Shown: piece by piece, positions 1 to 48,544 of the stretch
Numbering within the stretch: the stretch's first letter is position 1
Layout of the letters: every line of letters starts with the position of its first letter
Origin: Thermoplasmata archaeon
GTDB taxonomy: Archaea > Thermoplasmatota > E2 > DHVEG-1
NCBI GenBank assembly: GCA_003942085.1
Contig: DQIQ01000009.1
Location: forward strand, 1 to 48,544
DNA: 48,544 bases
Direction: 5' to 3'
Notes under the pieces: model-generated
Told to the model about the DNA's origin: nothing
The model's database searches: none
The model's input: the letters and a program-made list of their open reading frames with translations, nothing else
Translations under genes and position numbers: made by a program

Positions 1-754
1 TGAACGTATGAACACTCAGTAGTATTTGGTCGAATTCCTCGTTATAATCAACTGAGTTTGTATGAAGCCAATCAGCAGTGGCGTATCCATAATTAATGTC
101 GATTAACTCTGGATGATCCCCGACCACTCCATAATTGTCTTTGGTTTGATCATTATCTTGGATGAGATGATCCCAGACATGCCACTCCCACACAATCGTA
201 CCGCTTGTTGGACCGGTTGGTTGGACTTCGATGATATGGTCAGGCATTAATCCTTGATTGCCAACATAATCTGGATTTCTTCCTGCAGCAATAGCCTCAG
301 CGCGTTTTTTTGTTTCCCAGGCGATCAACAGGACGTTGCCGTTTGGTAAAGATTTGACATCATGATGACTGAGACGCCCATTGGTATTGTAACGATAATC
401 CCAATCAACCGCCCCATCCCATTGTATCTTCTGAACGCCACCACCAAAGCCACCACTCCCCGGACCTGCACCAACCCGTATTGTCCGAAGAACCGTCCCG
501 TCGCCCGGCCACCATACAGCCGCACCAGGCAAAAAGCTGCTTGACCATATATGATTTATCGTCCCGTTGCTGTCTATTAAATATGTTGTAGAACTCCACA
601 TAGGCGCAAATAAAATCTGGCCGCTCAACGTTGTGGCAGATTGTTCAAAGGTTTGAGGTCCCTTCTAAATTGGTGAAGCAGGTATGATACTCATTCCTGA
701 TGACAAGATAACAAATGAAGACACCACTATCCGAAATTTAGGAAAATATCTCAT
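1..754 (-). pseudogene. Arylsulfotransferase-family secreted protein, copy 1 (partial, in-frame TAG)
   Basis: The gene runs off the left edge, so only the N-terminal ~250 codons are visible. Reading the minus strand from the ATG at 754-752 gives a 29-residue signal peptide (MRYFPKFRIVVSSFVILSSG...), then a TAG codon at 667-665. The same frame then stays open to the window edge and matches the intact copy at 855-2618: GQILFAP, TYLID, HHDVKSLPNGN, PTSG, NYGYATADWLHTNS. TAG is an ordinary stop in this window (at least five genes end in it), so a nonsense mutation is the simplest reading; a sequencing error is possible. No Met downstream of the TAG would restore a signal peptide. Family knowledge: ASST proteins are beta-propeller enzymes moving sulfate between phenolic compounds; the activity of this archaeal branch is inferred. 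The lesion could leave a non-secreted product, so pseudogene status is likely but unproven. Confidence 0.75.
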
Positions 755-854
755 ATTAATCAAATTAAACAGCACATTTATGTTCATATTATTTTTTCCC
801 AATTCTTTACCAAATGGATTGTTTTCTATGCCTGACAACTATCCTGATATGACT

Positions 855-2618
855 TCAGAGTATTGGATTATTTGAAACATTTTTTAATTTTAGATATACA
901 TTCCATAATTTTTCAAAGAACAAATACTGAAGTTTATGTTTTATAAAAAATGAATGAATCATTTCCTGGAGAGAAAGCACGTTCATTGGAGTTTTTAGAA
1001 TGACCGGAATGACGTCGAAATCGTTCGGATTATCTGTATTTTCTACACGTATGTATCCTTGAAACTCTGAATTTTTTTCATCAGGGGCTCTCACGCTCAC
1101 TTGAACGGTTATTTTTCCATCCAGCGGAGTAAGATTTTCGCCGAATTCAGGGGTAAATGACCATGTTCCCCAATCAATGGTGGACACATTAACTCTCCAG
1201 TGTAATAACGAATCTACACCTCCGATGTTTTCTATCTGAAAACTACCATCGACGGTTTTTCCGCCGTGTACTTTGGTCCATGAAAGACTCCCTTCGCAAT
1301 TAAGATTGGGAACATCAGGGTTTGGTGGCTCTTCAGGGGGGATATATTGGATTTTAAAAACATTGTTCATTGCAGGCGATGGATACGAATTGAGATATTC
1401 CCATACCGTGGTTCCATCAGGGGTTACTTCAAAAAACCTCCCCAAAGGCCCATTACAGATGAGAGTATTGCCATTCGGAAGTCTGGTTACACCACCTATA
1501 ATAAAGGCATAGAAATCACTATCATAAATCCATGTTTGTACCGCAGGATCGTAGGCAGAGCCGGATTCAAGATCATACGTTCCACTGCTATCAACCGGTG
1601 GAGTAATTTCATCTATTGTCGTATGAACCAGCCCAATACGTCCCCCGGCGTTGTTAAAAACCAAAATATTGCCTGCTCCAGGATACCCTGTTTCTACCCA
1701 CGATGCGTCGTGTTGGGCAAAAAATTTCTCATCAGCGGCATTTCCTGCATGATATGCCTGTGGATTACCCCAACGGTAGAGAAGATCACCACCTTTTCCG
1801 CCATTTCCGCCGATGTGACCTGCTGCTTCCTCGGTCGTCGTGCTATGGTCAATGACCCAGATTTCATTGAAATTACGAACACTCAGAAGGATTTGATCAA
1901 ATTCAACATTATAATCGATTGAATTGGTATGAAGCCAATCAGCAGTGGTGTATCCATAATTAATGTCGATTAACTCTGGATGATCCCCGACCACTCCATA
2001 ATTGTCTTTGGTATGATCATAATCCTGGACGAGATGATCCCAAACATGCCATACCCATACTATATCCCCGCTTGTCGGGCCGGTGGGTTTCACTTCGACG
2101 ATATGGTCAGGCATCAAGGTATTTCCTACCAGTCTATCGGGATTTCTTCCTGCTGTAACCGCTTCCACCCGACTCTTGAATTCCCACGCAATCATGAGGA
2201 CATTTCCGTTCGGTAAAGGATGAATGTCATGATGGCTGAGATAGTTATCCGTATAATATCGATAGTCCCATATCAATGACCCTGTCCAATTTATTTTTTG
2301 AACACCCCCGCCATCACCCCCATAGATGAAAGATAACTTTATCGTTCGAAGGAGGGTTCCGTCATCCAATAGGTACGCTGACTCCCCAGGAAAATAATTG
2401 CTCTGCCAGGTATGGGTCACTTCGCCTGCATTATCAATTAAATATGTTATGCCCGAATCCATAGGAGCAAACAGAATTTGACCATCGAGTATTGTTTTTT
2501 GAGAAGGTTCATCATATCGTTTTATTGTCTGAGATGTAGACATTGGGATAAAATTTATTCCACACAACAAAAGAACAATTGAAACTGCTACGATTTTGTA
2601 GGTAGAATATATTTTCAT
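855..2618 (-). CDS. Secreted arylsulfotransferase-family protein, copy 2
   Basis: 587 aa. An N-terminal hydrophobic signal (residues ~8-28) is followed by a propeller-like domain with ASST-type motifs: ITYLIDNAGEVTHTW (57-71), LSHHDIHPLPNGNVLM with a His cluster at 129, 130 and 133, LHTNSIDYN, EIWVIDHSTTTEEA and FFAQHDASW. From about residue 435 a separate beta-sandwich (Ig/BACON-like) begins at CEGSLSW and ends near VIPVILKTP; such modules are common in archaeal surface proteins. The family transfers sulfate between aryl donors and phenolic acceptors outside the cytoplasm, but the substrate here is unknown. It lies 100 bp behind copy 1 in the same orientation, so this is a tandem duplication. 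The C-terminal ~40 residues are Lys/Phe-rich and do not match the tail of copy 3. A TATA element at 2666-2674 fits a promoter. It could be a non-catalytic propeller; family assignment is firmer than activity. Confidence 0.82.
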   Translation of the reverse strand: MKIYSTYKIVAVSIVLLLCGINFIPMSTSQTIKRYDEPSQKTILDGQILFAPMDSGITYLIDNAGEVTHTWQSNYFPGESAYLLDDGTLLRTIKLSFIYGGDGGGVQKINWTGSLIWDYRYYTDNYLSHHDIHPLPNGNVLMIAWEFKSRVEAVTAGRNPDRLVGNTLMPDHIVEVKPTGPTSGDIVWVWHVWDHLVQDYDHTKDNYGVVGDHPELIDINYGYTTADWLHTNSIDYNVEFDQILLSVRNFNEIWVIDHSTTTEEAAGHIGGNGGKGGDLLYRWGNPQAYHAGNAADEKFFAQHDASWVETGYPGAGNILVFNNAGGRIGLVHTTIDEITPPVDSSGTYDLESGSAYDPAVQTWIYDSDFYAFIIGGVTRLPNGNTLICNGPLGRFFEVTPDGTTVWEYLNSYPSPAMNNVFKIQYIPPEEPPNPDVPNLNCEGSLSWTKVHGGKTVDGSFQIENIGGVDSLLHWRVNVSTIDWGTWSFTPEFGENLTPLDGKITVQVSVRAPDEKNSEFQGYIRVENTDNPNDFDVIPVILKTPMNVLSLQEMIHSFFIKHKLQYLFFEKLWNVYLKLKNVSNNPIL

Positions 2619-2665
2619 TTTAACTCTGCATTCCCTTATTTATTTGTTATTATCATTTGACTACC

Positions 2666-2674
2666 TATATATAT
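2666..2674 (-). promoter_or_regulatory. TATA box for ASST copy 2
   Basis: TATATATAT lies about 50 bp before the ATG at 2618. Archaeal spacing puts the transcript start near 2645, leaving a leader of about 25 nt. Not experimentally shown. Confidence 0.5.
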
Positions 2675-2803
2675 GTTATGTTGCTCGGATTGAGTTTTTT
2701 TATAAAATATTTAAATTTCACACTAGTTATTTTACATAAAAATCATTTTTTTCTCCGAGGAAGTAATTGCGGGATATGACATCTGCCTCTGATATTCATA
2801 AGA

Positions 2804-2811
2804 TTTAAATA
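2804..2811 (+). promoter_or_regulatory. TATA box for the sulfotransferase gene
   Basis: TTTAAATA sits 26-33 bp before the ATG at 2837, so the message would be nearly leaderless; no ribosome binding site is visible in front of this ATG. Confidence 0.5.
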
Positions 2812-2836
2812 ATCGAGTGATCAATATCGTAATCTA

Positions 2837-3955
2837 ATGGATTTTGACAATGCAAAAGAAATCGCTCTCTGTGTGAAAAATACACCGCTCCCAGGGTACA
2901 CACTTCCCAATTTCCTTCGCCTTTTGACCCAGAATAAATTCAACATCGACGCCCAGTACATTCCGCGGATGATCTACTCGCTGACCTTAAGCACGGTGAT
3001 GCTGCCTTTCTACATCAAAGAACGATTTCAATATGATAGACGCACCGATCAAACAGAAATCACCAATTCCCCGCTTTTCATCATCGGTCATTGGCGAAGC
3101 GGGACGACCTATCTTCACAACGCGCTCTCCATGGATAAAAACCTCGGATATTTCACCACATTTCAGGCATACCTCCCCGGGGTCTTCTTAGGGAGTGAAA
3201 AGGTGTTCAAACCGCTCGTTGCTTCAAGCATCCCTAAAAAAAGACCAATGGATGACGTGGCGATGGACGCAGAGTTCCCTCAAGAAGATCAATATGCGAT
3301 CGGAGCATTCTCCCCTTATTCATACTACCATGGATGGTGTTTTCCCAAAAACATGGAATTGTATAACAACTCGGTCTGTATGGATGGTGTTCAGAAAGAT
3401 ACGATAGATGAGTGGAAACGGTATTATCTGTATCTTTTAAAGAAAATAACACTGCATCAAAAGGGAAAACAACTCGTGTTAAAAAACCAGGACAACACAG
3501 GGAAAATAAAGATATTGCTCGAAATGTTCCCTAACTCAAAATTTATTTATCTCTATCGAAACCCCTATGACCTCTATTTCTCAATGATGAAATTCATGAG
3601 AGTAACCATCCCCCGCTACTGCATTCAAAAACCACCGAAAATCGAAGACATCGAAGATAGTATGATGGATCTTTACGCTAGGATGGTCCAGAAATACATC
3701 AAAGAACGGGAACATATCCCCAAAGGAAACCTTGTTCAGGTTCGCTATGAAGATTATATCACCCAGCCCCTTCAGGAGATAGAACATATCTATGAAGCTT
3801 TACATTTAGAAGGATTTCGAGACGCTGAACCTGCATTTCGATCCTATATTCGTTCTCAAAAATCGATAAAAACTGATCGCTACATAATGAATGACGATAT
3901 AAAACAAAAAATTAAGAAAAAATGGGGCTTTGCCGTCAAGGAGTTCGGATATTAA
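2837..3955 (+). CDS. PAPS-dependent sulfotransferase family protein
   Basis: 372 aa, cytosolic, no signal peptide. The 5'-phosphosulfate-binding loop is clear at residues 84-92 (GHWRSGTTY) and the 3'-phosphate-binding region follows at ~236-245 (FIYLYRNPYD) with the expected Arg. Length and order fit the Sulfotransferase_3 type (PF13469-like), which transfers a sulfuryl group from PAPS to a hydroxyl or amine on lipids, sugars or small molecules. The acceptor cannot be read from sequence. It is divergent from the ASST-family pair, so two chemically different sulfate-transfer families lie side by side; whether they share a pathway is inference. No PAPS synthesis genes (ATP sulfurylase, APS kinase) are in the window. 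Downstream it converges on an ABC permease with 25 bp between stops. Confidence 0.85.
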   Translation: MDFDNAKEIALCVKNTPLPGYTLPNFLRLLTQNKFNIDAQYIPRMIYSLTLSTVMLPFYIKERFQYDRRTDQTEITNSPLFIIGHWRSGTTYLHNALSMDKNLGYFTTFQAYLPGVFLGSEKVFKPLVASSIPKKRPMDDVAMDAEFPQEDQYAIGAFSPYSYYHGWCFPKNMELYNNSVCMDGVQKDTIDEWKRYYLYLLKKITLHQKGKQLVLKNQDNTGKIKILLEMFPNSKFIYLYRNPYDLYFSMMKFMRVTIPRYCIQKPPKIEDIEDSMMDLYARMVQKYIKEREHIPKGNLVQVRYEDYITQPLQEIEHIYEALHLEGFRDAEPAFRSYIRSQKSIKTDRYIMNDDIKQKIKKKWGFAVKEFGY

Positions 3956-3980
3956 CATTTAGCGAAGCACGTCTGTTTTA

Positions 3981-5054
3981 TCAGGTCCATTTTGTCAGGA
4001 TCTTTTCCCTGTTGAAAATCGCTTTTGCAAAATAGAAGAGCCCAAGGTCAAGACATCCGTACAACCCTGCGAACACACAGATTATAACCGGTGAAAGAAA
4101 GATAAATCCAGACAGCACTCCAAGCATTAGCACAACAACAGGCATGACAATAAACCCGCCAAGCTGTTGCGCCGCCCGGACGTCACTGACTTTTGAGGAA
4201 ACCAGGACACATGCAAGAACACTCATCAAACAAGCGGTCGGTGCAAGTAAGAACATCGATAAAATCCAGGTGATGTTCGGCAGGAGCGGATAACCTACCT
4301 TTGGGATAAGTACAACGTCGAGCAACACGACTCCTAAGGTAAATGCAAGCAGCGTCGAGCCCATCGAGGGGATAAACGCGGAAAAAATCTTACCTGCGAG
4401 CAACTCACCATCGGTCGTTGGCGTCGCAAGCAATGGCTCTAAACTCCGGTTGTTCTTCTCTCCGACAATGCTGTAGGTTGCAATGATCGTCGGGAGGGTC
4501 GCAGGCACAATGATAAAGATCATGAGCACCATGTTAAACATCATCGGAAGGACCAGATCGATTTCTGATGGTTTTGTTTTCGTAAACACAAGACTTGATG
4601 ACACCGCAAGGATGTATCGTCCATCCAACCCTGTTCCTTCTGAGCGAATCACGGTGACGTTCATGAGATATGAACTCGAAAGTGAACTGTTTTGAATCGT
4701 TGAATCCATGACGGTTGTGTTCTCAAGAACGCACGAATCGATGATGCAGTTGCTAAGATGAGTGTTCATGAGAGTCATATGATTGAAAACCGTTGCATTA
4801 AAGGAAGCATTCTCTACCGTCTGATTTGTCCATGGTGCAGAGGCATCATCAGGCAGGTTGCCTATCTGAAGGAGTCCGTCGACATCATAGGGTCTTTCAA
4901 GCGGAACCATGGTCACCATCGGCACGAACATGGCCAGCGGTAAAACAACTCCAAGAACAATTGGCATCGCGATGATTGACCCGATGACAAGTTTCTGTTT
5001 CTTGAACTCGTCAAGGTCCTTGCGCATAACAATCCATGCGTTCCTCCAGCGCAT
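3981..5054 (-). CDS. ABC-2 type exporter permease with external pentapeptide-repeat segment
   Basis: 357 aa from the ATG at 5054, chosen over a GTG at 5057 because an AGGAGGGTGG site (5070-5061) then has normal spacing. One N-terminal membrane helix (~22-48), a large outer loop, then five or so helices from ~165 (LPMMFNMVLMIFIIV) to the end, with the NatB/ABC-2 motif GEKNNRSLEPLLATP. The outer loop has eleven consecutive five-residue units at about 82-136, each with a hydrophobic fourth residue (F,F,L,L,I,L,V,I,L,L,V) and a mostly small second residue (A,T,M,T,C,C,T,S,S,S,V), the pattern of pentapeptide-repeat beta-helices. Its ATPase partner is directly upstream, and its TGA stop shares one base with this ATG. 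Likely role: export of an unknown substrate. The repeat is unusual for this family. Confidence 0.85.
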   Translation of the reverse strand: MRWRNAWIVMRKDLDEFKKQKLVIGSIIAMPIVLGVVLPLAMFVPMVTMVPLERPYDVDGLLQIGNLPDDASAPWTNQTVENASFNATVFNHMTLMNTHLSNCIIDSCVLENTTVMDSTIQNSSLSSSYLMNVTVIRSEGTGLDGRYILAVSSSLVFTKTKPSEIDLVLPMMFNMVLMIFIIVPATLPTIIATYSIVGEKNNRSLEPLLATPTTDGELLAGKIFSAFIPSMGSTLLAFTLGVVLLDVVLIPKVGYPLLPNITWILSMFLLAPTACLMSVLACVLVSSKVSDVRAAQQLGGFIVMPVVVLMLGVLSGFIFLSPVIICVFAGLYGCLDLGLFYFAKAIFNREKILTKWT

Positions 5055-5980
5055 CACTGACCACCCTCCTCGATGAGTTTCAGATAAACGTCTTCCAATG
5101 AATGTTCCTCCTCAGTGACAAATTGGACTTGAAGACCCTGCTTCATCAACCAAGAAACCACCCGAGGGTTGTCTTCTTCCGGGTTTCTGACATTCAACAC
5201 CAGCTGATTCCCTTTCACCTGAGCTTGCGAGACAAATTCAAGACATGAAATGTCCTTCATCAAAGTGGAGGGAATCTTCTGCAGTGTAAAACTGACGGTA
5301 CGCGCAAACAGCCCCCGCGCCAACGCTTTTGGGCTTCCAACCTTAACGATTTTGTTTTTCACCAGCGCGACCGTGTCACAGATACGTTCTGCTTCAGATA
5401 GATTATGCGTGTTGATAAGGATCGTGTCTCCTCGGGATTTCAGCTCAAGGATATACTCCCGGACGGTTTTTGATGCTGCAGGGTCTAGACTTGCGGTCGG
5501 TTCATCCAGAAAAATATATTTCGGGTCATGGATCAATGCTCGTGCAATAGCGATCTTCTGTTTCATCCCTTTAGAAAACCCGCCAACCGGTTCGCTACGC
5601 CGATCCCACAGACCAAGATTCGTCAACGTCGTCCGAATCGACTCTTCGCGTTGCTGCTTTGGGACACCGTAGAACTGACCAAAATAATCAAGGTTCTTGT
5701 ACGCCCCAAGGGTTTCATATAAACCAGGCACCTCTGGGAGAAGACCGATCATGCCACGGATTTTCTGCGCGTCTTCTTTTTTGCCAATCTCTAATGAATC
5801 GATCTGGGCAGCACCCGCGGTCGGTCGGATGAGGCAGGAGAGCATCCGCATGGTCGTTGTCTTCCCTGCGCCGTTCGGCCCGAGAAGTCCAAAGATACAG
5901 CCATCTGGAATCGTTAAAGAAAAATCCTGTATCGCGGTGATTGAACCAAATGTTTTTGTTAACCCGTCACAGATGATCAT
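5054..5980 (-). CDS. ABC exporter ATP-binding protein
   Basis: 308 aa. Nucleotide-binding domain with Walker A GPNGAGKT (34-41), ABC signature FSKGMKQ (135-141), Walker B YIFLDEP (154-160) and the H-loop INTHNLSEAERICD. Residues ~230-308 form the C-terminal extension found in the CcmA/NatA-type ATPases that work with ABC-2 permeases, ending in LEDVYLKLIEEGG. It energises the permease translated just after it; the two genes are coupled through a TGATG junction. The substrate (ion, lipid, drug or peptide) is not indicated. A GGGTGAG stretch precedes the ATG at 5980. It is divergent from smc, with 247 bp between them. Confidence 0.92.
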   Translation of the reverse strand: MIICDGLTKTFGSITAIQDFSLTIPDGCIFGLLGPNGAGKTTTMRMLSCLIRPTAGAAQIDSLEIGKKEDAQKIRGMIGLLPEVPGLYETLGAYKNLDYFGQFYGVPKQQREESIRTTLTNLGLWDRRSEPVGGFSKGMKQKIAIARALIHDPKYIFLDEPTASLDPAASKTVREYILELKSRGDTILINTHNLSEAERICDTVALVKNKIVKVGSPKALARGLFARTVSFTLQKIPSTLMKDISCLEFVSQAQVKGNQLVLNVRNPEEDNPRVVSWLMKQGLQVQFVTEEEHSLEDVYLKLIEEGGQ

Positions 5981-6144
5981 TCCACACTCACCCTTTATTC
6001 TAAATAAGTAAATGCCCTATATTTTAAAATTCTTTATAAACATAGCAGATGAAAAGAGTTACTTCTCCTTTACAATACTCCCGCGACACGATCTATATGT
6101 CTTAAAACCACGTTTCTACAGAAGACATAAATTATCTCCAAAAT

Positions 6145-6152
6145 TTTATATA
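6145..6152 (+). promoter_or_regulatory. TATA box of the smc-scpA-scpB operon
   Basis: TTTATATA, preceded by an A-rich stretch resembling a BRE, lies about 80 bp before the smc ATG, giving a predicted start near 6176 and a ~50 nt leader. GAAAGGG immediately before the ATG may serve as the ribosome binding site. Confidence 0.55.
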
Positions 6153-6227
6153 CAGTTCTTCGTTTCTCCTTAATGGGATGCCGGATATCGGTTACATAGG
6201 AGCGGATATGCTTCATAGTGGAAAGGG

Positions 6228-9200
6228 ATGACTGTGTATCTTAAACAAGTGGAGATGGAGAATTTTAAGTCCTTTGGACATAAGTTGACTGTACCTTTTT
6301 ACCCGGGGTTTACTGCGATTACCGGACCAAATGGATCTGGAAAAAGTAACATCGTTGATGCGATTCTCTTCGTGCTAGGTCCGAGAAGCTCCAAGGTCAT
6401 GCGAGCAGGTCGACTCACCGACCTTATATTTAACGGAGGAAAAAACCGGAAGAATCCATCAAAATATTGTAAGGTCTCGTTGGTGTTTGATAACTCACAG
6501 CGGAAAATGCGGATCGATGCTGACGAGGTAGTCCTCACCAGGCTGATCAAACGAGCCCCTCTCAAAGACAACCCGGATAACTACTACAGTTACTTTTACA
6601 TCAATGATCGAGCAGCGTCGTTCACGGAGTTTATTGACCTTTTAACCCATGCACGCATCTCCGGTGAAGGTTACAACATCATTAAACAGGGTGATGTTAC
6701 TAGCCTTGTCGAGATGGGGTCTGTAGATCGAAGGAAGATTGTTGACGGCATCGCGGGTATCAGCACGTTTGATGCGGATATCGAAAAGGCGGAGACGGAA
6801 CGCGGGGACGTTGATAAAAACCTTGAGCGTATCGACATCATCCTCAATGAGATCACCAGCCAGATTCGTCAGTTGAAGAAAGACCGAGACGCTGCGTATC
6901 AGTATAAAGAACTGAAAGACAAACTCTACGAAACCAAAGCGATGATTGCCTATAAGAAAAAACAGGAGATAGAATCACAGATATCTGAAGTAAACAAACA
7001 GATAACATCCTATGAGACTGAACAAAATAAGTTCGAAGAGCGGAAGGAAAAACTGAAGACTCATTACACGGAATTGCAGCAGAAATTAGATGAAATCGAA
7101 AAAAAAATCGGTGATGCTGGCGGAAATGAGGCAAATGATATTAAAGAAAAAATTGACACGATGCGCTCTGAGACCATCAAAATCGATGAGCGTGTCAACT
7201 ACTCAAACGATGAGGTAGCTGAGAAGAAAAAAGAAAAGAAAGAATTGGAATCATCACTTGAGGAAATCACAAAAGAGCTTGAAGACTACGCCACCCAGAA
7301 AAATGAGATGACCATAAAAATCCAGGATATCGAAAAAACGTTAAAGACAAAAGAAACGGAACTGGGGAAGTTACGGGAAGAAATCGCACAATCCGATGAC
7401 ACATCCATGGATATCACCAGAGAACTGGTGAAGATGCGGGAGGAATACAACAATAAACAAACAGAGACACATGAGCATGAGCTTAAACGAGACCGACTGA
7501 AGGAAAAACTCGATGGCCTAGACCTACAGATCGCTGAGTTGCAGGAGACAAAATCCACCTATGAGTTTGAGCTTAAAGATATCGACTGGCAGGTCAGTGA
7601 GCTTCATAAGGGAAAACAAGAGAGCGGCAAAAAAGTAAAGGAATCAGAAAAACAGCTGTTCGAGAAAAAGAAACGGGAGTCAGAAATCACAGAACAACTC
7701 GCTGATCTGGAAAAAGCGATTCTGAAGATGCAGCGAGAACAGTCGAAGTTGCAGGCGGAGCGCGATGCAGCACAAACCATAGGTGCAAAGTATAATTCAG
7801 CGGTGGAATCCATTCTTGCTGCTCGTAATTCTGGTGAGTTGAAAGGGGTTCGTGGGACGATTGCTGAACTTGCACAGGTCGATGAGAAATACAAATTATC
7901 ATTGGAGATTGCTGCTGGCCCTCGAATGCAGGCAGTCGTCGTCGAAGATGACGCTGCCGCAGCAGAAGCAATCGGATATTTACAGAAAAAAAAGCTCGGG
8001 CGGGCTACATTTCTACCGATCAACAAAATGATCGTGGGTAAACCGCGTGCACAGTCGCTGATGACGGTGAAAGATGAAAGTTCCCAGGGGTTCGCGATTG
8101 ATCTGGTGAGCTTTGATCAGGATTATCGAGGTGCGTTTTGGTATGTGTTCGGCGACACGGTGATTGTCAGTACCCTGTCTGATGCACGACGACTCATGGG
8201 CGGCGTCCGGCTTGTTGACATGAAAGGTGATCTGATTGAAGCTGGTGGTGCGATGGTTGGTGGAAGCCCTCCCAGCGAACGACTGTCGTTTGGCAGTGCT
8301 GATCAACGGACACTTGATGAGATTACCCGACGTTTAAACGGGGCGATCCAGAGTCAGGATTTGTTATCTGAGGAGCTTGCCCAGTTGAAAAAGGACATCG
8401 GTGAGCTAGAGAATGTGTTCCGAACACTCAAAGGCGAGACCGATGCGGGGATGCAGACAAAAGATTTTGATGTGCGAAGGAAAGAATTCGCAGGAAAACT
8501 TGATATTCTTGCCAGGGACCTTGAGGTAAAACAAAAAGAAAGGGAATCCATAGATACAGAAAATACGCAGATACTGATCTACCTTGAAGAATGTCGGAAG
8601 CGACTCAATGATCTTAACGCGCTGAAAGAAGAAAAAGGAAAACATCTGCTGAAAAGCACGAAAAAAGAAGTCGCTCAGGCTATGCGGAGCCTTGAAAAAA
8701 CCGTATCAGAGCTTCAAGAAACTGTTCTGAAACTTCATAGTGAACAAGAAACGATTCAGAAGAAAATCGAGTTGCTTGATGAACGTAAGACCGAGCTTAC
8801 CGAAAAAATCACGACGAGTGATGCTGATGTCGAGACATTGAAACAGACCGTAATAGCTTTAAAGGAAACCCGGGTAAAAGCTCAAGATGAGTTAAAAGCG
8901 CTCATGACCGTCGAGGAGACGATGAGCGGAAAGACCAAGGAGCTTGCACTAGAGCGCGATACGCTCTACAAGAAGACCGTCGGCATCGAAAACGAGCTGG
9001 AAACCATCAGCACAAAGACCGAATCATATCTTGATTTAGTCGCTCGCGCGAAATACCGGTTACCGACTCTTGAGGACTCAATCAAAGAGCTTGACCAGGA
9101 GATCGCATTATATCATGTGGAGATAAAGGAGACGAAACTGCCTCCTATCGAATCCATGAAAGAAACGATCCTCTCCGTGGAACAAACCATGCAGCAGCTT

Positions 9201-9857
9201 GAGCCGGTGAACATGCGAGCACTTGAAGAATATGAGCATCAGATGGAGCGTAAAAAGAAATTCGATGAGGACGTCGGGCATCTCAATAACCAGAAGAAGA
9301 ACCTTGTCAAGCTCGTCGAGGAGATAACCAGCAAGAAAAAAGAGCGTTTCTTCGAGGTGTACGATGAGATCAACAAGAACTTTAAGGAAATCTATGCGCA
9401 GTTATCTGAGGGCGGGGAAGCTGAGCTACTGTTGGAAGATGAGGAAAACGTCTTTGATGGCGGGCTGACTATCAAAGCCAGACCCCATGGGAAGAAGGTC
9501 CTGCGACTTGCTGCACTCTCTGGTGGGGAGAAAAGTATTGCTTCACTCGGGTTCATCTTTTCGATTCAGCAGTATGACCCAAGCCCGTTCTACGTGCTTG
9601 ACGAAATCGACATGTTCCTTGACGGCGTGAACGCCGAGATCGTCTCACGGATGATCAAGAGTCGAGCGGAGCATTCACAGTTCATCAGCGTATCACTGCG
9701 TAAGATAGCATTGAAAGAGGCAAACTACCTTTATGGTGTCACGATGCATGATTCCGGTATCTCTGAGATGATCGGAAATATCGACCCTGATTCAGTGGGG
9801 CCAAAGGGTGAAATCAAGACAATACGACAGGAGGTGCTCCCGCATGGAGCTGGATAA
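6228..9857 (+). CDS. smc: Chromosome segregation ATPase SMC
   Basis: 1209 aa, the usual SMC length. Walker A GPNGSGKS at 33-40; two long charged coiled-coil stretches (~170-500 and ~690-1040); a hinge at ~535-690 beginning GVRGTIAELAQV and containing GGAMVGGSP; C-terminal ABC signature LSGGEKS near 1096 and Walker B FYVLDEIDMFLDG near 1121. The protein dimerises at the hinge and, with ScpA and ScpB, forms the prokaryotic condensin-like ring that organises and separates chromosomes. It is first gene of a three-gene operon: its stop overlaps the scpA start by 14 bases. All catalytic motifs are present. The start at 6228 gives the canonical N-terminus (MTVYLKQVEMENFKSFG). Identification is essentially certain. 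Confidence 0.98.
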   Translation: MTVYLKQVEMENFKSFGHKLTVPFYPGFTAITGPNGSGKSNIVDAILFVLGPRSSKVMRAGRLTDLIFNGGKNRKNPSKYCKVSLVFDNSQRKMRIDADEVVLTRLIKRAPLKDNPDNYYSYFYINDRAASFTEFIDLLTHARISGEGYNIIKQGDVTSLVEMGSVDRRKIVDGIAGISTFDADIEKAETERGDVDKNLERIDIILNEITSQIRQLKKDRDAAYQYKELKDKLYETKAMIAYKKKQEIESQISEVNKQITSYETEQNKFEERKEKLKTHYTELQQKLDEIEKKIGDAGGNEANDIKEKIDTMRSETIKIDERVNYSNDEVAEKKKEKKELESSLEEITKELEDYATQKNEMTIKIQDIEKTLKTKETELGKLREEIAQSDDTSMDITRELVKMREEYNNKQTETHEHELKRDRLKEKLDGLDLQIAELQETKSTYEFELKDIDWQVSELHKGKQESGKKVKESEKQLFEKKKRESEITEQLADLEKAILKMQREQSKLQAERDAAQTIGAKYNSAVESILAARNSGELKGVRGTIAELAQVDEKYKLSLEIAAGPRMQAVVVEDDAAAAEAIGYLQKKKLGRATFLPINKMIVGKPRAQSLMTVKDESSQGFAIDLVSFDQDYRGAFWYVFGDTVIVSTLSDARRLMGGVRLVDMKGDLIEAGGAMVGGSPPSERLSFGSADQRTLDEITRRLNGAIQSQDLLSEELAQLKKDIGELENVFRTLKGETDAGMQTKDFDVRRKEFAGKLDILARDLEVKQKERESIDTENTQILIYLEECRKRLNDLNALKEEKGKHLLKSTKKEVAQAMRSLEKTVSELQETVLKLHSEQETIQKKIELLDERKTELTEKITTSDADVETLKQTVIALKETRVKAQDELKALMTVEETMSGKTKELALERDTLYKKTVGIENELETISTKTESYLDLVARAKYRLPTLEDSIKELDQEIALYHVEIKETKLPPIESMKETILSVEQTMQQLEPVNMRALEEYEHQMERKKKFDEDVGHLNNQKKNLVKLVEEITSKKKERFFEVYDEINKNFKEIYAQLSEGGEAELLLEDEENVFDGGLTIKARPHGKKVLRLAALSGGEKSIASLGFIFSIQQYDPSPFYVLDEIDMFLDGVNAEIVSRMIKSRAEHSQFISVSLRKIALKEANYLYGVTMHDSGISEMIGNIDPDSVGPKGEIKTIRQEVLPHGAG

Positions 9858-10710
9858 CGACGTAATCAACCATCTTTTATTCCATAAAGCCTTAATTGAT
9901 GAAAACAACGATATGACTCGGATGAACCAGTACCTTGAGATGGCTAAAGCAGCTGCCACCGGGGAGTCTGATTCTATTGAGAGCCCGTTTGACCGATCGG
10001 TCTATCTTGCGTTTGATTTGGTGCTGAAACAGCATATGAACCCGTGGGATATCGACCTTGTCGGTTTCTCATCAATGTATCTGAAACGAGCGAAAAAAGA
10101 GAAAATCGATCTGATGACCGCAGGGAGGATCATTTATATGGCATGGAGGGTCCTGCGGATGCAGAGCGATCATCTCGTGGTGAATATGGAGACCAAAGAA
10201 GAGGAAATCGAACAAGGTTTCGGCTGGGAGGATATCCCAACCGCCACCTGGTTGGCCAACGATGACGAGTACTCCTACACCAATCTGCTCATGAAGATGC
10301 CTCAGTCGCCCCTTGAGGAGCCGCTACGTCGTGATTCCACCAGGAAAGTCACGCTTATCGAGCTACTGAGTGCGTTTGATGAGGTGCGCAAAGAATCAGA
10401 GCAATACAAACTCCTTGACCACTTACGACAGGAAGAGCGCATACTCCTTGAGCAGAAGGCACGCAAAGCGATGAAAGGCTCAGCCCATGAGGACCACTTG
10501 GAGGAAGATGTCGCATCAGTGTGGGAACGGATCTGTCAATTCCCGAAAAAATCCATGAATTTCACTGAACTGTGCGAGGTCGACAGCCCAGAGGAGCGTA
10601 TTAAGACGTTTATCTCTATTTTGTTCCTTGCGTATGAAAAAAAGATCATGGTCCATCAACAGAAGTTCCCGTACGGAGAAATTTTTATTAAAACAATAGG
10701 ATATACATGA
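9844..10710 (+). CDS. scpA: Segregation and condensation protein A (SMC kleisin)
   Basis: 288 aa from the ATG at 9844, preferred over the in-frame GTG at 9808 because AGGAGGTG lies just before it. Kleisin features: an N-terminal region with YLAFDLVLKQHMNPWDIDL and FSSMYLKRAKKEKIDLMTAGRII (kleisin-type helices that bind the SMC head), an acidic middle, and a C-terminal winged-helix-like part ending in EIFIKTIGYT. ScpA bridges the two SMC heads. It overlaps smc and is followed 13 bp later by scpB, so the three subunits are made from one message. Length is close to euryarchaeal ScpA. Confidence 0.93.
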   Translation: MELDNDVINHLLFHKALIDENNDMTRMNQYLEMAKAAATGESDSIESPFDRSVYLAFDLVLKQHMNPWDIDLVGFSSMYLKRAKKEKIDLMTAGRIIYMAWRVLRMQSDHLVVNMETKEEEIEQGFGWEDIPTATWLANDDEYSYTNLLMKMPQSPLEEPLRRDSTRKVTLIELLSAFDEVRKESEQYKLLDHLRQEERILLEQKARKAMKGSAHEDHLEEDVASVWERICQFPKKSMNFTELCEVDSPEERIKTFISILFLAYEKKIMVHQQKFPYGEIFIKTIGYT

Positions 10711-10723
10711 GAGGAGAACAGGT

Positions 10724-11341
10724 ATGAGTGTAAAAGAAGATCGCTTGGTCGAATCATTGATATTCTCTGCAGGTAAACCACTCAGTGTCGAGGAAATCCA
10801 GGAGACGACCGGGTTGCCACCGAAACATGTCACTGAAGCTATTGAACATCTTATGCAGTCCTATAACATCGACCGCAAAGACCAAACATCCCTTGAGGTC
10901 GTAAAAGCTGGCAACAAGTTTACCATGCAGGTGAAAAAAACGTTCACCGATCAGTCGATGATGGTGGCAAAACCTGAGATTGGAACTGATCTGTTAAAGA
11001 CCCTGGCACTGATTGCGTTTCATCAGCCGGTGAAACAATCAAACCTGCGCCATATGATCGGGGAGCGGATCTATGCTGATGTCGATCAACTGATGAGTCT
11101 GCATCTTATCCATTCGGCGCCACATGGCTCAACTGAACTGTTAACCACGACACGGCTGTTCCCGGAGTATTTCGGTATTGATTCGACAAGACCAGAAGAG
11201 ATCAGAGAGTTTTTAGCAAAAAAGGTCATCGGACATGTGGTGAAAGAAAAATCTGTTGAACCCTCCGAAAAAGAAGAATCTCTTTCTGAAGAAAGCGATG
11301 ACGAAGCCCCTGTTCAATCACAAATGAAAAAGGATGAATGA
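10724..11341 (+). CDS. scpB: Segregation and condensation protein B
   Basis: 205 aa. Two winged-helix domains in tandem: the first from LVESLIFSAGKPLSVEEI (~8-25), the second around DLLKTLALIAFHQPVKQSNLR (~88-108), with the ScpB-typical ending TTRLFPEYFGID. The last ~35 residues are strongly acidic and low-complexity (EKEESLSEESDDE), outside the folded core. It binds ScpA and completes the SMC complex. GAGGAG precedes the ATG at 10724. Together with scpA this gives the full bacterial-type SMC-ScpAB set. Confidence 0.93.
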   Translation: MSVKEDRLVESLIFSAGKPLSVEEIQETTGLPPKHVTEAIEHLMQSYNIDRKDQTSLEVVKAGNKFTMQVKKTFTDQSMMVAKPEIGTDLLKTLALIAFHQPVKQSNLRHMIGERIYADVDQLMSLHLIHSAPHGSTELLTTTRLFPEYFGIDSTRPEEIREFLAKKVIGHVVKEKSVEPSEKEESLSEESDDEAPVQSQMKKDE

Positions 11342-11438
11342 TCCATTCTTCCATCTTTCTTTGAAAAATAAGTAATTACTGAAGCGTAAATTTTTAAGGG
11401 AACTGGTGATATTTGATTTGAACATGGGAGCGAGACCT

Positions 11439-12137
11439 ATGGTGAATTGTTCGAAGTGTGGAACGAAAAACGAAGATGATGCAGCATTTTGTACGAAATG
11501 TGGCGTGTCCTTGCATTCTGATATAGGGTCTACTATTGAACAACATGCGAAGCAATTTGCACAAGATATGGAGCAGGTCGGTAAAAAAGTCGGAGACCAG
11601 ATGGCACAGGCAGCAAAAAAAGTCCATGAGACGACCCAAAAAGAAGCCCGACAGTTTGAACACCGAATGGATCGAGTGAATCGTCATGCGGAGAATTGGT
11701 ATAATAAAACCTTTGGCCCGTTCGGACCATTGCTTGAAAGCTTCATTTTTTTGATCGTGTTCCGTGTCGCAATCATGGTGATGGAACTTCCTAATGTAGA
11801 TGCCCCAGACGTACACATCATTGCTACCATCCTTTTGCCATATATCTTACCGCTCTTTGCATTGACACTCCTTTCAAATTACACACAATATCTTTCAAAA
11901 AAATTCTTCAAAATCAAGGTGTTTTCACCGCTCTTGTACGCCATTTTTTTTGTCCTGCTCTTCTGGATTGTTTCAAAAATCCTTTACGATGCAAGCACTC
12001 AATTTACTATCATAGATCTTCGGACTGCGGCGCTTTCGCTTGAAAATAGTCTGCCGACAGTTTTTGTCTTCGTCCTTCTTATTGGGTATGTGATTTTGGT
12101 CCTAAGTTTGCCAAGGGACCAAAAGGAAAAACCATAA
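11439..12137 (+). CDS. Zinc-ribbon multi-pass membrane protein, paralog 1
   Basis: 232 aa from the ATG at 11439; upstream GTG 11406 and ATG 11424 are in frame, but 11439 matches the paralog downstream and follows a GGGAGCG site. The N-terminus is a zinc ribbon (CSKCGTKNEDDAAFCTKCG), followed by an amphipathic, charged helical stretch (~35-85) and four to five membrane helices to the end. Zinc ribbons of this type (zinc_ribbon_2 / DUF7577-like) are very common on archaeal membrane proteins and usually lie in the cytoplasm. No function is recognised. It is co-directional with smc-scpAB after a 97-bp gap. Confidence 0.78.
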   Translation: MVNCSKCGTKNEDDAAFCTKCGVSLHSDIGSTIEQHAKQFAQDMEQVGKKVGDQMAQAAKKVHETTQKEARQFEHRMDRVNRHAENWYNKTFGPFGPLLESFIFLIVFRVAIMVMELPNVDAPDVHIIATILLPYILPLFALTLLSNYTQYLSKKFFKIKVFSPLLYAIFFVLLFWIVSKILYDASTQFTIIDLRTAALSLENSLPTVFVFVLLIGYVILVLSLPRDQKEKP

Positions 12138-12187
12138 AAAAGGGTATAGAATATATGAGTCTCTGATGATTGGTTGGAGGTCAAGGT

Positions 12188-12535
12188 ATGGTATATTGTG
12201 CGAAATGTGGAACAAAAAATGAAGATGATGCTACATTCTGTAAAAGCTGCGGTGCTTCGCTGACCGGTTCCAGACCAGAGTATGACCGGCATCGGGATCA
12301 ACGATGTGAAGAAGAATGTGCTGGTGGAAAAGGCGGCCGCGGATGGGCGATGTTCTGGGGCGTCATTATCATCCTGATTGGTCTTGCGATTCTCTTTGAA
12401 GTGGTCCTCAAAGATATGGCGAAAACCTATTCGGCTCTTTCATGGGTCAATTCGGTTCAATGGAACTGGATTTTCGCGTTTGTCATTGCGATTTTCATCA
12501 TCATCTTCGGTCTGCGTATCGTCTCTCGTCGTTAA
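12188..12535 (+). CDS. Small zinc-ribbon membrane protein, paralog 2
   Basis: 115 aa from the ATG at 12188, with GGAGG at 12176-12180; an in-frame TTG at 12170 is less likely. It has the same zinc ribbon as the gene before it (CAKCGTKNEDDATFCKSCG), a basic/Gly-rich linker (~25-50), and two membrane helices (FWGVIIILIGLAILFEVV and WIFAFVIAIFIIIFGLRIV). The ribbon is nearly identical between the two genes while the membrane parts differ, so the ribbon may have been duplicated or swapped. Function unknown. It converges on the next gene with a 4-bp overlap at the 3' ends. Confidence 0.78.
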   Translation: MVYCAKCGTKNEDDATFCKSCGASLTGSRPEYDRHRDQRCEEECAGGKGGRGWAMFWGVIIILIGLAILFEVVLKDMAKTYSALSWVNSVQWNWIFAFVIAIFIIIFGLRIVSRR

Positions 12536-13239
12536 ACAGGGGCCGTATACATTTTGCAGGATTCTGAACAATTGATACAGTAGGCTCTATGATACCAGGA
12601 TGAGAGCTGTATCCTCGTATCAAGCCAAAGAAAACAGAGTAATATGGTAAAAAAACCATACACAAATGTTCCAGTTAGTCCTTCGACAGCTATCGTGATT
12701 ATGAAAAAACTAATCGGCAACATACTATTGATAAAAACATGGAGTATCGCAGATTTCCTCTGATAAAGGATTTCAACATACACAACAGGGAGGATCAACA
12801 AACCAAGTGCAAGCAAGACATACGACACCGCTTTTGTAAGCTGAATATCTACCGCCAAATAGAGGATCATTAAAAGGATTGAAGCACATAATCCAATGAA
12901 GAGACCAAGGCACCCTGCGCACCAGGTCTTCTTTTTCCATTGAACTGTATGATTCTGAAACGTTGGACAATCTGGATGATGACCCTCAAACGATCGTTTT
13001 ACCTGCAGTGCCATATTTTTTTCTTTGTTTTTACCTTTTGAAAAATATCGTCGTACCCAATTGGGATATAACGTAAAAGAAATGCCGACGATGCAGCAGA
13101 GGATAAACACACTTGCAATCCCAGCTTTCTCCGGTAAAGAGATGGGATGGGGCAATGTCGTAATCACGATTAAAATAATCAATACCGTTGCGATAAACGA
13201 GAATGTGAGATACGCACAAAGAGTCTTTGTGTATCTCAA
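12532..13239 (-). CDS. Cysteine-rich multi-pass membrane protein (DUF2085-like motif)
   Basis: 235 aa. The start is a TTG at 13239 with GAGGAGA before it; no ATG occurs until well after the first helix, so TTG is the only sensible start. Two N-terminal helices, a cytosolic or external segment with GHHPDCPTF and WCAGCLGLFIG, then four more helices, and a C-terminal CINCSESCK. The H-x-x-D-C plus C-x-x-C-x-G arrangement recalls DUF2085-type membrane proteins with a metal-binding look; this is a motif resemblance only. It overlaps the end of the radical SAM gene by 4 bp, so the two are translationally coupled. Confidence 0.65.
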   Translation of the reverse strand: MRYTKTLCAYLTFSFIATVLIILIVITTLPHPISLPEKAGIASVFILCCIVGISFTLYPNWVRRYFSKGKNKEKNMALQVKRSFEGHHPDCPTFQNHTVQWKKKTWCAGCLGLFIGLCASILLMILYLAVDIQLTKAVSYVLLALGLLILPVVYVEILYQRKSAILHVFINSMLPISFFIITIAVEGLTGTFVYGFFTILLCFLWLDTRIQLSSWYHRAYCINCSESCKMYTAPV

Positions 13240-14663
13240 ATTAATCTCCTCAATTTTTCAAGGACAAACTGACCTGCCATATGTCGGTACATTGTTCGTT
13301 TCAATATGTTTTTCGAAAGCACCCCTGCAATACCCTTGGTCACTGACCCGTAAAACGCGCGGTAACAACGCCAGAGTTCCTCCTGGACTTCGCTTCTCGT
13401 CAGTGATTCTGTGGACATGATCGCATGTGCCATGTCGTAATTGGCGTAATTCGTATCTTCGATCCATCCGTTTTTTTTCGCATTCTCATAATAAACAGTC
13501 CCTGGGAACGGTGTGAGTGTGGTATAAATCGCAACATCCGGGGCAAGATCGACAGAGAACTGTCGGAGCCTTTCGATAGACTCATGGGTATCTCGCCGTG
13601 CGCCAATCACAAACATCGCATGAGCAAAGATATCATTTTGTCTCAATGTGTTCATCGCGGTATACGCATCCGAGGTTTTTGTCCCTTTTTTATATTCTTT
13701 CAGTGTCTCTTCAGAATCATTTTCCACACCGCACATGATCCAGTAGGTGCCCACCTCCCTGAGCTTTCCGATGAGGTCCTGATGATGTGCGATATCATCG
13801 GTTCGCGTCTGGAAAAAGAGCATGATGTCATCCTTGCATCGTTTCTGTTTGAGCTCCTCATACAATTGTTTTCCCCGAGCGCTAAGCTTCATATGATCAT
13901 CAGCAAGCCAGAGGAACACGCCTCCGTAGGTTTCGTTGAGGAATTCAATTTCATCAGCAATGCGTTTTGCTGACTTGGTCCTCCACCTGCTCCCCCAATG
14001 ATTCCATTGTGTACAAAAGGAGCATTGGTGTTCGCACCCCCGAGCACCTTCTAAAATCATGTATCTGGTGTTCCTTCCGGCCATCATCGTGAAATGATAG
14101 CGCTTCAGGTTCTCTTCCACCAGATGATACGCTGGATACGGAAGTGTATCAAGATTTTCAATTAAGGGACGTGCTGGATTATGTATGATTTTATCATTTT
14201 TACGATACGATATCCCTTGTACTGCAGTTATTTTTCCTTTGTTTTCCAGTGTTTTTATAAGATCAACGACCGTCAGTTCCCCTTCGCCTCTCACGATATA
14301 GTCGATCTCAGGAAAACTTTGTAAGGATTCATCCGGGGTAAACGAAAAATGAATACCACCCACTATTGTCACGATATCTTCGCTGACGGTTTTTGCTATC
14401 TCACAGGTTCTTGCGCAGGTATATGTGTTTGTAGTAAACCCTGAGGTAAGGACTATGGATGGATGTGTGGATTCGATGTATTTCTGAAGACCCTGCCAGT
14501 CGAGTTGATCCGCTTGACAGTCAACGATATCGATGTCAACTCCAGGACATTCTTGCTCTACGTAGGCGGCAAGGATCAACAAGGAGGATGGCGGAGGAAG
14601 GTACTCCCCCATGACAAACCAGAAGTTCCGTGGTGGTTCAACAAACAGAATCGATGATTTCAT
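13236..14663 (-). CDS. B12-binding-type radical SAM enzyme
   Basis: 475 aa from the ATG at 14663. TATA element CTATATAT at 14687-14694 predicts transcription starting at this ATG, so the message is probably leaderless (alternatives: ATG 14669, TTG 14672). An N-terminal Rossmann-like cobalamin-binding-type domain (~1-150: FVEPPRNFWF, VLTSGFTTNT, VGGIHFSFTPDE, IVRGEGE) is followed by a radical SAM barrel with the cluster triad C210-x3-C214-x2-C217 (CEHQCSFC). The classic DxHxxG B12 ligand is not seen, so cofactor binding is uncertain. COG1032 enzymes methylate or rearrange unreactive carbons, often in lipid or natural-product pathways; substrate unknown. Neighbour: membrane protein overlapping its 3' end. 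Confidence 0.85.
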   Translation of the reverse strand: MKSSILFVEPPRNFWFVMGEYLPPPSSLLILAAYVEQECPGVDIDIVDCQADQLDWQGLQKYIESTHPSIVLTSGFTTNTYTCARTCEIAKTVSEDIVTIVGGIHFSFTPDESLQSFPEIDYIVRGEGELTVVDLIKTLENKGKITAVQGISYRKNDKIIHNPARPLIENLDTLPYPAYHLVEENLKRYHFTMMAGRNTRYMILEGARGCEHQCSFCTQWNHWGSRWRTKSAKRIADEIEFLNETYGGVFLWLADDHMKLSARGKQLYEELKQKRCKDDIMLFFQTRTDDIAHHQDLIGKLREVGTYWIMCGVENDSEETLKEYKKGTKTSDAYTAMNTLRQNDIFAHAMFVIGARRDTHESIERLRQFSVDLAPDVAIYTTLTPFPGTVYYENAKKNGWIEDTNYANYDMAHAIMSTESLTRSEVQEELWRCYRAFYGSVTKGIAGVLSKNILKRTMYRHMAGQFVLEKLRRLI

Positions 14664-14686
14664 CAGCATCAATTCAGATAACCGAC

Positions 14687-14694
14687 GATATATA
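14687..14694 (-). promoter_or_regulatory. TATA box for the radical SAM gene at 13.2-14.7 kb
   Basis: CTATATAT centred ~27 bp before the ATG at 14663, supporting a leaderless transcript and that start choice. Confidence 0.55.
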
Positions 14695-14730
14695 GAAATA
14701 GATTTTTATCGCGACGCTATTACGAATTTT

Positions 14731-14738
14731 GAAAAAAA
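14731..14738 (-). terminator. Oligo-T terminator after the papain-like protein gene
   Basis: A run of T8 on the minus strand lies 16 nt beyond the stop at 14755. Archaeal termination needs only such a run; no stem is present. Confidence 0.45.
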
Positions 14739-14754
14739 AGAATGGAAAGAGGGT

Positions 14755-16518
14755 TTAAAAGAACTTCAGCACATTTATTTCCTTGAATGCGCTGTTTCCC
14801 TCTTTGTCATACGCGACAACCTTGATGGTGTAGGTGAAGAATGCTCTGTCGCTCCACGTCCACCCGTACGGTGCGGTCATATCGGTAGATTGTAGTTGCT
14901 CGTCAGTATAGAACTCCACGCGGTCAATGCCTGATTCATTGTCTGTCGCTGTCACGTTGACATCGATCTTTCCGATGATGAGGGGTGATTTCAGTGCGAG
15001 GATCTGCTTGTTCATGAAATACAATGCATTTACCGGTTTAGTGATCGCAACCGTAGGCAGTGTAGTATCTGGCACCGGGCATATGACGACTGCCTGCTCA
15101 ACGACCGTATAATTAAACCCTGCCTGATAATCGGTGAGCCACCATTGACAGTTGATATCAGACTGCGGAGAACCAATGGAGACGTTGTAGATATCATGCG
15201 AGACTTTTGCCGCATCATTATGATCGTCTGGCGATGGATTAGCGACATTTAAGGTAGGATCACTGAACGCGATCATAGATTCTTCAGAGTTTACTCCAGC
15301 GCAGGTCACGTAGTGTCCCTCTCGTCGCTCTGAGTGTGGAGGCGGGTTGTAGTATTCTGTTTTGAATGTCCAGTCAAAAGGCGAACCGTATGGATCGGTC
15401 GGCACGTTACGCATCCATCCTTGGCCCGGTAGATAGGGGTTTCCGACATCGTAGAACCATTCATAGTGATAACCGGAGACGAGCTGGAAGACATCAAAGT
15501 AATACAGGGATCCTGGGTTCAATTGTACCGCGGGGTTAAAGTTAAATTCAACCCATGTCGGAGCGCCAAGGACACCAGGATTCATCACTACGGTTCCGAT
15601 GGGGCTAGCTGGTGGAGGAGCGTTGTACACATCGATTTGGATGTCGCAAGCGTCGCCGACGCTTTGAAGAAGAATCTGGATCGCATCAAGTCTCGTTGTT
15701 GTTGGGATAAATTCCTGGTAATCGGTCCAGGGGGCTACCTTACAGAGTTCGGGCAGTGGTCCATTGATTTGAGATTGATCGATAAATTTAGGACCGATGA
15801 CAAAATCATAGGAGCCAAGTAAAAGGATGACGTTCTGACTTCGCTCTATTTCACTTTCTATGAAGTTAAAAGTTGGTCGATCATAGGTTTGCACGGTAAA
15901 TTTATCGGTAAGACCGGTTGTGTTAAACCAATCGGTTATCGCGGATTGCATATCCCCGATATAGGTTGTTCCTTTGTCGGTGGTGTTCATTGCTCGTGCG
16001 AGAGATTCAATAAGCAACGGAGCATTGGCAGTTGCATGGTCGTCACCAGCGCCATAATTTTGGACGAGGGCGAACTGATCCTGACCGTCACCAGGGGTAC
16101 CTGCTGGGTCTGCGAATTTAGAGTCAAACCACCAGAAACAATTCGCGACTGCGACCGGGCCGCAGAAAATCCATTCTTCAACATCATCACCAACGGCAGT
16201 GCTGTTCAGATAACAATCAGGACCTGGAGCGATGCAGTTTTCAGCGATATTGTACACATCATCTCCTGCAACCGTTGAATCAATTATTCCATTTGGTCCA
16301 GGACTTATCTTTTTCCAATGATCCTGTTTCTGGTCAAAATCAGGTATCCCTTGAGGCGCATAGTTCGGATATGATGGTTTCCAGTACCATCCTCTGCTTT
16401 CCATTGGGTTATCAGTACTTTTCACAACCGACGAGTTCATTGCCTGTGCTGAGGTTATCAAAAGAACGAACAACACAACCAGAGAAACAACTACCTTTAC
16501 CATTTTGTTCTTTTTCAT
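14755..16518 (-). CDS. Secreted papain-like cysteine peptidase with inserted beta-sandwich and Ig-like tail
   Basis: 587 aa from the ATG at 16518 (GGAGGG at proper spacing; an in-frame TTG at 16533 is poorer). Signal peptide ~5-26. A duplicated motif with GDDV occurs at ~74-88 and ~98-112. The candidate nucleophile is Cys119 in IFCGPVAVANCFWW, followed by a helix; the candidate His402 sits in REGHYVTCAGVN and Asp420 in IAFSDPT, the papain/C39-like order. Between them (~265-390) lies an inserted segment rich in beta strands and Pro/Gly with TTTRLDAIQILLQ and PGSLYYFDVFQL. A C-terminal Ig-like domain (~485-587) contains NVTATDNESGIDRVEFY. It probably acts outside the cell on proteins or peptides. 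Catalytic residues are inferred from motif order only. Confidence 0.75.
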   Translation of the reverse strand: MKKNKMVKVVVSLVVLFVLLITSAQAMNSSVVKSTDNPMESRGWYWKPSYPNYAPQGIPDFDQKQDHWKKISPGPNGIIDSTVAGDDVYNIAENCIAPGPDCYLNSTAVGDDVEEWIFCGPVAVANCFWWFDSKFADPAGTPGDGQDQFALVQNYGAGDDHATANAPLLIESLARAMNTTDKGTTYIGDMQSAITDWFNTTGLTDKFTVQTYDRPTFNFIESEIERSQNVILLLGSYDFVIGPKFIDQSQINGPLPELCKVAPWTDYQEFIPTTTRLDAIQILLQSVGDACDIQIDVYNAPPPASPIGTVVMNPGVLGAPTWVEFNFNPAVQLNPGSLYYFDVFQLVSGYHYEWFYDVGNPYLPGQGWMRNVPTDPYGSPFDWTFKTEYYNPPPHSERREGHYVTCAGVNSEESMIAFSDPTLNVANPSPDDHNDAAKVSHDIYNVSIGSPQSDINCQWWLTDYQAGFNYTVVEQAVVICPVPDTTLPTVAITKPVNALYFMNKQILALKSPLIIGKIDVNVTATDNESGIDRVEFYTDEQLQSTDMTAPYGWTWSDRAFFTYTIKVVAYDKEGNSAFKEINVLKFF

Positions 16519-16720
16519 TTCTTTTCCCTCCAATCCTTCTTTATCTAATTAGTATATATAACGGGGAAATGAGAAGATGTCCTTCCTGCCTCTACTTTCT
16601 CCCCCGTGTAACAATGTTGTATAAAAAATAAATTCAACATGTATTATATATAATTTGTTCTAAAGAAAATGCCAAGCACTTTAACAATTTTTTTTTCCAT
16701 GATCCTTGATTTTATTTTTT

Positions 16721-17371
16721 TTATTTCAACTCGATGCGCTTCCCGGTGTTCATATAATAGATCTCCTCAGCCATATCGCAGGCATGATCACCACAGCGTT
16801 CCAAATATCGAGCGACAAGGATGTAATGCGTGCATATGGTAATATTCGCGGGATTCTCCATCATATAGCTTACACATTCACGAAATACCGAGTAACGTAG
16901 CGAATCAACATCGTTATCTCGTTCCGAAAAATCCTTTATTAAGGAAAGATCTCCGGTTATAAACGCAGTACGGGCATCATTTATCATTTTGCAGACGATT
17001 GCGTTCATATGTGGGATGGTGACGATTTTTTTGATGTGAGGTCCGGGGTAGATTTCCTTTGCCACATTGGCGATGTCTTTCCCATACCGTCCAATACGAT
17101 TTAGATCAACGATCATTTTTAGACAGCATGCGATCGTCCGCATATCCCGAGCCATCGGTTGATACAATGCAATTAGTTGCAAAGCCTCCTCTTCGAGATC
17201 CACGTTCATTTTTGCCAAGTCTTTTTTCTTTGAGTTGACCCATTCTGCTTTTTCGATATCAAGATTCTTTAACGACTCGACCGCAGTACATAGCATAGAT
17301 GTAGCAAGATCTGCCATTTCTAACACATTTTCTTTTAATGTATCCAATTGTATATGGAATTTTTCTACCAT
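16721..17371 (-). CDS. phoU: Phosphate-specific transport regulator PhoU
   Basis: 216 aa, two three-helix PhoU repeats: the first has AVESLKNLDIEKAEWV and LYQPMARDMRTIACCLKMIVDLNRIGRYG, the second HMNAIVCKMINDARTAF and HYILVARYLERCGDHACDMAEEI. The acidic E-x-x-x-D motifs of each repeat bind metal clusters in known PhoU structures. It damps Pst uptake when phosphate is sufficient. It is last in the pstS-pstCA-pstB-phoU order, 8 bp after pstB. Confidence 0.93.
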   Translation of the reverse strand: MVEKFHIQLDTLKENVLEMADLATSMLCTAVESLKNLDIEKAEWVNSKKKDLAKMNVDLEEEALQLIALYQPMARDMRTIACCLKMIVDLNRIGRYGKDIANVAKEIYPGPHIKKIVTIPHMNAIVCKMINDARTAFITGDLSLIKDFSERDNDVDSLRYSVFRECVSYMMENPANITICTHYILVARYLERCGDHACDMAEEIYYMNTGKRIELK

Positions 17372-17379
17372 TTTTTCAC

Positions 17380-18144
17380 CTAACCAAATCTTCCCGTGAT
17401 ATAATTTTCTGTCAGTTCCTCTTTCGGGTTTTCGAAAATCTGATCGGTCTCACCAAACTCAATCATTTTTCCTAGATACATATAGGCCGTATAATCACTC
17501 ACTCGTGCAGCCTGTTGCATATTATGTGTAACAATGATCACGGTATATTTCTTTTTCAGTCCGGTCATTAAATCCTCGATTTTTGCTGTTGCAATCGGAT
17601 CGAGAGCCGAACAAGGTTCATCCATGAGGATTACCTCTGGTTCAATCGAAAGGGACCGTGCGATACACAATCGTTGCTGCTGACCACCAGAGAGCCCCAT
17701 GGCTGATTCATGTAATCGATCTTTTACCTCATCCCACAATGCAGCATTCTTGAGGCTTTTTTCCACTACATCATCAAGTGAGCTTTTATTAGTAATCCCC
17801 TGCACCCTTGAACCATATGCGACATTTTCATAAATGGTTTTTGGAAATGGGTTCGGTTTTTGGAACACCATGCCGATTTTTTTTCGTACCTCGACTGCAT
17901 CAGCATCTGGCTCGTAGATATCATGTTCATGGAAAAAAATTTTCCCAGTAATTTTACATTTATCGATCACATCATTCATTCGATTAAAACACCGAATCAA
18001 TGTTGATTTTCCACAGCCGGACGGACCTATAAGTGCCGTGATTTTATTTGGAATAATACCAAGGGTGATATCATATAATGCTTGTTTTTCGCCATACCAG
18101 AGATTCAGGTTTTCAGTTCTGATTAACTTGTCGTTGCTTGTCAT
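17380..18144 (-). CDS. pstB: Phosphate ABC transporter ATP-binding protein PstB
   Basis: 254 aa, standard PstB length. Walker A GPSGCGKS (40-47), Q-loop in [13 protein letters not shown], signature [13 protein letters not shown] (151-163), Walker [14 protein letters not shown] (171-183), H-loop VTHNMQQA. The motif QKPNPFP is diagnostic for PstB among ABC ATPases. It powers the fused PstC-PstA permease encoded 7 bp upstream. Confidence 0.97.
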
Positions 18145-18151
18145 GAGGTTT

Positions 18152-20095
18152 TCACCATTTCATTTTTTTTCTAAATCTATTGCGGAGGAGAATCGCAATC
18201 AAATAAATTCCAATGACGAGGAGTAATAACACAAGTGCGGTTCCTGCTTGGTTCTGTTTTGAACCTGGGATTGAGGTTGCTAGCGTGAAGAGATGATAGG
18301 GTAATGCATTGACTGGTTGTAGCACCGAACTTGGTATGAAATCCGAGAACACGACCGCGGTAAATAAGATAGGTGCGGTCTCACCAGCAGCTCTCCCTAT
18401 CCCCAGGATTGCTCCGGTGAGAATCCCTGGTGCTGCCGGTGGTAATACCACCTTTCGAATCGTCTGCCATTTTGTCGCCCCGAGTGCATAACTTCCCTCA
18501 CGTAACGACTGCGGGACGCTTTTTAATGCTTCTTCAGTGGTTCGGATGATCGTTGGCAGGATCATAAATGCTAAGGTGATCTGTCCCGCGAGCAGAGAAA
18601 AACCAAATTTCAGGTACAAAACAAAAAACGCAAAACCGAAAAGTCCGAACACAATCGAAGGAGTTCCATTGAGCAGATCAGCACCTGCGCGGATTATTTT
18701 TGTCACTATTCCTTCTCTGGTGTATTCATGTAAAAATATTGCTGCACCGACTCCCAGTGGTAAAGAGATTGCTATAGCACCTGCGACTAAGTATAATGTC
18801 CCGATAATTGCTGGAAAAATACCACCTGACCTTCCAAGATTGCTTGGTCCGGTGGCAATGAACTCCCAGCTGAGTGCTCCAACTCCGTTGGTGACAATAT
18901 AAGCAAGAATGATGCCAAGGAAAATAATGACGATGATGATGGTCAGAGAAATCATGCTGAAGGCGATTTTCTGTTTTATTTTTATAGAGATTTTCTTCAT
19001 CGCATAATATATTACTGCAATAAGAGCAAGAATGCCGACTGTTGGGAATATTCCAACCGCCATAAGGAGTATTATAACAATAATGATACCAATAAAAAGA
19101 TAGAATGATAGTTTTATTTTTCTTCCAAGCTCAAAGGAGATGATCGGTTGTTTCTTTGACCCTGATCGTTGTCTTTCTTTTAATCTTCCTAAGATGATGG
19201 TGGCAAGGATGTTGACGATGAGCGTAATAATCAAGAGGATGAGTGCAAGCCCGAATAAAGCACTGTAATGGTCACTGCCGGTTGCTACTTCCCCCATCTC
19301 TATTCCCAAGGTTGCGGTAAGGGTTTTGATTGGGGCAAATACATTTGTGATGGGATTGGGAATGAGCCCGTAGGTCGGATTACCACAGACCATCATGACT
19401 GCCATGGTTTCCCCGATGGCACGCCCGATCCCCAGGATTATTGCCGCGGTGATTCCTGACATCGCTGAGGGAACAACGATTTTACTGATGGTCTGCCATC
19501 GTGTCGCGCCAATAGCAAGAGACCCTTCTTTATATTCACGGGGGACAGCACTGATTGCATCTTCTGCGACACTGGTTATGGTGGGAATCGCCATGACACC
19601 CAGAAGAATGGACCCAGCAAGCCAAGATTCCCCTGTAGGAACATCAAAAGTGATCTGCAGCCAGGTGGTCAGCACAATTAATCCAAAAAAACCAAACACC
19701 ACGGATGGGATGCCGGCCAGCAGCTCAATCGCAGGCTTTATGATGGCCTTTATTCGGGGAGTGGCGATCTCAGAAATAAAAATAGCACTTCCTATGCTCA
19801 GTGGAATGGCAATGAGCATCGCACCCAGAGTCACCAGTAATGTATCCACGATGAGCGGAAATGCTCCGTAGAGCGGTGGTTGGCCTGTGGGATACCATCG
19901 CATACCGATGAGAAAATCCACTATGCCTTTTTTTTGAAAAATCGGATAGGCATCTCGGAATAAAAAGAAGATGATGGAGAAAATGACGATGATCGCTGAG
20001 ATGGCACTGAGAAAAAAAAGGGTTTTCATTCCTTTTTCTTTTATTTTGGAACCTTTCCAGGGGAGATGAATTTTACCCATCATTATACGAACCAC
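18152..20095 (-). CDS. pstCA: Fused phosphate permease PstC-PstA
   Basis: 647 aa in one uninterrupted frame where two genes are usual. The N-terminal half is PstC-like, with the EAA loop [17 protein letters not shown] near residue ~193 and [14 protein letters not shown]. The C-terminal half is PstA-like, with [17 protein letters not shown] near ~528 and [16 protein letters not shown]. They are joined by a region (~320-400) with two or three extra membrane helices, including [21 protein letters not shown], which may keep both halves in the correct topology. The fusion would fix 1:1 stoichiometry. The start is ambiguous: GTG 20095 (used here), ATG 20083 or ATG 20080. It lies between pstS and pstB, 83 bp after pstS. 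Confidence 0.93.
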
Positions 20096-20137
20096 TACTC
20101 CTTTCTCCTCATCTTTTCCTCAGTGAAAATGTGAGCG

Positions 20138-20156
20138 GAAGCAATGTTACTGCTTC
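20138..20156. promoter_or_regulatory. Small hairpin between pstS and pstCA
   Basis: GAAGCA and TGCTTC form a 6-bp stem around a 7-nt loop in the 83-nt intergenic gap. In many binding-protein transporters such a stem lets the binding protein message outlast the permease message; that role here is inference. Confidence 0.4.
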
Positions 20157-20178
20157 TCTCTATGGAGCGATATTGGAT

Positions 20179-21075
20179 TTATTTGCTTAAATCTTTCCAG
20201 TTTGTTATTTCTCCAAGATAGATTGATTTTAATTGTGCTAGGGTAAGTCCCGTTACATAAGTATTTTGTGGATTGACAATGATTGCGATGCCATCTTTTG
20301 CGATGACATGTTTCACAAGACCTTTACCTTGTTCTGATGATTGAAGATCACGGGATGACATCCCAATATCAGCGGTTCCTTGGCTGACCGCTGAAATACC
20401 TGCACCAGAACCTCCACCGGTCACAGTAACTGTTAAATCCGGGTAAAGCACCTTAAAAGCTGTTGCTGCTTTATCCGTAATCGGGAGGACTGTTGTTGAT
20501 CCACTGACGGTCAACGTTCCAGACAGGGTCTTTCCTGAGGTGTTATAGTGAGATGTATTTTGTAATGGTACATATCCTTCTTGTGTCACGATTGCTTGTC
20601 CCTCGGTGCTTTGGATATACAGGATGAATTCTTTTGTTGCTCCTGTTGCGTTTCCTTTCGTAAACATGTAGAGGTCACGGGAGATCGGATAGGTTCCTGC
20701 AAGGACGTTTTGGACATTTGCCGTGATATTGTTGATTTTTAATGCTTTTACTGTAGAATCAACATAGCCAAGACCGACGTATCCAATTGCTCCCGGTGTT
20801 TGTGAGACGGTCTGTTGGACTGCACCGTTTGAGTTTTTTTCGAGTAGCGATGCGCTGAAGTTTGCTTTTCCCATTACAAATGTCCAGAAAAATTCTCGTG
20901 TTCCCGATGTACTGTCCCTTCCGATAAGAACTATAGATTCCCCTTGTTGTCCTTGTTGTTGTACGCATCCACTAAATAAAGAAGTGCCTAGGATAATTAT
21001 GACTGCAAGACTGATTACTAGCATTCCCAATTGCCGTTTTTCTTTTTGTTGATTTATTTGTATCACCAAAATCAT
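20179..21075 (-). CDS. pstS: Phosphate-binding lipoprotein PstS with permuted domain order
   Basis: 298 aa. Lipoprotein signal with basic KEKR, a hydrophobic stretch and lipobox LFSGC (Cys37). After a Gln-rich linker the chain begins with what is normally the second half of PstS: GRDSTSGTREFF (52-63), GAIGYVGLGYVD (95-106), YPISRDLYMFTKG (129-141), EGYVPL (166-171). A linker (~173-187) leads into what is normally the first half: LTVSGSTTVLPI (188-199), VTGGGSGAGISAV (218-230), ADIGMSSRDL (235-244), DGIAIIVNP (261-269), and it ends at EITNWKDLSK, exactly where ordinary PstS would continue into the GRD-SGTR part. All phosphate-contact motifs are present, so it is probably functional. Upstream TATA-like sequence at ~21091-21100 suggests a leaderless message. 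Confidence 0.93.
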   Translation of the reverse strand: MILVIQINQQKEKRQLGMLVISLAVIIILGTSLFSGCVQQQGQQGESIVLIGRDSTSGTREFFWTFVMGKANFSASLLEKNSNGAVQQTVSQTPGAIGYVGLGYVDSTVKALKINNITANVQNVLAGTYPISRDLYMFTKGNATGATKEFILYIQSTEGQAIVTQEGYVPLQNTSHYNTSGKTLSGTLTVSGSTTVLPITDKAATAFKVLYPDLTVTVTGGGSGAGISAVSQGTADIGMSSRDLQSSEQGKGLVKHVIAKDGIAIIVNPQNTYVTGLTLAQLKSIYLGEITNWKDLSK

Positions 21076-21204
21076 AGCAAGAATACATTAGATATATACT
21101 TTATCTACATATTCTATAGTGATATATATAGTCATAATTTTTCAATAGAGTTCTATAGAAATGTTTAATACCCTCCTCTTTTTACTATTCATTTGGTGAA
21201 ATCA
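21076..21204. promoter_or_regulatory. Divergent pst / phoU2 control region
   Basis: The 129-bp gap between pstS and the AbrB-PhoU regulator is extremely AT-rich. TTCTATAG occurs at 21112-21119 and again at 21151-21158, where it is part of the perfect 10-bp palindrome TTCTATAGAA (21151-21160); TTCAATAG at 21141-21148 is a near match. GATATATATA (21121-21130) and GATATATACT (21091-21100) can serve as TATA elements in either direction. The layout suggests a shared operator, possibly for the AbrB-domain protein itself; this is inference. Confidence 0.5.
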
Positions 21205-22212
21205 ATGGAAATACGGCGAGTGCAACTAACTGGAGGTTCTTCGTTCATTATCACTTTACCCAAAGATTGGATAAAATCCCGTAACATCAAGAAAAACGAT
21301 CCGTTAGGAATCCACATCCAATCAGATGGCACCCTTCTTCTCACCTCGAAAATAACCCAAGAGCCACAGCAGAAAATAAAAGAATTCGACGTCAGCAAAA
21401 TTACGAAACCAACCTATCTGCTTCAACTCTTGATTGGTGCTTATATCGCAGGATACTCGTCAATAAAGATAACATCCCCTTTACGGATGTCGACTGCTGT
21501 GCGCAACGTGATCCGGTCATTTACACAACTCGCCATCGGCCCAGAGGTCATCGAAGAGACCGATACCATGGTCATCCTAAAAGACCTTCACAATCCAACG
21601 GAGATGCCACTTGATAAGACGATCAAACGGATGCATGTCATCGTCAAGGGGATGAACGAAGACGTCATGCGTGCGTTACAAATGAAAGATATCGCCTTAT
21701 CTGAAGATGTTTGTTCGCGCGATAATGATGTCGACCGCCTTCATTGGCTGGTCGCACGACAATACAATATTCTCCTCCAAAATGCAAGTCTTGCAGATAA
21801 AATGCATATCACAGTCCAAATGGCATCTACCTGTTTTCTCATCAGTAAAATCATCGAGCGAATTGGTGATCATGTCGTCCGTATCGCACAAAACACGCCA
21901 AACCTCATCACCAGCAATCTTGATAAAAAAATCATAGAAAAAATCCTGATAGCCAGTACGCTCTCCCTAGATATCTTTAATAAAAGCATCAGCTCGTTTT
22001 TTAAAAAAGACATCAAAGCATCAAATGAAACGCTTGAATCACTCGTAAAACTCGAATCCCTCTGTGAAGAAATTAGTACTCTCGCTCTCCAACAAAAAGG
22101 CATCGTTGCAATATCCACGGGATACATCATTGAAAGCATTCGAAGGACCGGAGAGTACGCCGAGGATATCTCAGAAAATGTTATTAACTATCTTGTCGGA
22201 GAAGAACAATAA
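21205..22212 (+). CDS. AbrB-domain PhoU-type phosphate regulator
   Basis: 335 aa from the ATG at 21205, preferred over TTG 21193 and GTG 21196 because GGTG lies 6 nt before it. The N-terminal ~45 residues form an AbrB/SpoVT-type swapped-hairpin DNA-binding domain (RRVQLTGGSSFIITLPKDWI), followed by two PhoU repeats (~75-330) with SRDNDVDRLHWLVARQYN and KIIERIGDHVVRIAQ. This architecture is archaeal and is usually linked to phosphate uptake genes; the AbrB part suggests direct DNA binding, unlike classical PhoU. It is transcribed away from pstS and lies ahead of DUF47 and pit, so it may control both uptake systems. No histidine-kinase partner is nearby. Confidence 0.9.
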   Translation: MEIRRVQLTGGSSFIITLPKDWIKSRNIKKNDPLGIHIQSDGTLLLTSKITQEPQQKIKEFDVSKITKPTYLLQLLIGAYIAGYSSIKITSPLRMSTAVRNVIRSFTQLAIGPEVIEETDTMVILKDLHNPTEMPLDKTIKRMHVIVKGMNEDVMRALQMKDIALSEDVCSRDNDVDRLHWLVARQYNILLQNASLADKMHITVQMASTCFLISKIIERIGDHVVRIAQNTPNLITSNLDKKIIEKILIASTLSLDIFNKSISSFFKKDIKASNETLESLVKLESLCEEISTLALQQKGIVAISTGYIIESIRRTGEYAEDISENVINYLVGEEQ

Positions 22213-22333
22213 ATTCTCAATAGAATAAAAAGCGGTAAAAATCAGCGGGGTTTATATTCTGATAATTGATGTAAGGTTGGCAATATCGGGGTAGGTATAT
22301 TTCATAATAAATTAATGAAGGAGACATGATGAT

Positions 22334-22963
22334 ATGGGAGTTCTCTCTTGGTTAATACCTCAAGAAAAACATTTTTTTGACATGATCGAGGAGCAAAGTA
22401 AAAATGTCCTCGTAGGTGTCGAAGCGTTGGTAAATTTACTAGAACATTATAATGAAATTGATAAAAAGCGAGAGCGAATAAAGCAGATTGAAAACGATGG
22501 CGATAAAATGGTTCATGATATCTTTTCAGAGTTGAATAAGACCTTTATCACTCCCATTGATCGAGAGGACATAACCAAGTTAACGAGCTCGCTTGATGAC
22601 ATTCTGGATAATTTAGAGGCGGTCTCAGAACGATTGATCATCTATGAAATTAAAAAACCTCCTAAGTATATGCTCGAATTCGCACAGATATTGCAAAAAA
22701 CTACTCGTAACGTAAACGAAGGAATTAATCTTCTACGAAATCTCAAAGAGGCAAAACAGATTCGGATGTACTGTCGAGAAGTCAACACCTTGGAAAACGA
22801 AGGAGATATTCTGCTACGGAAAGCAACCGCTGAATTGTTCACTAGTAAAAATCCAATCGAGATTATTAAAATAAAGGAACTTTATGATGATTTAGAAGCT
22901 GCAATCGACCGATGTGAAGATGTCGCTGATGTGATTGGAGATATTCTGGTGAAGTACACGTAG
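22334..22963 (+). CDS. DUF47 family (PhoU-like) Pit accessory protein
   Basis: 209 aa, all-helical, with WLIPQEKHFFDMIEEQSKNV at the start and the PhoU-like E/D motifs EIDKKRERIKQIENDGDKMVHDI and LYDDLEAAIDRCEDVADVIGDI. DUF47 proteins are almost always encoded before Pit permeases and probably gate them; that is the arrangement here, with 9 bp between the genes. AAGGAG precedes the ATG. The gene ends in TAG. The third PhoU-fold protein in the island. Confidence 0.93.
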   Translation: MGVLSWLIPQEKHFFDMIEEQSKNVLVGVEALVNLLEHYNEIDKKRERIKQIENDGDKMVHDIFSELNKTFITPIDREDITKLTSSLDDILDNLEAVSERLIIYEIKKPPKYMLEFAQILQKTTRNVNEGINLLRNLKEAKQIRMYCREVNTLENEGDILLRKATAELFTSKNPIEIIKIKELYDDLEAAIDRCEDVADVIGDILVKYT

Positions 22964-22972
22964 GGCAAAAAA

Positions 22973-23995
22973 ATGATTGATTTAGTGATTGTTGTCATCG
23001 TTATTATTTTTCTTGCCTTAATTTTTGATTTTACAAACGGGTTCCATGATTCGGCAAATGCTATCGCCACTGTCGTTTCCACGAAAGTTCTAACCCCGCG
23101 ACAGGCTGTTGCATTTGCCGCGTTTTTCAATTTTGTAGCTGCATTCGGGTTCGGGGTTGCCGTAGCGAGTACTATTAGCAAAATCATCCATCTTAATATC
23201 GTCGCAATGGAGCTTATTCCATTTATTATTCTTGGAGGGCTCACTGGTGCCATAAGCTGGAATATCATCACCTGGTACCTAGGGCTTCCAACGTCTTCTT
23301 CACACGCACTTATCGGTGGAATCATGGGATCTGGTATTTCAGCAGCAGGTCTAACGGTCATAAAATATGAGACAGTCGAACTTGCAGCAATATTTATGTT
23401 TGTCTCACCATTGATTGGCCTTGTGTTCGGGTTTTTGTTCATGGTCATAGTACTCTGGGTGTGTCGGAGAAGTTCAAGATCAAAGGTTGACCGATATTTC
23501 AAAAGGCTTCAGCTGTTTTCAGCAGGTATCTACAGTTTCAGTCATGGAACAAATGATGCACAAAAAACTATGGGGATTATCACTCCGCTCTTATTTAGCA
23601 TCGGGTATTTTAGTACCTCTGTTGATCCGAACAATCTCCCCGTCCCTCTTTGGGTTATTTTATCTGCACATGCTGCTATTGCACTTGGTACGCTTGCAGG
23701 AGGATGGCGAATTGTAAAAACTATGGGGCATCGAATCACCAAACTTCGACCGGTGCATGGTTTTGCCGCGGAAACCGCGGGAGCCGCAACTATCCTTGGA
23801 GCATCTATCGCTGGCATTCCCGTGAGCACCACCCATGTTATTTGTGCCTCGATAATGGGAGTTGGCGCGACAAAACGACTCAGTGCTGTACGGTGGGGGA
23901 TAGCACGAAACATTGTCTGGGTCTGGATTCTCACGATACCGATTAGTGCTTTAATTGGATTTTTCGCATTTAAAATAATTCAGATTTTTATCTAG
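22973..23995 (+). CDS. pit: Inorganic phosphate permease, PiT family
   Basis: 340 aa, about ten membrane helices. Both PiT signature repeats are present: FDFTNGFHDSANAIATVVST (19-38) and FSHGTNDAQKTMGI (~189-202), containing the conserved Asn/Asp residues that bind phosphate and cation. PiT proteins take up phosphate with Na+ or H+ at low affinity, complementing the high-affinity Pst system encoded divergently. It is last in the regulator-DUF47-pit run and ends in TAG. The identification is firm; the coupling ion cannot be read. Confidence 0.96.
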   Translation: MIDLVIVVIVIIFLALIFDFTNGFHDSANAIATVVSTKVLTPRQAVAFAAFFNFVAAFGFGVAVASTISKIIHLNIVAMELIPFIILGGLTGAISWNIITWYLGLPTSSSHALIGGIMGSGISAAGLTVIKYETVELAAIFMFVSPLIGLVFGFLFMVIVLWVCRRSSRSKVDRYFKRLQLFSAGIYSFSHGTNDAQKTMGIITPLLFSIGYFSTSVDPNNLPVPLWVILSAHAAIALGTLAGGWRIVKTMGHRITKLRPVHGFAAETAGAATILGASIAGIPVSTTHVICASIMGVGATKRLSAVRWGIARNIVWVWILTIPISALIGFFAFKIIQIFI

Positions 23996-24056
23996 ACATA
24001 TTCTTCTCTAAATCTTTTTAAGAACACCGGTGATTTCGACTATACAGGTCCTTGTA

Positions 24057-24374
24057 ATGAACGCGATGAAACGTCTTCTGTGGTGGCTGCTTGCAGGCTC
24101 CGTCGGTGGTGTCAATCGTGGGCGGCTCCTGGATGAACTGTTTCGTTCTCCATGCAATGCAAACGAACTTTCAAAGCTACTTGTGTTGGATTATAAGACG
24201 ATACGTCATCATCTGACCGTCCTTGAAAAAAACCGTCTCATCACCTCAACAGGGACCGGGTATGGCAGGATATATTTTCCATCAGATTTACTTGAGGCCA
24301 ATAAAACCCTGTTTCAAGAGATTTGGGGTCAAATTGGGAAAAAACAAATAAAAGATGAAGGAGTAAAGAGGTAG
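24057..24374 (+). CDS. ArsR-like winged-helix transcriptional regulator
   Basis: 105 aa from the ATG at 24057 (in-frame GTG at 24030 is upstream; a T-rich TATA-like element near 24015 favours a near-leaderless start at 24057). A single winged-helix domain: GGVNRGRLLDELFRSPCNANELSKLL, then the recognition helix LDYKTIRHHLTVLEKNRLI, and a wing with TGTGYGRIYFPS. This is the archaeal ArsR/HTH_20-like class often encoded beside a small membrane protein, as here (next gene starts 5 bp after the stop). Target genes unknown; likely autoregulation. Confidence 0.83.
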   Translation: MNAMKRLLWWLLAGSVGGVNRGRLLDELFRSPCNANELSKLLVLDYKTIRHHLTVLEKNRLITSTGTGYGRIYFPSDLLEANKTLFQEIWGQIGKKQIKDEGVKR

Positions 24375-24379
24375 CTAGA

Positions 24380-24880
24380 ATGAAGGAAATCCCGTATTCA
24401 AATAAGATCAGCCCAAAAATGAAAGCAGTCATCATTATACTTGGCCTTGTCTTCATCGGGGTGATTATCGGATTTGTCGTATCTACGATTGGTCTTGGGT
24501 TTATTCGAGATGTCCTTCAGAATCTCAATATTCAACCCACTGATGCACAAGAACATCGTTTTTCAAATCTTTATACAGCATCAATTGTCATCAACTGCAT
24601 CGATGCAACGCTTTTAGTTGGAATATTAATAATGTATATTGATTCATACAGAAAAACAAAATCAAGTTTCTTAATGGGTCTGACCTTTTTCATAGGCGTC
24701 CTGCTTGCGCGATCACTCCTTTCTCTTGTGACGATACAGTCGCTTTTCACTGAATATGTGCAGATTCTCCCTACCCTTGCCAAGGCAATTTCTACGACCG
24801 GCGTCGGCTCGTTTAGTTTTCTGCTCAATGTCTTTGAAATTATCGCAGTCAGCATCCTTTTATACCTAAGCATGGAATAG
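24380..24880 (+). CDS. Four-helix membrane protein paired with HTH regulator
   Basis: 166 aa with four predicted membrane helices: IIILGLVFIGVIIGFVV, ASIVINCIDATLLVGILIMY, FLMGLTFFIGVLLARSLLSL and FLLNVFEIIAVSILLYLSM. No catalytic or metal motif is seen. The regulator-plus-membrane-protein pair recurs in archaea and may form a membrane-sensing unit, but nothing in the sequence shows the signal. It ends in TAG. Function unknown. Confidence 0.72.
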   Translation: MKEIPYSNKISPKMKAVIIILGLVFIGVIIGFVVSTIGLGFIRDVLQNLNIQPTDAQEHRFSNLYTASIVINCIDATLLVGILIMYIDSYRKTKSSFLMGLTFFIGVLLARSLLSLVTIQSLFTEYVQILPTLAKAISTTGVGSFSFLLNVFEIIAVSILLYLSME

Positions 24881-25017
24881 TAATGATTTGGTATCCGTTT
24901 AGAGTTTGTTAAAACGAATTCTGTTCAAGGAAGAATCTACAAAGGTATCGTCTGCTCTATAATCGTTTAATAACCCTAATGAATTCATCATAAATTTGGG
25001 TAAAATTTTGGTATAAA

Positions 25018-25068
25018 TTTATATAGACATGCCCTCTATGTTATCTTAAGAACCAATACCAAAGGAGG
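25018..25068 (+). promoter_or_regulatory. Promoter and ribosome binding site of the small secreted protein
   Basis: TTTATATA at 25018-25025 predicts a start near 25047, and AAAGGAGG at 25061-25068 is the strongest ribosome binding site seen in this window, 7 nt before the ATG. High expression is inferred. Confidence 0.6.
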
Positions 25069-25075
25069 ATAATTA

Positions 25076-25501
25076 ATGAAAAAAATAATGACCATAAGTC
25101 TCTGCCTATTGTTTATAGGCGTATCAATAGCTGCTGCAGCACCAGGATTGACACAGCAGACAACCCAAACCATGCCTTTAGTCCCAACCGGTACATTCTC
25201 AGGGGTCGTCAGCCCTCGAAGAGGACCAAACGCAACGGTTGTCGGCACAATATCAGGAAACTATACCTTGCGGAACCGCGGTGGAAGATTTACTGGTGAT
25301 TGGGCCACGGAAAACAGAACCGGAACCATCCGAGGCGGATTTGGAAAACACATTTTAATCGGAAGAATTTCTATCTTGGTGAACGGTACAGAGAAATCAC
25401 TGCCTATTGTAGGATTCATCAAAGCTCAAGACGGTCAGTTCGTCGGTCGATTTATGGCACCAGTCGGCCCCGCGCTCTATTTCTGGGGAGACTTCACCTA
25501 A
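25076..25501 (+). CDS. Small secreted beta-rich protein
   Basis: 141 aa. Signal peptide at 1-20 (MKKIMTISLCLLFIGVSIAA), then a mature chain rich in Gly, Thr and Arg with alternating strands: GTFSGVVSPRRGP, GTISGNYTLRNRGGRFTGDW, RTGTIRGGFGKHILIGRISI, LPIVGFIKAQDGQFVGRFMAP, ending LYFWGDFT. The recurrent G-x-(F/I)-x-G pattern suggests a small all-beta barrel or sandwich repeated two or three times. Strong promoter, ribosome binding site and terminator make it a stand-alone, probably abundant exoprotein. No family recognised; no cysteine in the mature part. Confidence 0.72.
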   Translation: MKKIMTISLCLLFIGVSIAAAAPGLTQQTTQTMPLVPTGTFSGVVSPRRGPNATVVGTISGNYTLRNRGGRFTGDWATENRTGTIRGGFGKHILIGRISILVNGTEKSLPIVGFIKAQDGQFVGRFMAPVGPALYFWGDFT

Positions 25502-25508
25502 AACAAAC

Positions 25509-25532
25509 TTTTTTTCTTTTTTTTCTCTTTTT
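25509..25532 (+). terminator. Poly-T terminator after the small secreted protein
   Basis: Starting 7 nt after the stop, the + strand has three long T runs (T7, T8, T5 separated by single or double bases), typical of archaeal intrinsic termination. Confidence 0.65.
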
Positions 25533-25586
25533 GTTCATTTCTTTTTGATATAGCAAACATTAAATTTCTTCACAGGATTCAATACG

Positions 25587-26465
25587 GTGAAGGTGTCGCT
25601 TCTTCTGCAAAAACAAGTGAGTTGTCCAACCTGTAAAACAGTTATTACCTGTACTGGTTCTCCAGGGGAAATCGTGAAAGTTACCTGCCCTTCTTGTGGA
25701 CTGCTCGGAAAGGTGAGCTTTGAGCCGACATTCGATGCTTTAACAAAGATTGTTGAAATCCAGCATCTTACAAAAACATTTGGAAAATTTACCGCGGTAG
25801 ATGACCTGGACCTTACGATTTACAAGGGAGAGATCTACGGGTTATTAGGACCGAATGGCTCTGGAAAAACAACCATCATAAGAATGCTTTGTGACCTGTT
25901 GAAGCCTACTAGTGGGTCAACAAAGATTTTTGGGCATACACTTCCCTGTACCTCAAACAAGAAACATATTGGCTATATGCCGCAGGATACGGCAATCTAT
26001 CTCGATAACACTGTCCATGAAAACCTTGCTTTCTTTGGAAGCATCTACGGTATGACCCGAGAGCAGCTTGAGGCAAAAGAACAAGAAATGCTCAAATTTG
26101 TAAATCTACAGGACTGGCGGTCCAGCCTTGTCTCAACACTGAGCGGCGGGATGAAACACCGTCTGAGCCTTGCTTGTGCATTGATCCATGAGCCGTCGCT
26201 TGTTTTCCTTGACGAACCCACCGTCGGAGTTGATCCTGAACTACGAGCAGCATTCTGGGGATATTTCGGCAGCATGACACAGAAAGGCATTACGGTCATT
26301 ATCACAACACATTATATGGATGAAGCAGATCATTGCTCCCGCGTCGGTCTTCTTCGGCAGGGGCGTCTTATCGCGGATGGACGACCAAGTGACCTTAAAA
26401 AAAGAACAGGAACTACATCACTAGAAGGGGCGTTTCTCTTTCTAGCGGGGAGGAAAAAACCATGA
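25587..26465 (+). CDS. ABC ATPase with N-terminal zinc ribbon
   Basis: 292 aa, GTG start. Residues 1-50 form a zinc-ribbon module (C13-P-T-C16 and C34-P-S-C37), followed by a complete ABC ATPase: Walker A GPNGSGKT (88-95), Q-loop MPQDTAIY, signature LSGGMKH (185-191), Walker B LVFLDEP (205-211), H-loop TTHYMDEADHC. The partner permease overlaps by 4 bp (ATGA). The ATPase is of the DrrA/CcmA exporter type. Zinc ribbons on ABC-2 ATPases are seen in some archaea; their role is unknown, perhaps docking or metal/redox sensing. The GTG start must be used to include the ribbon. Confidence 0.88.
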   Translation: MKVSLLLQKQVSCPTCKTVITCTGSPGEIVKVTCPSCGLLGKVSFEPTFDALTKIVEIQHLTKTFGKFTAVDDLDLTIYKGEIYGLLGPNGSGKTTIIRMLCDLLKPTSGSTKIFGHTLPCTSNKKHIGYMPQDTAIYLDNTVHENLAFFGSIYGMTREQLEAKEQEMLKFVNLQDWRSSLVSTLSGGMKHRLSLACALIHEPSLVFLDEPTVGVDPELRAAFWGYFGSMTQKGITVIITTHYMDEADHCSRVGLLRQGRLIADGRPSDLKKRTGTTSLEGAFLFLAGRKKP

Positions 26466-27634
26466 GACTCCGACGAACATTAGCGTTTTCCCGTCGGGCA
26501 CTCCTGCAGTTTAGGCACGATCGTCGCACCCTTGCGTTCGTCCTGATTATGCCGTTGCTTATGATCCTTATTTTTGGGTACACCTTCGGTGGCGATGTGA
26601 AAAACGTTTCGGTGGAAATCGTCAATCAAGATGCTGGCATTCAAGAAGGTAGCTCTCCATTGCTCCCGCAAGGTCTGCACCTGGGGGAGATGGTAATAAA
26701 GAACCTAGATGAACAAGCCCTTTCTCTTCATGAAAATACCAATGTCACGAACGCTCGACAGACCGTCCATGATGGTCATGCTTGGGCTGCAGTCATTTTC
26801 CCGGCGAATTTCACCCAAGAATTTCTCAGTAGTATTTCATCACAACAAGGCACTATCCCTGCAAAAATAGAAATCTACCTTGATGCATCAAACCCGACGA
26901 TATCGGCAGAGGTCATCAAAGCAGTCACCCAATCGATTCAAGCAACACTAAAAGAAATAACAGCAGATCTTAATAAAACCCAGGTGGAAATACCCATTAC
27001 TATAGACCCGAGCTATGAGTATGGGGGAAGTGAAACAAGATTTATTGATTATTTCGCGCCAGGGGTTATTTCATTTGCAATCATGATGGTCACCACCATG
27101 ATTACAATCATTTTATTTGTCAATGAACGACGGAACGGAACGCTGCAACGATTATTGGTCTCACCGGCAAGTGAAAGTGAAATTGTTGTCGGCTATGCCC
27201 TTGCGTTCGCGGTGATCGGAATGTGTCAAAGCATCGTGGTTCTTGTTGCGGCAATCCTTTTGTTTAACATCACTATCGTAGGGGATATTCTTCTTGCCTT
27301 GATCGTTATCCTTCTCCTAGCATTTGGGCATCAAGGTCTCGGCATCCTTCTTTCGGCCGGAGCGAAAAACGAGATGCAAGCAGTCCAGTTCATCCCGTTG
27401 ATTATTTTCCCGTCGATCCTTCTTGCTGGTTTGTTCTGGCCGATTGAATCAATCCCAAGTTACCTTCAACCACTTTCCTATATCATTCCGCTTCGTTATG
27501 GGATCGATGCGGAGCGATCTATTATGCTTCGTGGATGGGGGATTGGTGAAATTTGGGTCGACATCCTTGTGCTCATCCTGTTTGCATTGTTGACCCTCTC
27601 TGCTAGTGTTGTTCTGTTGAAAAAGAAAAACTGA
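26462..27634 (+). CDS. ABC-2 type exporter permease
   Basis: 390 aa. One N-terminal helix (LAFVLIMPLLMILIFGYTF), a ~180-residue outer domain, then five helices from FAPGVISFAIMMVTTMI with the ABC-2 motif NERRNGTLQRLLVSPASESEIV and the late LFWPIESIP. This is the DrrB/YhgE-YadH class of drug or lipid exporters. It is the translational partner of the zinc-ribbon ATPase before it. Unlike the permease at 4-5 kb, its outer domain shows no repeats. Substrate unknown. Confidence 0.9.
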   Translation: MRLRRTLAFSRRALLQFRHDRRTLAFVLIMPLLMILIFGYTFGGDVKNVSVEIVNQDAGIQEGSSPLLPQGLHLGEMVIKNLDEQALSLHENTNVTNARQTVHDGHAWAAVIFPANFTQEFLSSISSQQGTIPAKIEIYLDASNPTISAEVIKAVTQSIQATLKEITADLNKTQVEIPITIDPSYEYGGSETRFIDYFAPGVISFAIMMVTTMITIILFVNERRNGTLQRLLVSPASESEIVVGYALAFAVIGMCQSIVVLVAAILLFNITIVGDILLALIVILLLAFGHQGLGILLSAGAKNEMQAVQFIPLIIFPSILLAGLFWPIESIPSYLQPLSYIIPLRYGIDAERSIMLRGWGIGEIWVDILVLILFALLTLSASVVLLKKKN

Positions 27635-27693
27635 CGCGAATTTTAACTCAACATCTATGATATATCGAAACCGAACCGTTCAATTCCGAAACA

Positions 27694-27701
27694 TTTATAA
27701 A
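27694..27701 (+). promoter_or_regulatory. TATA box of the PadR-MacB operon
   Basis: TTTATAAA lies 23-30 bp before the ATG at 27724 and is preceded by CCGAAAC (BRE-like), so the operon message is nearly leaderless. CGAAAC and CCGAAC repeats at 27666-27692 may be an operator for the PadR protein; inference only. Confidence 0.55.
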
Positions 27702-27723
27702 TTGATCCTTAATTACCCGCCTC

Positions 27724-28206
27724 ATGTCCAGCATTCTGAATTTTGAAACTCATAACGGACAACAGAAAGGAATACTCACCATGTACCTCTTATTTTCCCT
27801 ACAAAAGAAACCTAAATCAGGATATGAGATCCTCTCAGAAATCAAAGAAAAAACAGATGGAGCCTGGGTACCAAGCAAAGGAACCATCTATCCTCTTTTA
27901 AGACAATTGGAAAAAGGAGGACTCATAAAGGTAAAAACAACAGAGAAACGATCAAAAAATATATTCAAGATAACCCCGAAAGGGAAAAAAATAATACTCA
28001 ACACAAAGAAACAAGGAGAAAACATGATGAAAAAATTCATGAAATTTAGAAATCTCATCATCGACATGATCGAAGAGGATAGCGAGGTGCTCTCGACAAT
28101 GATGCAGATACAAAACTCTGTGTTTATGTCCTATGACGGAAAAAAGAAAGAAGTAATAAAAATACTCAGACGTTGTGCGTCTGATTTAAAAAAGGAGGTA
28201 AGTTAA
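27724..28206 (+). CDS. PadR-family transcriptional regulator
   Basis: 160 aa. N-terminal winged helix of PadR type: ILTMYLLFSLQKKPKSGYEILSE, then GAWVPSKGTIYPLLRQLEKGG (the diagnostic PadR recognition region) and the wing KNIFKITPKGKKI; a basic helical C-terminal dimerisation part follows (~95-160). PadR proteins are usually ligand-responsive repressors of neighbouring export genes. It is first in a four-gene run with only 1 bp to the next gene, so it likely represses the MacB-like exporter and itself. Confidence 0.9.
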   Translation: MSSILNFETHNGQQKGILTMYLLFSLQKKPKSGYEILSEIKEKTDGAWVPSKGTIYPLLRQLEKGGLIKVKTTEKRSKNIFKITPKGKKIILNTKKQGENMMKKFMKFRNLIIDMIEEDSEVLSTMMQIQNSVFMSYDGKKKEVIKILRRCASDLKKEVS

Positions 28207-28207
28207 A

Positions 28208-29503
28208 ATGAAAAAAATGCTTACAGCAACAATCATTTCGTTGCTTGTTTTTGGGATAGGTGCATCCCTGTTTGTACCTACAATTCAAGCAAGTCCAGCG
28301 GTAATGATACCGCAATATCAGCTATCCCCTGAAATCTTAATGCCTGGTGATACTGCAGTGCTCACCCTTCAGGTGAAAAATGGGGAAACCGTTGCAACAC
28401 AGACAACGGCCTCAACCTCAGCGGGAGAGACGACTACTACCGTACATACCCTCGGAGTCACGCTCGACAACATCTGGATCGTCCCCGCGCAATCCGGTGG
28501 AAAACAGATCCGGGCGACAACAAATTACGAGGATATCGGCTATCTTGCTGCAGGAGCAACCATCGAGGTGAACTTCAAACTGCTTGTCGATTCAAACATG
28601 AGCGAAGGAGTGTATTTCCCCACAGCCAAAATCGATGTCAATGGCGGAACCGACGTGCAATATCCGCTTCTCATGAAAGTGAGCAATTCCTCAGTCGACC
28701 TTCTTAAAACAAGTGTTCCTTCGAAAATATCACAAGGTGGAACAACCGAAATCATCATAACCGCAGTGAATAAGAGAGAAAACGCAGTCGATGAAGTCAT
28801 TATCACTCCACAGGGGGACGATGTCGAATTTGTCCCTTCGAGCTTTTTCCTGGGGTCCCTTGCTGCAAAGACGTCTGAGGCTGTTGTTTTTTCAATAAAA
28901 CCACTCGGAACCGGAGCACGAAATCTCACCTTTGATGTCAACTATAAAAATGGGGATAATCTCCATACGAACAGCTTACTTGTCCCGGTTACGGTCATTC
29001 AGACGTTGGATGTCGCACCAATCATTACAAATTTCCCAATCTCCATCACGAAAGGAGGCTCGGGAAAAATAAGCATCGAGGTGTATAATGCCAAAACAGA
29101 GAAGATCACTGGTGTTCTTGTAACCCCCATCTGTAATACCACGGTGATTCCCTCACAATATTTTATCGGCTCTATGGATCCTGATGATGTGTTCTCCGCA
29201 TCATTCGACATCTATGCTGACACCGCAGCATACGGGATACAGATCATTGGCTTTAAAGTCTCCTTTAAACAAGGAAATGACTATTTCGAGACCCCGCTAG
29301 TCAGTAAAACGTTTAGCGTTGTCTCTGGGCCAGGTCAGAGCTATCAATCATCTGGTAGCTCCACAACCAGCACGTCTGGGTCAAGTGGTATGCCTCAGAC
29401 TCCCTCGTTGGTGACATGTCTCACACCGATTATTCTTATCATCGTCATTATCGTTGTTGTCGTAATGCTGTATATGCGGTGGAAAAAACGGCGGAAGGCA
29501 TAA
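28208..29503 (+). CDS. Secreted, membrane-anchored beta-sandwich protein (COG1361-like)
   Basis: 431 aa. Signal peptide (~4-28), then three or four CARDB/NEW3-like beta-sandwich repeats (~35-380; for example LSPEILMPGDTAVLTLQVKN and VPSKISQGGTTEIIITAVNK), a Ser/Thr/Gly linker (~385-405), a C-terminal membrane helix (IILIIVIIVVVVMLY) and a basic tail KKRRK. This is the COG1361 (S-layer-like) architecture frequently found beside MacB-type ABC genes in archaea. It may act as an outer adaptor or substrate receptor in place of the bacterial MacA, but that is inferred from position only. GGAGGT precedes the start; the stop overlaps the ATPase start by one base (TAATG). Confidence 0.82.
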   Translation: MKKMLTATIISLLVFGIGASLFVPTIQASPAVMIPQYQLSPEILMPGDTAVLTLQVKNGETVATQTTASTSAGETTTTVHTLGVTLDNIWIVPAQSGGKQIRATTNYEDIGYLAAGATIEVNFKLLVDSNMSEGVYFPTAKIDVNGGTDVQYPLLMKVSNSSVDLLKTSVPSKISQGGTTEIIITAVNKRENAVDEVIITPQGDDVEFVPSSFFLGSLAAKTSEAVVFSIKPLGTGARNLTFDVNYKNGDNLHTNSLLVPVTVIQTLDVAPIITNFPISITKGGSGKISIEVYNAKTEKITGVLVTPICNTTVIPSQYFIGSMDPDDVFSASFDIYADTAAYGIQIIGFKVSFKQGNDYFETPLVSKTFSVVSGPGQSYQSSGSSTTSTSGSSGMPQTPSLVTCLTPIILIIVIIVVVVMLYMRWKKRRKA

Positions 29504-30186
29504 TGAGCAAGGACGTCATCGTTACACAAAATATATCAAAAACCTATGGCAAACCCCCCCTGCAGGTCTACGCGCTACGGGAAACAAATCTTCAAATCAA
29601 ACAAGGGGACTACATCGCCATTATAGGACCGTCAGGTTCTGGGAAATCCACCCTGATGAATCTGCTAGGATGCCTTGACAAGCCAACCTCGGGGAATATC
29701 ATTATCGACGGCAGCGATGTGTCCACGTTAAATGAAAACGAACTTGCACGTATCCGCCGAGAAAAAATCGGGTTTATTTTTCAGAAATACAATCTGATTC
29801 CAACGTTAAACGCGTTGGAGAATGTCGAACTGTCCATGGGGTTTGCTGGGGTTGATTCCCAGACACGGACCAAAAAGGCAAAACAACTTTTAGAGATGGT
29901 TGAGCTTACGAAACGCATGACCCATAAACCATCTGAGATGAGCGGTGGTGAACAACAACGGGTCGCTATAGCTCGAGCACTCGCCAATAATCCTTCGATC
30001 ATTCTTGCGGATGAACCAACCGGAAATGTTGACACAAAATCAGGCGACAATATTATGCGAATTCTCGAAGAGGTCAATAAAAAAGGAGAAACGATTATTG
30101 TCGTGACCCATAACATGGCTATTGCCCAACGAGCAAAACGAGTGCTTCGTATTCAAGACGGAGAGGTAAAAGAGGAGCATGTTTAG
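29503..30186 (+). CDS. MacB/LolD-type ABC ATPase
   Basis: 227 aa from the ATG at 29503, which reproduces the normal N-terminus and length of this family; the frame stays open upstream but overlaps the previous gene. Walker A GPSGSGKS (42-49), Q-loop FIFQKYNLIPTLNALENVE, signature MSGGEQQR (~146), Walker B IILADEPTGNVD (~166). The motif ADEPTGNVD is diagnostic of the LolD/MacB/FtsE group, which drive mechanotransmission rather than cross-membrane passage. It overlaps the permease gene by 8 bp. Confidence 0.94.
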   Translation: MSKDVIVTQNISKTYGKPPLQVYALRETNLQIKQGDYIAIIGPSGSGKSTLMNLLGCLDKPTSGNIIIDGSDVSTLNENELARIRREKIGFIFQKYNLIPTLNALENVELSMGFAGVDSQTRTKKAKQLLEMVELTKRMTHKPSEMSGGEQQRVAIARALANNPSIILADEPTGNVDTKSGDNIMRILEEVNKKGETIIVVTHNMAIAQRAKRVLRIQDGEVKEEHV

Positions 30187-31390
30187 AGACAATGTGAAGC
30201 TTGCGATAAAAAATCTTCGAAATCGATTATCTCGATCGCTACTTACATTGCTTGGTATATCGATTGGCATCATGGCAATTATTTCCCTTTTAGCACTCGG
30301 TGAAGGTATGCAACAAGCAATCACGGGGGAGCTTTCCTCGCTCTCCGATGTCATCATTGTCTCAACTGGGGGTAATGCTTTTTCTGCCTTTGGGGGAGGA
30401 GGCTCAACAGGACAATATTTCACGCAGCGAGATATCGCGGTCATCCAGCGTCTCCAAGGGATCAAAGAAATAAGCACCCAACTATCTGGGTCTGCTCTTG
30501 CTGAATATAACGGGAAGAAAACGATTGTTTCACTGACCGGCATGGACATTGCGGTGATGCGACTTCAATATAGCACTACGAGTCTGAAAGCCGGAGGTTT
30601 TTTGAACGAAGGGGATCAGAATAAGATAATGATCGGATATGGTATCGCGCATGATACATTTGATGCTGATATCTCAGTTGGCGGAAGAATCAAGATTAAC
30701 GGGGAAAAATTTTTTGTCACCGGTATCTTTGGAAAACAGGGTATGGGTGGTGTTTCCTCAGATAGTATTGTGCTGATGAGTTCCCGTGATTTCACGAAAT
30801 TAACAGGTCAGAGCAACATCAGTCTCATTTATTTGCGTATAGAGAACGTCAAAGATGCCGAATCTATTGCGACCACTATTCAAGGTGCGATCAATGAAAA
30901 CCATGGGCGAAAAGATTTTGCGACAGCAACGACCATGACATCTATCTTAGAAACAGTACAATCAATTACTGGAATCCTTCAGGTGGTCTTGGTGGGTATT
31001 GCCTCTATTGCTCTAGTTGTCGCCTCAATTGGGATTATGAATACGATGCTTACCTCGGTTATGGAGCGTACCCGGGAAATTGGTATTATGAAAGCTATCG
31101 GTGCGACGAACCAGGACATCATGAGTATCTTTATTTTTGAAGGGATGCTGCTCAGTAGTGTCGGAGGGATAATCGGTATTATTCTTGGGGTGTTCGGCTC
31201 ACAGGGACTCACCCTTATTTTGAATAGTTTTATGCAGATGGGTGGCTCAATGAACCTGACTCCGGTTATTACGATTACTTCTGTCGTTCTTGCGGTTACT
31301 GTCTCTCTTATGGTCGGTGTTCTTTCCAGTTTATATCCAGCGTATAAGGCTGCCCGGATGAGTCCGATAGAAGCGGTACGCTACGAATAA
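30179..31390 (+). CDS. MacB-type FtsX-domain permease
   Basis: 403 aa. One N-terminal helix (LLTLLGISIGIMAIISLLAL), an external MacB_PCD-type domain (~45-270), and three C-terminal helices that form the FtsX domain, with the motif MERTREIGIMKAIGATNQDI and the ending AARMSPIEAVRYE, both typical for the family. In bacteria such permeases move peptides, antibiotics or lipoproteins in the envelope; the archaeal substrate is unknown. A T7 run at 31394-31400, directly after the stop, may end the operon. Confidence 0.93.
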   Translation: MFRDNVKLAIKNLRNRLSRSLLTLLGISIGIMAIISLLALGEGMQQAITGELSSLSDVIIVSTGGNAFSAFGGGGSTGQYFTQRDIAVIQRLQGIKEISTQLSGSALAEYNGKKTIVSLTGMDIAVMRLQYSTTSLKAGGFLNEGDQNKIMIGYGIAHDTFDADISVGGRIKINGEKFFVTGIFGKQGMGGVSSDSIVLMSSRDFTKLTGQSNISLIYLRIENVKDAESIATTIQGAINENHGRKDFATATTMTSILETVQSITGILQVVLVGIASIALVVASIGIMNTMLTSVMERTREIGIMKAIGATNQDIMSIFIFEGMLLSSVGGIIGIILGVFGSQGLTLILNSFMQMGGSMNLTPVITITSVVLAVTVSLMVGVLSSLYPAYKAARMSPIEAVRYE

Positions 31391-31393
31391 TGC

Positions 31394-31400
31394 TTTTTTT
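31394..31400 (+). terminator. Short oligo-T terminator after the MacB operon
   Basis: T7 begins 4 nt after the permease stop; weak but well placed, with the next gene 57 bp away. Confidence 0.35.
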
Positions 31401-31447
31401 CAGCCAGGAAGATACATTAATAGCCCCTCTTCGATGCGTTCCCATTT

Positions 31448-32437
31448 ATGAAATCCTCCCTCTTCATCAAGGTCCTCAGCGAAAAAAAGTTACTCTTACC
31501 ACCATTGAGCGGGTACACCGATTATCCCTATCGTGTGATCCTTTCACGATTCATACCACCGTTCATCATCACCGAGATGGCAAATGCACGTGCGATAATA
31601 CAACGGAACCGACGAACCATGCAGATGCTGAAGATTGCGGATGGTGACCATTATAACGGGGTCCAACTGGTAGGAAGTATCCCGGAATACATGGGGAAGG
31701 CAGCAGAAATCGTTGAACAACTTGGTTTTGATTATATCGACATCAATATGGGGTGTACTGCACGGAAAGTCGCCTGTCGCGGGGAAGGAATATCCCTTAT
31801 GAAAAATGAGAATGCTGCCTGTGAAATTGTTACCGCGGTTAGCAATGCAGTGGATCTTCCGGTCACCTGTAAACTTCGTCTGGGGGCATCAAAACAATCG
31901 ATGAACGTTCGTGCTCTTTCCCAGAAATTAGTGGAAGCTGGTGCGGTTGCTCTGACGATTCATGGACGAAGTGGGGAAAAAAAATTCGGCATGCCTGTTG
32001 ATCTTTCCGTTATCACAGAAACTGCATCAGCACTCAAGGTCCCGATTATCGCAAACGGAGGCATTTACACAGGCATTCAAGCACAACAGATGATTCATAT
32101 TACCGGTGCAACAGCAGTGATGCCCGGTCGAGGGCTTCTTGGTAACCCCTGGATTGTTCCTGAGATACTCAGCTGTTTTTCAAAACATAACTATACGCCA
32201 CCGACCTTACAGCAGAAAAAAGACATCTGTCTGGAACATCTGCGTTTGCTTGTAGAGTTTTACGGTGAACGACGAGCAGCTCTCAAGATGCACAGCATCC
32301 TGCCGCATTATTTTTCATCATGTTTATTTCTCAAGGATCTAAAGAAGGACGTTCATCATGTAATAAAAGGTGAGGATATTCCCATCTTGTTAGAACGAAT
32401 ACGGGATGATGCTGAGAACATCGTCTATCGTAAATGA
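31448..32437 (+). CDS. dus: tRNA-dihydrouridine synthase
   Basis: 329 aa, FMN-dependent TIM barrel. The usual Dus landmarks are present: LPPLSGYTDYPYR (17-29), ITEMANARAI, GVQLVGSIPE (71-80), DYIDINMGCTARKVACRGEG with the candidate catalytic Cys103, the Lys in CKLRLG, TIHGRSGEKKF, IIANGGIYTG and VMPGRGLLGNPWI for flavin binding. It reduces uridine in tRNA D-loops. One oddity: the residue after the catalytic Cys is Thr instead of the usual Pro. The C-terminal helical domain (~245-329) is present. Single-gene unit, convergent with the next gene. Confidence 0.93.
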   Translation: MKSSLFIKVLSEKKLLLPPLSGYTDYPYRVILSRFIPPFIITEMANARAIIQRNRRTMQMLKIADGDHYNGVQLVGSIPEYMGKAAEIVEQLGFDYIDINMGCTARKVACRGEGISLMKNENAACEIVTAVSNAVDLPVTCKLRLGASKQSMNVRALSQKLVEAGAVALTIHGRSGEKKFGMPVDLSVITETASALKVPIIANGGIYTGIQAQQMIHITGATAVMPGRGLLGNPWIVPEILSCFSKHNYTPPTLQQKKDICLEHLRLLVEFYGERRAALKMHSILPHYFSSCLFLKDLKKDVHHVIKGEDIPILLERIRDDAENIVYRK

Positions 32438-32454
32438 AAAAACCGTTAGATTCT

Positions 32455-33276
32455 TTACAGGAATCCTGGGACTGTCGGTGGAATAAGCGACGCATCATAT
32501 TCAGACGGCAGTTGTTTTTTCGTCGCATATTGGTACATGGCTGCGACATAAATGCCGTTTGTAGCTGACGCGACGACGCCGATGACCGCCCAGTAGAAAA
32601 AGGCGATGATGAACCCAATGATTACACTGGTTGTTCCACCTACGAAAAAACCAAGAGCGATAGGAACGATGCCGAGAAGTGCAAGGGCGACAAAGATGAT
32701 GCCAAACCCAAATGATCCGATGATGGTCTCACCCCATGTTTGTTTGAATAACGATGCACTGCGTCGTATGGATGGAGCGATTCCCTTTTTCTCAAAAATC
32801 AGCACGGGTATGATGAAGAACGTAACATACGCCCAGGCAATACCAAGGATTCCTGCGATGAGTTTACCTGCCCATCCTGCTTTCTCGCGGATCGCCTGCA
32901 GAATCATTCCAATGGTCGCTGAGATGAGCGCCCAGATGAGGATGCGACCGATGTTTTCAGAGGCGATGCGGAACCCATCGGAGACTGTTGGATCACCACC
33001 GTTCAACCGGATGTTCGCGCATGCGATAATCGCGGTGTTAAAGAAAATCACGATGAAGAACAAAACAAAGTAGATAAGAACCATGAGGACAACCCAGAGC
33101 CACAGCGAGGAATCAATGGATGGTAACCCTAAAAACCAAAACCCAGTAAAGAACGAAAGTAAGATAATCGCACACGCCACAAAGGAAAGCACCGGAAAGA
33201 TCATGATTTCTTTGTCTTTTCGAAGAACACCTAAGCTTGTTTTCATTAATTGCCAACTACGTCCAAATTTTCCCAT
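32455..33276 (-). CDS. DUF6159-like multi-pass membrane protein
   Basis: 273 aa with six or seven membrane helices. The N-terminal stretch RSWQLMKTSLGVLRKDKEIMIFP is typical of a family of uncharacterised archaeal and bacterial membrane proteins (DUF6159). Conserved-looking features: NTAIIACANIRLNGGDPTVSDGF and VIPVLIFEKKGIAPSIRRSASLFKQTWGE, a cytoplasmic loop. No enzyme or transport motif is seen. It is convergent with dus and divergent from the metalloprotease gene. Confidence 0.78.
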   Translation of the reverse strand: MGKFGRSWQLMKTSLGVLRKDKEIMIFPVLSFVACAIILLSFFTGFWFLGLPSIDSSLWLWVVLMVLIYFVLFFIVIFFNTAIIACANIRLNGGDPTVSDGFRIASENIGRILIWALISATIGMILQAIREKAGWAGKLIAGILGIAWAYVTFFIIPVLIFEKKGIAPSIRRSASLFKQTWGETIIGSFGFGIIFVALALLGIVPIALGFFVGGTTSVIIGFIIAFFYWAVIGVVASATNGIYVAAMYQYATKKQLPSEYDASLIPPTVPGFL

Positions 33277-33391
33277 GAAGCGCCATAAACCTATAGCTGA
33301 TAATTAAACATTTTCATAAATTTTTTGCCCTGTCTTATCCCGAAATTACTTTCTCCCATATAAATTAATAGATGATTTATTAACACTGAAA

Positions 33392-33401
33392 AATATATAA
33401 A
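33392..33401 (+). promoter_or_regulatory. TATA box of the secreted metalloprotease gene
   Basis: AATATATAAA about 33 bp before the ATG at 33434, with CAGAGG at 33423-33428 as a modest ribosome binding site. Confidence 0.55.
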
Positions 33402-33433
33402 CATTTTTTTGGTACAGCATTCCAGAGGCCCCC

Positions 33434-34906
33434 ATGAAAAAAATATTTATTTCGACTTTATGCATAGTAATGGTCTTTATCCTAACCTTTGTTTCAGCGA
33501 CATCTTCAAAACCTATTATCAACAATGAACGAATGCAAAATATCGTGGTAGATTATGATCCACTCGTGGATATTAACGTCACCGTTGATATCGTAGCGAT
33601 TAGAGCATTGGATAAAATAGACCTTCTTTCCGAACCTGATTTTTTTGTGAAATTATTCATTAATGATGCTGAGTTTATCAGCCCAATTTGGAACGATACG
33701 ACCTATTTGTATAATTGTTTTACAGTAACCGCCGATGTTCCGGATGATGAAAAATTAGTAAACGTAACGATACAGCTATGGGAAAATGATGGAGCTGAAA
33801 ACAAGCTGTGTGATATCAGTAAGTATCCTAATAACAATGGCTCAGGCCTAGACGTCCATTTACAATATGATATCAGTATCGATAGATGGGGAGGCGAAAA
33901 CACTATAGGAGATGTCACGGGTTACGGGCGGGTCTGTGGCAGTGCGGACGGGAGTATTTACAAAAACGAAAACGATTGCGAATTGTGGTTTAATATTTAT
34001 CAAAATGATTTTGATAACGATAGTCTTCCCTATTGGGTAGAAACGAACATCTATGGTACAGACCCCACCGTCAGTAATACCGGGGAAGATATGGATTCAG
34101 ATGGCATACCCATCGAATGGGAGCATCGATTTGGTTATAATCCGTTTGTGTGGGATGATTACAAGAATATTGATCCAGATTTAGATGGCCTCAACAATAT
34201 TGAAGAATTCCTCACTTACAATTTTGGTTCCGATCCCTTTAGAAAAGATGTTTTTCTTGAAATCGATTATATGCAAGAATCTAATGGAGAAGTAAAATAT
34301 GTATCAGATGCCGCGTTAGAGCTGGTCAAAAACCCTTTTCATAGAAGAAACATTGTTTTTCATTTTGATGCCGGTCAGTTTAACGGCGGAGAAATAATCC
34401 CTTATGATGTTGAAAGCCAATTTGATGAACTATTAGAGATATGGAACAACTATTTTTTACACAATGATTCAGGTAATTGGAGACGTAGTGTGTTTCATTA
34501 TCTTGTTTTTGTTCATGATCAAACCCCTAAAGGTTTTGCATTTAGTGGAGATGTCGCTCCTTATTGGGGTTATATCCCTGGCACAGATAGTTTTGCTTTA
34601 GCAAACACCCTTGTTGAAAAAAAATCAAAGCTGCCCTTTAAAACCACGGATTATATCGTTGCTTCATTAATAGTCCATGAGATGGGGCATAATTTCGGAA
34701 TAAAATTTGGAGAACCTTTTGGTTGCGACAACAGAATGACCCGGAGTCCTTTTAGACTTGGTTGGTACATATGGAGAAATTATAAAAGTATCATGAGTTA
34801 TCGATACACCTATTCCATTTTGGATTATTCCGATGGGTCTCATGGTAAACGAGACTATGACGACTGGGGAAATATTGATCTTACATATTTTGAAAAACCA
34901 AAATAA
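33434..34906 (+). CDS. Secreted zinc metalloprotease with calcium-binding-type repeats
   Basis: 490 aa. Signal peptide (~1-23). A beta-rich domain (~35-170) containing VKLFINDAEF and VTIQLWENDGAEN is followed by acidic Asp/Asn-rich units (~190-270: DFDNDSLPYWVE, DMDSDGIPIEWE, DPDLDGLNNIEE) resembling thrombospondin type-3 or dockerin-like calcium loops. The C-terminal half has the zinc motif HEMGHNFG (His415, Glu416, His419) and a downstream SIMSY that looks like a metzincin Met-turn (Met454). The third ligand is not at the usual HExxHxxGxxH position (Phe425 there), so Asp or another residue may serve. It probably degrades extracellular protein with calcium-dependent stability. Confidence 0.8.
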   Translation: MKKIFISTLCIVMVFILTFVSATSSKPIINNERMQNIVVDYDPLVDINVTVDIVAIRALDKIDLLSEPDFFVKLFINDAEFISPIWNDTTYLYNCFTVTADVPDDEKLVNVTIQLWENDGAENKLCDISKYPNNNGSGLDVHLQYDISIDRWGGENTIGDVTGYGRVCGSADGSIYKNENDCELWFNIYQNDFDNDSLPYWVETNIYGTDPTVSNTGEDMDSDGIPIEWEHRFGYNPFVWDDYKNIDPDLDGLNNIEEFLTYNFGSDPFRKDVFLEIDYMQESNGEVKYVSDAALELVKNPFHRRNIVFHFDAGQFNGGEIIPYDVESQFDELLEIWNNYFLHNDSGNWRRSVFHYLVFVHDQTPKGFAFSGDVAPYWGYIPGTDSFALANTLVEKKSKLPFKTTDYIVASLIVHEMGHNFGIKFGEPFGCDNRMTRSPFRLGWYIWRNYKSIMSYRYTYSILDYSDGSHGKRDYDDWGNIDLTYFEKPK

Positions 34907-35131
34907 GAATTGCATGGAGAAATTCTTCCAAAAGATACAAGGCCTCGGAAAAAAATAAAAGACGTTGTGGTTTTGCACGTCATAATATTCTTCATTTGTG
35001 TAAAACCTTTTATGGCTATCGTACGCGGTATGGACTTTTAACAAATATTTACTCGTAAATTATGGTAAACGGAGGATATATTCTTCAAATCTTTCATAAT
35101 ATTAATAATGAACTGATTATTTATTATCAAT

Positions 35132-35821
35132 ATGAATTCAAGTAAACGTGAAATAAGGAGTAAAGCGTTTTTTGGGCTTGGTTTTCTACTTGTTATATTG
35201 TGGCTTGGGCTTTTTTTGCCTGCTTGGTCGTTAGATTTCTTTCAAGCGTGGGTGTTTTGGCTGACTTTTTCAACATCGACAATAATTGTCACAATATATC
35301 TTTTAAAGAAAGATATTAAATTATTAGAGACACGAACAAAAGCTGGTCCAACGGCAGAAAAAGAAAAAAGCCAAAAAATTATACAAATTTTTGCAAGTAT
35401 TTTTTTCATTTTGTTGGTGATTTTACCCGGGTTTGATCATCGGTACCGCTGGTCTAATGTCCCACTTTATCTAGTGATAACAGGAGATATTTTTGTTCTT
35501 CTTGGATTTGTCATCATTTTTCGTGTTTTTAAGGAAAACAGTTTTGCGTCAGGTATTATTGAAACAGACCGAGGACAAAAAGTCATCACAACAGGTCCAT
35601 ATCGATTTGTTCGCCATCCTATGTATACCGCTGGATTACTTTTAATATTATTTGCGCCTCTTGCTCTAGGGTCATATTGGGCGCTATTATTTGCTTTTCT
35701 CTTGTTTGTTATAATTGTTATCAGGCTTCTTTATGAAGAAAAATTTCTCATGAAAAATTTACTAGGATACAAAGAATATTGTGAAAAGACGCGCCATCGG
35801 TTGATTCCTTTTATTTGGTAA
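35132..35821 (+). CDS. Isoprenylcysteine-carboxyl-methyltransferase-like membrane protein
   Basis: 229 aa with about six membrane helices. The C-terminal core has the ICMT/PEMT pattern: GPYRFVRHPMYTAGLLL (~153-169), then RLLYEEKFLMKNLLGYKEYCEKTRHRLIP with the paired acidic residues that close over S-adenosylmethionine. Family members methylate isoprenylated cysteines, phospholipid head groups or are of unknown role in prokaryotes. The substrate here is unknown; archaea have prenyl lipids but no proven CaaX pathway. It precedes the radical SAM group by 200 bp, same strand. Confidence 0.85.
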   Translation: MNSSKREIRSKAFFGLGFLLVILWLGLFLPAWSLDFFQAWVFWLTFSTSTIIVTIYLLKKDIKLLETRTKAGPTAEKEKSQKIIQIFASIFFILLVILPGFDHRYRWSNVPLYLVITGDIFVLLGFVIIFRVFKENSFASGIIETDRGQKVITTGPYRFVRHPMYTAGLLLILFAPLALGSYWALLFAFLLFVIIVIRLLYEEKFLMKNLLGYKEYCEKTRHRLIPFIW

Positions 35822-36023
35822 AGAATAGTTATGTTTCATCTGGTGGGATAATTAGATGCCCTGGTCAGGATTTTGGACTTGGGGGGAAACAATCTCTCGG
35901 TGTTGAACATATCCTTTAATTTAATTTTCGAATGTGTGTCTAAAGACGCGTATTGTGTAAGAAAGAGGCGCATAAAATGATATTGAAAAGATATTTGAGG
36001 TAAATAAATGATATCTCCTATGA

Positions 36024-37307
36024 ATGAATATTCTCTTCTTGATCCCGTCCATGGCCCGAACCAAAACAAATGGAATCAATCCTGCACGCTATCTGTGGAG
36101 AGTTATCTTAGCCCCTCCTGTTACCTTTGAAACCTTAGCTGCGGTAACACCTCCAGAACATACCATCCGTCTAATAGATGAACGGACCGAGAAAGTAAAT
36201 TTCAATACAGACTATGACCTTGTAGGGATTAGTACCACAACACCTGCTTCAAGGAGAGCCTACGAACTTGCCGACGAATTCCGAAGAAGAGGAATAACCG
36301 TAGTATTAGGTGGTTGGCATCCCTCTCTTTTTCCCCAAGAAGCAAAACAACATGCCGATACGGTGGTTTCTGGTGAAGGAGATGAAGTCTGGCCGCAACT
36401 CTTGCAAGATATGAAACATGGGCAGCTCAAACCATTTTATATGTCTGAAAACATGGTGGATTTTCCAGCTCTCCCCGTACCAAAAAGAACAATGCAACAT
36501 AGACGAGGTTTTTTCATCAATGAGCTACAAGTCACTCGAGGATGTTGCAATGGTTGTAAATATTGTTCAACAACATATCGACCTTATGGGCAAATCTGCC
36601 GGCTGCGCCCAATAGATAAAGTCATTGAGGAAATCGAATCAATGCGACAAAAATATTTATATTTTACAGACTCATCATTGACATTGAATCCCGCTTATAC
36701 AATACAATTATTTACCGCATTGAAAAATCTTAATAAAAAATTTGCATGTAATGGAAATGTCAATGTTCTTTTCCGCGATAAAGAACTAATAAAACTCTCG
36801 TTAGATGCCGGGTGCGTAGAATGGGCGATAGGATTTGAATCTATTTCGCAGGAAAGTCTTAATCTACTCGGAAAACAAACAAATAAAATAGATGAGTTTG
36901 CTCCAACAGTGAAAAAATTACACGACTTCGGTTTAGGAGTCAAAGGTAATTTTATTTTCGGTGCAGATGGTGACCATCCAGATATTTTTAATAAAACCAT
37001 TGATGCTATATCTGATTGGGAATTAGATATTCCAGCATTTAGTTTCCTTACTCCGTTCCCGGGCACTCCACTCTATCAAAGTCTGGAGGCTGAGAAAAGA
37101 ATCTTTTCAAAAGATTGGTCGCTGTATGACCTCAACCATGTTGTGTTCCAACCAAAACATATGTCTCCACAGGAACTCTCCGACGGGATGCAAAAGGTGC
37201 GCGATACCATGTATTCGTTTTCGAATAATCTAAAGCGAGCGGTGAGATGCTTTGGATCCAAACACGCTTCATTTGTTGCCACGGGTATCCAAAATTTCTT
37301 TATTTAA
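36024..37307 (+). CDS. B12-binding-type radical SAM enzyme, intact paralog
   Basis: 427 aa. N-terminal Rossmann-type domain (~1-140: MNILFLIPSMARTK, DLVGISTTTPASRRAYELAD, VVLGGWHPSLFPQEAKQHAD, VSGEGDEVWPQLL) and a radical SAM barrel with C174-x3-C178-x2-C181, then the ending typical of COG1032 enzymes (FLTPFPGTPLY). The B12 ligand motif DxHxxG is not obvious. The best match in the window is the broken gene at 39.7-41 kb. Reactions of this class include methylation and ring formation on lipids and natural products; the substrate is unknown. Its 3' end overlaps the convergent radical SAM gene by 8 bp. Confidence 0.88.
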   Translation: MNILFLIPSMARTKTNGINPARYLWRVILAPPVTFETLAAVTPPEHTIRLIDERTEKVNFNTDYDLVGISTTTPASRRAYELADEFRRRGITVVLGGWHPSLFPQEAKQHADTVVSGEGDEVWPQLLQDMKHGQLKPFYMSENMVDFPALPVPKRTMQHRRGFFINELQVTRGCCNGCKYCSTTYRPYGQICRLRPIDKVIEEIESMRQKYLYFTDSSLTLNPAYTIQLFTALKNLNKKFACNGNVNVLFRDKELIKLSLDAGCVEWAIGFESISQESLNLLGKQTNKIDEFAPTVKKLHDFGLGVKGNFIFGADGDHPDIFNKTIDAISDWELDIPAFSFLTPFPGTPLYQSLEAEKRIFSKDWSLYDLNHVVFQPKHMSPQELSDGMQKVRDTMYSFSNNLKRAVRCFGSKHASFVATGIQNFFI

Positions 37308-38292
37308 CATTCATGAATGAAAAATGCGTGGCGATAGCCTGTTGTACAATAAACAGAGGATCAAGGGAATGGGCAAGAGATCCTTCAATGACACATGCCA
37401 CACTACAAAGATTACAAGATTCCACTTGATGGCAAAATTCTTTAAATTCATCGCTGTGAAAAATTTCTTTAAACGAACAGTCTTTGACATTCCCCCATGG
37501 TTTGTCAAGAATGTCCTTGCATGAAAAAATTGTTCCATCTGCTTCTATGTAGATGAAGCTTTTCGGTGCATGACAGACATAGGATCTTTGTTGTTGAATA
37601 TATTTGATATATTGAGTTGAATCAGAGATTTTATGACCTGCTTTCTTCAATGTTAATATTTTAGAAAACACGTTTGTAAGCTGAGCGCCTGAAGGCCTTA
37701 AATGATCATTATACCCCTTATACACATCCATCGGTTGAAACGTGATGGGAATGTCGAGGTCTTGAGAAAGTTTTACCAATCCATCGATTTTTTCTAAATT
37801 TAACGTGCAAATAACACTATAGATACTCAGAAGGGTGTTTCCACCTTTACACGCCTTAATTCCTTCGATTGCTTTTTCACGTATTCCTTTGACCCCGCGA
37901 AGAGTATCATGTAGTTCATCGTTTGAATCAATAGATACAACGATCATATCGGTGAAGGGTAATATTTCAGCATGCCGCTCTTTTAGATAATATCCATTGG
38001 TGACCACCGAGGTTACAAACCCTAATTTTTTTGCATACCTAAGAATGTCTGGTAAATCCTTACGTAAGAGAGGTTCACCACCCATCGCAACATAGAAAAG
38101 GACGCCAGCTTGTTTCGCATCTTCAAGCATTGTAAAAATTTTTTCTTTTGACATATCGGTGGTATGTTTTGCAGATCGTTTCCAACGTTCACATATCTGA
38201 CAACGACAGTTACATTGAAAAGTGACATTATGAACAATTCTAAAAGGAGTCTGGAGGAATAATCTATTCTGCACTAGATAGAGCAGGATCAT
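37300..38292 (-). CDS. Radical SAM enzyme with SPASM-like cysteine tail
   Basis: 330 aa. The cluster motif is C27-x3-C31-x2-C34 (CNCRCQIC) near the N-terminus, followed by AMGGEPLLRKDLPDIL (SAM-binding GGEP) and VTNGYYL. The C-terminal part carries further cysteines: FSCKDILDKPWGNV, then C-x-x-C-x3-C in the CNLCSVAC region, typical of SPASM or twitch domains that hold auxiliary Fe-S clusters in enzymes maturing peptides or adding groups to small molecules. No precursor peptide was found nearby. Convergent overlap with the gene before, divergent from the ATP-grasp gene. Confidence 0.88.
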   Translation of the reverse strand: MILLYLVQNRLFLQTPFRIVHNVTFQCNCRCQICERWKRSAKHTTDMSKEKIFTMLEDAKQAGVLFYVAMGGEPLLRKDLPDILRYAKKLGFVTSVVTNGYYLKERHAEILPFTDMIVVSIDSNDELHDTLRGVKGIREKAIEGIKACKGGNTLLSIYSVICTLNLEKIDGLVKLSQDLDIPITFQPMDVYKGYNDHLRPSGAQLTNVFSKILTLKKAGHKISDSTQYIKYIQQQRSYVCHAPKSFIYIEADGTIFSCKDILDKPWGNVKDCSFKEIFHSDEFKEFCHQVESCNLCSVACVIEGSLAHSLDPLFIVQQAIATHFSFMNVK

Positions 38293-38396
38293 TGGTACAA
38301 CACCATCTCATTTTCTCTATTAATAGATAACTCAATTAGAATACGGTTTTAAATGGTTTATAATGATTTTTTTCCCGATAGAATCATCTTGCATTA

Positions 38397-39713
38397 ATGA
38401 TATGCCAAAATAGGATTTTTATAAATAAAATACCCGACTATAACGATAAATTAAATACAATGAGCAATATATCATTTCTATTGTGGAGGCAAAGGAAGAC
38501 GAGTAGAGTCTTAATAACAGATGCTCATCTGAAAGCATCACTTGCGGTAATCCGTTCATTGGGGAAGAAAAATATTCATATTGCCGCGGGAAGTGAGATT
38601 AAATCAGCTATCGGGTTACATTCTAAGTTCTGTTCTAAAAAATTTGTTTATCCCAATCCACGAATAAACGTTAATGATTTTTTGCAAAATCTTCTTCGCA
38701 TTGTGAAGCAGGATCAATATGACTGTATAATCCCTACTCATACCTATACCGCTTTTATCCTTGCAAAATTTCGCGATCTTTTTTCAAATTACACGAAGAT
38801 ACCGCCACCAGATTTCCAAGTTTTTATCAATGCCTTTGATAAACAATACCTCCTCAATACTGCAATGAAAAACAATGTTGCTTGTCCAAGAACATATTCT
38901 TTCAATCCTTCAGACGAGGGGGAAGATGTTATTGAAGATTACCCGGTCATCATCAAACCAGCACGGAGACATGGGATAAAAATAGAGATATGTCACACAC
39001 CCTCTGCATTAAGAAATAAATTTAATGCAATGAGCCGAAAGTATGGGCCGTGCATCGTACAAGATTATGTCCCCAATGGCGGAGAACTTGGTGTGTATAC
39101 TCTTTTTAATGATAAATCAGAACCTCTAGCCCTTACAGTACAAAAGCGTCTTCGTAGTCTTAATTCATATGGCGGAATCAGTACTTTACGGGAGACCGTG
39201 AAAAATGATGCATTGGTTGATATTGCGTTTCATCTGCTAAAAACGATACGATGGTCCGGTGTTGCGATGGTGGAGTTTCGGATTGATGCCCGAGACGGAA
39301 TCCCAAAATTAATGGAGATCAACCCACGGTTTTGGGGGTCCTTACAACTTTCTATTCTTTCAGGAGTCGATTTTCCCTATCTGTTCTATAAGAATATTAT
39401 GCATGAGGAACAGACGTCAACATTACACTTTAAAGAAGGGGTCCAATGTCGGTGGTTCACAGGAGAAATCTCTCGACTGTTCAGCGGTAGTGGAAAATTG
39501 CAGATAATTCGAGATGTGCTACAGCCTTGTGCCCATGATGATATCATCTCACTGAAGGATCCAAAACCTATGATTGCCTCGGTCTTTTCACCCTGGGACT
39601 CCTCAGATGATGAACCACGAGATGACAGTTTTTTAAAAAACGATGAAATAAGCATAATCAATCTGAAGCAAAAAGAAGAGAATTCTCATGAAAATATTGC
39701 TCATTTTTCCTAA
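38397..39713 (+). CDS. ATP-grasp ligase (COG3919-like)
   Basis: 438 aa from the ATG at 38397; an ATG at 38460 (MSNISFLLW) is a plausible alternative because the recognisable fold starts only at RVLITDAHLKASLAVIRSLG. Pre-ATP-grasp domain (~38-140), then the ATP-grasp fold: YPVIIKPARRHG (ATP-binding Lys), CIVQDYVPNGGELGVYTLF, WSGVAMVEFRIDARDGIPKLMEINPRFWGSL, with the metal-binding Glu and Asn in MEINPR. Such enzymes join a carboxylate to an amine or similar nucleophile through an acyl phosphate; the members near CapK-like genes often belong to surface-polysaccharide or natural-product loci. Substrates unknown. It overlaps the broken radical SAM gene by 26 bp. Confidence 0.85.
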   Translation: MICQNRIFINKIPDYNDKLNTMSNISFLLWRQRKTSRVLITDAHLKASLAVIRSLGKKNIHIAAGSEIKSAIGLHSKFCSKKFVYPNPRINVNDFLQNLLRIVKQDQYDCIIPTHTYTAFILAKFRDLFSNYTKIPPPDFQVFINAFDKQYLLNTAMKNNVACPRTYSFNPSDEGEDVIEDYPVIIKPARRHGIKIEICHTPSALRNKFNAMSRKYGPCIVQDYVPNGGELGVYTLFNDKSEPLALTVQKRLRSLNSYGGISTLRETVKNDALVDIAFHLLKTIRWSGVAMVEFRIDARDGIPKLMEINPRFWGSLQLSILSGVDFPYLFYKNIMHEEQTSTLHFKEGVQCRWFTGEISRLFSGSGKLQIIRDVLQPCAHDDIISLKDPKPMIASVFSPWDSSDDEPRDDSFLKNDEISIINLKQKEENSHENIAHFS

Positions 39714-40999
39714 AGCTAAATACGCCGCTTCTTCAAAAAAAAAAAGACAAAGAGCCTTTCAACAAGTTCATTGGCGAAGCTGTCTCCCTTACCCTCCCTC
39801 AAGTGGCTGCCTCAACTCCAAGCGGGCATTCGATAGAAATTATTGATGAAAACTATGAACCTATCGATTTTAATGCAGATGCTGATCTCGTTGGTATAAC
39901 CTGTATCACTATGACGGTCAACCGTGCGTATGAAATAGCAGATATGTTTCATATGAGGGGAATCCCGGTTGTTATTGGTGGTGATCATCCGTCAGCATTA
40001 CCGACGGAAGCCAAACAACATGCTGATAGTGTGGTGGTCGGTGAAGCAGAAGACACCTGGCCGTTGCTCCTTGAAGATTTTACTCAGAATCGACTGAAAC
40101 CGTTCTACGTTTCCACGTGAAACGTCCCCTCTGAATTAATCAATGAGCCACGAAGAGACCTCATAAAGCGGCGATATGTCGGTGATGGGCTGCTCATGCG
40201 AAGGGGTTGCCCTAATCAATGTGAGTTTTGTGCGGTAACAACACTTCATCACAAAGAGGAAAGACCTCTTGAAAAAGTCTTTGAGGAAATCCAACATATA
40301 TCAGCACGAAAAATATTCATTTATGATCAAAACCTCACGTGGAACATGGAATACGCAAAGCGATTTCTCCAAGGATTACCAGGTATCAATAAACGATGGC
40401 TTGCGAATGGAACAGCAAATATGCTTGGAAAGGACGATGAATTTCTTGGACTAGCAAAAGACGCGCATCTTTTCTGCTGGTTTGTTGGTTTTGAGTCGAT
40501 TTCTCAAAAAAGCTTAAACGGGGCAAAGAAAAAAACAAACAAGAGTGAGGAATTTGCGTCCGTCATACAGAAAGTGAGAAGTTATGGGATGATACTTGTC
40601 GGATCGTTCATATTTGGTTTTGATGAAGACACCCCAGATCTTTTTGATGATACTTTACAAGCGATTTCTGACTGGGGACTTGAGATGGCAGAGTTTCATA
40701 TCCTGACGCCTTTTCCTGGGACCGCGCTATACAAAAGACTGAAAGTAGACGGGAGACTTCTAACCGAAGATTGGAGTAAATATACAACCACTAATGTTGT
40801 GTTTGAACCAAAAAATATGTCTGCGAAAGAGCTGTATGAGGGTACAAGACGAGTCGCAAAAGAGTATCATTCAATTCCAAGGATCATGAAACGGTCATAT
40901 AATATATTAGAGACCACAAAAAATCCTTCTCTCGCCTATTACGTATTCCAGAGAAATCTTCGATACCGGGAACGATATGCCAATCAATTCAACTTCTAA
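39688..40999 (+). pseudogene. B12-binding-type radical SAM enzyme, broken paralog
   Basis: Paralog of the 36.0-37.3 kb enzyme, but the reading frame is interrupted twice. From ATG 39688 (MKILLIFPKAKYAA) the frame runs into an 11-A tract (39735-39745); beyond it the homologous sequence (DKEPFNKFIGEAVSLTL...) is in the other frame, so one A too many. It continues with DLVGITCITMTVNRAYEIAD and VVIGGDHPSALPTEAKQHAD until an in-frame TGA at 40118-40120, then goes on in the same frame with the intact cluster motif CPNQCEFC, FESISQKSLN and LTPFPGTALYKRL to the stop at 40999. Everything else is well preserved, so the damage is recent, or due to sequencing, or bypassed by slippage/readthrough. TGA has no obvious Trp or Sec counterpart in the paralog. 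Confidence 0.82.
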
Positions 41000-41015
41000 T
41001 GTCTAGAGATTAATA

Positions 41016-42179
41016 ATGACGACGAAAATCGTTATATTAGGTGGTGCTTCAGGTGATGTTGGTCGTGATCTTACACGAATTTTATTAAAAGAGAAAAAAC
41101 TGATCGACCATATAACCGTAACCGCACGTCACCTAAATGTCGCCTGTGATTTTGTCACAACGTTAGATGATCAAAGAGTAACTGCCATGCAGATTGACGT
41201 GACAGACAATACTCAGCTACTGAATGGCCTGAACAACCATGACCTTGTCGTCAATACCATTGGACCGTTTTCCCGCTATGCAATTCCGATTGTGAAGGCA
41301 GCGATACATTCAGGAGTAAATTACATTGATATCTGTGATGACATCGAACCAACATTCCAAGCTCTGCGCCTTGATAAACAGGCGAAAAAGGCAGGTGTGT
41401 TTATGATAATAGGGATGGGTTGGTTTCCAGGAATGTCAAATCTGAATGCAAAAGAGCTTACTAAACAAATGGAGGACGTAACCGAAATCGATACCGCTTG
41501 GGTGGCAGGGCGAAAGGCACCTGAAGAAAAACCGTCTTCTGGCATCGGAGGTACTGAGCATTTCTTCCGGTCTCTTACCGGGAAAATTGTTACCTTTCGA
41601 AATGGACAACAAGAGAAAATCCCTGCATTCCAGAAAGAGCTACAAATACCATTTCCTCAACCATTGGGGACTTGTTCCTGCTATCTCATGGAACATCCTG
41701 AACCGGTCATATTTCCCCTCACCATACCTGGGATTCAAAATGCCTCAACGTATTTTTCTCTTTATCCAATCAATCGCAATAAATTAGTACGCCTCTTTGC
41801 ACGAATGATCGATATGAAACTGCTTTCCGTTTCACAAGTGACCAAAATAAACGCTGTCCTTGGAAAAACGAATGATAAAAAACAACTTCCGATACTCACC
41901 GGTTCATACATTTCATGTTGCGGATCAAGAAACGGTCAGAAAGGACAACTTCGTTACAGTGCGGTAAATACAAAAACTACGGTTGCGGAAGCAACCAGCC
42001 AGCCTCTAGCGTGTGCAATATTACATCTTGCGACACATAAGATAGAACCAGGAGTCTACCTGCCAGAAAATATTTTAAATATCGAGGATATCATTAAATT
42101 AGGACGATACTATGAGCTTCCTTTTGCACAAGACACTATTGATCTGCTCTGTTGGAACGACAAAGTGATTTCACCTTAA
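41016..42179 (+). CDS. Saccharopine-dehydrogenase-like NAD(P)-dependent oxidoreductase
   Basis: 387 aa. N-terminal Rossmann domain with the dinucleotide loop GGASGDVG (9-16) and the family's VVNTIGPFSRYAIPIVKAAI and GVNYIDICDD, followed by GMGWFPGMSNLNAKEL and a mixed alpha/beta C-terminal catalytic domain. The family includes saccharopine dehydrogenases, carboxynorspermidine synthases and many enzymes of unknown substrate that make or split secondary amines. Starts 16 bp after the broken radical SAM gene, same strand, so it probably shares its transcript with the ATP-grasp gene. Confidence 0.85.
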   Translation: MTTKIVILGGASGDVGRDLTRILLKEKKLIDHITVTARHLNVACDFVTTLDDQRVTAMQIDVTDNTQLLNGLNNHDLVVNTIGPFSRYAIPIVKAAIHSGVNYIDICDDIEPTFQALRLDKQAKKAGVFMIIGMGWFPGMSNLNAKELTKQMEDVTEIDTAWVAGRKAPEEKPSSGIGGTEHFFRSLTGKIVTFRNGQQEKIPAFQKELQIPFPQPLGTCSCYLMEHPEPVIFPLTIPGIQNASTYFSLYPINRNKLVRLFARMIDMKLLSVSQVTKINAVLGKTNDKKQLPILTGSYISCCGSRNGQKGQLRYSAVNTKTTVAEATSQPLACAILHLATHKIEPGVYLPENILNIEDIIKLGRYYELPFAQDTIDLLCWNDKVISP

Positions 42180-42299
42180 CCATATAATGATGTTGATGAC
42201 ATTTGTATAGGTTTCATCGATGTAGAGAACCGTCGGAATCGTCTGATATTTCTTTTTTATGAATTGTAAGCTTAAAAGAACCCTTACATTGATACAATC

Positions 42300-43667
42300 C
42301 TATTCAATACTCTTTACGAGGAATTGAACCTTTCCTCCTGGTGTACGTTTGACTGCATCAACGTATTTTACAGTAATGTGAAATCCAGAACCTAATGTTT
42401 TTGTAAGTCGTTGTACAATCAACTGTTCGTCACTATCTGTAAACCCTTTACATCGAACTATTTTTAGTATAAGCTCTCCAGGTCCTTGCTGGAAAAATTG
42501 ATATTCTTTCACAAGATTTGAACTACTAGGGACGATCGCATACATCCCAGTCATTGGTAATGCGTTCCCTGTTTTATTGATAATGAACTCCTGAGTCCTT
42601 CCTTCGATTTTCTTAAGCAAAGGATACTGTCGACCACAACAAGAACAATGGTGGTTTGTATACACGCCAATATCACCGGTTCGATATCTGATAAACGGAA
42701 AGATGTCGTTGGTAAATCCTGTTCCAACAATCTCACCTTTTTTGCCTTCTTGTGTTATTAGCTGACCATCTTCATCGATTAATTCGGTCACCCCGTACTC
42801 TGGAAACACGTGATATGAATCGGAGCATTCACAGGTAGCTGCAAAAACAACCTGTTCTGATTGATTATAAAAAGAAAATACCTTGCAGCGATAGACGTTT
42901 TCTAAAAATTTACGCTGCCATTCGTACAGGGTTTCACCAGAACAGAGGATCCCTCGCAGCTCAGAAAACAGGTTGTCTCCCTTTTTTATGATTAAATGAC
43001 CTAGAAGGGATATTGCTGATGGAAAGCCGATAATATACTTTGGATTAACCCTTCTTATCTTTTCAAAAAGGATTTGTACATTCTCTTCTCGAAGCGAGTA
43101 CGGCGAGAGCCTAAGGATCCTCCCGAATGCTTGTTTTTTCCAAAATTCATTACTTTGAACGATAAACAGATAGCGATGAGTCAACCGACACAGGGCGCGT
43201 TCCAATGTCATCGAATAAAAAGCAAAATGACTCGCTGCTGTTTTCCCTTTTTCGATAAAGAATGTCAATGGGTCTCCTGTGGACCCACCAGTTGACATTG
43301 ACTCGAATCTGTGGCGTGGATAGTTACGCGCTCGCAGATCATCAATGTTGTTCCGTGCCAGTTCTTTTGTTACAAAGGGAAGTTTATGTAAATCATTAAC
43401 TGAACAGATATCAGACGGCTGGAGCCCTATCGTGTCAAAAGAACACCGATAAAAAGGAACATTTTCATAAGCATGGATGATCAATTTTCTCAATCGTTCA
43501 TTTTGATATTCTAGTAATTGTTCGCTCGTCCACCACTGTGAGCTTTTCAACAGAGAATGGAGTCGATGAAAATGGCGGTAATGGAGAAGAACCGACATAA
43601 TCGTTTCATTAGCTGCATCGTTGTCAAAAAAACGCTCCCACAAGATTGTTTGTTGTTTTACGGGCAT
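42300..43667 (-). CDS. PaaK/CapK-like adenylate-forming enzyme
   Basis: 455 aa. ANL-superfamily fold of the phenylacetate-CoA-ligase/CapK type: the phosphate-binding loop STGGSTGDP (125-133), IIGFPSAISLLGHLIIKKG, GVTELIDEDGQ, and FPFIRYRTGDIGVY, with a zinc-type cysteine group (CECSD; HHCSCCGRQYP) and the C-terminal KVQFLVKS. These enzymes activate a carboxylic acid with ATP for transfer to CoA or another acceptor. CapK-like members sit in polysaccharide loci. Here it faces the ATP-grasp and oxidoreductase genes, convergent. Substrate unknown. Confidence 0.86.
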   Translation of the reverse strand: MPVKQQTILWERFFDNDAANETIMSVLLHYRHFHRLHSLLKSSQWWTSEQLLEYQNERLRKLIIHAYENVPFYRCSFDTIGLQPSDICSVNDLHKLPFVTKELARNNIDDLRARNYPRHRFESMSTGGSTGDPLTFFIEKGKTAASHFAFYSMTLERALCRLTHRYLFIVQSNEFWKKQAFGRILRLSPYSLREENVQILFEKIRRVNPKYIIGFPSAISLLGHLIIKKGDNLFSELRGILCSGETLYEWQRKFLENVYRCKVFSFYNQSEQVVFAATCECSDSYHVFPEYGVTELIDEDGQLITQEGKKGEIVGTGFTNDIFPFIRYRTGDIGVYTNHHCSCCGRQYPLLKKIEGRTQEFIINKTGNALPMTGMYAIVPSSSNLVKEYQFFQQGPGELILKIVRCKGFTDSDEQLIVQRLTKTLGSGFHITVKYVDAVKRTPGGKVQFLVKSIE

Positions 43668-43867
43668 TCTCTCATTTCAATAAATATGTTGCCTTCTAAT
43701 AGTTTTCTTATCAGATGGCATGTACCAAACGAAATAATCAAAAAGAAAACAACAGGGTTGTAGGGTATGTTCCTATCGAGATTAGACACCCACGGGTATA
43801 ATTCCTTTTTAATGATATTTTGCCAAATACTAATATCTCAATATGATATTACAAAGGAAAATATGTT

Positions 43868-44344
43868 TTAAGCACGTTTGTCTTGAATCTGACTGGCAAT
43901 CATCTGAGCCCATGCATTGGCCGTCTCAGGTTTCATGGTTTCTTTTTGGCCATCGAGCTTAGCCCACTTTTCTGGGGTTTTCCCTGGAAAGGAAATTAAC
44001 GATGCGGGCTTGAGGCCATACTTGTCCACCACGGGTCGTAAGAATTTTTCGACCGCTCTGTTCGGATCCTCTATCGCTGTCCCACTTGATAGGAATAAGA
44101 ATAGACGTTTATCGCGAAGAGCTTTCTGCTTCAGGACTTTTCTCCAGCGCCGGTACACCATGCCCATTCTGACACCGGTCCCGAGAACGACGGTGTCAAA
44201 AGCTGTGATGTCAGGGATGTCATTTGCAAGATTTCGAATCTCGACTGCTAGTCCGTTTGCTGTGAGTGTTTCCGCGATAACCTTAGCGTATTCCTCAGAA
44301 GCTCCACCTTTCGAAAAGTAAGCGACAAGTGTTTTATTCGTCAT
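43868..44344 (-). CDS. Flavodoxin-domain protein
   Basis: 158 aa. FMN phosphate loop AYFSKGGASEEYAKVI near the N-terminus (Ser/Gly-rich, slightly divergent from the usual T/S-x-T-G-N-T), VVLGTGVRMGMVYRRW and LFLFLSSGTAIEDPN for the isoalloxazine loops. It resembles the HemG/flavodoxin_5 group more than electron-carrier flavodoxins. GGAGAGG precedes the start. No haem genes are nearby, so a general redox role is the safe reading. Confidence 0.83.
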   Translation of the reverse strand: MTNKTLVAYFSKGGASEEYAKVIAETLTANGLAVEIRNLANDIPDITAFDTVVLGTGVRMGMVYRRWRKVLKQKALRDKRLFLFLSSGTAIEDPNRAVEKFLRPVVDKYGLKPASLISFPGKTPEKWAKLDGQKETMKPETANAWAQMIASQIQDKRA

Positions 44345-44418
44345 TGCCTCTCCAAGCCAAGGACATTTCCTACGAATTTAAGAACATTGTTATTAAACGC
44401 TATAAATGAAACCGGATG

Positions 44419-44456
44419 CTTCCGTCGGGAAGGGAACACGAATTTACTGGTAAATT
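44419..44456. promoter_or_regulatory. Hairpin plus palindrome between divergent flavodoxin and membrane-protein genes
   Basis: CTTCC-GTCG-GGAAG forms a hairpin at 44419-44432, and AATTTAC-TG-GTAAATT is a perfect 7-2-7 palindrome at 44441-44456. The 183-bp gap separates divergent genes, so the palindrome is a reasonable operator candidate. Nothing else is recognised in the gap. Confidence 0.4.
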
Positions 44457-44527
44457 AATTAAGATCGATAGTGCAGAGAATGAAAAAAGGAAGTGATATA
44501 TAACTAAAAAACCATTTGTGAAAATAT

Positions 44528-44905
44528 ATGAGCCGAAGCGAAAAACCGACGAAAGCTTTTACTTTGTCTCTGATAGCGGGGATTTTTATATTAAGCAATA
44601 CAGCGCTCCTAGGAGTTGCAGCAAGGTGGTTTCCTGGAATGATACCTACGCTTCCAGGATCATCAGCCAATGATACAACGGTTCTCTTTCGTCTTACAGC
44701 TGTTGGCCTGATATTTGGTGTTCTCGTATTACTTGGCGCCATACTGCTACGCATCAGACCTGCACACAAGAAAGCATGGGGTATCATGATACTAGTGTTC
44801 TCGATACCCAGCATAGTAACGGGTGGAGGATTCATAATAGGCTTCATATTGGGTATAATAGGTGGAGCATTAGCACTCTCACGGAAATCAAATGTGCAAG
44901 CTTAA
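44528..44905 (+). CDS. Small multi-pass membrane protein
   Basis: 125 aa with three or four membrane helices (FTLSLIAGIFILSNTALLGVA, LTAVGLIFGVLVLLGAILL, GIMILVFSIPSIVTGGGFIIGFILGIIGGALAL) and a polar outer loop rich in Ser/Thr/Pro. The arrangement resembles small archaeal DUF4064/DUF6114-like proteins. No motif identifies a function. The next gene follows after 35 bp on the same strand. Confidence 0.68.
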   Translation: MSRSEKPTKAFTLSLIAGIFILSNTALLGVAARWFPGMIPTLPGSSANDTTVLFRLTAVGLIFGVLVLLGAILLRIRPAHKKAWGIMILVFSIPSIVTGGGFIIGFILGIIGGALALSRKSNVQA

Positions 44906-44940
44906 AGAATTTGATATAAACTTCTTCAGGTGGGATTAAA

Positions 44941-45426
44941 GTGACCGAAAACGAAGAGGAATACACGGAATATGTCAAGGCTTTGGATAAATCGCGTGTC
45001 ACCATGTTGTCTCTTTTTTCAGGTTTTACATTCAGCGCCATAACGCTTCTTCTTGACCAGCTTCCGGATCCAAGTAGTTTCATCTCACAACTCACTCTTT
45101 TCTTCTTAGTTGTCTTATTCGACTTATGCCTATTCTTGTTAGCCTGGCAAACCATAATCATGATTGGTACGTGGAATGTAAGCAAGGTACCAGCACATGC
45201 GAAGTGGGAGTTGTCCGTTTTCAATTTGTTGTTGATGATCGTTTTCATTTTGTGGGGTTGGTTAGTAGTGTTGATGTTTCTACTACGGAATCTGACCTTC
45301 CTCATGCTGGTGTCAGGTGTTTTATGGGCGGCAGTCATTATCACCGCTGTAGCAGTATTACGCAGCACGGTCAAACGTTTAGGATGGTCAGCCACAGAGG
45401 AACTAAAAAACATCAGGGGTAAATAA
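44941..45426 (+). CDS. Four-helix membrane protein
   Basis: 161 aa, GTG start supported by AGGTGGG 7 nt upstream. An acidic N-terminus (TENEEEYTEYVKALDKSR) precedes four membrane helices: LFSGFTFSAITLLL, LTLFFLVVLFDLCLFLLA, LLLMIVFILWGWLVVLMFLL, LMLVSGVLWAAVIITAVAVL. The C-terminus is basic. It probably forms an operon with the gene before it. Not recognised. Confidence 0.7.
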   Translation: MTENEEEYTEYVKALDKSRVTMLSLFSGFTFSAITLLLDQLPDPSSFISQLTLFFLVVLFDLCLFLLAWQTIIMIGTWNVSKVPAHAKWELSVFNLLLMIVFILWGWLVVLMFLLRNLTFLMLVSGVLWAAVIITAVAVLRSTVKRLGWSATEELKNIRGK

Positions 45427-45593
45427 ATAAGAGTATGTCCACTATGTCATGATGAATATACGGATGACGATTTCTTATCCCCGGTTCTGTTCACTAAATT
45501 TATTGGAAAATTAGTCTAGGCGAAGGGATTTGAATCTATAATTACCGGTGAAAATTAACTTTTTCTCTTGTTGAAGAAAAATTGTTAACACAT

Positions 45594-46259
45594 CTATTTT
45601 TCATTATGTATGATACTTTTAAGATAAGTACGTTCAACATAAATAGCTATAGGAAATCCGAAAAACCAGCTCGCCATAGAATAGAGGGGATTAAAAAATG
45701 AGATAGGTATAGAAATCAAAAAAATACTTGGTGAGATAAAAAGTCGTAATGTGAGGTTTCGAATAAATTTTGGATGAAGGGTCTCATCCACTAAATGATA
45801 CCCTTTTGAAGCATGTATCCAAAGAAGACACATGCTTATTCCTGTAGCTGCGAGAAGAACTGCATAAACAATCACCGCACTCTGGTTGGCGGGATATTTT
45901 CCTATTAAATCATTAGGAAATGGAATCAAGACAATGAACATAAGAAATACGAGATTCAGAGAAATGAGTCTTCGGTCGTATCGTTTAATGAAATAGATTG
46001 TTCGATGGTAGCTAATCCAATAGTTTCCTATGATAAAAAAACTGAGGATAAAACTAATGAATTTTGGTAAAAGTCTGATGATCTCGTTGTTCAACTGGGA
46101 TGCGATGAGGTTTTCGGGGAGCTGGATGACTCGAATATCAATTGCAAGAAGTGTAATTGCGAATGCAAAAATCGCATCGCTAAACAGAGATAATCTTTCG
46201 ATACTGAAACCATGTGGGGTTTGTTGTTCTAAACTTTTTATTGACTTATTCTTTGCCAT
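45594..46259 (-). CDS. TMEM175-family potassium-channel-like protein
   Basis: 221 aa from the ATG at 46259 (an ATG at 46322 is upstream, but a TATA element at 46276-46284 places the transcript start at or near 46259). Six membrane helices; the first carries the family signature RLSLFSDAIFAFAITLLAI (22-40), whose FSD...IT residues line the pore. Prokaryotic members have a single six-helix repeat and assemble as tetramers passing K+ or other cations without a classic selectivity filter. Stand-alone gene. Confidence 0.86.
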   Translation of the reverse strand: MAKNKSIKSLEQQTPHGFSIERLSLFSDAIFAFAITLLAIDIRVIQLPENLIASQLNNEIIRLLPKFISFILSFFIIGNYWISYHRTIYFIKRYDRRLISLNLVFLMFIVLIPFPNDLIGKYPANQSAVIVYAVLLAATGISMCLLWIHASKGYHLVDETLHPKFIRNLTLRLFISPSIFLISIPISFFNPLYSMASWFFGFPIAIYVERTYLKSIIHNEK

Positions 46260-46275
46260 AGTATTTTTCAAAACA

Positions 46276-46284
46276 ATATAAATT
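46276..46284 (-). promoter_or_regulatory. TATA box of the TMEM175-like gene
   Basis: AATTTATAT on the minus strand, centred ~21 bp from the ATG at 46259; supports a leaderless message and the shorter protein. Confidence 0.5.
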
Positions 46285-46595
46285 CTCTGATTCTTCTTCT
46301 TTTCGTTGATATAAAAATGCAAGTTATGCAGGGGACGGGGTTTGAAACTTTAGCAATAGTGCCCCGAGAGGGATGCGAAAAATCAATGATTTTTCTCCTG
46401 TTGAGCGAGAATAAAGTGCTCCCGTCGGGATTACGTGCTAAGACTTCAGAGCCCACAGGACGGGAGACGTGAAGATCTGGCAGAAAATATTCCTGGGGGG
46501 TTTCTTGTTAGAGGTTAAATGCCCCTCCAATATTTTGTCGATTTTAAGAAACCAGAGGGAAAGCACTGACACGTTTTTCCTTTCGGTGCGAAAAG
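46285..46595. other. Gene-free stretch with several inverted repeats
   Basis: The 361-bp gap 46260-46620 contains no convincing gene. It holds three inverted repeats: AAAAATCA-A-TGATTTTT (46378-46394), CTCCCGTC (46419-46426) pairing with GACGGGAG (46459-46466), and GGTTTCTT (46499-46506) pairing with AAGAAACC (46546-46553) with an inner GAGG/CCTC stem. It could be a structured RNA, a degenerate repeat or a fragment of mobile DNA; nothing decides. Confidence 0.45.
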
Positions 46596-46611
46596 CAAAA
46601 AAAGAAAAAAA
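46596..46611 (-). terminator. Poly-T terminator after ASST copy 3
   Basis: On the minus strand, T7 and T7 runs separated by one C lie 10-25 nt beyond the stop of the gene ending at 46621. Confidence 0.6.
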
Positions 46612-46620
46612 GAGGTGGAA

Positions 46621-48348
46621 TTAGAATCCCAAGAGGTACCTAAAAAGGGGGAATGCATTTGGAAATCGCACGAGTAATCTTGCAAGGAACCCATTATATT
46701 CGATATTTTGACTCAGCGGGGTGGTGAGGGTGACCGGGATTACGCAGGAATCACTACTGTTATTCTTGTTGACGATCGTGATATTTCCTTGGAACCCTGT
46801 ATTCTTTTCGTTAGGTACGACCATGTACACCTGGACGGTCACTGATCCTAGTGCTGGGGTGAGGTCCTTACCGGACGACGGGGTGAACGTCCACGTCCCC
46901 CAGGTCAGGGTATTGTCCACAGTCCAGTTCAGCAGCGAGTCGTTATCTCCTATGTTCATCACTTGGAAACTGCCATGTACGGTCGCCCCTGGTTTGATGT
47001 TGGACCAGGAGAGGCTCCCGTTGCATTCGAGATCAGGGTGATGTGGGGGCTGCGGTGGTGGTGGTTCATACGGTGGGATGTATTGGGTGCGGTAGACCTC
47101 GTCGTTCATGTACGGATAGGGGTTGTTGAAGGTCCAGACGATCTGCTTGTCCGGCGTGACCCGAATGAACACCCCGTTCCATCCAGAGCAGATGAGGGTA
47201 TCGCCGTTCAACATCCGCTGGGCGCCACCAAAGCCATCTGAGAAGAGGTTTTGCGGCAGCATGAACTGCCAGGAGAGATTAGCAGGGCCATAGGGCTCCC
47301 CGGCAGGCGGTTGATAGTATTCTCCCGTCGCATTGTCGATGTCAGGGGTGAACTCATCGCAACTGGAAAGATATCCTCCCGGTCGGTTATTGCCATTGGA
47401 GAAGACGAGGATGTTTCCTGCATGGGGAAGACCGGGTTTGACCCAGCAGACTTGGTGTTGGAGATACAGTTTCTCATCCGCAGCGGTTCCTCGATCATAC
47501 GCCTGCGGGTTACCCCAGCGGTAGATGAGATCGCCGCCGTGGCCATATATTCCTCCAGTGTGGCCTGTGGCTTCTTCTGTGGTCGTGCTATGGTCGATAA
47601 TCCAGATTTCGTCACAGTTATGGGCACTGAGGAGGATTTGGTCAGTCTCGGGGTTGTAATCGATGGAGTTCATGTAGGGCCAGCCGACGTTCCACCAATA
47701 GTCGCAGTTGATGTCAGCAAGCTCTGGATGATCAGCGATGACGCCATAGTTGTCTTTGGTAGGATTGAAGTCTTGGATCATGTGATCCCAGATATACCAT
47801 TCCCAGACGATGTCCCCACTGGTGGGTCCAGTCTGGTGGACTTGGATGACAAAATTGGGGTTGAAATTGCCAAACCAGATAGTGTTAGGGTTGCGTCCTT
47901 TTTGAATGGCTTGGGCGGCTGATTTGATTTCTTGCATGATGATGAGGAAGTCACCGTTGGGGAGGATGGCGATGTCATGGGTGGCATAGCTGCTGTCTCG
48001 GGTATAGCGGTAATCCCAGAGGAGGCTGCCGTTATAGGCGACTACTTGGACTCCACCACGACCAGAGTCAATGGTGAAGTACACGGAGCCGTCATGATCC
48101 ATGTACGAGTCATATAAGGGATAATAATCACCCTGCCAGGTATGGTTGACGACGCCGGTCTCGTTGATGAGATAGGCCGTCGTTGAATGCCAGGGCTGGT
48201 ACAGGAAGTGACCTTCCTTGCTAGCAAGCGGCAAAGGTGGCATTAGGCTCTCTTTGCTCTGTGAAAGAGCTCCGGTGTTGAAAAGAGTTGCCGTGAAAAG
48301 GGCGGTGGTAATCAGTACTATGATTTTGGTATAATTCTTATGGTTCAT
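46621..48348 (-). CDS. Secreted arylsulfotransferase-family protein, copy 3
   Basis: 575 aa. Signal peptide (~7-28), propeller domain with the same landmarks as copies 1 and 2 (TAYLINETGVVNHTW, TSGDIVWEWYIWDHMI, EIWIIDHSTTTEEATGH, GNILVFSNGNNRPGG), a Pro-rich hinge (EPPPPQPPHHP, ~425-437), an Ig/BACON-like domain starting CNGSLSW, and a tail FLARLLVRFPNAFPLFRYLL followed by GF. The tail, basic and aromatic with a short amphipathic segment, is absent from copy 2. Substrate and activity as uncertain as for the other copies. GAGGATGAG precedes the ATG. It sits 44 kb from the tandem pair in the same orientation. Confidence 0.82.
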   Translation of the reverse strand: MNHKNYTKIIVLITTALFTATLFNTGALSQSKESLMPPLPLASKEGHFLYQPWHSTTAYLINETGVVNHTWQGDYYPLYDSYMDHDGSVYFTIDSGRGGVQVVAYNGSLLWDYRYTRDSSYATHDIAILPNGDFLIIMQEIKSAAQAIQKGRNPNTIWFGNFNPNFVIQVHQTGPTSGDIVWEWYIWDHMIQDFNPTKDNYGVIADHPELADINCDYWWNVGWPYMNSIDYNPETDQILLSAHNCDEIWIIDHSTTTEEATGHTGGIYGHGGDLIYRWGNPQAYDRGTAADEKLYLQHQVCWVKPGLPHAGNILVFSNGNNRPGGYLSSCDEFTPDIDNATGEYYQPPAGEPYGPANLSWQFMLPQNLFSDGFGGAQRMLNGDTLICSGWNGVFIRVTPDKQIVWTFNNPYPYMNDEVYRTQYIPPYEPPPPQPPHHPDLECNGSLSWSNIKPGATVHGSFQVMNIGDNDSLLNWTVDNTLTWGTWTFTPSSGKDLTPALGSVTVQVYMVVPNEKNTGFQGNITIVNKNNSSDSCVIPVTLTTPLSQNIEYNGFLARLLVRFPNAFPLFRYLLGF

Positions 48349-48393
48349 GTCTCATCCTCATGTGAAATCTTTGAGTGGGATGGATATTTCGTG

Positions 48394-48441
48394 TTTCTAT
48401 CCAGTTGTCAACATATATGAATGTTGATTTCAGGATAGAAA
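48394..48441 (-). promoter_or_regulatory. Nested inverted repeat around the TATA box of ASST copy 3
   Basis: TTTCTATCC (48394-48402) pairs with GGATAGAAA (48433-48441), and inside it TCAACAT (48408-48414) pairs with ATGTTGA (48421-48427). The central ATATGA/TCATAT is the likely TATA element (~48412-48419), about 65 bp before the ATG. A symmetric site over a TATA box suggests a repressor operator. Confidence 0.5.
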
Positions 48442-48469
48442 TCCCCTTAATCTAGTAACGTTCCATGGG

Positions 48470-48544
48470 CTATATAAAAATATGCCTGATTTTTCATAAA
48501 AAACCATGATATTAAAATCAAAATGTAGGGGAGGGGATGTGATG
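48470..48544 (+). promoter_or_regulatory. Probable promoter and start of a plus-strand gene beyond the window
   Basis: CTATATAAAAA at 48470-48480 is a good TATA box, and AGGGGAGGGG at 48527-48536 is followed by ATG 48537, GTG 48539 or ATG 48542 at the window edge. A divergent gene probably begins here; nothing of its product is visible. Confidence 0.4.

Follow-up and report, generated by a model that had tools for sequence, protein, structure and literature searches.

A circularly permuted PstS, predicted to bind phosphate, in a Thermoplasmata archaeon and the recurrence of permuted PstS in archaea and bacteria

The window analyzed here, a stretch of 48,544 nucleotides from a Thermoplasmata archaeon, encodes at 20179..21075 on the minus strand a lipoprotein that is very probably a working PstS of a Pst ABC importer, predicted to bind phosphate, whose chain would have been circularly permuted by tandem duplication of the gene followed by trimming. 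The open reading frame of this gene, pstS(cp), is intact, with an ATG start, a TAA stop and a product of 298 aa; the first-pass annotation had given it the correct coordinates, and the frame lies on the minus strand. In conventional PstS three segments follow each other in the order N-Ca-Cb, whereas profile and segment searches assign the order Ca-Cb-N to the window protein.

All parts of the gene are on the minus strand. The chain starts with a signal peptide (residues 1-36, 20968..21075), recognized in the sequence and modeled as a helix at residues 2-34, and the lipobox LFSGC with Cys37 (20965..20967), which is invariant in 46 permuted relatives. Segment Ca, delimited by segment and PDB matches (residues 46-107, 20755..20940; IVLIGRDSTSGTREFF ... 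GAIGYVGLG), contains the phosphate-contact motif RxxSGTR and is followed by the formerly C-terminal segment Cb, delimited by segment matches (residues 108-174, 20554..20754; VKALKI ... YPISRDLYMF ... EGQAIVTQEGYVPL). As judged by segment comparison, the former C- and N-termini are connected by a new linker (residues 175-181, 20533..20553), which leads into the formerly N-terminal segment N, again supported by segment and PDB matches (residues 182-296, 20188..20532; SGTLTVSGSTTVLPI ... GGGSGAGISAV ... DIGMSSRDL ... DGIAIIVNP ... EITNWKDL). The linker had been put at ~15 residues and is actually about 7-13 residues long (SHYNTSG, or QNTSHYNTSGKTL if counted from VPL). All motifs cited in the first-pass annotation were found, one copy each and in the reversed order that it described. 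With N, Ca and Cb present once each, shifted cyclically and joined by a linker between the former termini in an intact frame, the protein is a circular permutant of a whole PstS rather than a fragment, as had been proposed. The motifs GSTT, GGGS, DIGM-SRD and RxxSGTR, each present once, we take to be ligand contacts by reference to E. coli PstS; residues R53, S57, G58, S193, S223 and S241 are invariant among the 46 permuted relatives.

Both PstS profiles suggested for a check match the window protein in two stretches of reversed order, TIGR02136 with an E-value of 6.2e-74 (248.8 bits, cut-off 206.6) and PF12849 with 2.1e-43 (149.4 against a cut-off of 27). The first half of the profile falls on residues 176-297 (TIGR02136) or 180-295 (PF12849), and the second half lies upstream of them. 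The nearest conventional PstS proteins in the PDB search, 4q8r and 4gd5, are likewise matched in reversed order, residues 186-296 corresponding to chain positions 4-113 and residues 46-177 to 118-251. The single collinear match that would have spoken against the permutation is absent for both profiles and for these structures, and because no collinear N-Ca-Cb match exists the protein is filed as a permuted and not a conventional PstS. It matches PstS families only and does not have the Type I/cluster B sugar-binding fold.

The AlphaFold2 model of the window protein, built from 46 permuted sequences (pLDDT 93.3, pTM 0.80), has the type II binding-protein fold. In a Foldseek search, which respects chain order, its best PDB match was the solved phosphate-binding protein 4h1x (E-value 7.5e-29, TM 0.75/0.86, 260 columns; next match 4.7e-6), and this top match has the same permuted order. 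The conventional PstS structures 4q8r, 4gd5, 4omb, 4pqj and 1twy were aligned with the model over 109-147 columns only, with TM of at most 0.43. The segment order of 4h1x was identified as Ca-Cb-N by segment HMMs and its sequence alignment consists of one stretch; it is collinear with a bacterial permuted protein (residues 37-293 to 9-263, E-value 8.5e-63), and thus a solved structure of the permuted topology exists.

In a published PstS, the N-lobe comprises residues 24-111 and 279-324, the C-lobe residues 112-278, and the hinge strands residues 102-117 (PMC12421899). The long strand 253-267 of our model corresponds to the hinge strand, and the window protein ends ~30 residues later; the break, originally ascribed to a hinge crossing, therefore lies inside the C-lobe, ~30 residues past that strand. 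Conventional PstS has both termini in the N-lobe and a continuous C-lobe; by this mapping, based on sequence and secondary structure, the permuted protein would have a continuous N-lobe and both termini in the C-lobe. Since the break is inside the C-lobe, the membrane anchor at Cys37 would be attached to the lobe opposite to that of conventional PstS.

The pstS(cp) gene is encoded together with pstC, pstA, pstB and phoU. On the same strand, a single frame of 647 aa combines pstC and pstA (18152..20095; PstC at residues ~21-304 and PstA at ~376-642, by TIGR02138 and TIGR00974), followed by pstB for the ATPase (17380..18144, TIGR00972) and phoU (16721..17371, TIGR02135), and pstC stands directly after every permuted or tandem gene examined. 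A divergently transcribed regulator with AbrB/MazE-type and PhoU domains, identified by domain matches (21193..22212, plus strand), is found beside pstS(cp) in most archaeal relatives. The gene is under purifying selection, with dN/dS of 0.07-0.19 among the archaeal orthologues. Two further loci flank this region. At 22334-23995 on the plus strand, genes for a DUF47/PhoU-like protein and, after it, a PiT-type phosphate transporter provide a second phosphate uptake route beside the pst operon; just past phoU, at 14755-16533 on the minus strand, a secreted protein of 592 aa is encoded that ends in a bacterial Ig domain (PF17957).

The window genome possesses a second pst-like operon (L170:3903-7485) consisting of pstB, pstA, pstC and a gene for a PstS-like lipoprotein of the conventional kind whose sequence has diverged strongly. 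Its presence would be compatible with a permuted protein that carries another oxyanion, or acts as a sensor only, and no longer serves phosphate. We regard such a change of role as quite unlikely, given the position of the gene with pstCA, pstB and phoU, the nearby PiT transporter and PhoU-type regulators, the retention of the RxxSGTR, GSTT, GGGS and DIGM-SRD motifs, and a TIGR02136 score above the cut-off. The permuted order itself could be questioned on another ground, since the window comes from a fragmented draft genome of 135 contigs, 82.9% complete, in which misjoining of a duplicated pstS, or binning, might have created it. Such an assembly error, named at the outset as an outcome that would speak against the permutation, is already refuted by independent assemblies, and the chance of it is practically nil. 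Eleven further genomes of the archaeal family encode a full-length protein in the permuted order, 53-87% identical and flanked by the same genes. The order also occurs on a 3.16 Mb bacterial contig, where the pstS-C-A-B-phoU operon is complete and genes for a response regulator and a histidine kinase come after it, and in two named isolates on complete plasmids, pTS2 of Treponema saccharophilum and plasmid 3 of Monoglobus pectinilyticus, with annotated pstC, pstA, pstB and phoU after each permuted gene; the solved structure 4h1x has it as well.

The permuted protein is widespread beyond the window. A search of 45 genomes from the archaeal family to which the window belongs found full-length collinear homologues with 53-100% identity in 12, its own genome included; beyond those 12, G037 and G012 have copies truncated at the ends of contigs, and in one of them nothing but the last part of segment N is seen. 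The assemblies L004 and L005, deposited for close relatives, show the same permuted order. In the Oscillospiraceae family of locus L006, collinear matches to the protein of that locus came from ~54 of the 401 genomes sampled, and 30 of these bacterial loci, plus L188, were all assigned to Ca-Cb-N by segment HMMs. A wider phylum sample contained permuted PstS in 14 of 399 genomes. The L006 protein scores below the TIGR02136 cut-off (176.9 against 206.6 bits), and in two named isolates the permuted PstS (L196:3923-4792 and L197:3953-4768) carries no more specific annotation than 'substrate-binding domain-containing protein' despite the adjacent pstC; phosphate uptake genes of gut bacteria are thus under-named.

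Sorting of loci by segment-specific HMMs (N, Ca, Cb) yielded three cyclic orders, N-Ca-Cb, Ca-Cb-N and Cb-N-Ca, so the permuted order is not only real but belongs to a wider set of forms than the first-pass annotation described. The Ca-Cb-N order was found in 67 frames (repeat entries of a locus counted) and Cb-N-Ca in 13 single frames (L103, L104, L106, L109, L111, L176-L182; repeat entries counted) from families elsewhere in the archaeal phylum of the window. This second permutation is assigned by segment order in the sequence, an AlphaFold2 model from 5 sequences having reached a pLDDT of only 48.7. The survey for tandem intermediates that had been suggested yielded double and triple fusions in single frames, in both archaea and Bacillota: two N-Ca-Cb units (archaeal L110; bacterial L153, L154 and L185), three N-Ca-Cb units (L183, L184), and two Cb-N-Ca units (L095, L096, L102). 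The triple fusions (L183:3799-7038, L184:734-3973) are 1080 aa frames from the archaeal-phylum family f24. In L102 (L102:1291-2964, also L172), located on a 1.89 Mb contig, the two units are nearly identical in protein sequence, which suggests that they were duplicated very recently or homogenized by gene conversion. The window's own clade yielded no tandem PstS. The Cb-N-Ca proteins L176-L178 of family f38 have the tandem L110 as their nearest relative in either half, and its inter-unit stretch FYEISQNAYEDNLVKMG resembles their linker FYALSDADLAAMREKLAG; of all the forms, this tandem comes nearest to an intermediate caught in the act.

Several other candidate tandems or remnants were rejected. 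In genome G041, PstS is encoded by a frame of normal length (293 aa) and not by the 983 aa frame there, and among the bacterial frames of 636-753 aa only L185 is a true tandem, L122, L186 and L187 having spurious upstream extensions. A PF12849 match that reads past the stop of pstS(cp) to position 20110 might be taken for a remnant of a second Ca; the downstream frames of close relatives show nothing similar, and the match is therefore not counted as a vestige. Apart from these rejected cases, four Clostridiales loci (L047, L049, L050, L055) contain two adjacent frames of ~830-880 aa each with partial PstS matches (N and Cb).

For phylogenetic analysis the segments were aligned separately and returned to one common order. 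The deep trees are of about 250 columns and have many weak nodes, and the rows of 4h1x and L155/L188 are unstable in them. The archaeal Ca-Cb-N clade (97) is nested among conventional archaeal PstS (98% SH-aLRT), the bacterial Ca-Cb-N clade lies apart from it, with or beside Bacillota PstS, and the two Cb-N-Ca groups fall in different subfamilies. Parsimony, which does not give direction, requires at least four changes of order on the cleaned set; N-Ca-Cb is considered ancestral because of its breadth. The divergent Ca-Cb-N proteins L155/L188 of Bacillota may represent a further origin. The identical breakpoint and the similar linker length of the archaeal and Bacillota groups are what one would expect if Ca-Cb-N had arisen once and then passed between them by lateral transfer. 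Nevertheless, a single clade of all Ca-Cb-N proteins (CP1) was rejected by the AU test (p 0.0103 in the first test and 0.00015 in the second, which left out L155/L188), as was a single clade of all Cb-N-Ca proteins (CP2; p 0.0008), these p-values being somewhat optimistic since the groups were named after the first tree had been seen. Together with the position of the archaeal clade inside conventional archaeal PstS, this makes a single origin improbable. Domain shuffling that joined halves of two different PstS genes could also produce a reversed order. However, one set of conventional archaeal PstS (L097-L108) is nearest to the archaeal permuted clade in its N and its C half alike (49-56% for the N and 59-63% for the C half, with weakly supported half-trees), and both halves of the f38 clade point to the one tandem L110. 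Shared nearest relatives of both halves argue for rearrangement within one gene and make such a chimera highly unlikely.

Under the preferred reading, duplication and trimming, an in-frame tandem duplication of pstS would have produced [N-Ca-Cb][N-Ca-Cb], and loss of the first N and of the second Ca-Cb, with the signal peptide retained, would have left Ca-Cb-N. This origin, proposed in the first-pass annotation, is supported by the natural fusions and by the one archaeal family with a tandem nearest to permuted forms; for the window's own lineage it is the most likely route by analogy with those other lineages. The resulting chain would start in the C-lobe with Ca, continue through Cb back into the N-lobe, pass the new linker and the old N-terminal part, and end in the C-lobe just after 'EITNWKDL'. 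No change is predicted in the fold or in the phosphate site, and hence the protein should still close on phosphate, which would then be handed to the permease formed by the PstC-PstA fusion and powered by PstB. The change implied is a lipid anchor on the other lobe, a relocation that may have brought some benefit.

A broader reading is that PstS was permuted independently at least four times, with Ca-Cb-N arising separately in Bacillota and in the archaeal family of the window, that the living [PstS]2 and [PstS]3 genes are duplication intermediates, and that selection acted convergently on how the binding protein is tethered or presented to the permease. Taken as a whole we consider it moderately probable; if true, it would point to such convergent selection, and it raises the question whether tethering to the membrane by one or the other lobe matters for a binding protein. 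To our knowledge, there are few natural circular permutations whose intermediates can still be seen. The parent order, two permuted orders, and double and triple tandems across archaea and bacteria, all of one small and well-understood protein, make the duplication-and-trimming model directly testable.

Conventional PstS proteins (TIGR02136/PF12849; 4q8r, 4gd5) are homologous to the window protein in all segments and share its ligand motifs and operon, but differ in the N-Ca-Cb order and in the anchor on the N-lobe. The closest solved relative in topology, 4h1x, is SP_2084 ('PstS 2') of Streptococcus pneumoniae TIGR4, released in 2012; it is a PstS family protein with the same Ca-Cb-N order and fold, but it is bacterial and about 35% identical in the structure alignment. 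Its title does not mention permutation, and in the open-licence literature we found neither a paper naming 4h1x nor one connecting PstS with natural circular permutation. Among other binding proteins, TpMglB-2 (Tp0684) of Treponema pallidum is a naturally circularly permuted glucose-binding lipoprotein of an ABC importer (PMC4990184). Like the window protein, it is a permuted importer lipoprotein, and its bilobed fold and binding are kept; unlike it, TpMglB-2 has a Type I/cluster B sugar-binding fold with the break within the N-lobe, and is one described event with a poor sequence match in the moved part (PMC4990184). Its authors suggested tethering as a possible reason for the permutation and considered a chimeric origin (PMC4990184). 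Permutation of a binding protein is therefore already known from TpMglB-2, whereas recurrent permutation of PstS appears undescribed, and it is the recurrent origin with visible intermediates that is of interest beyond the known case.
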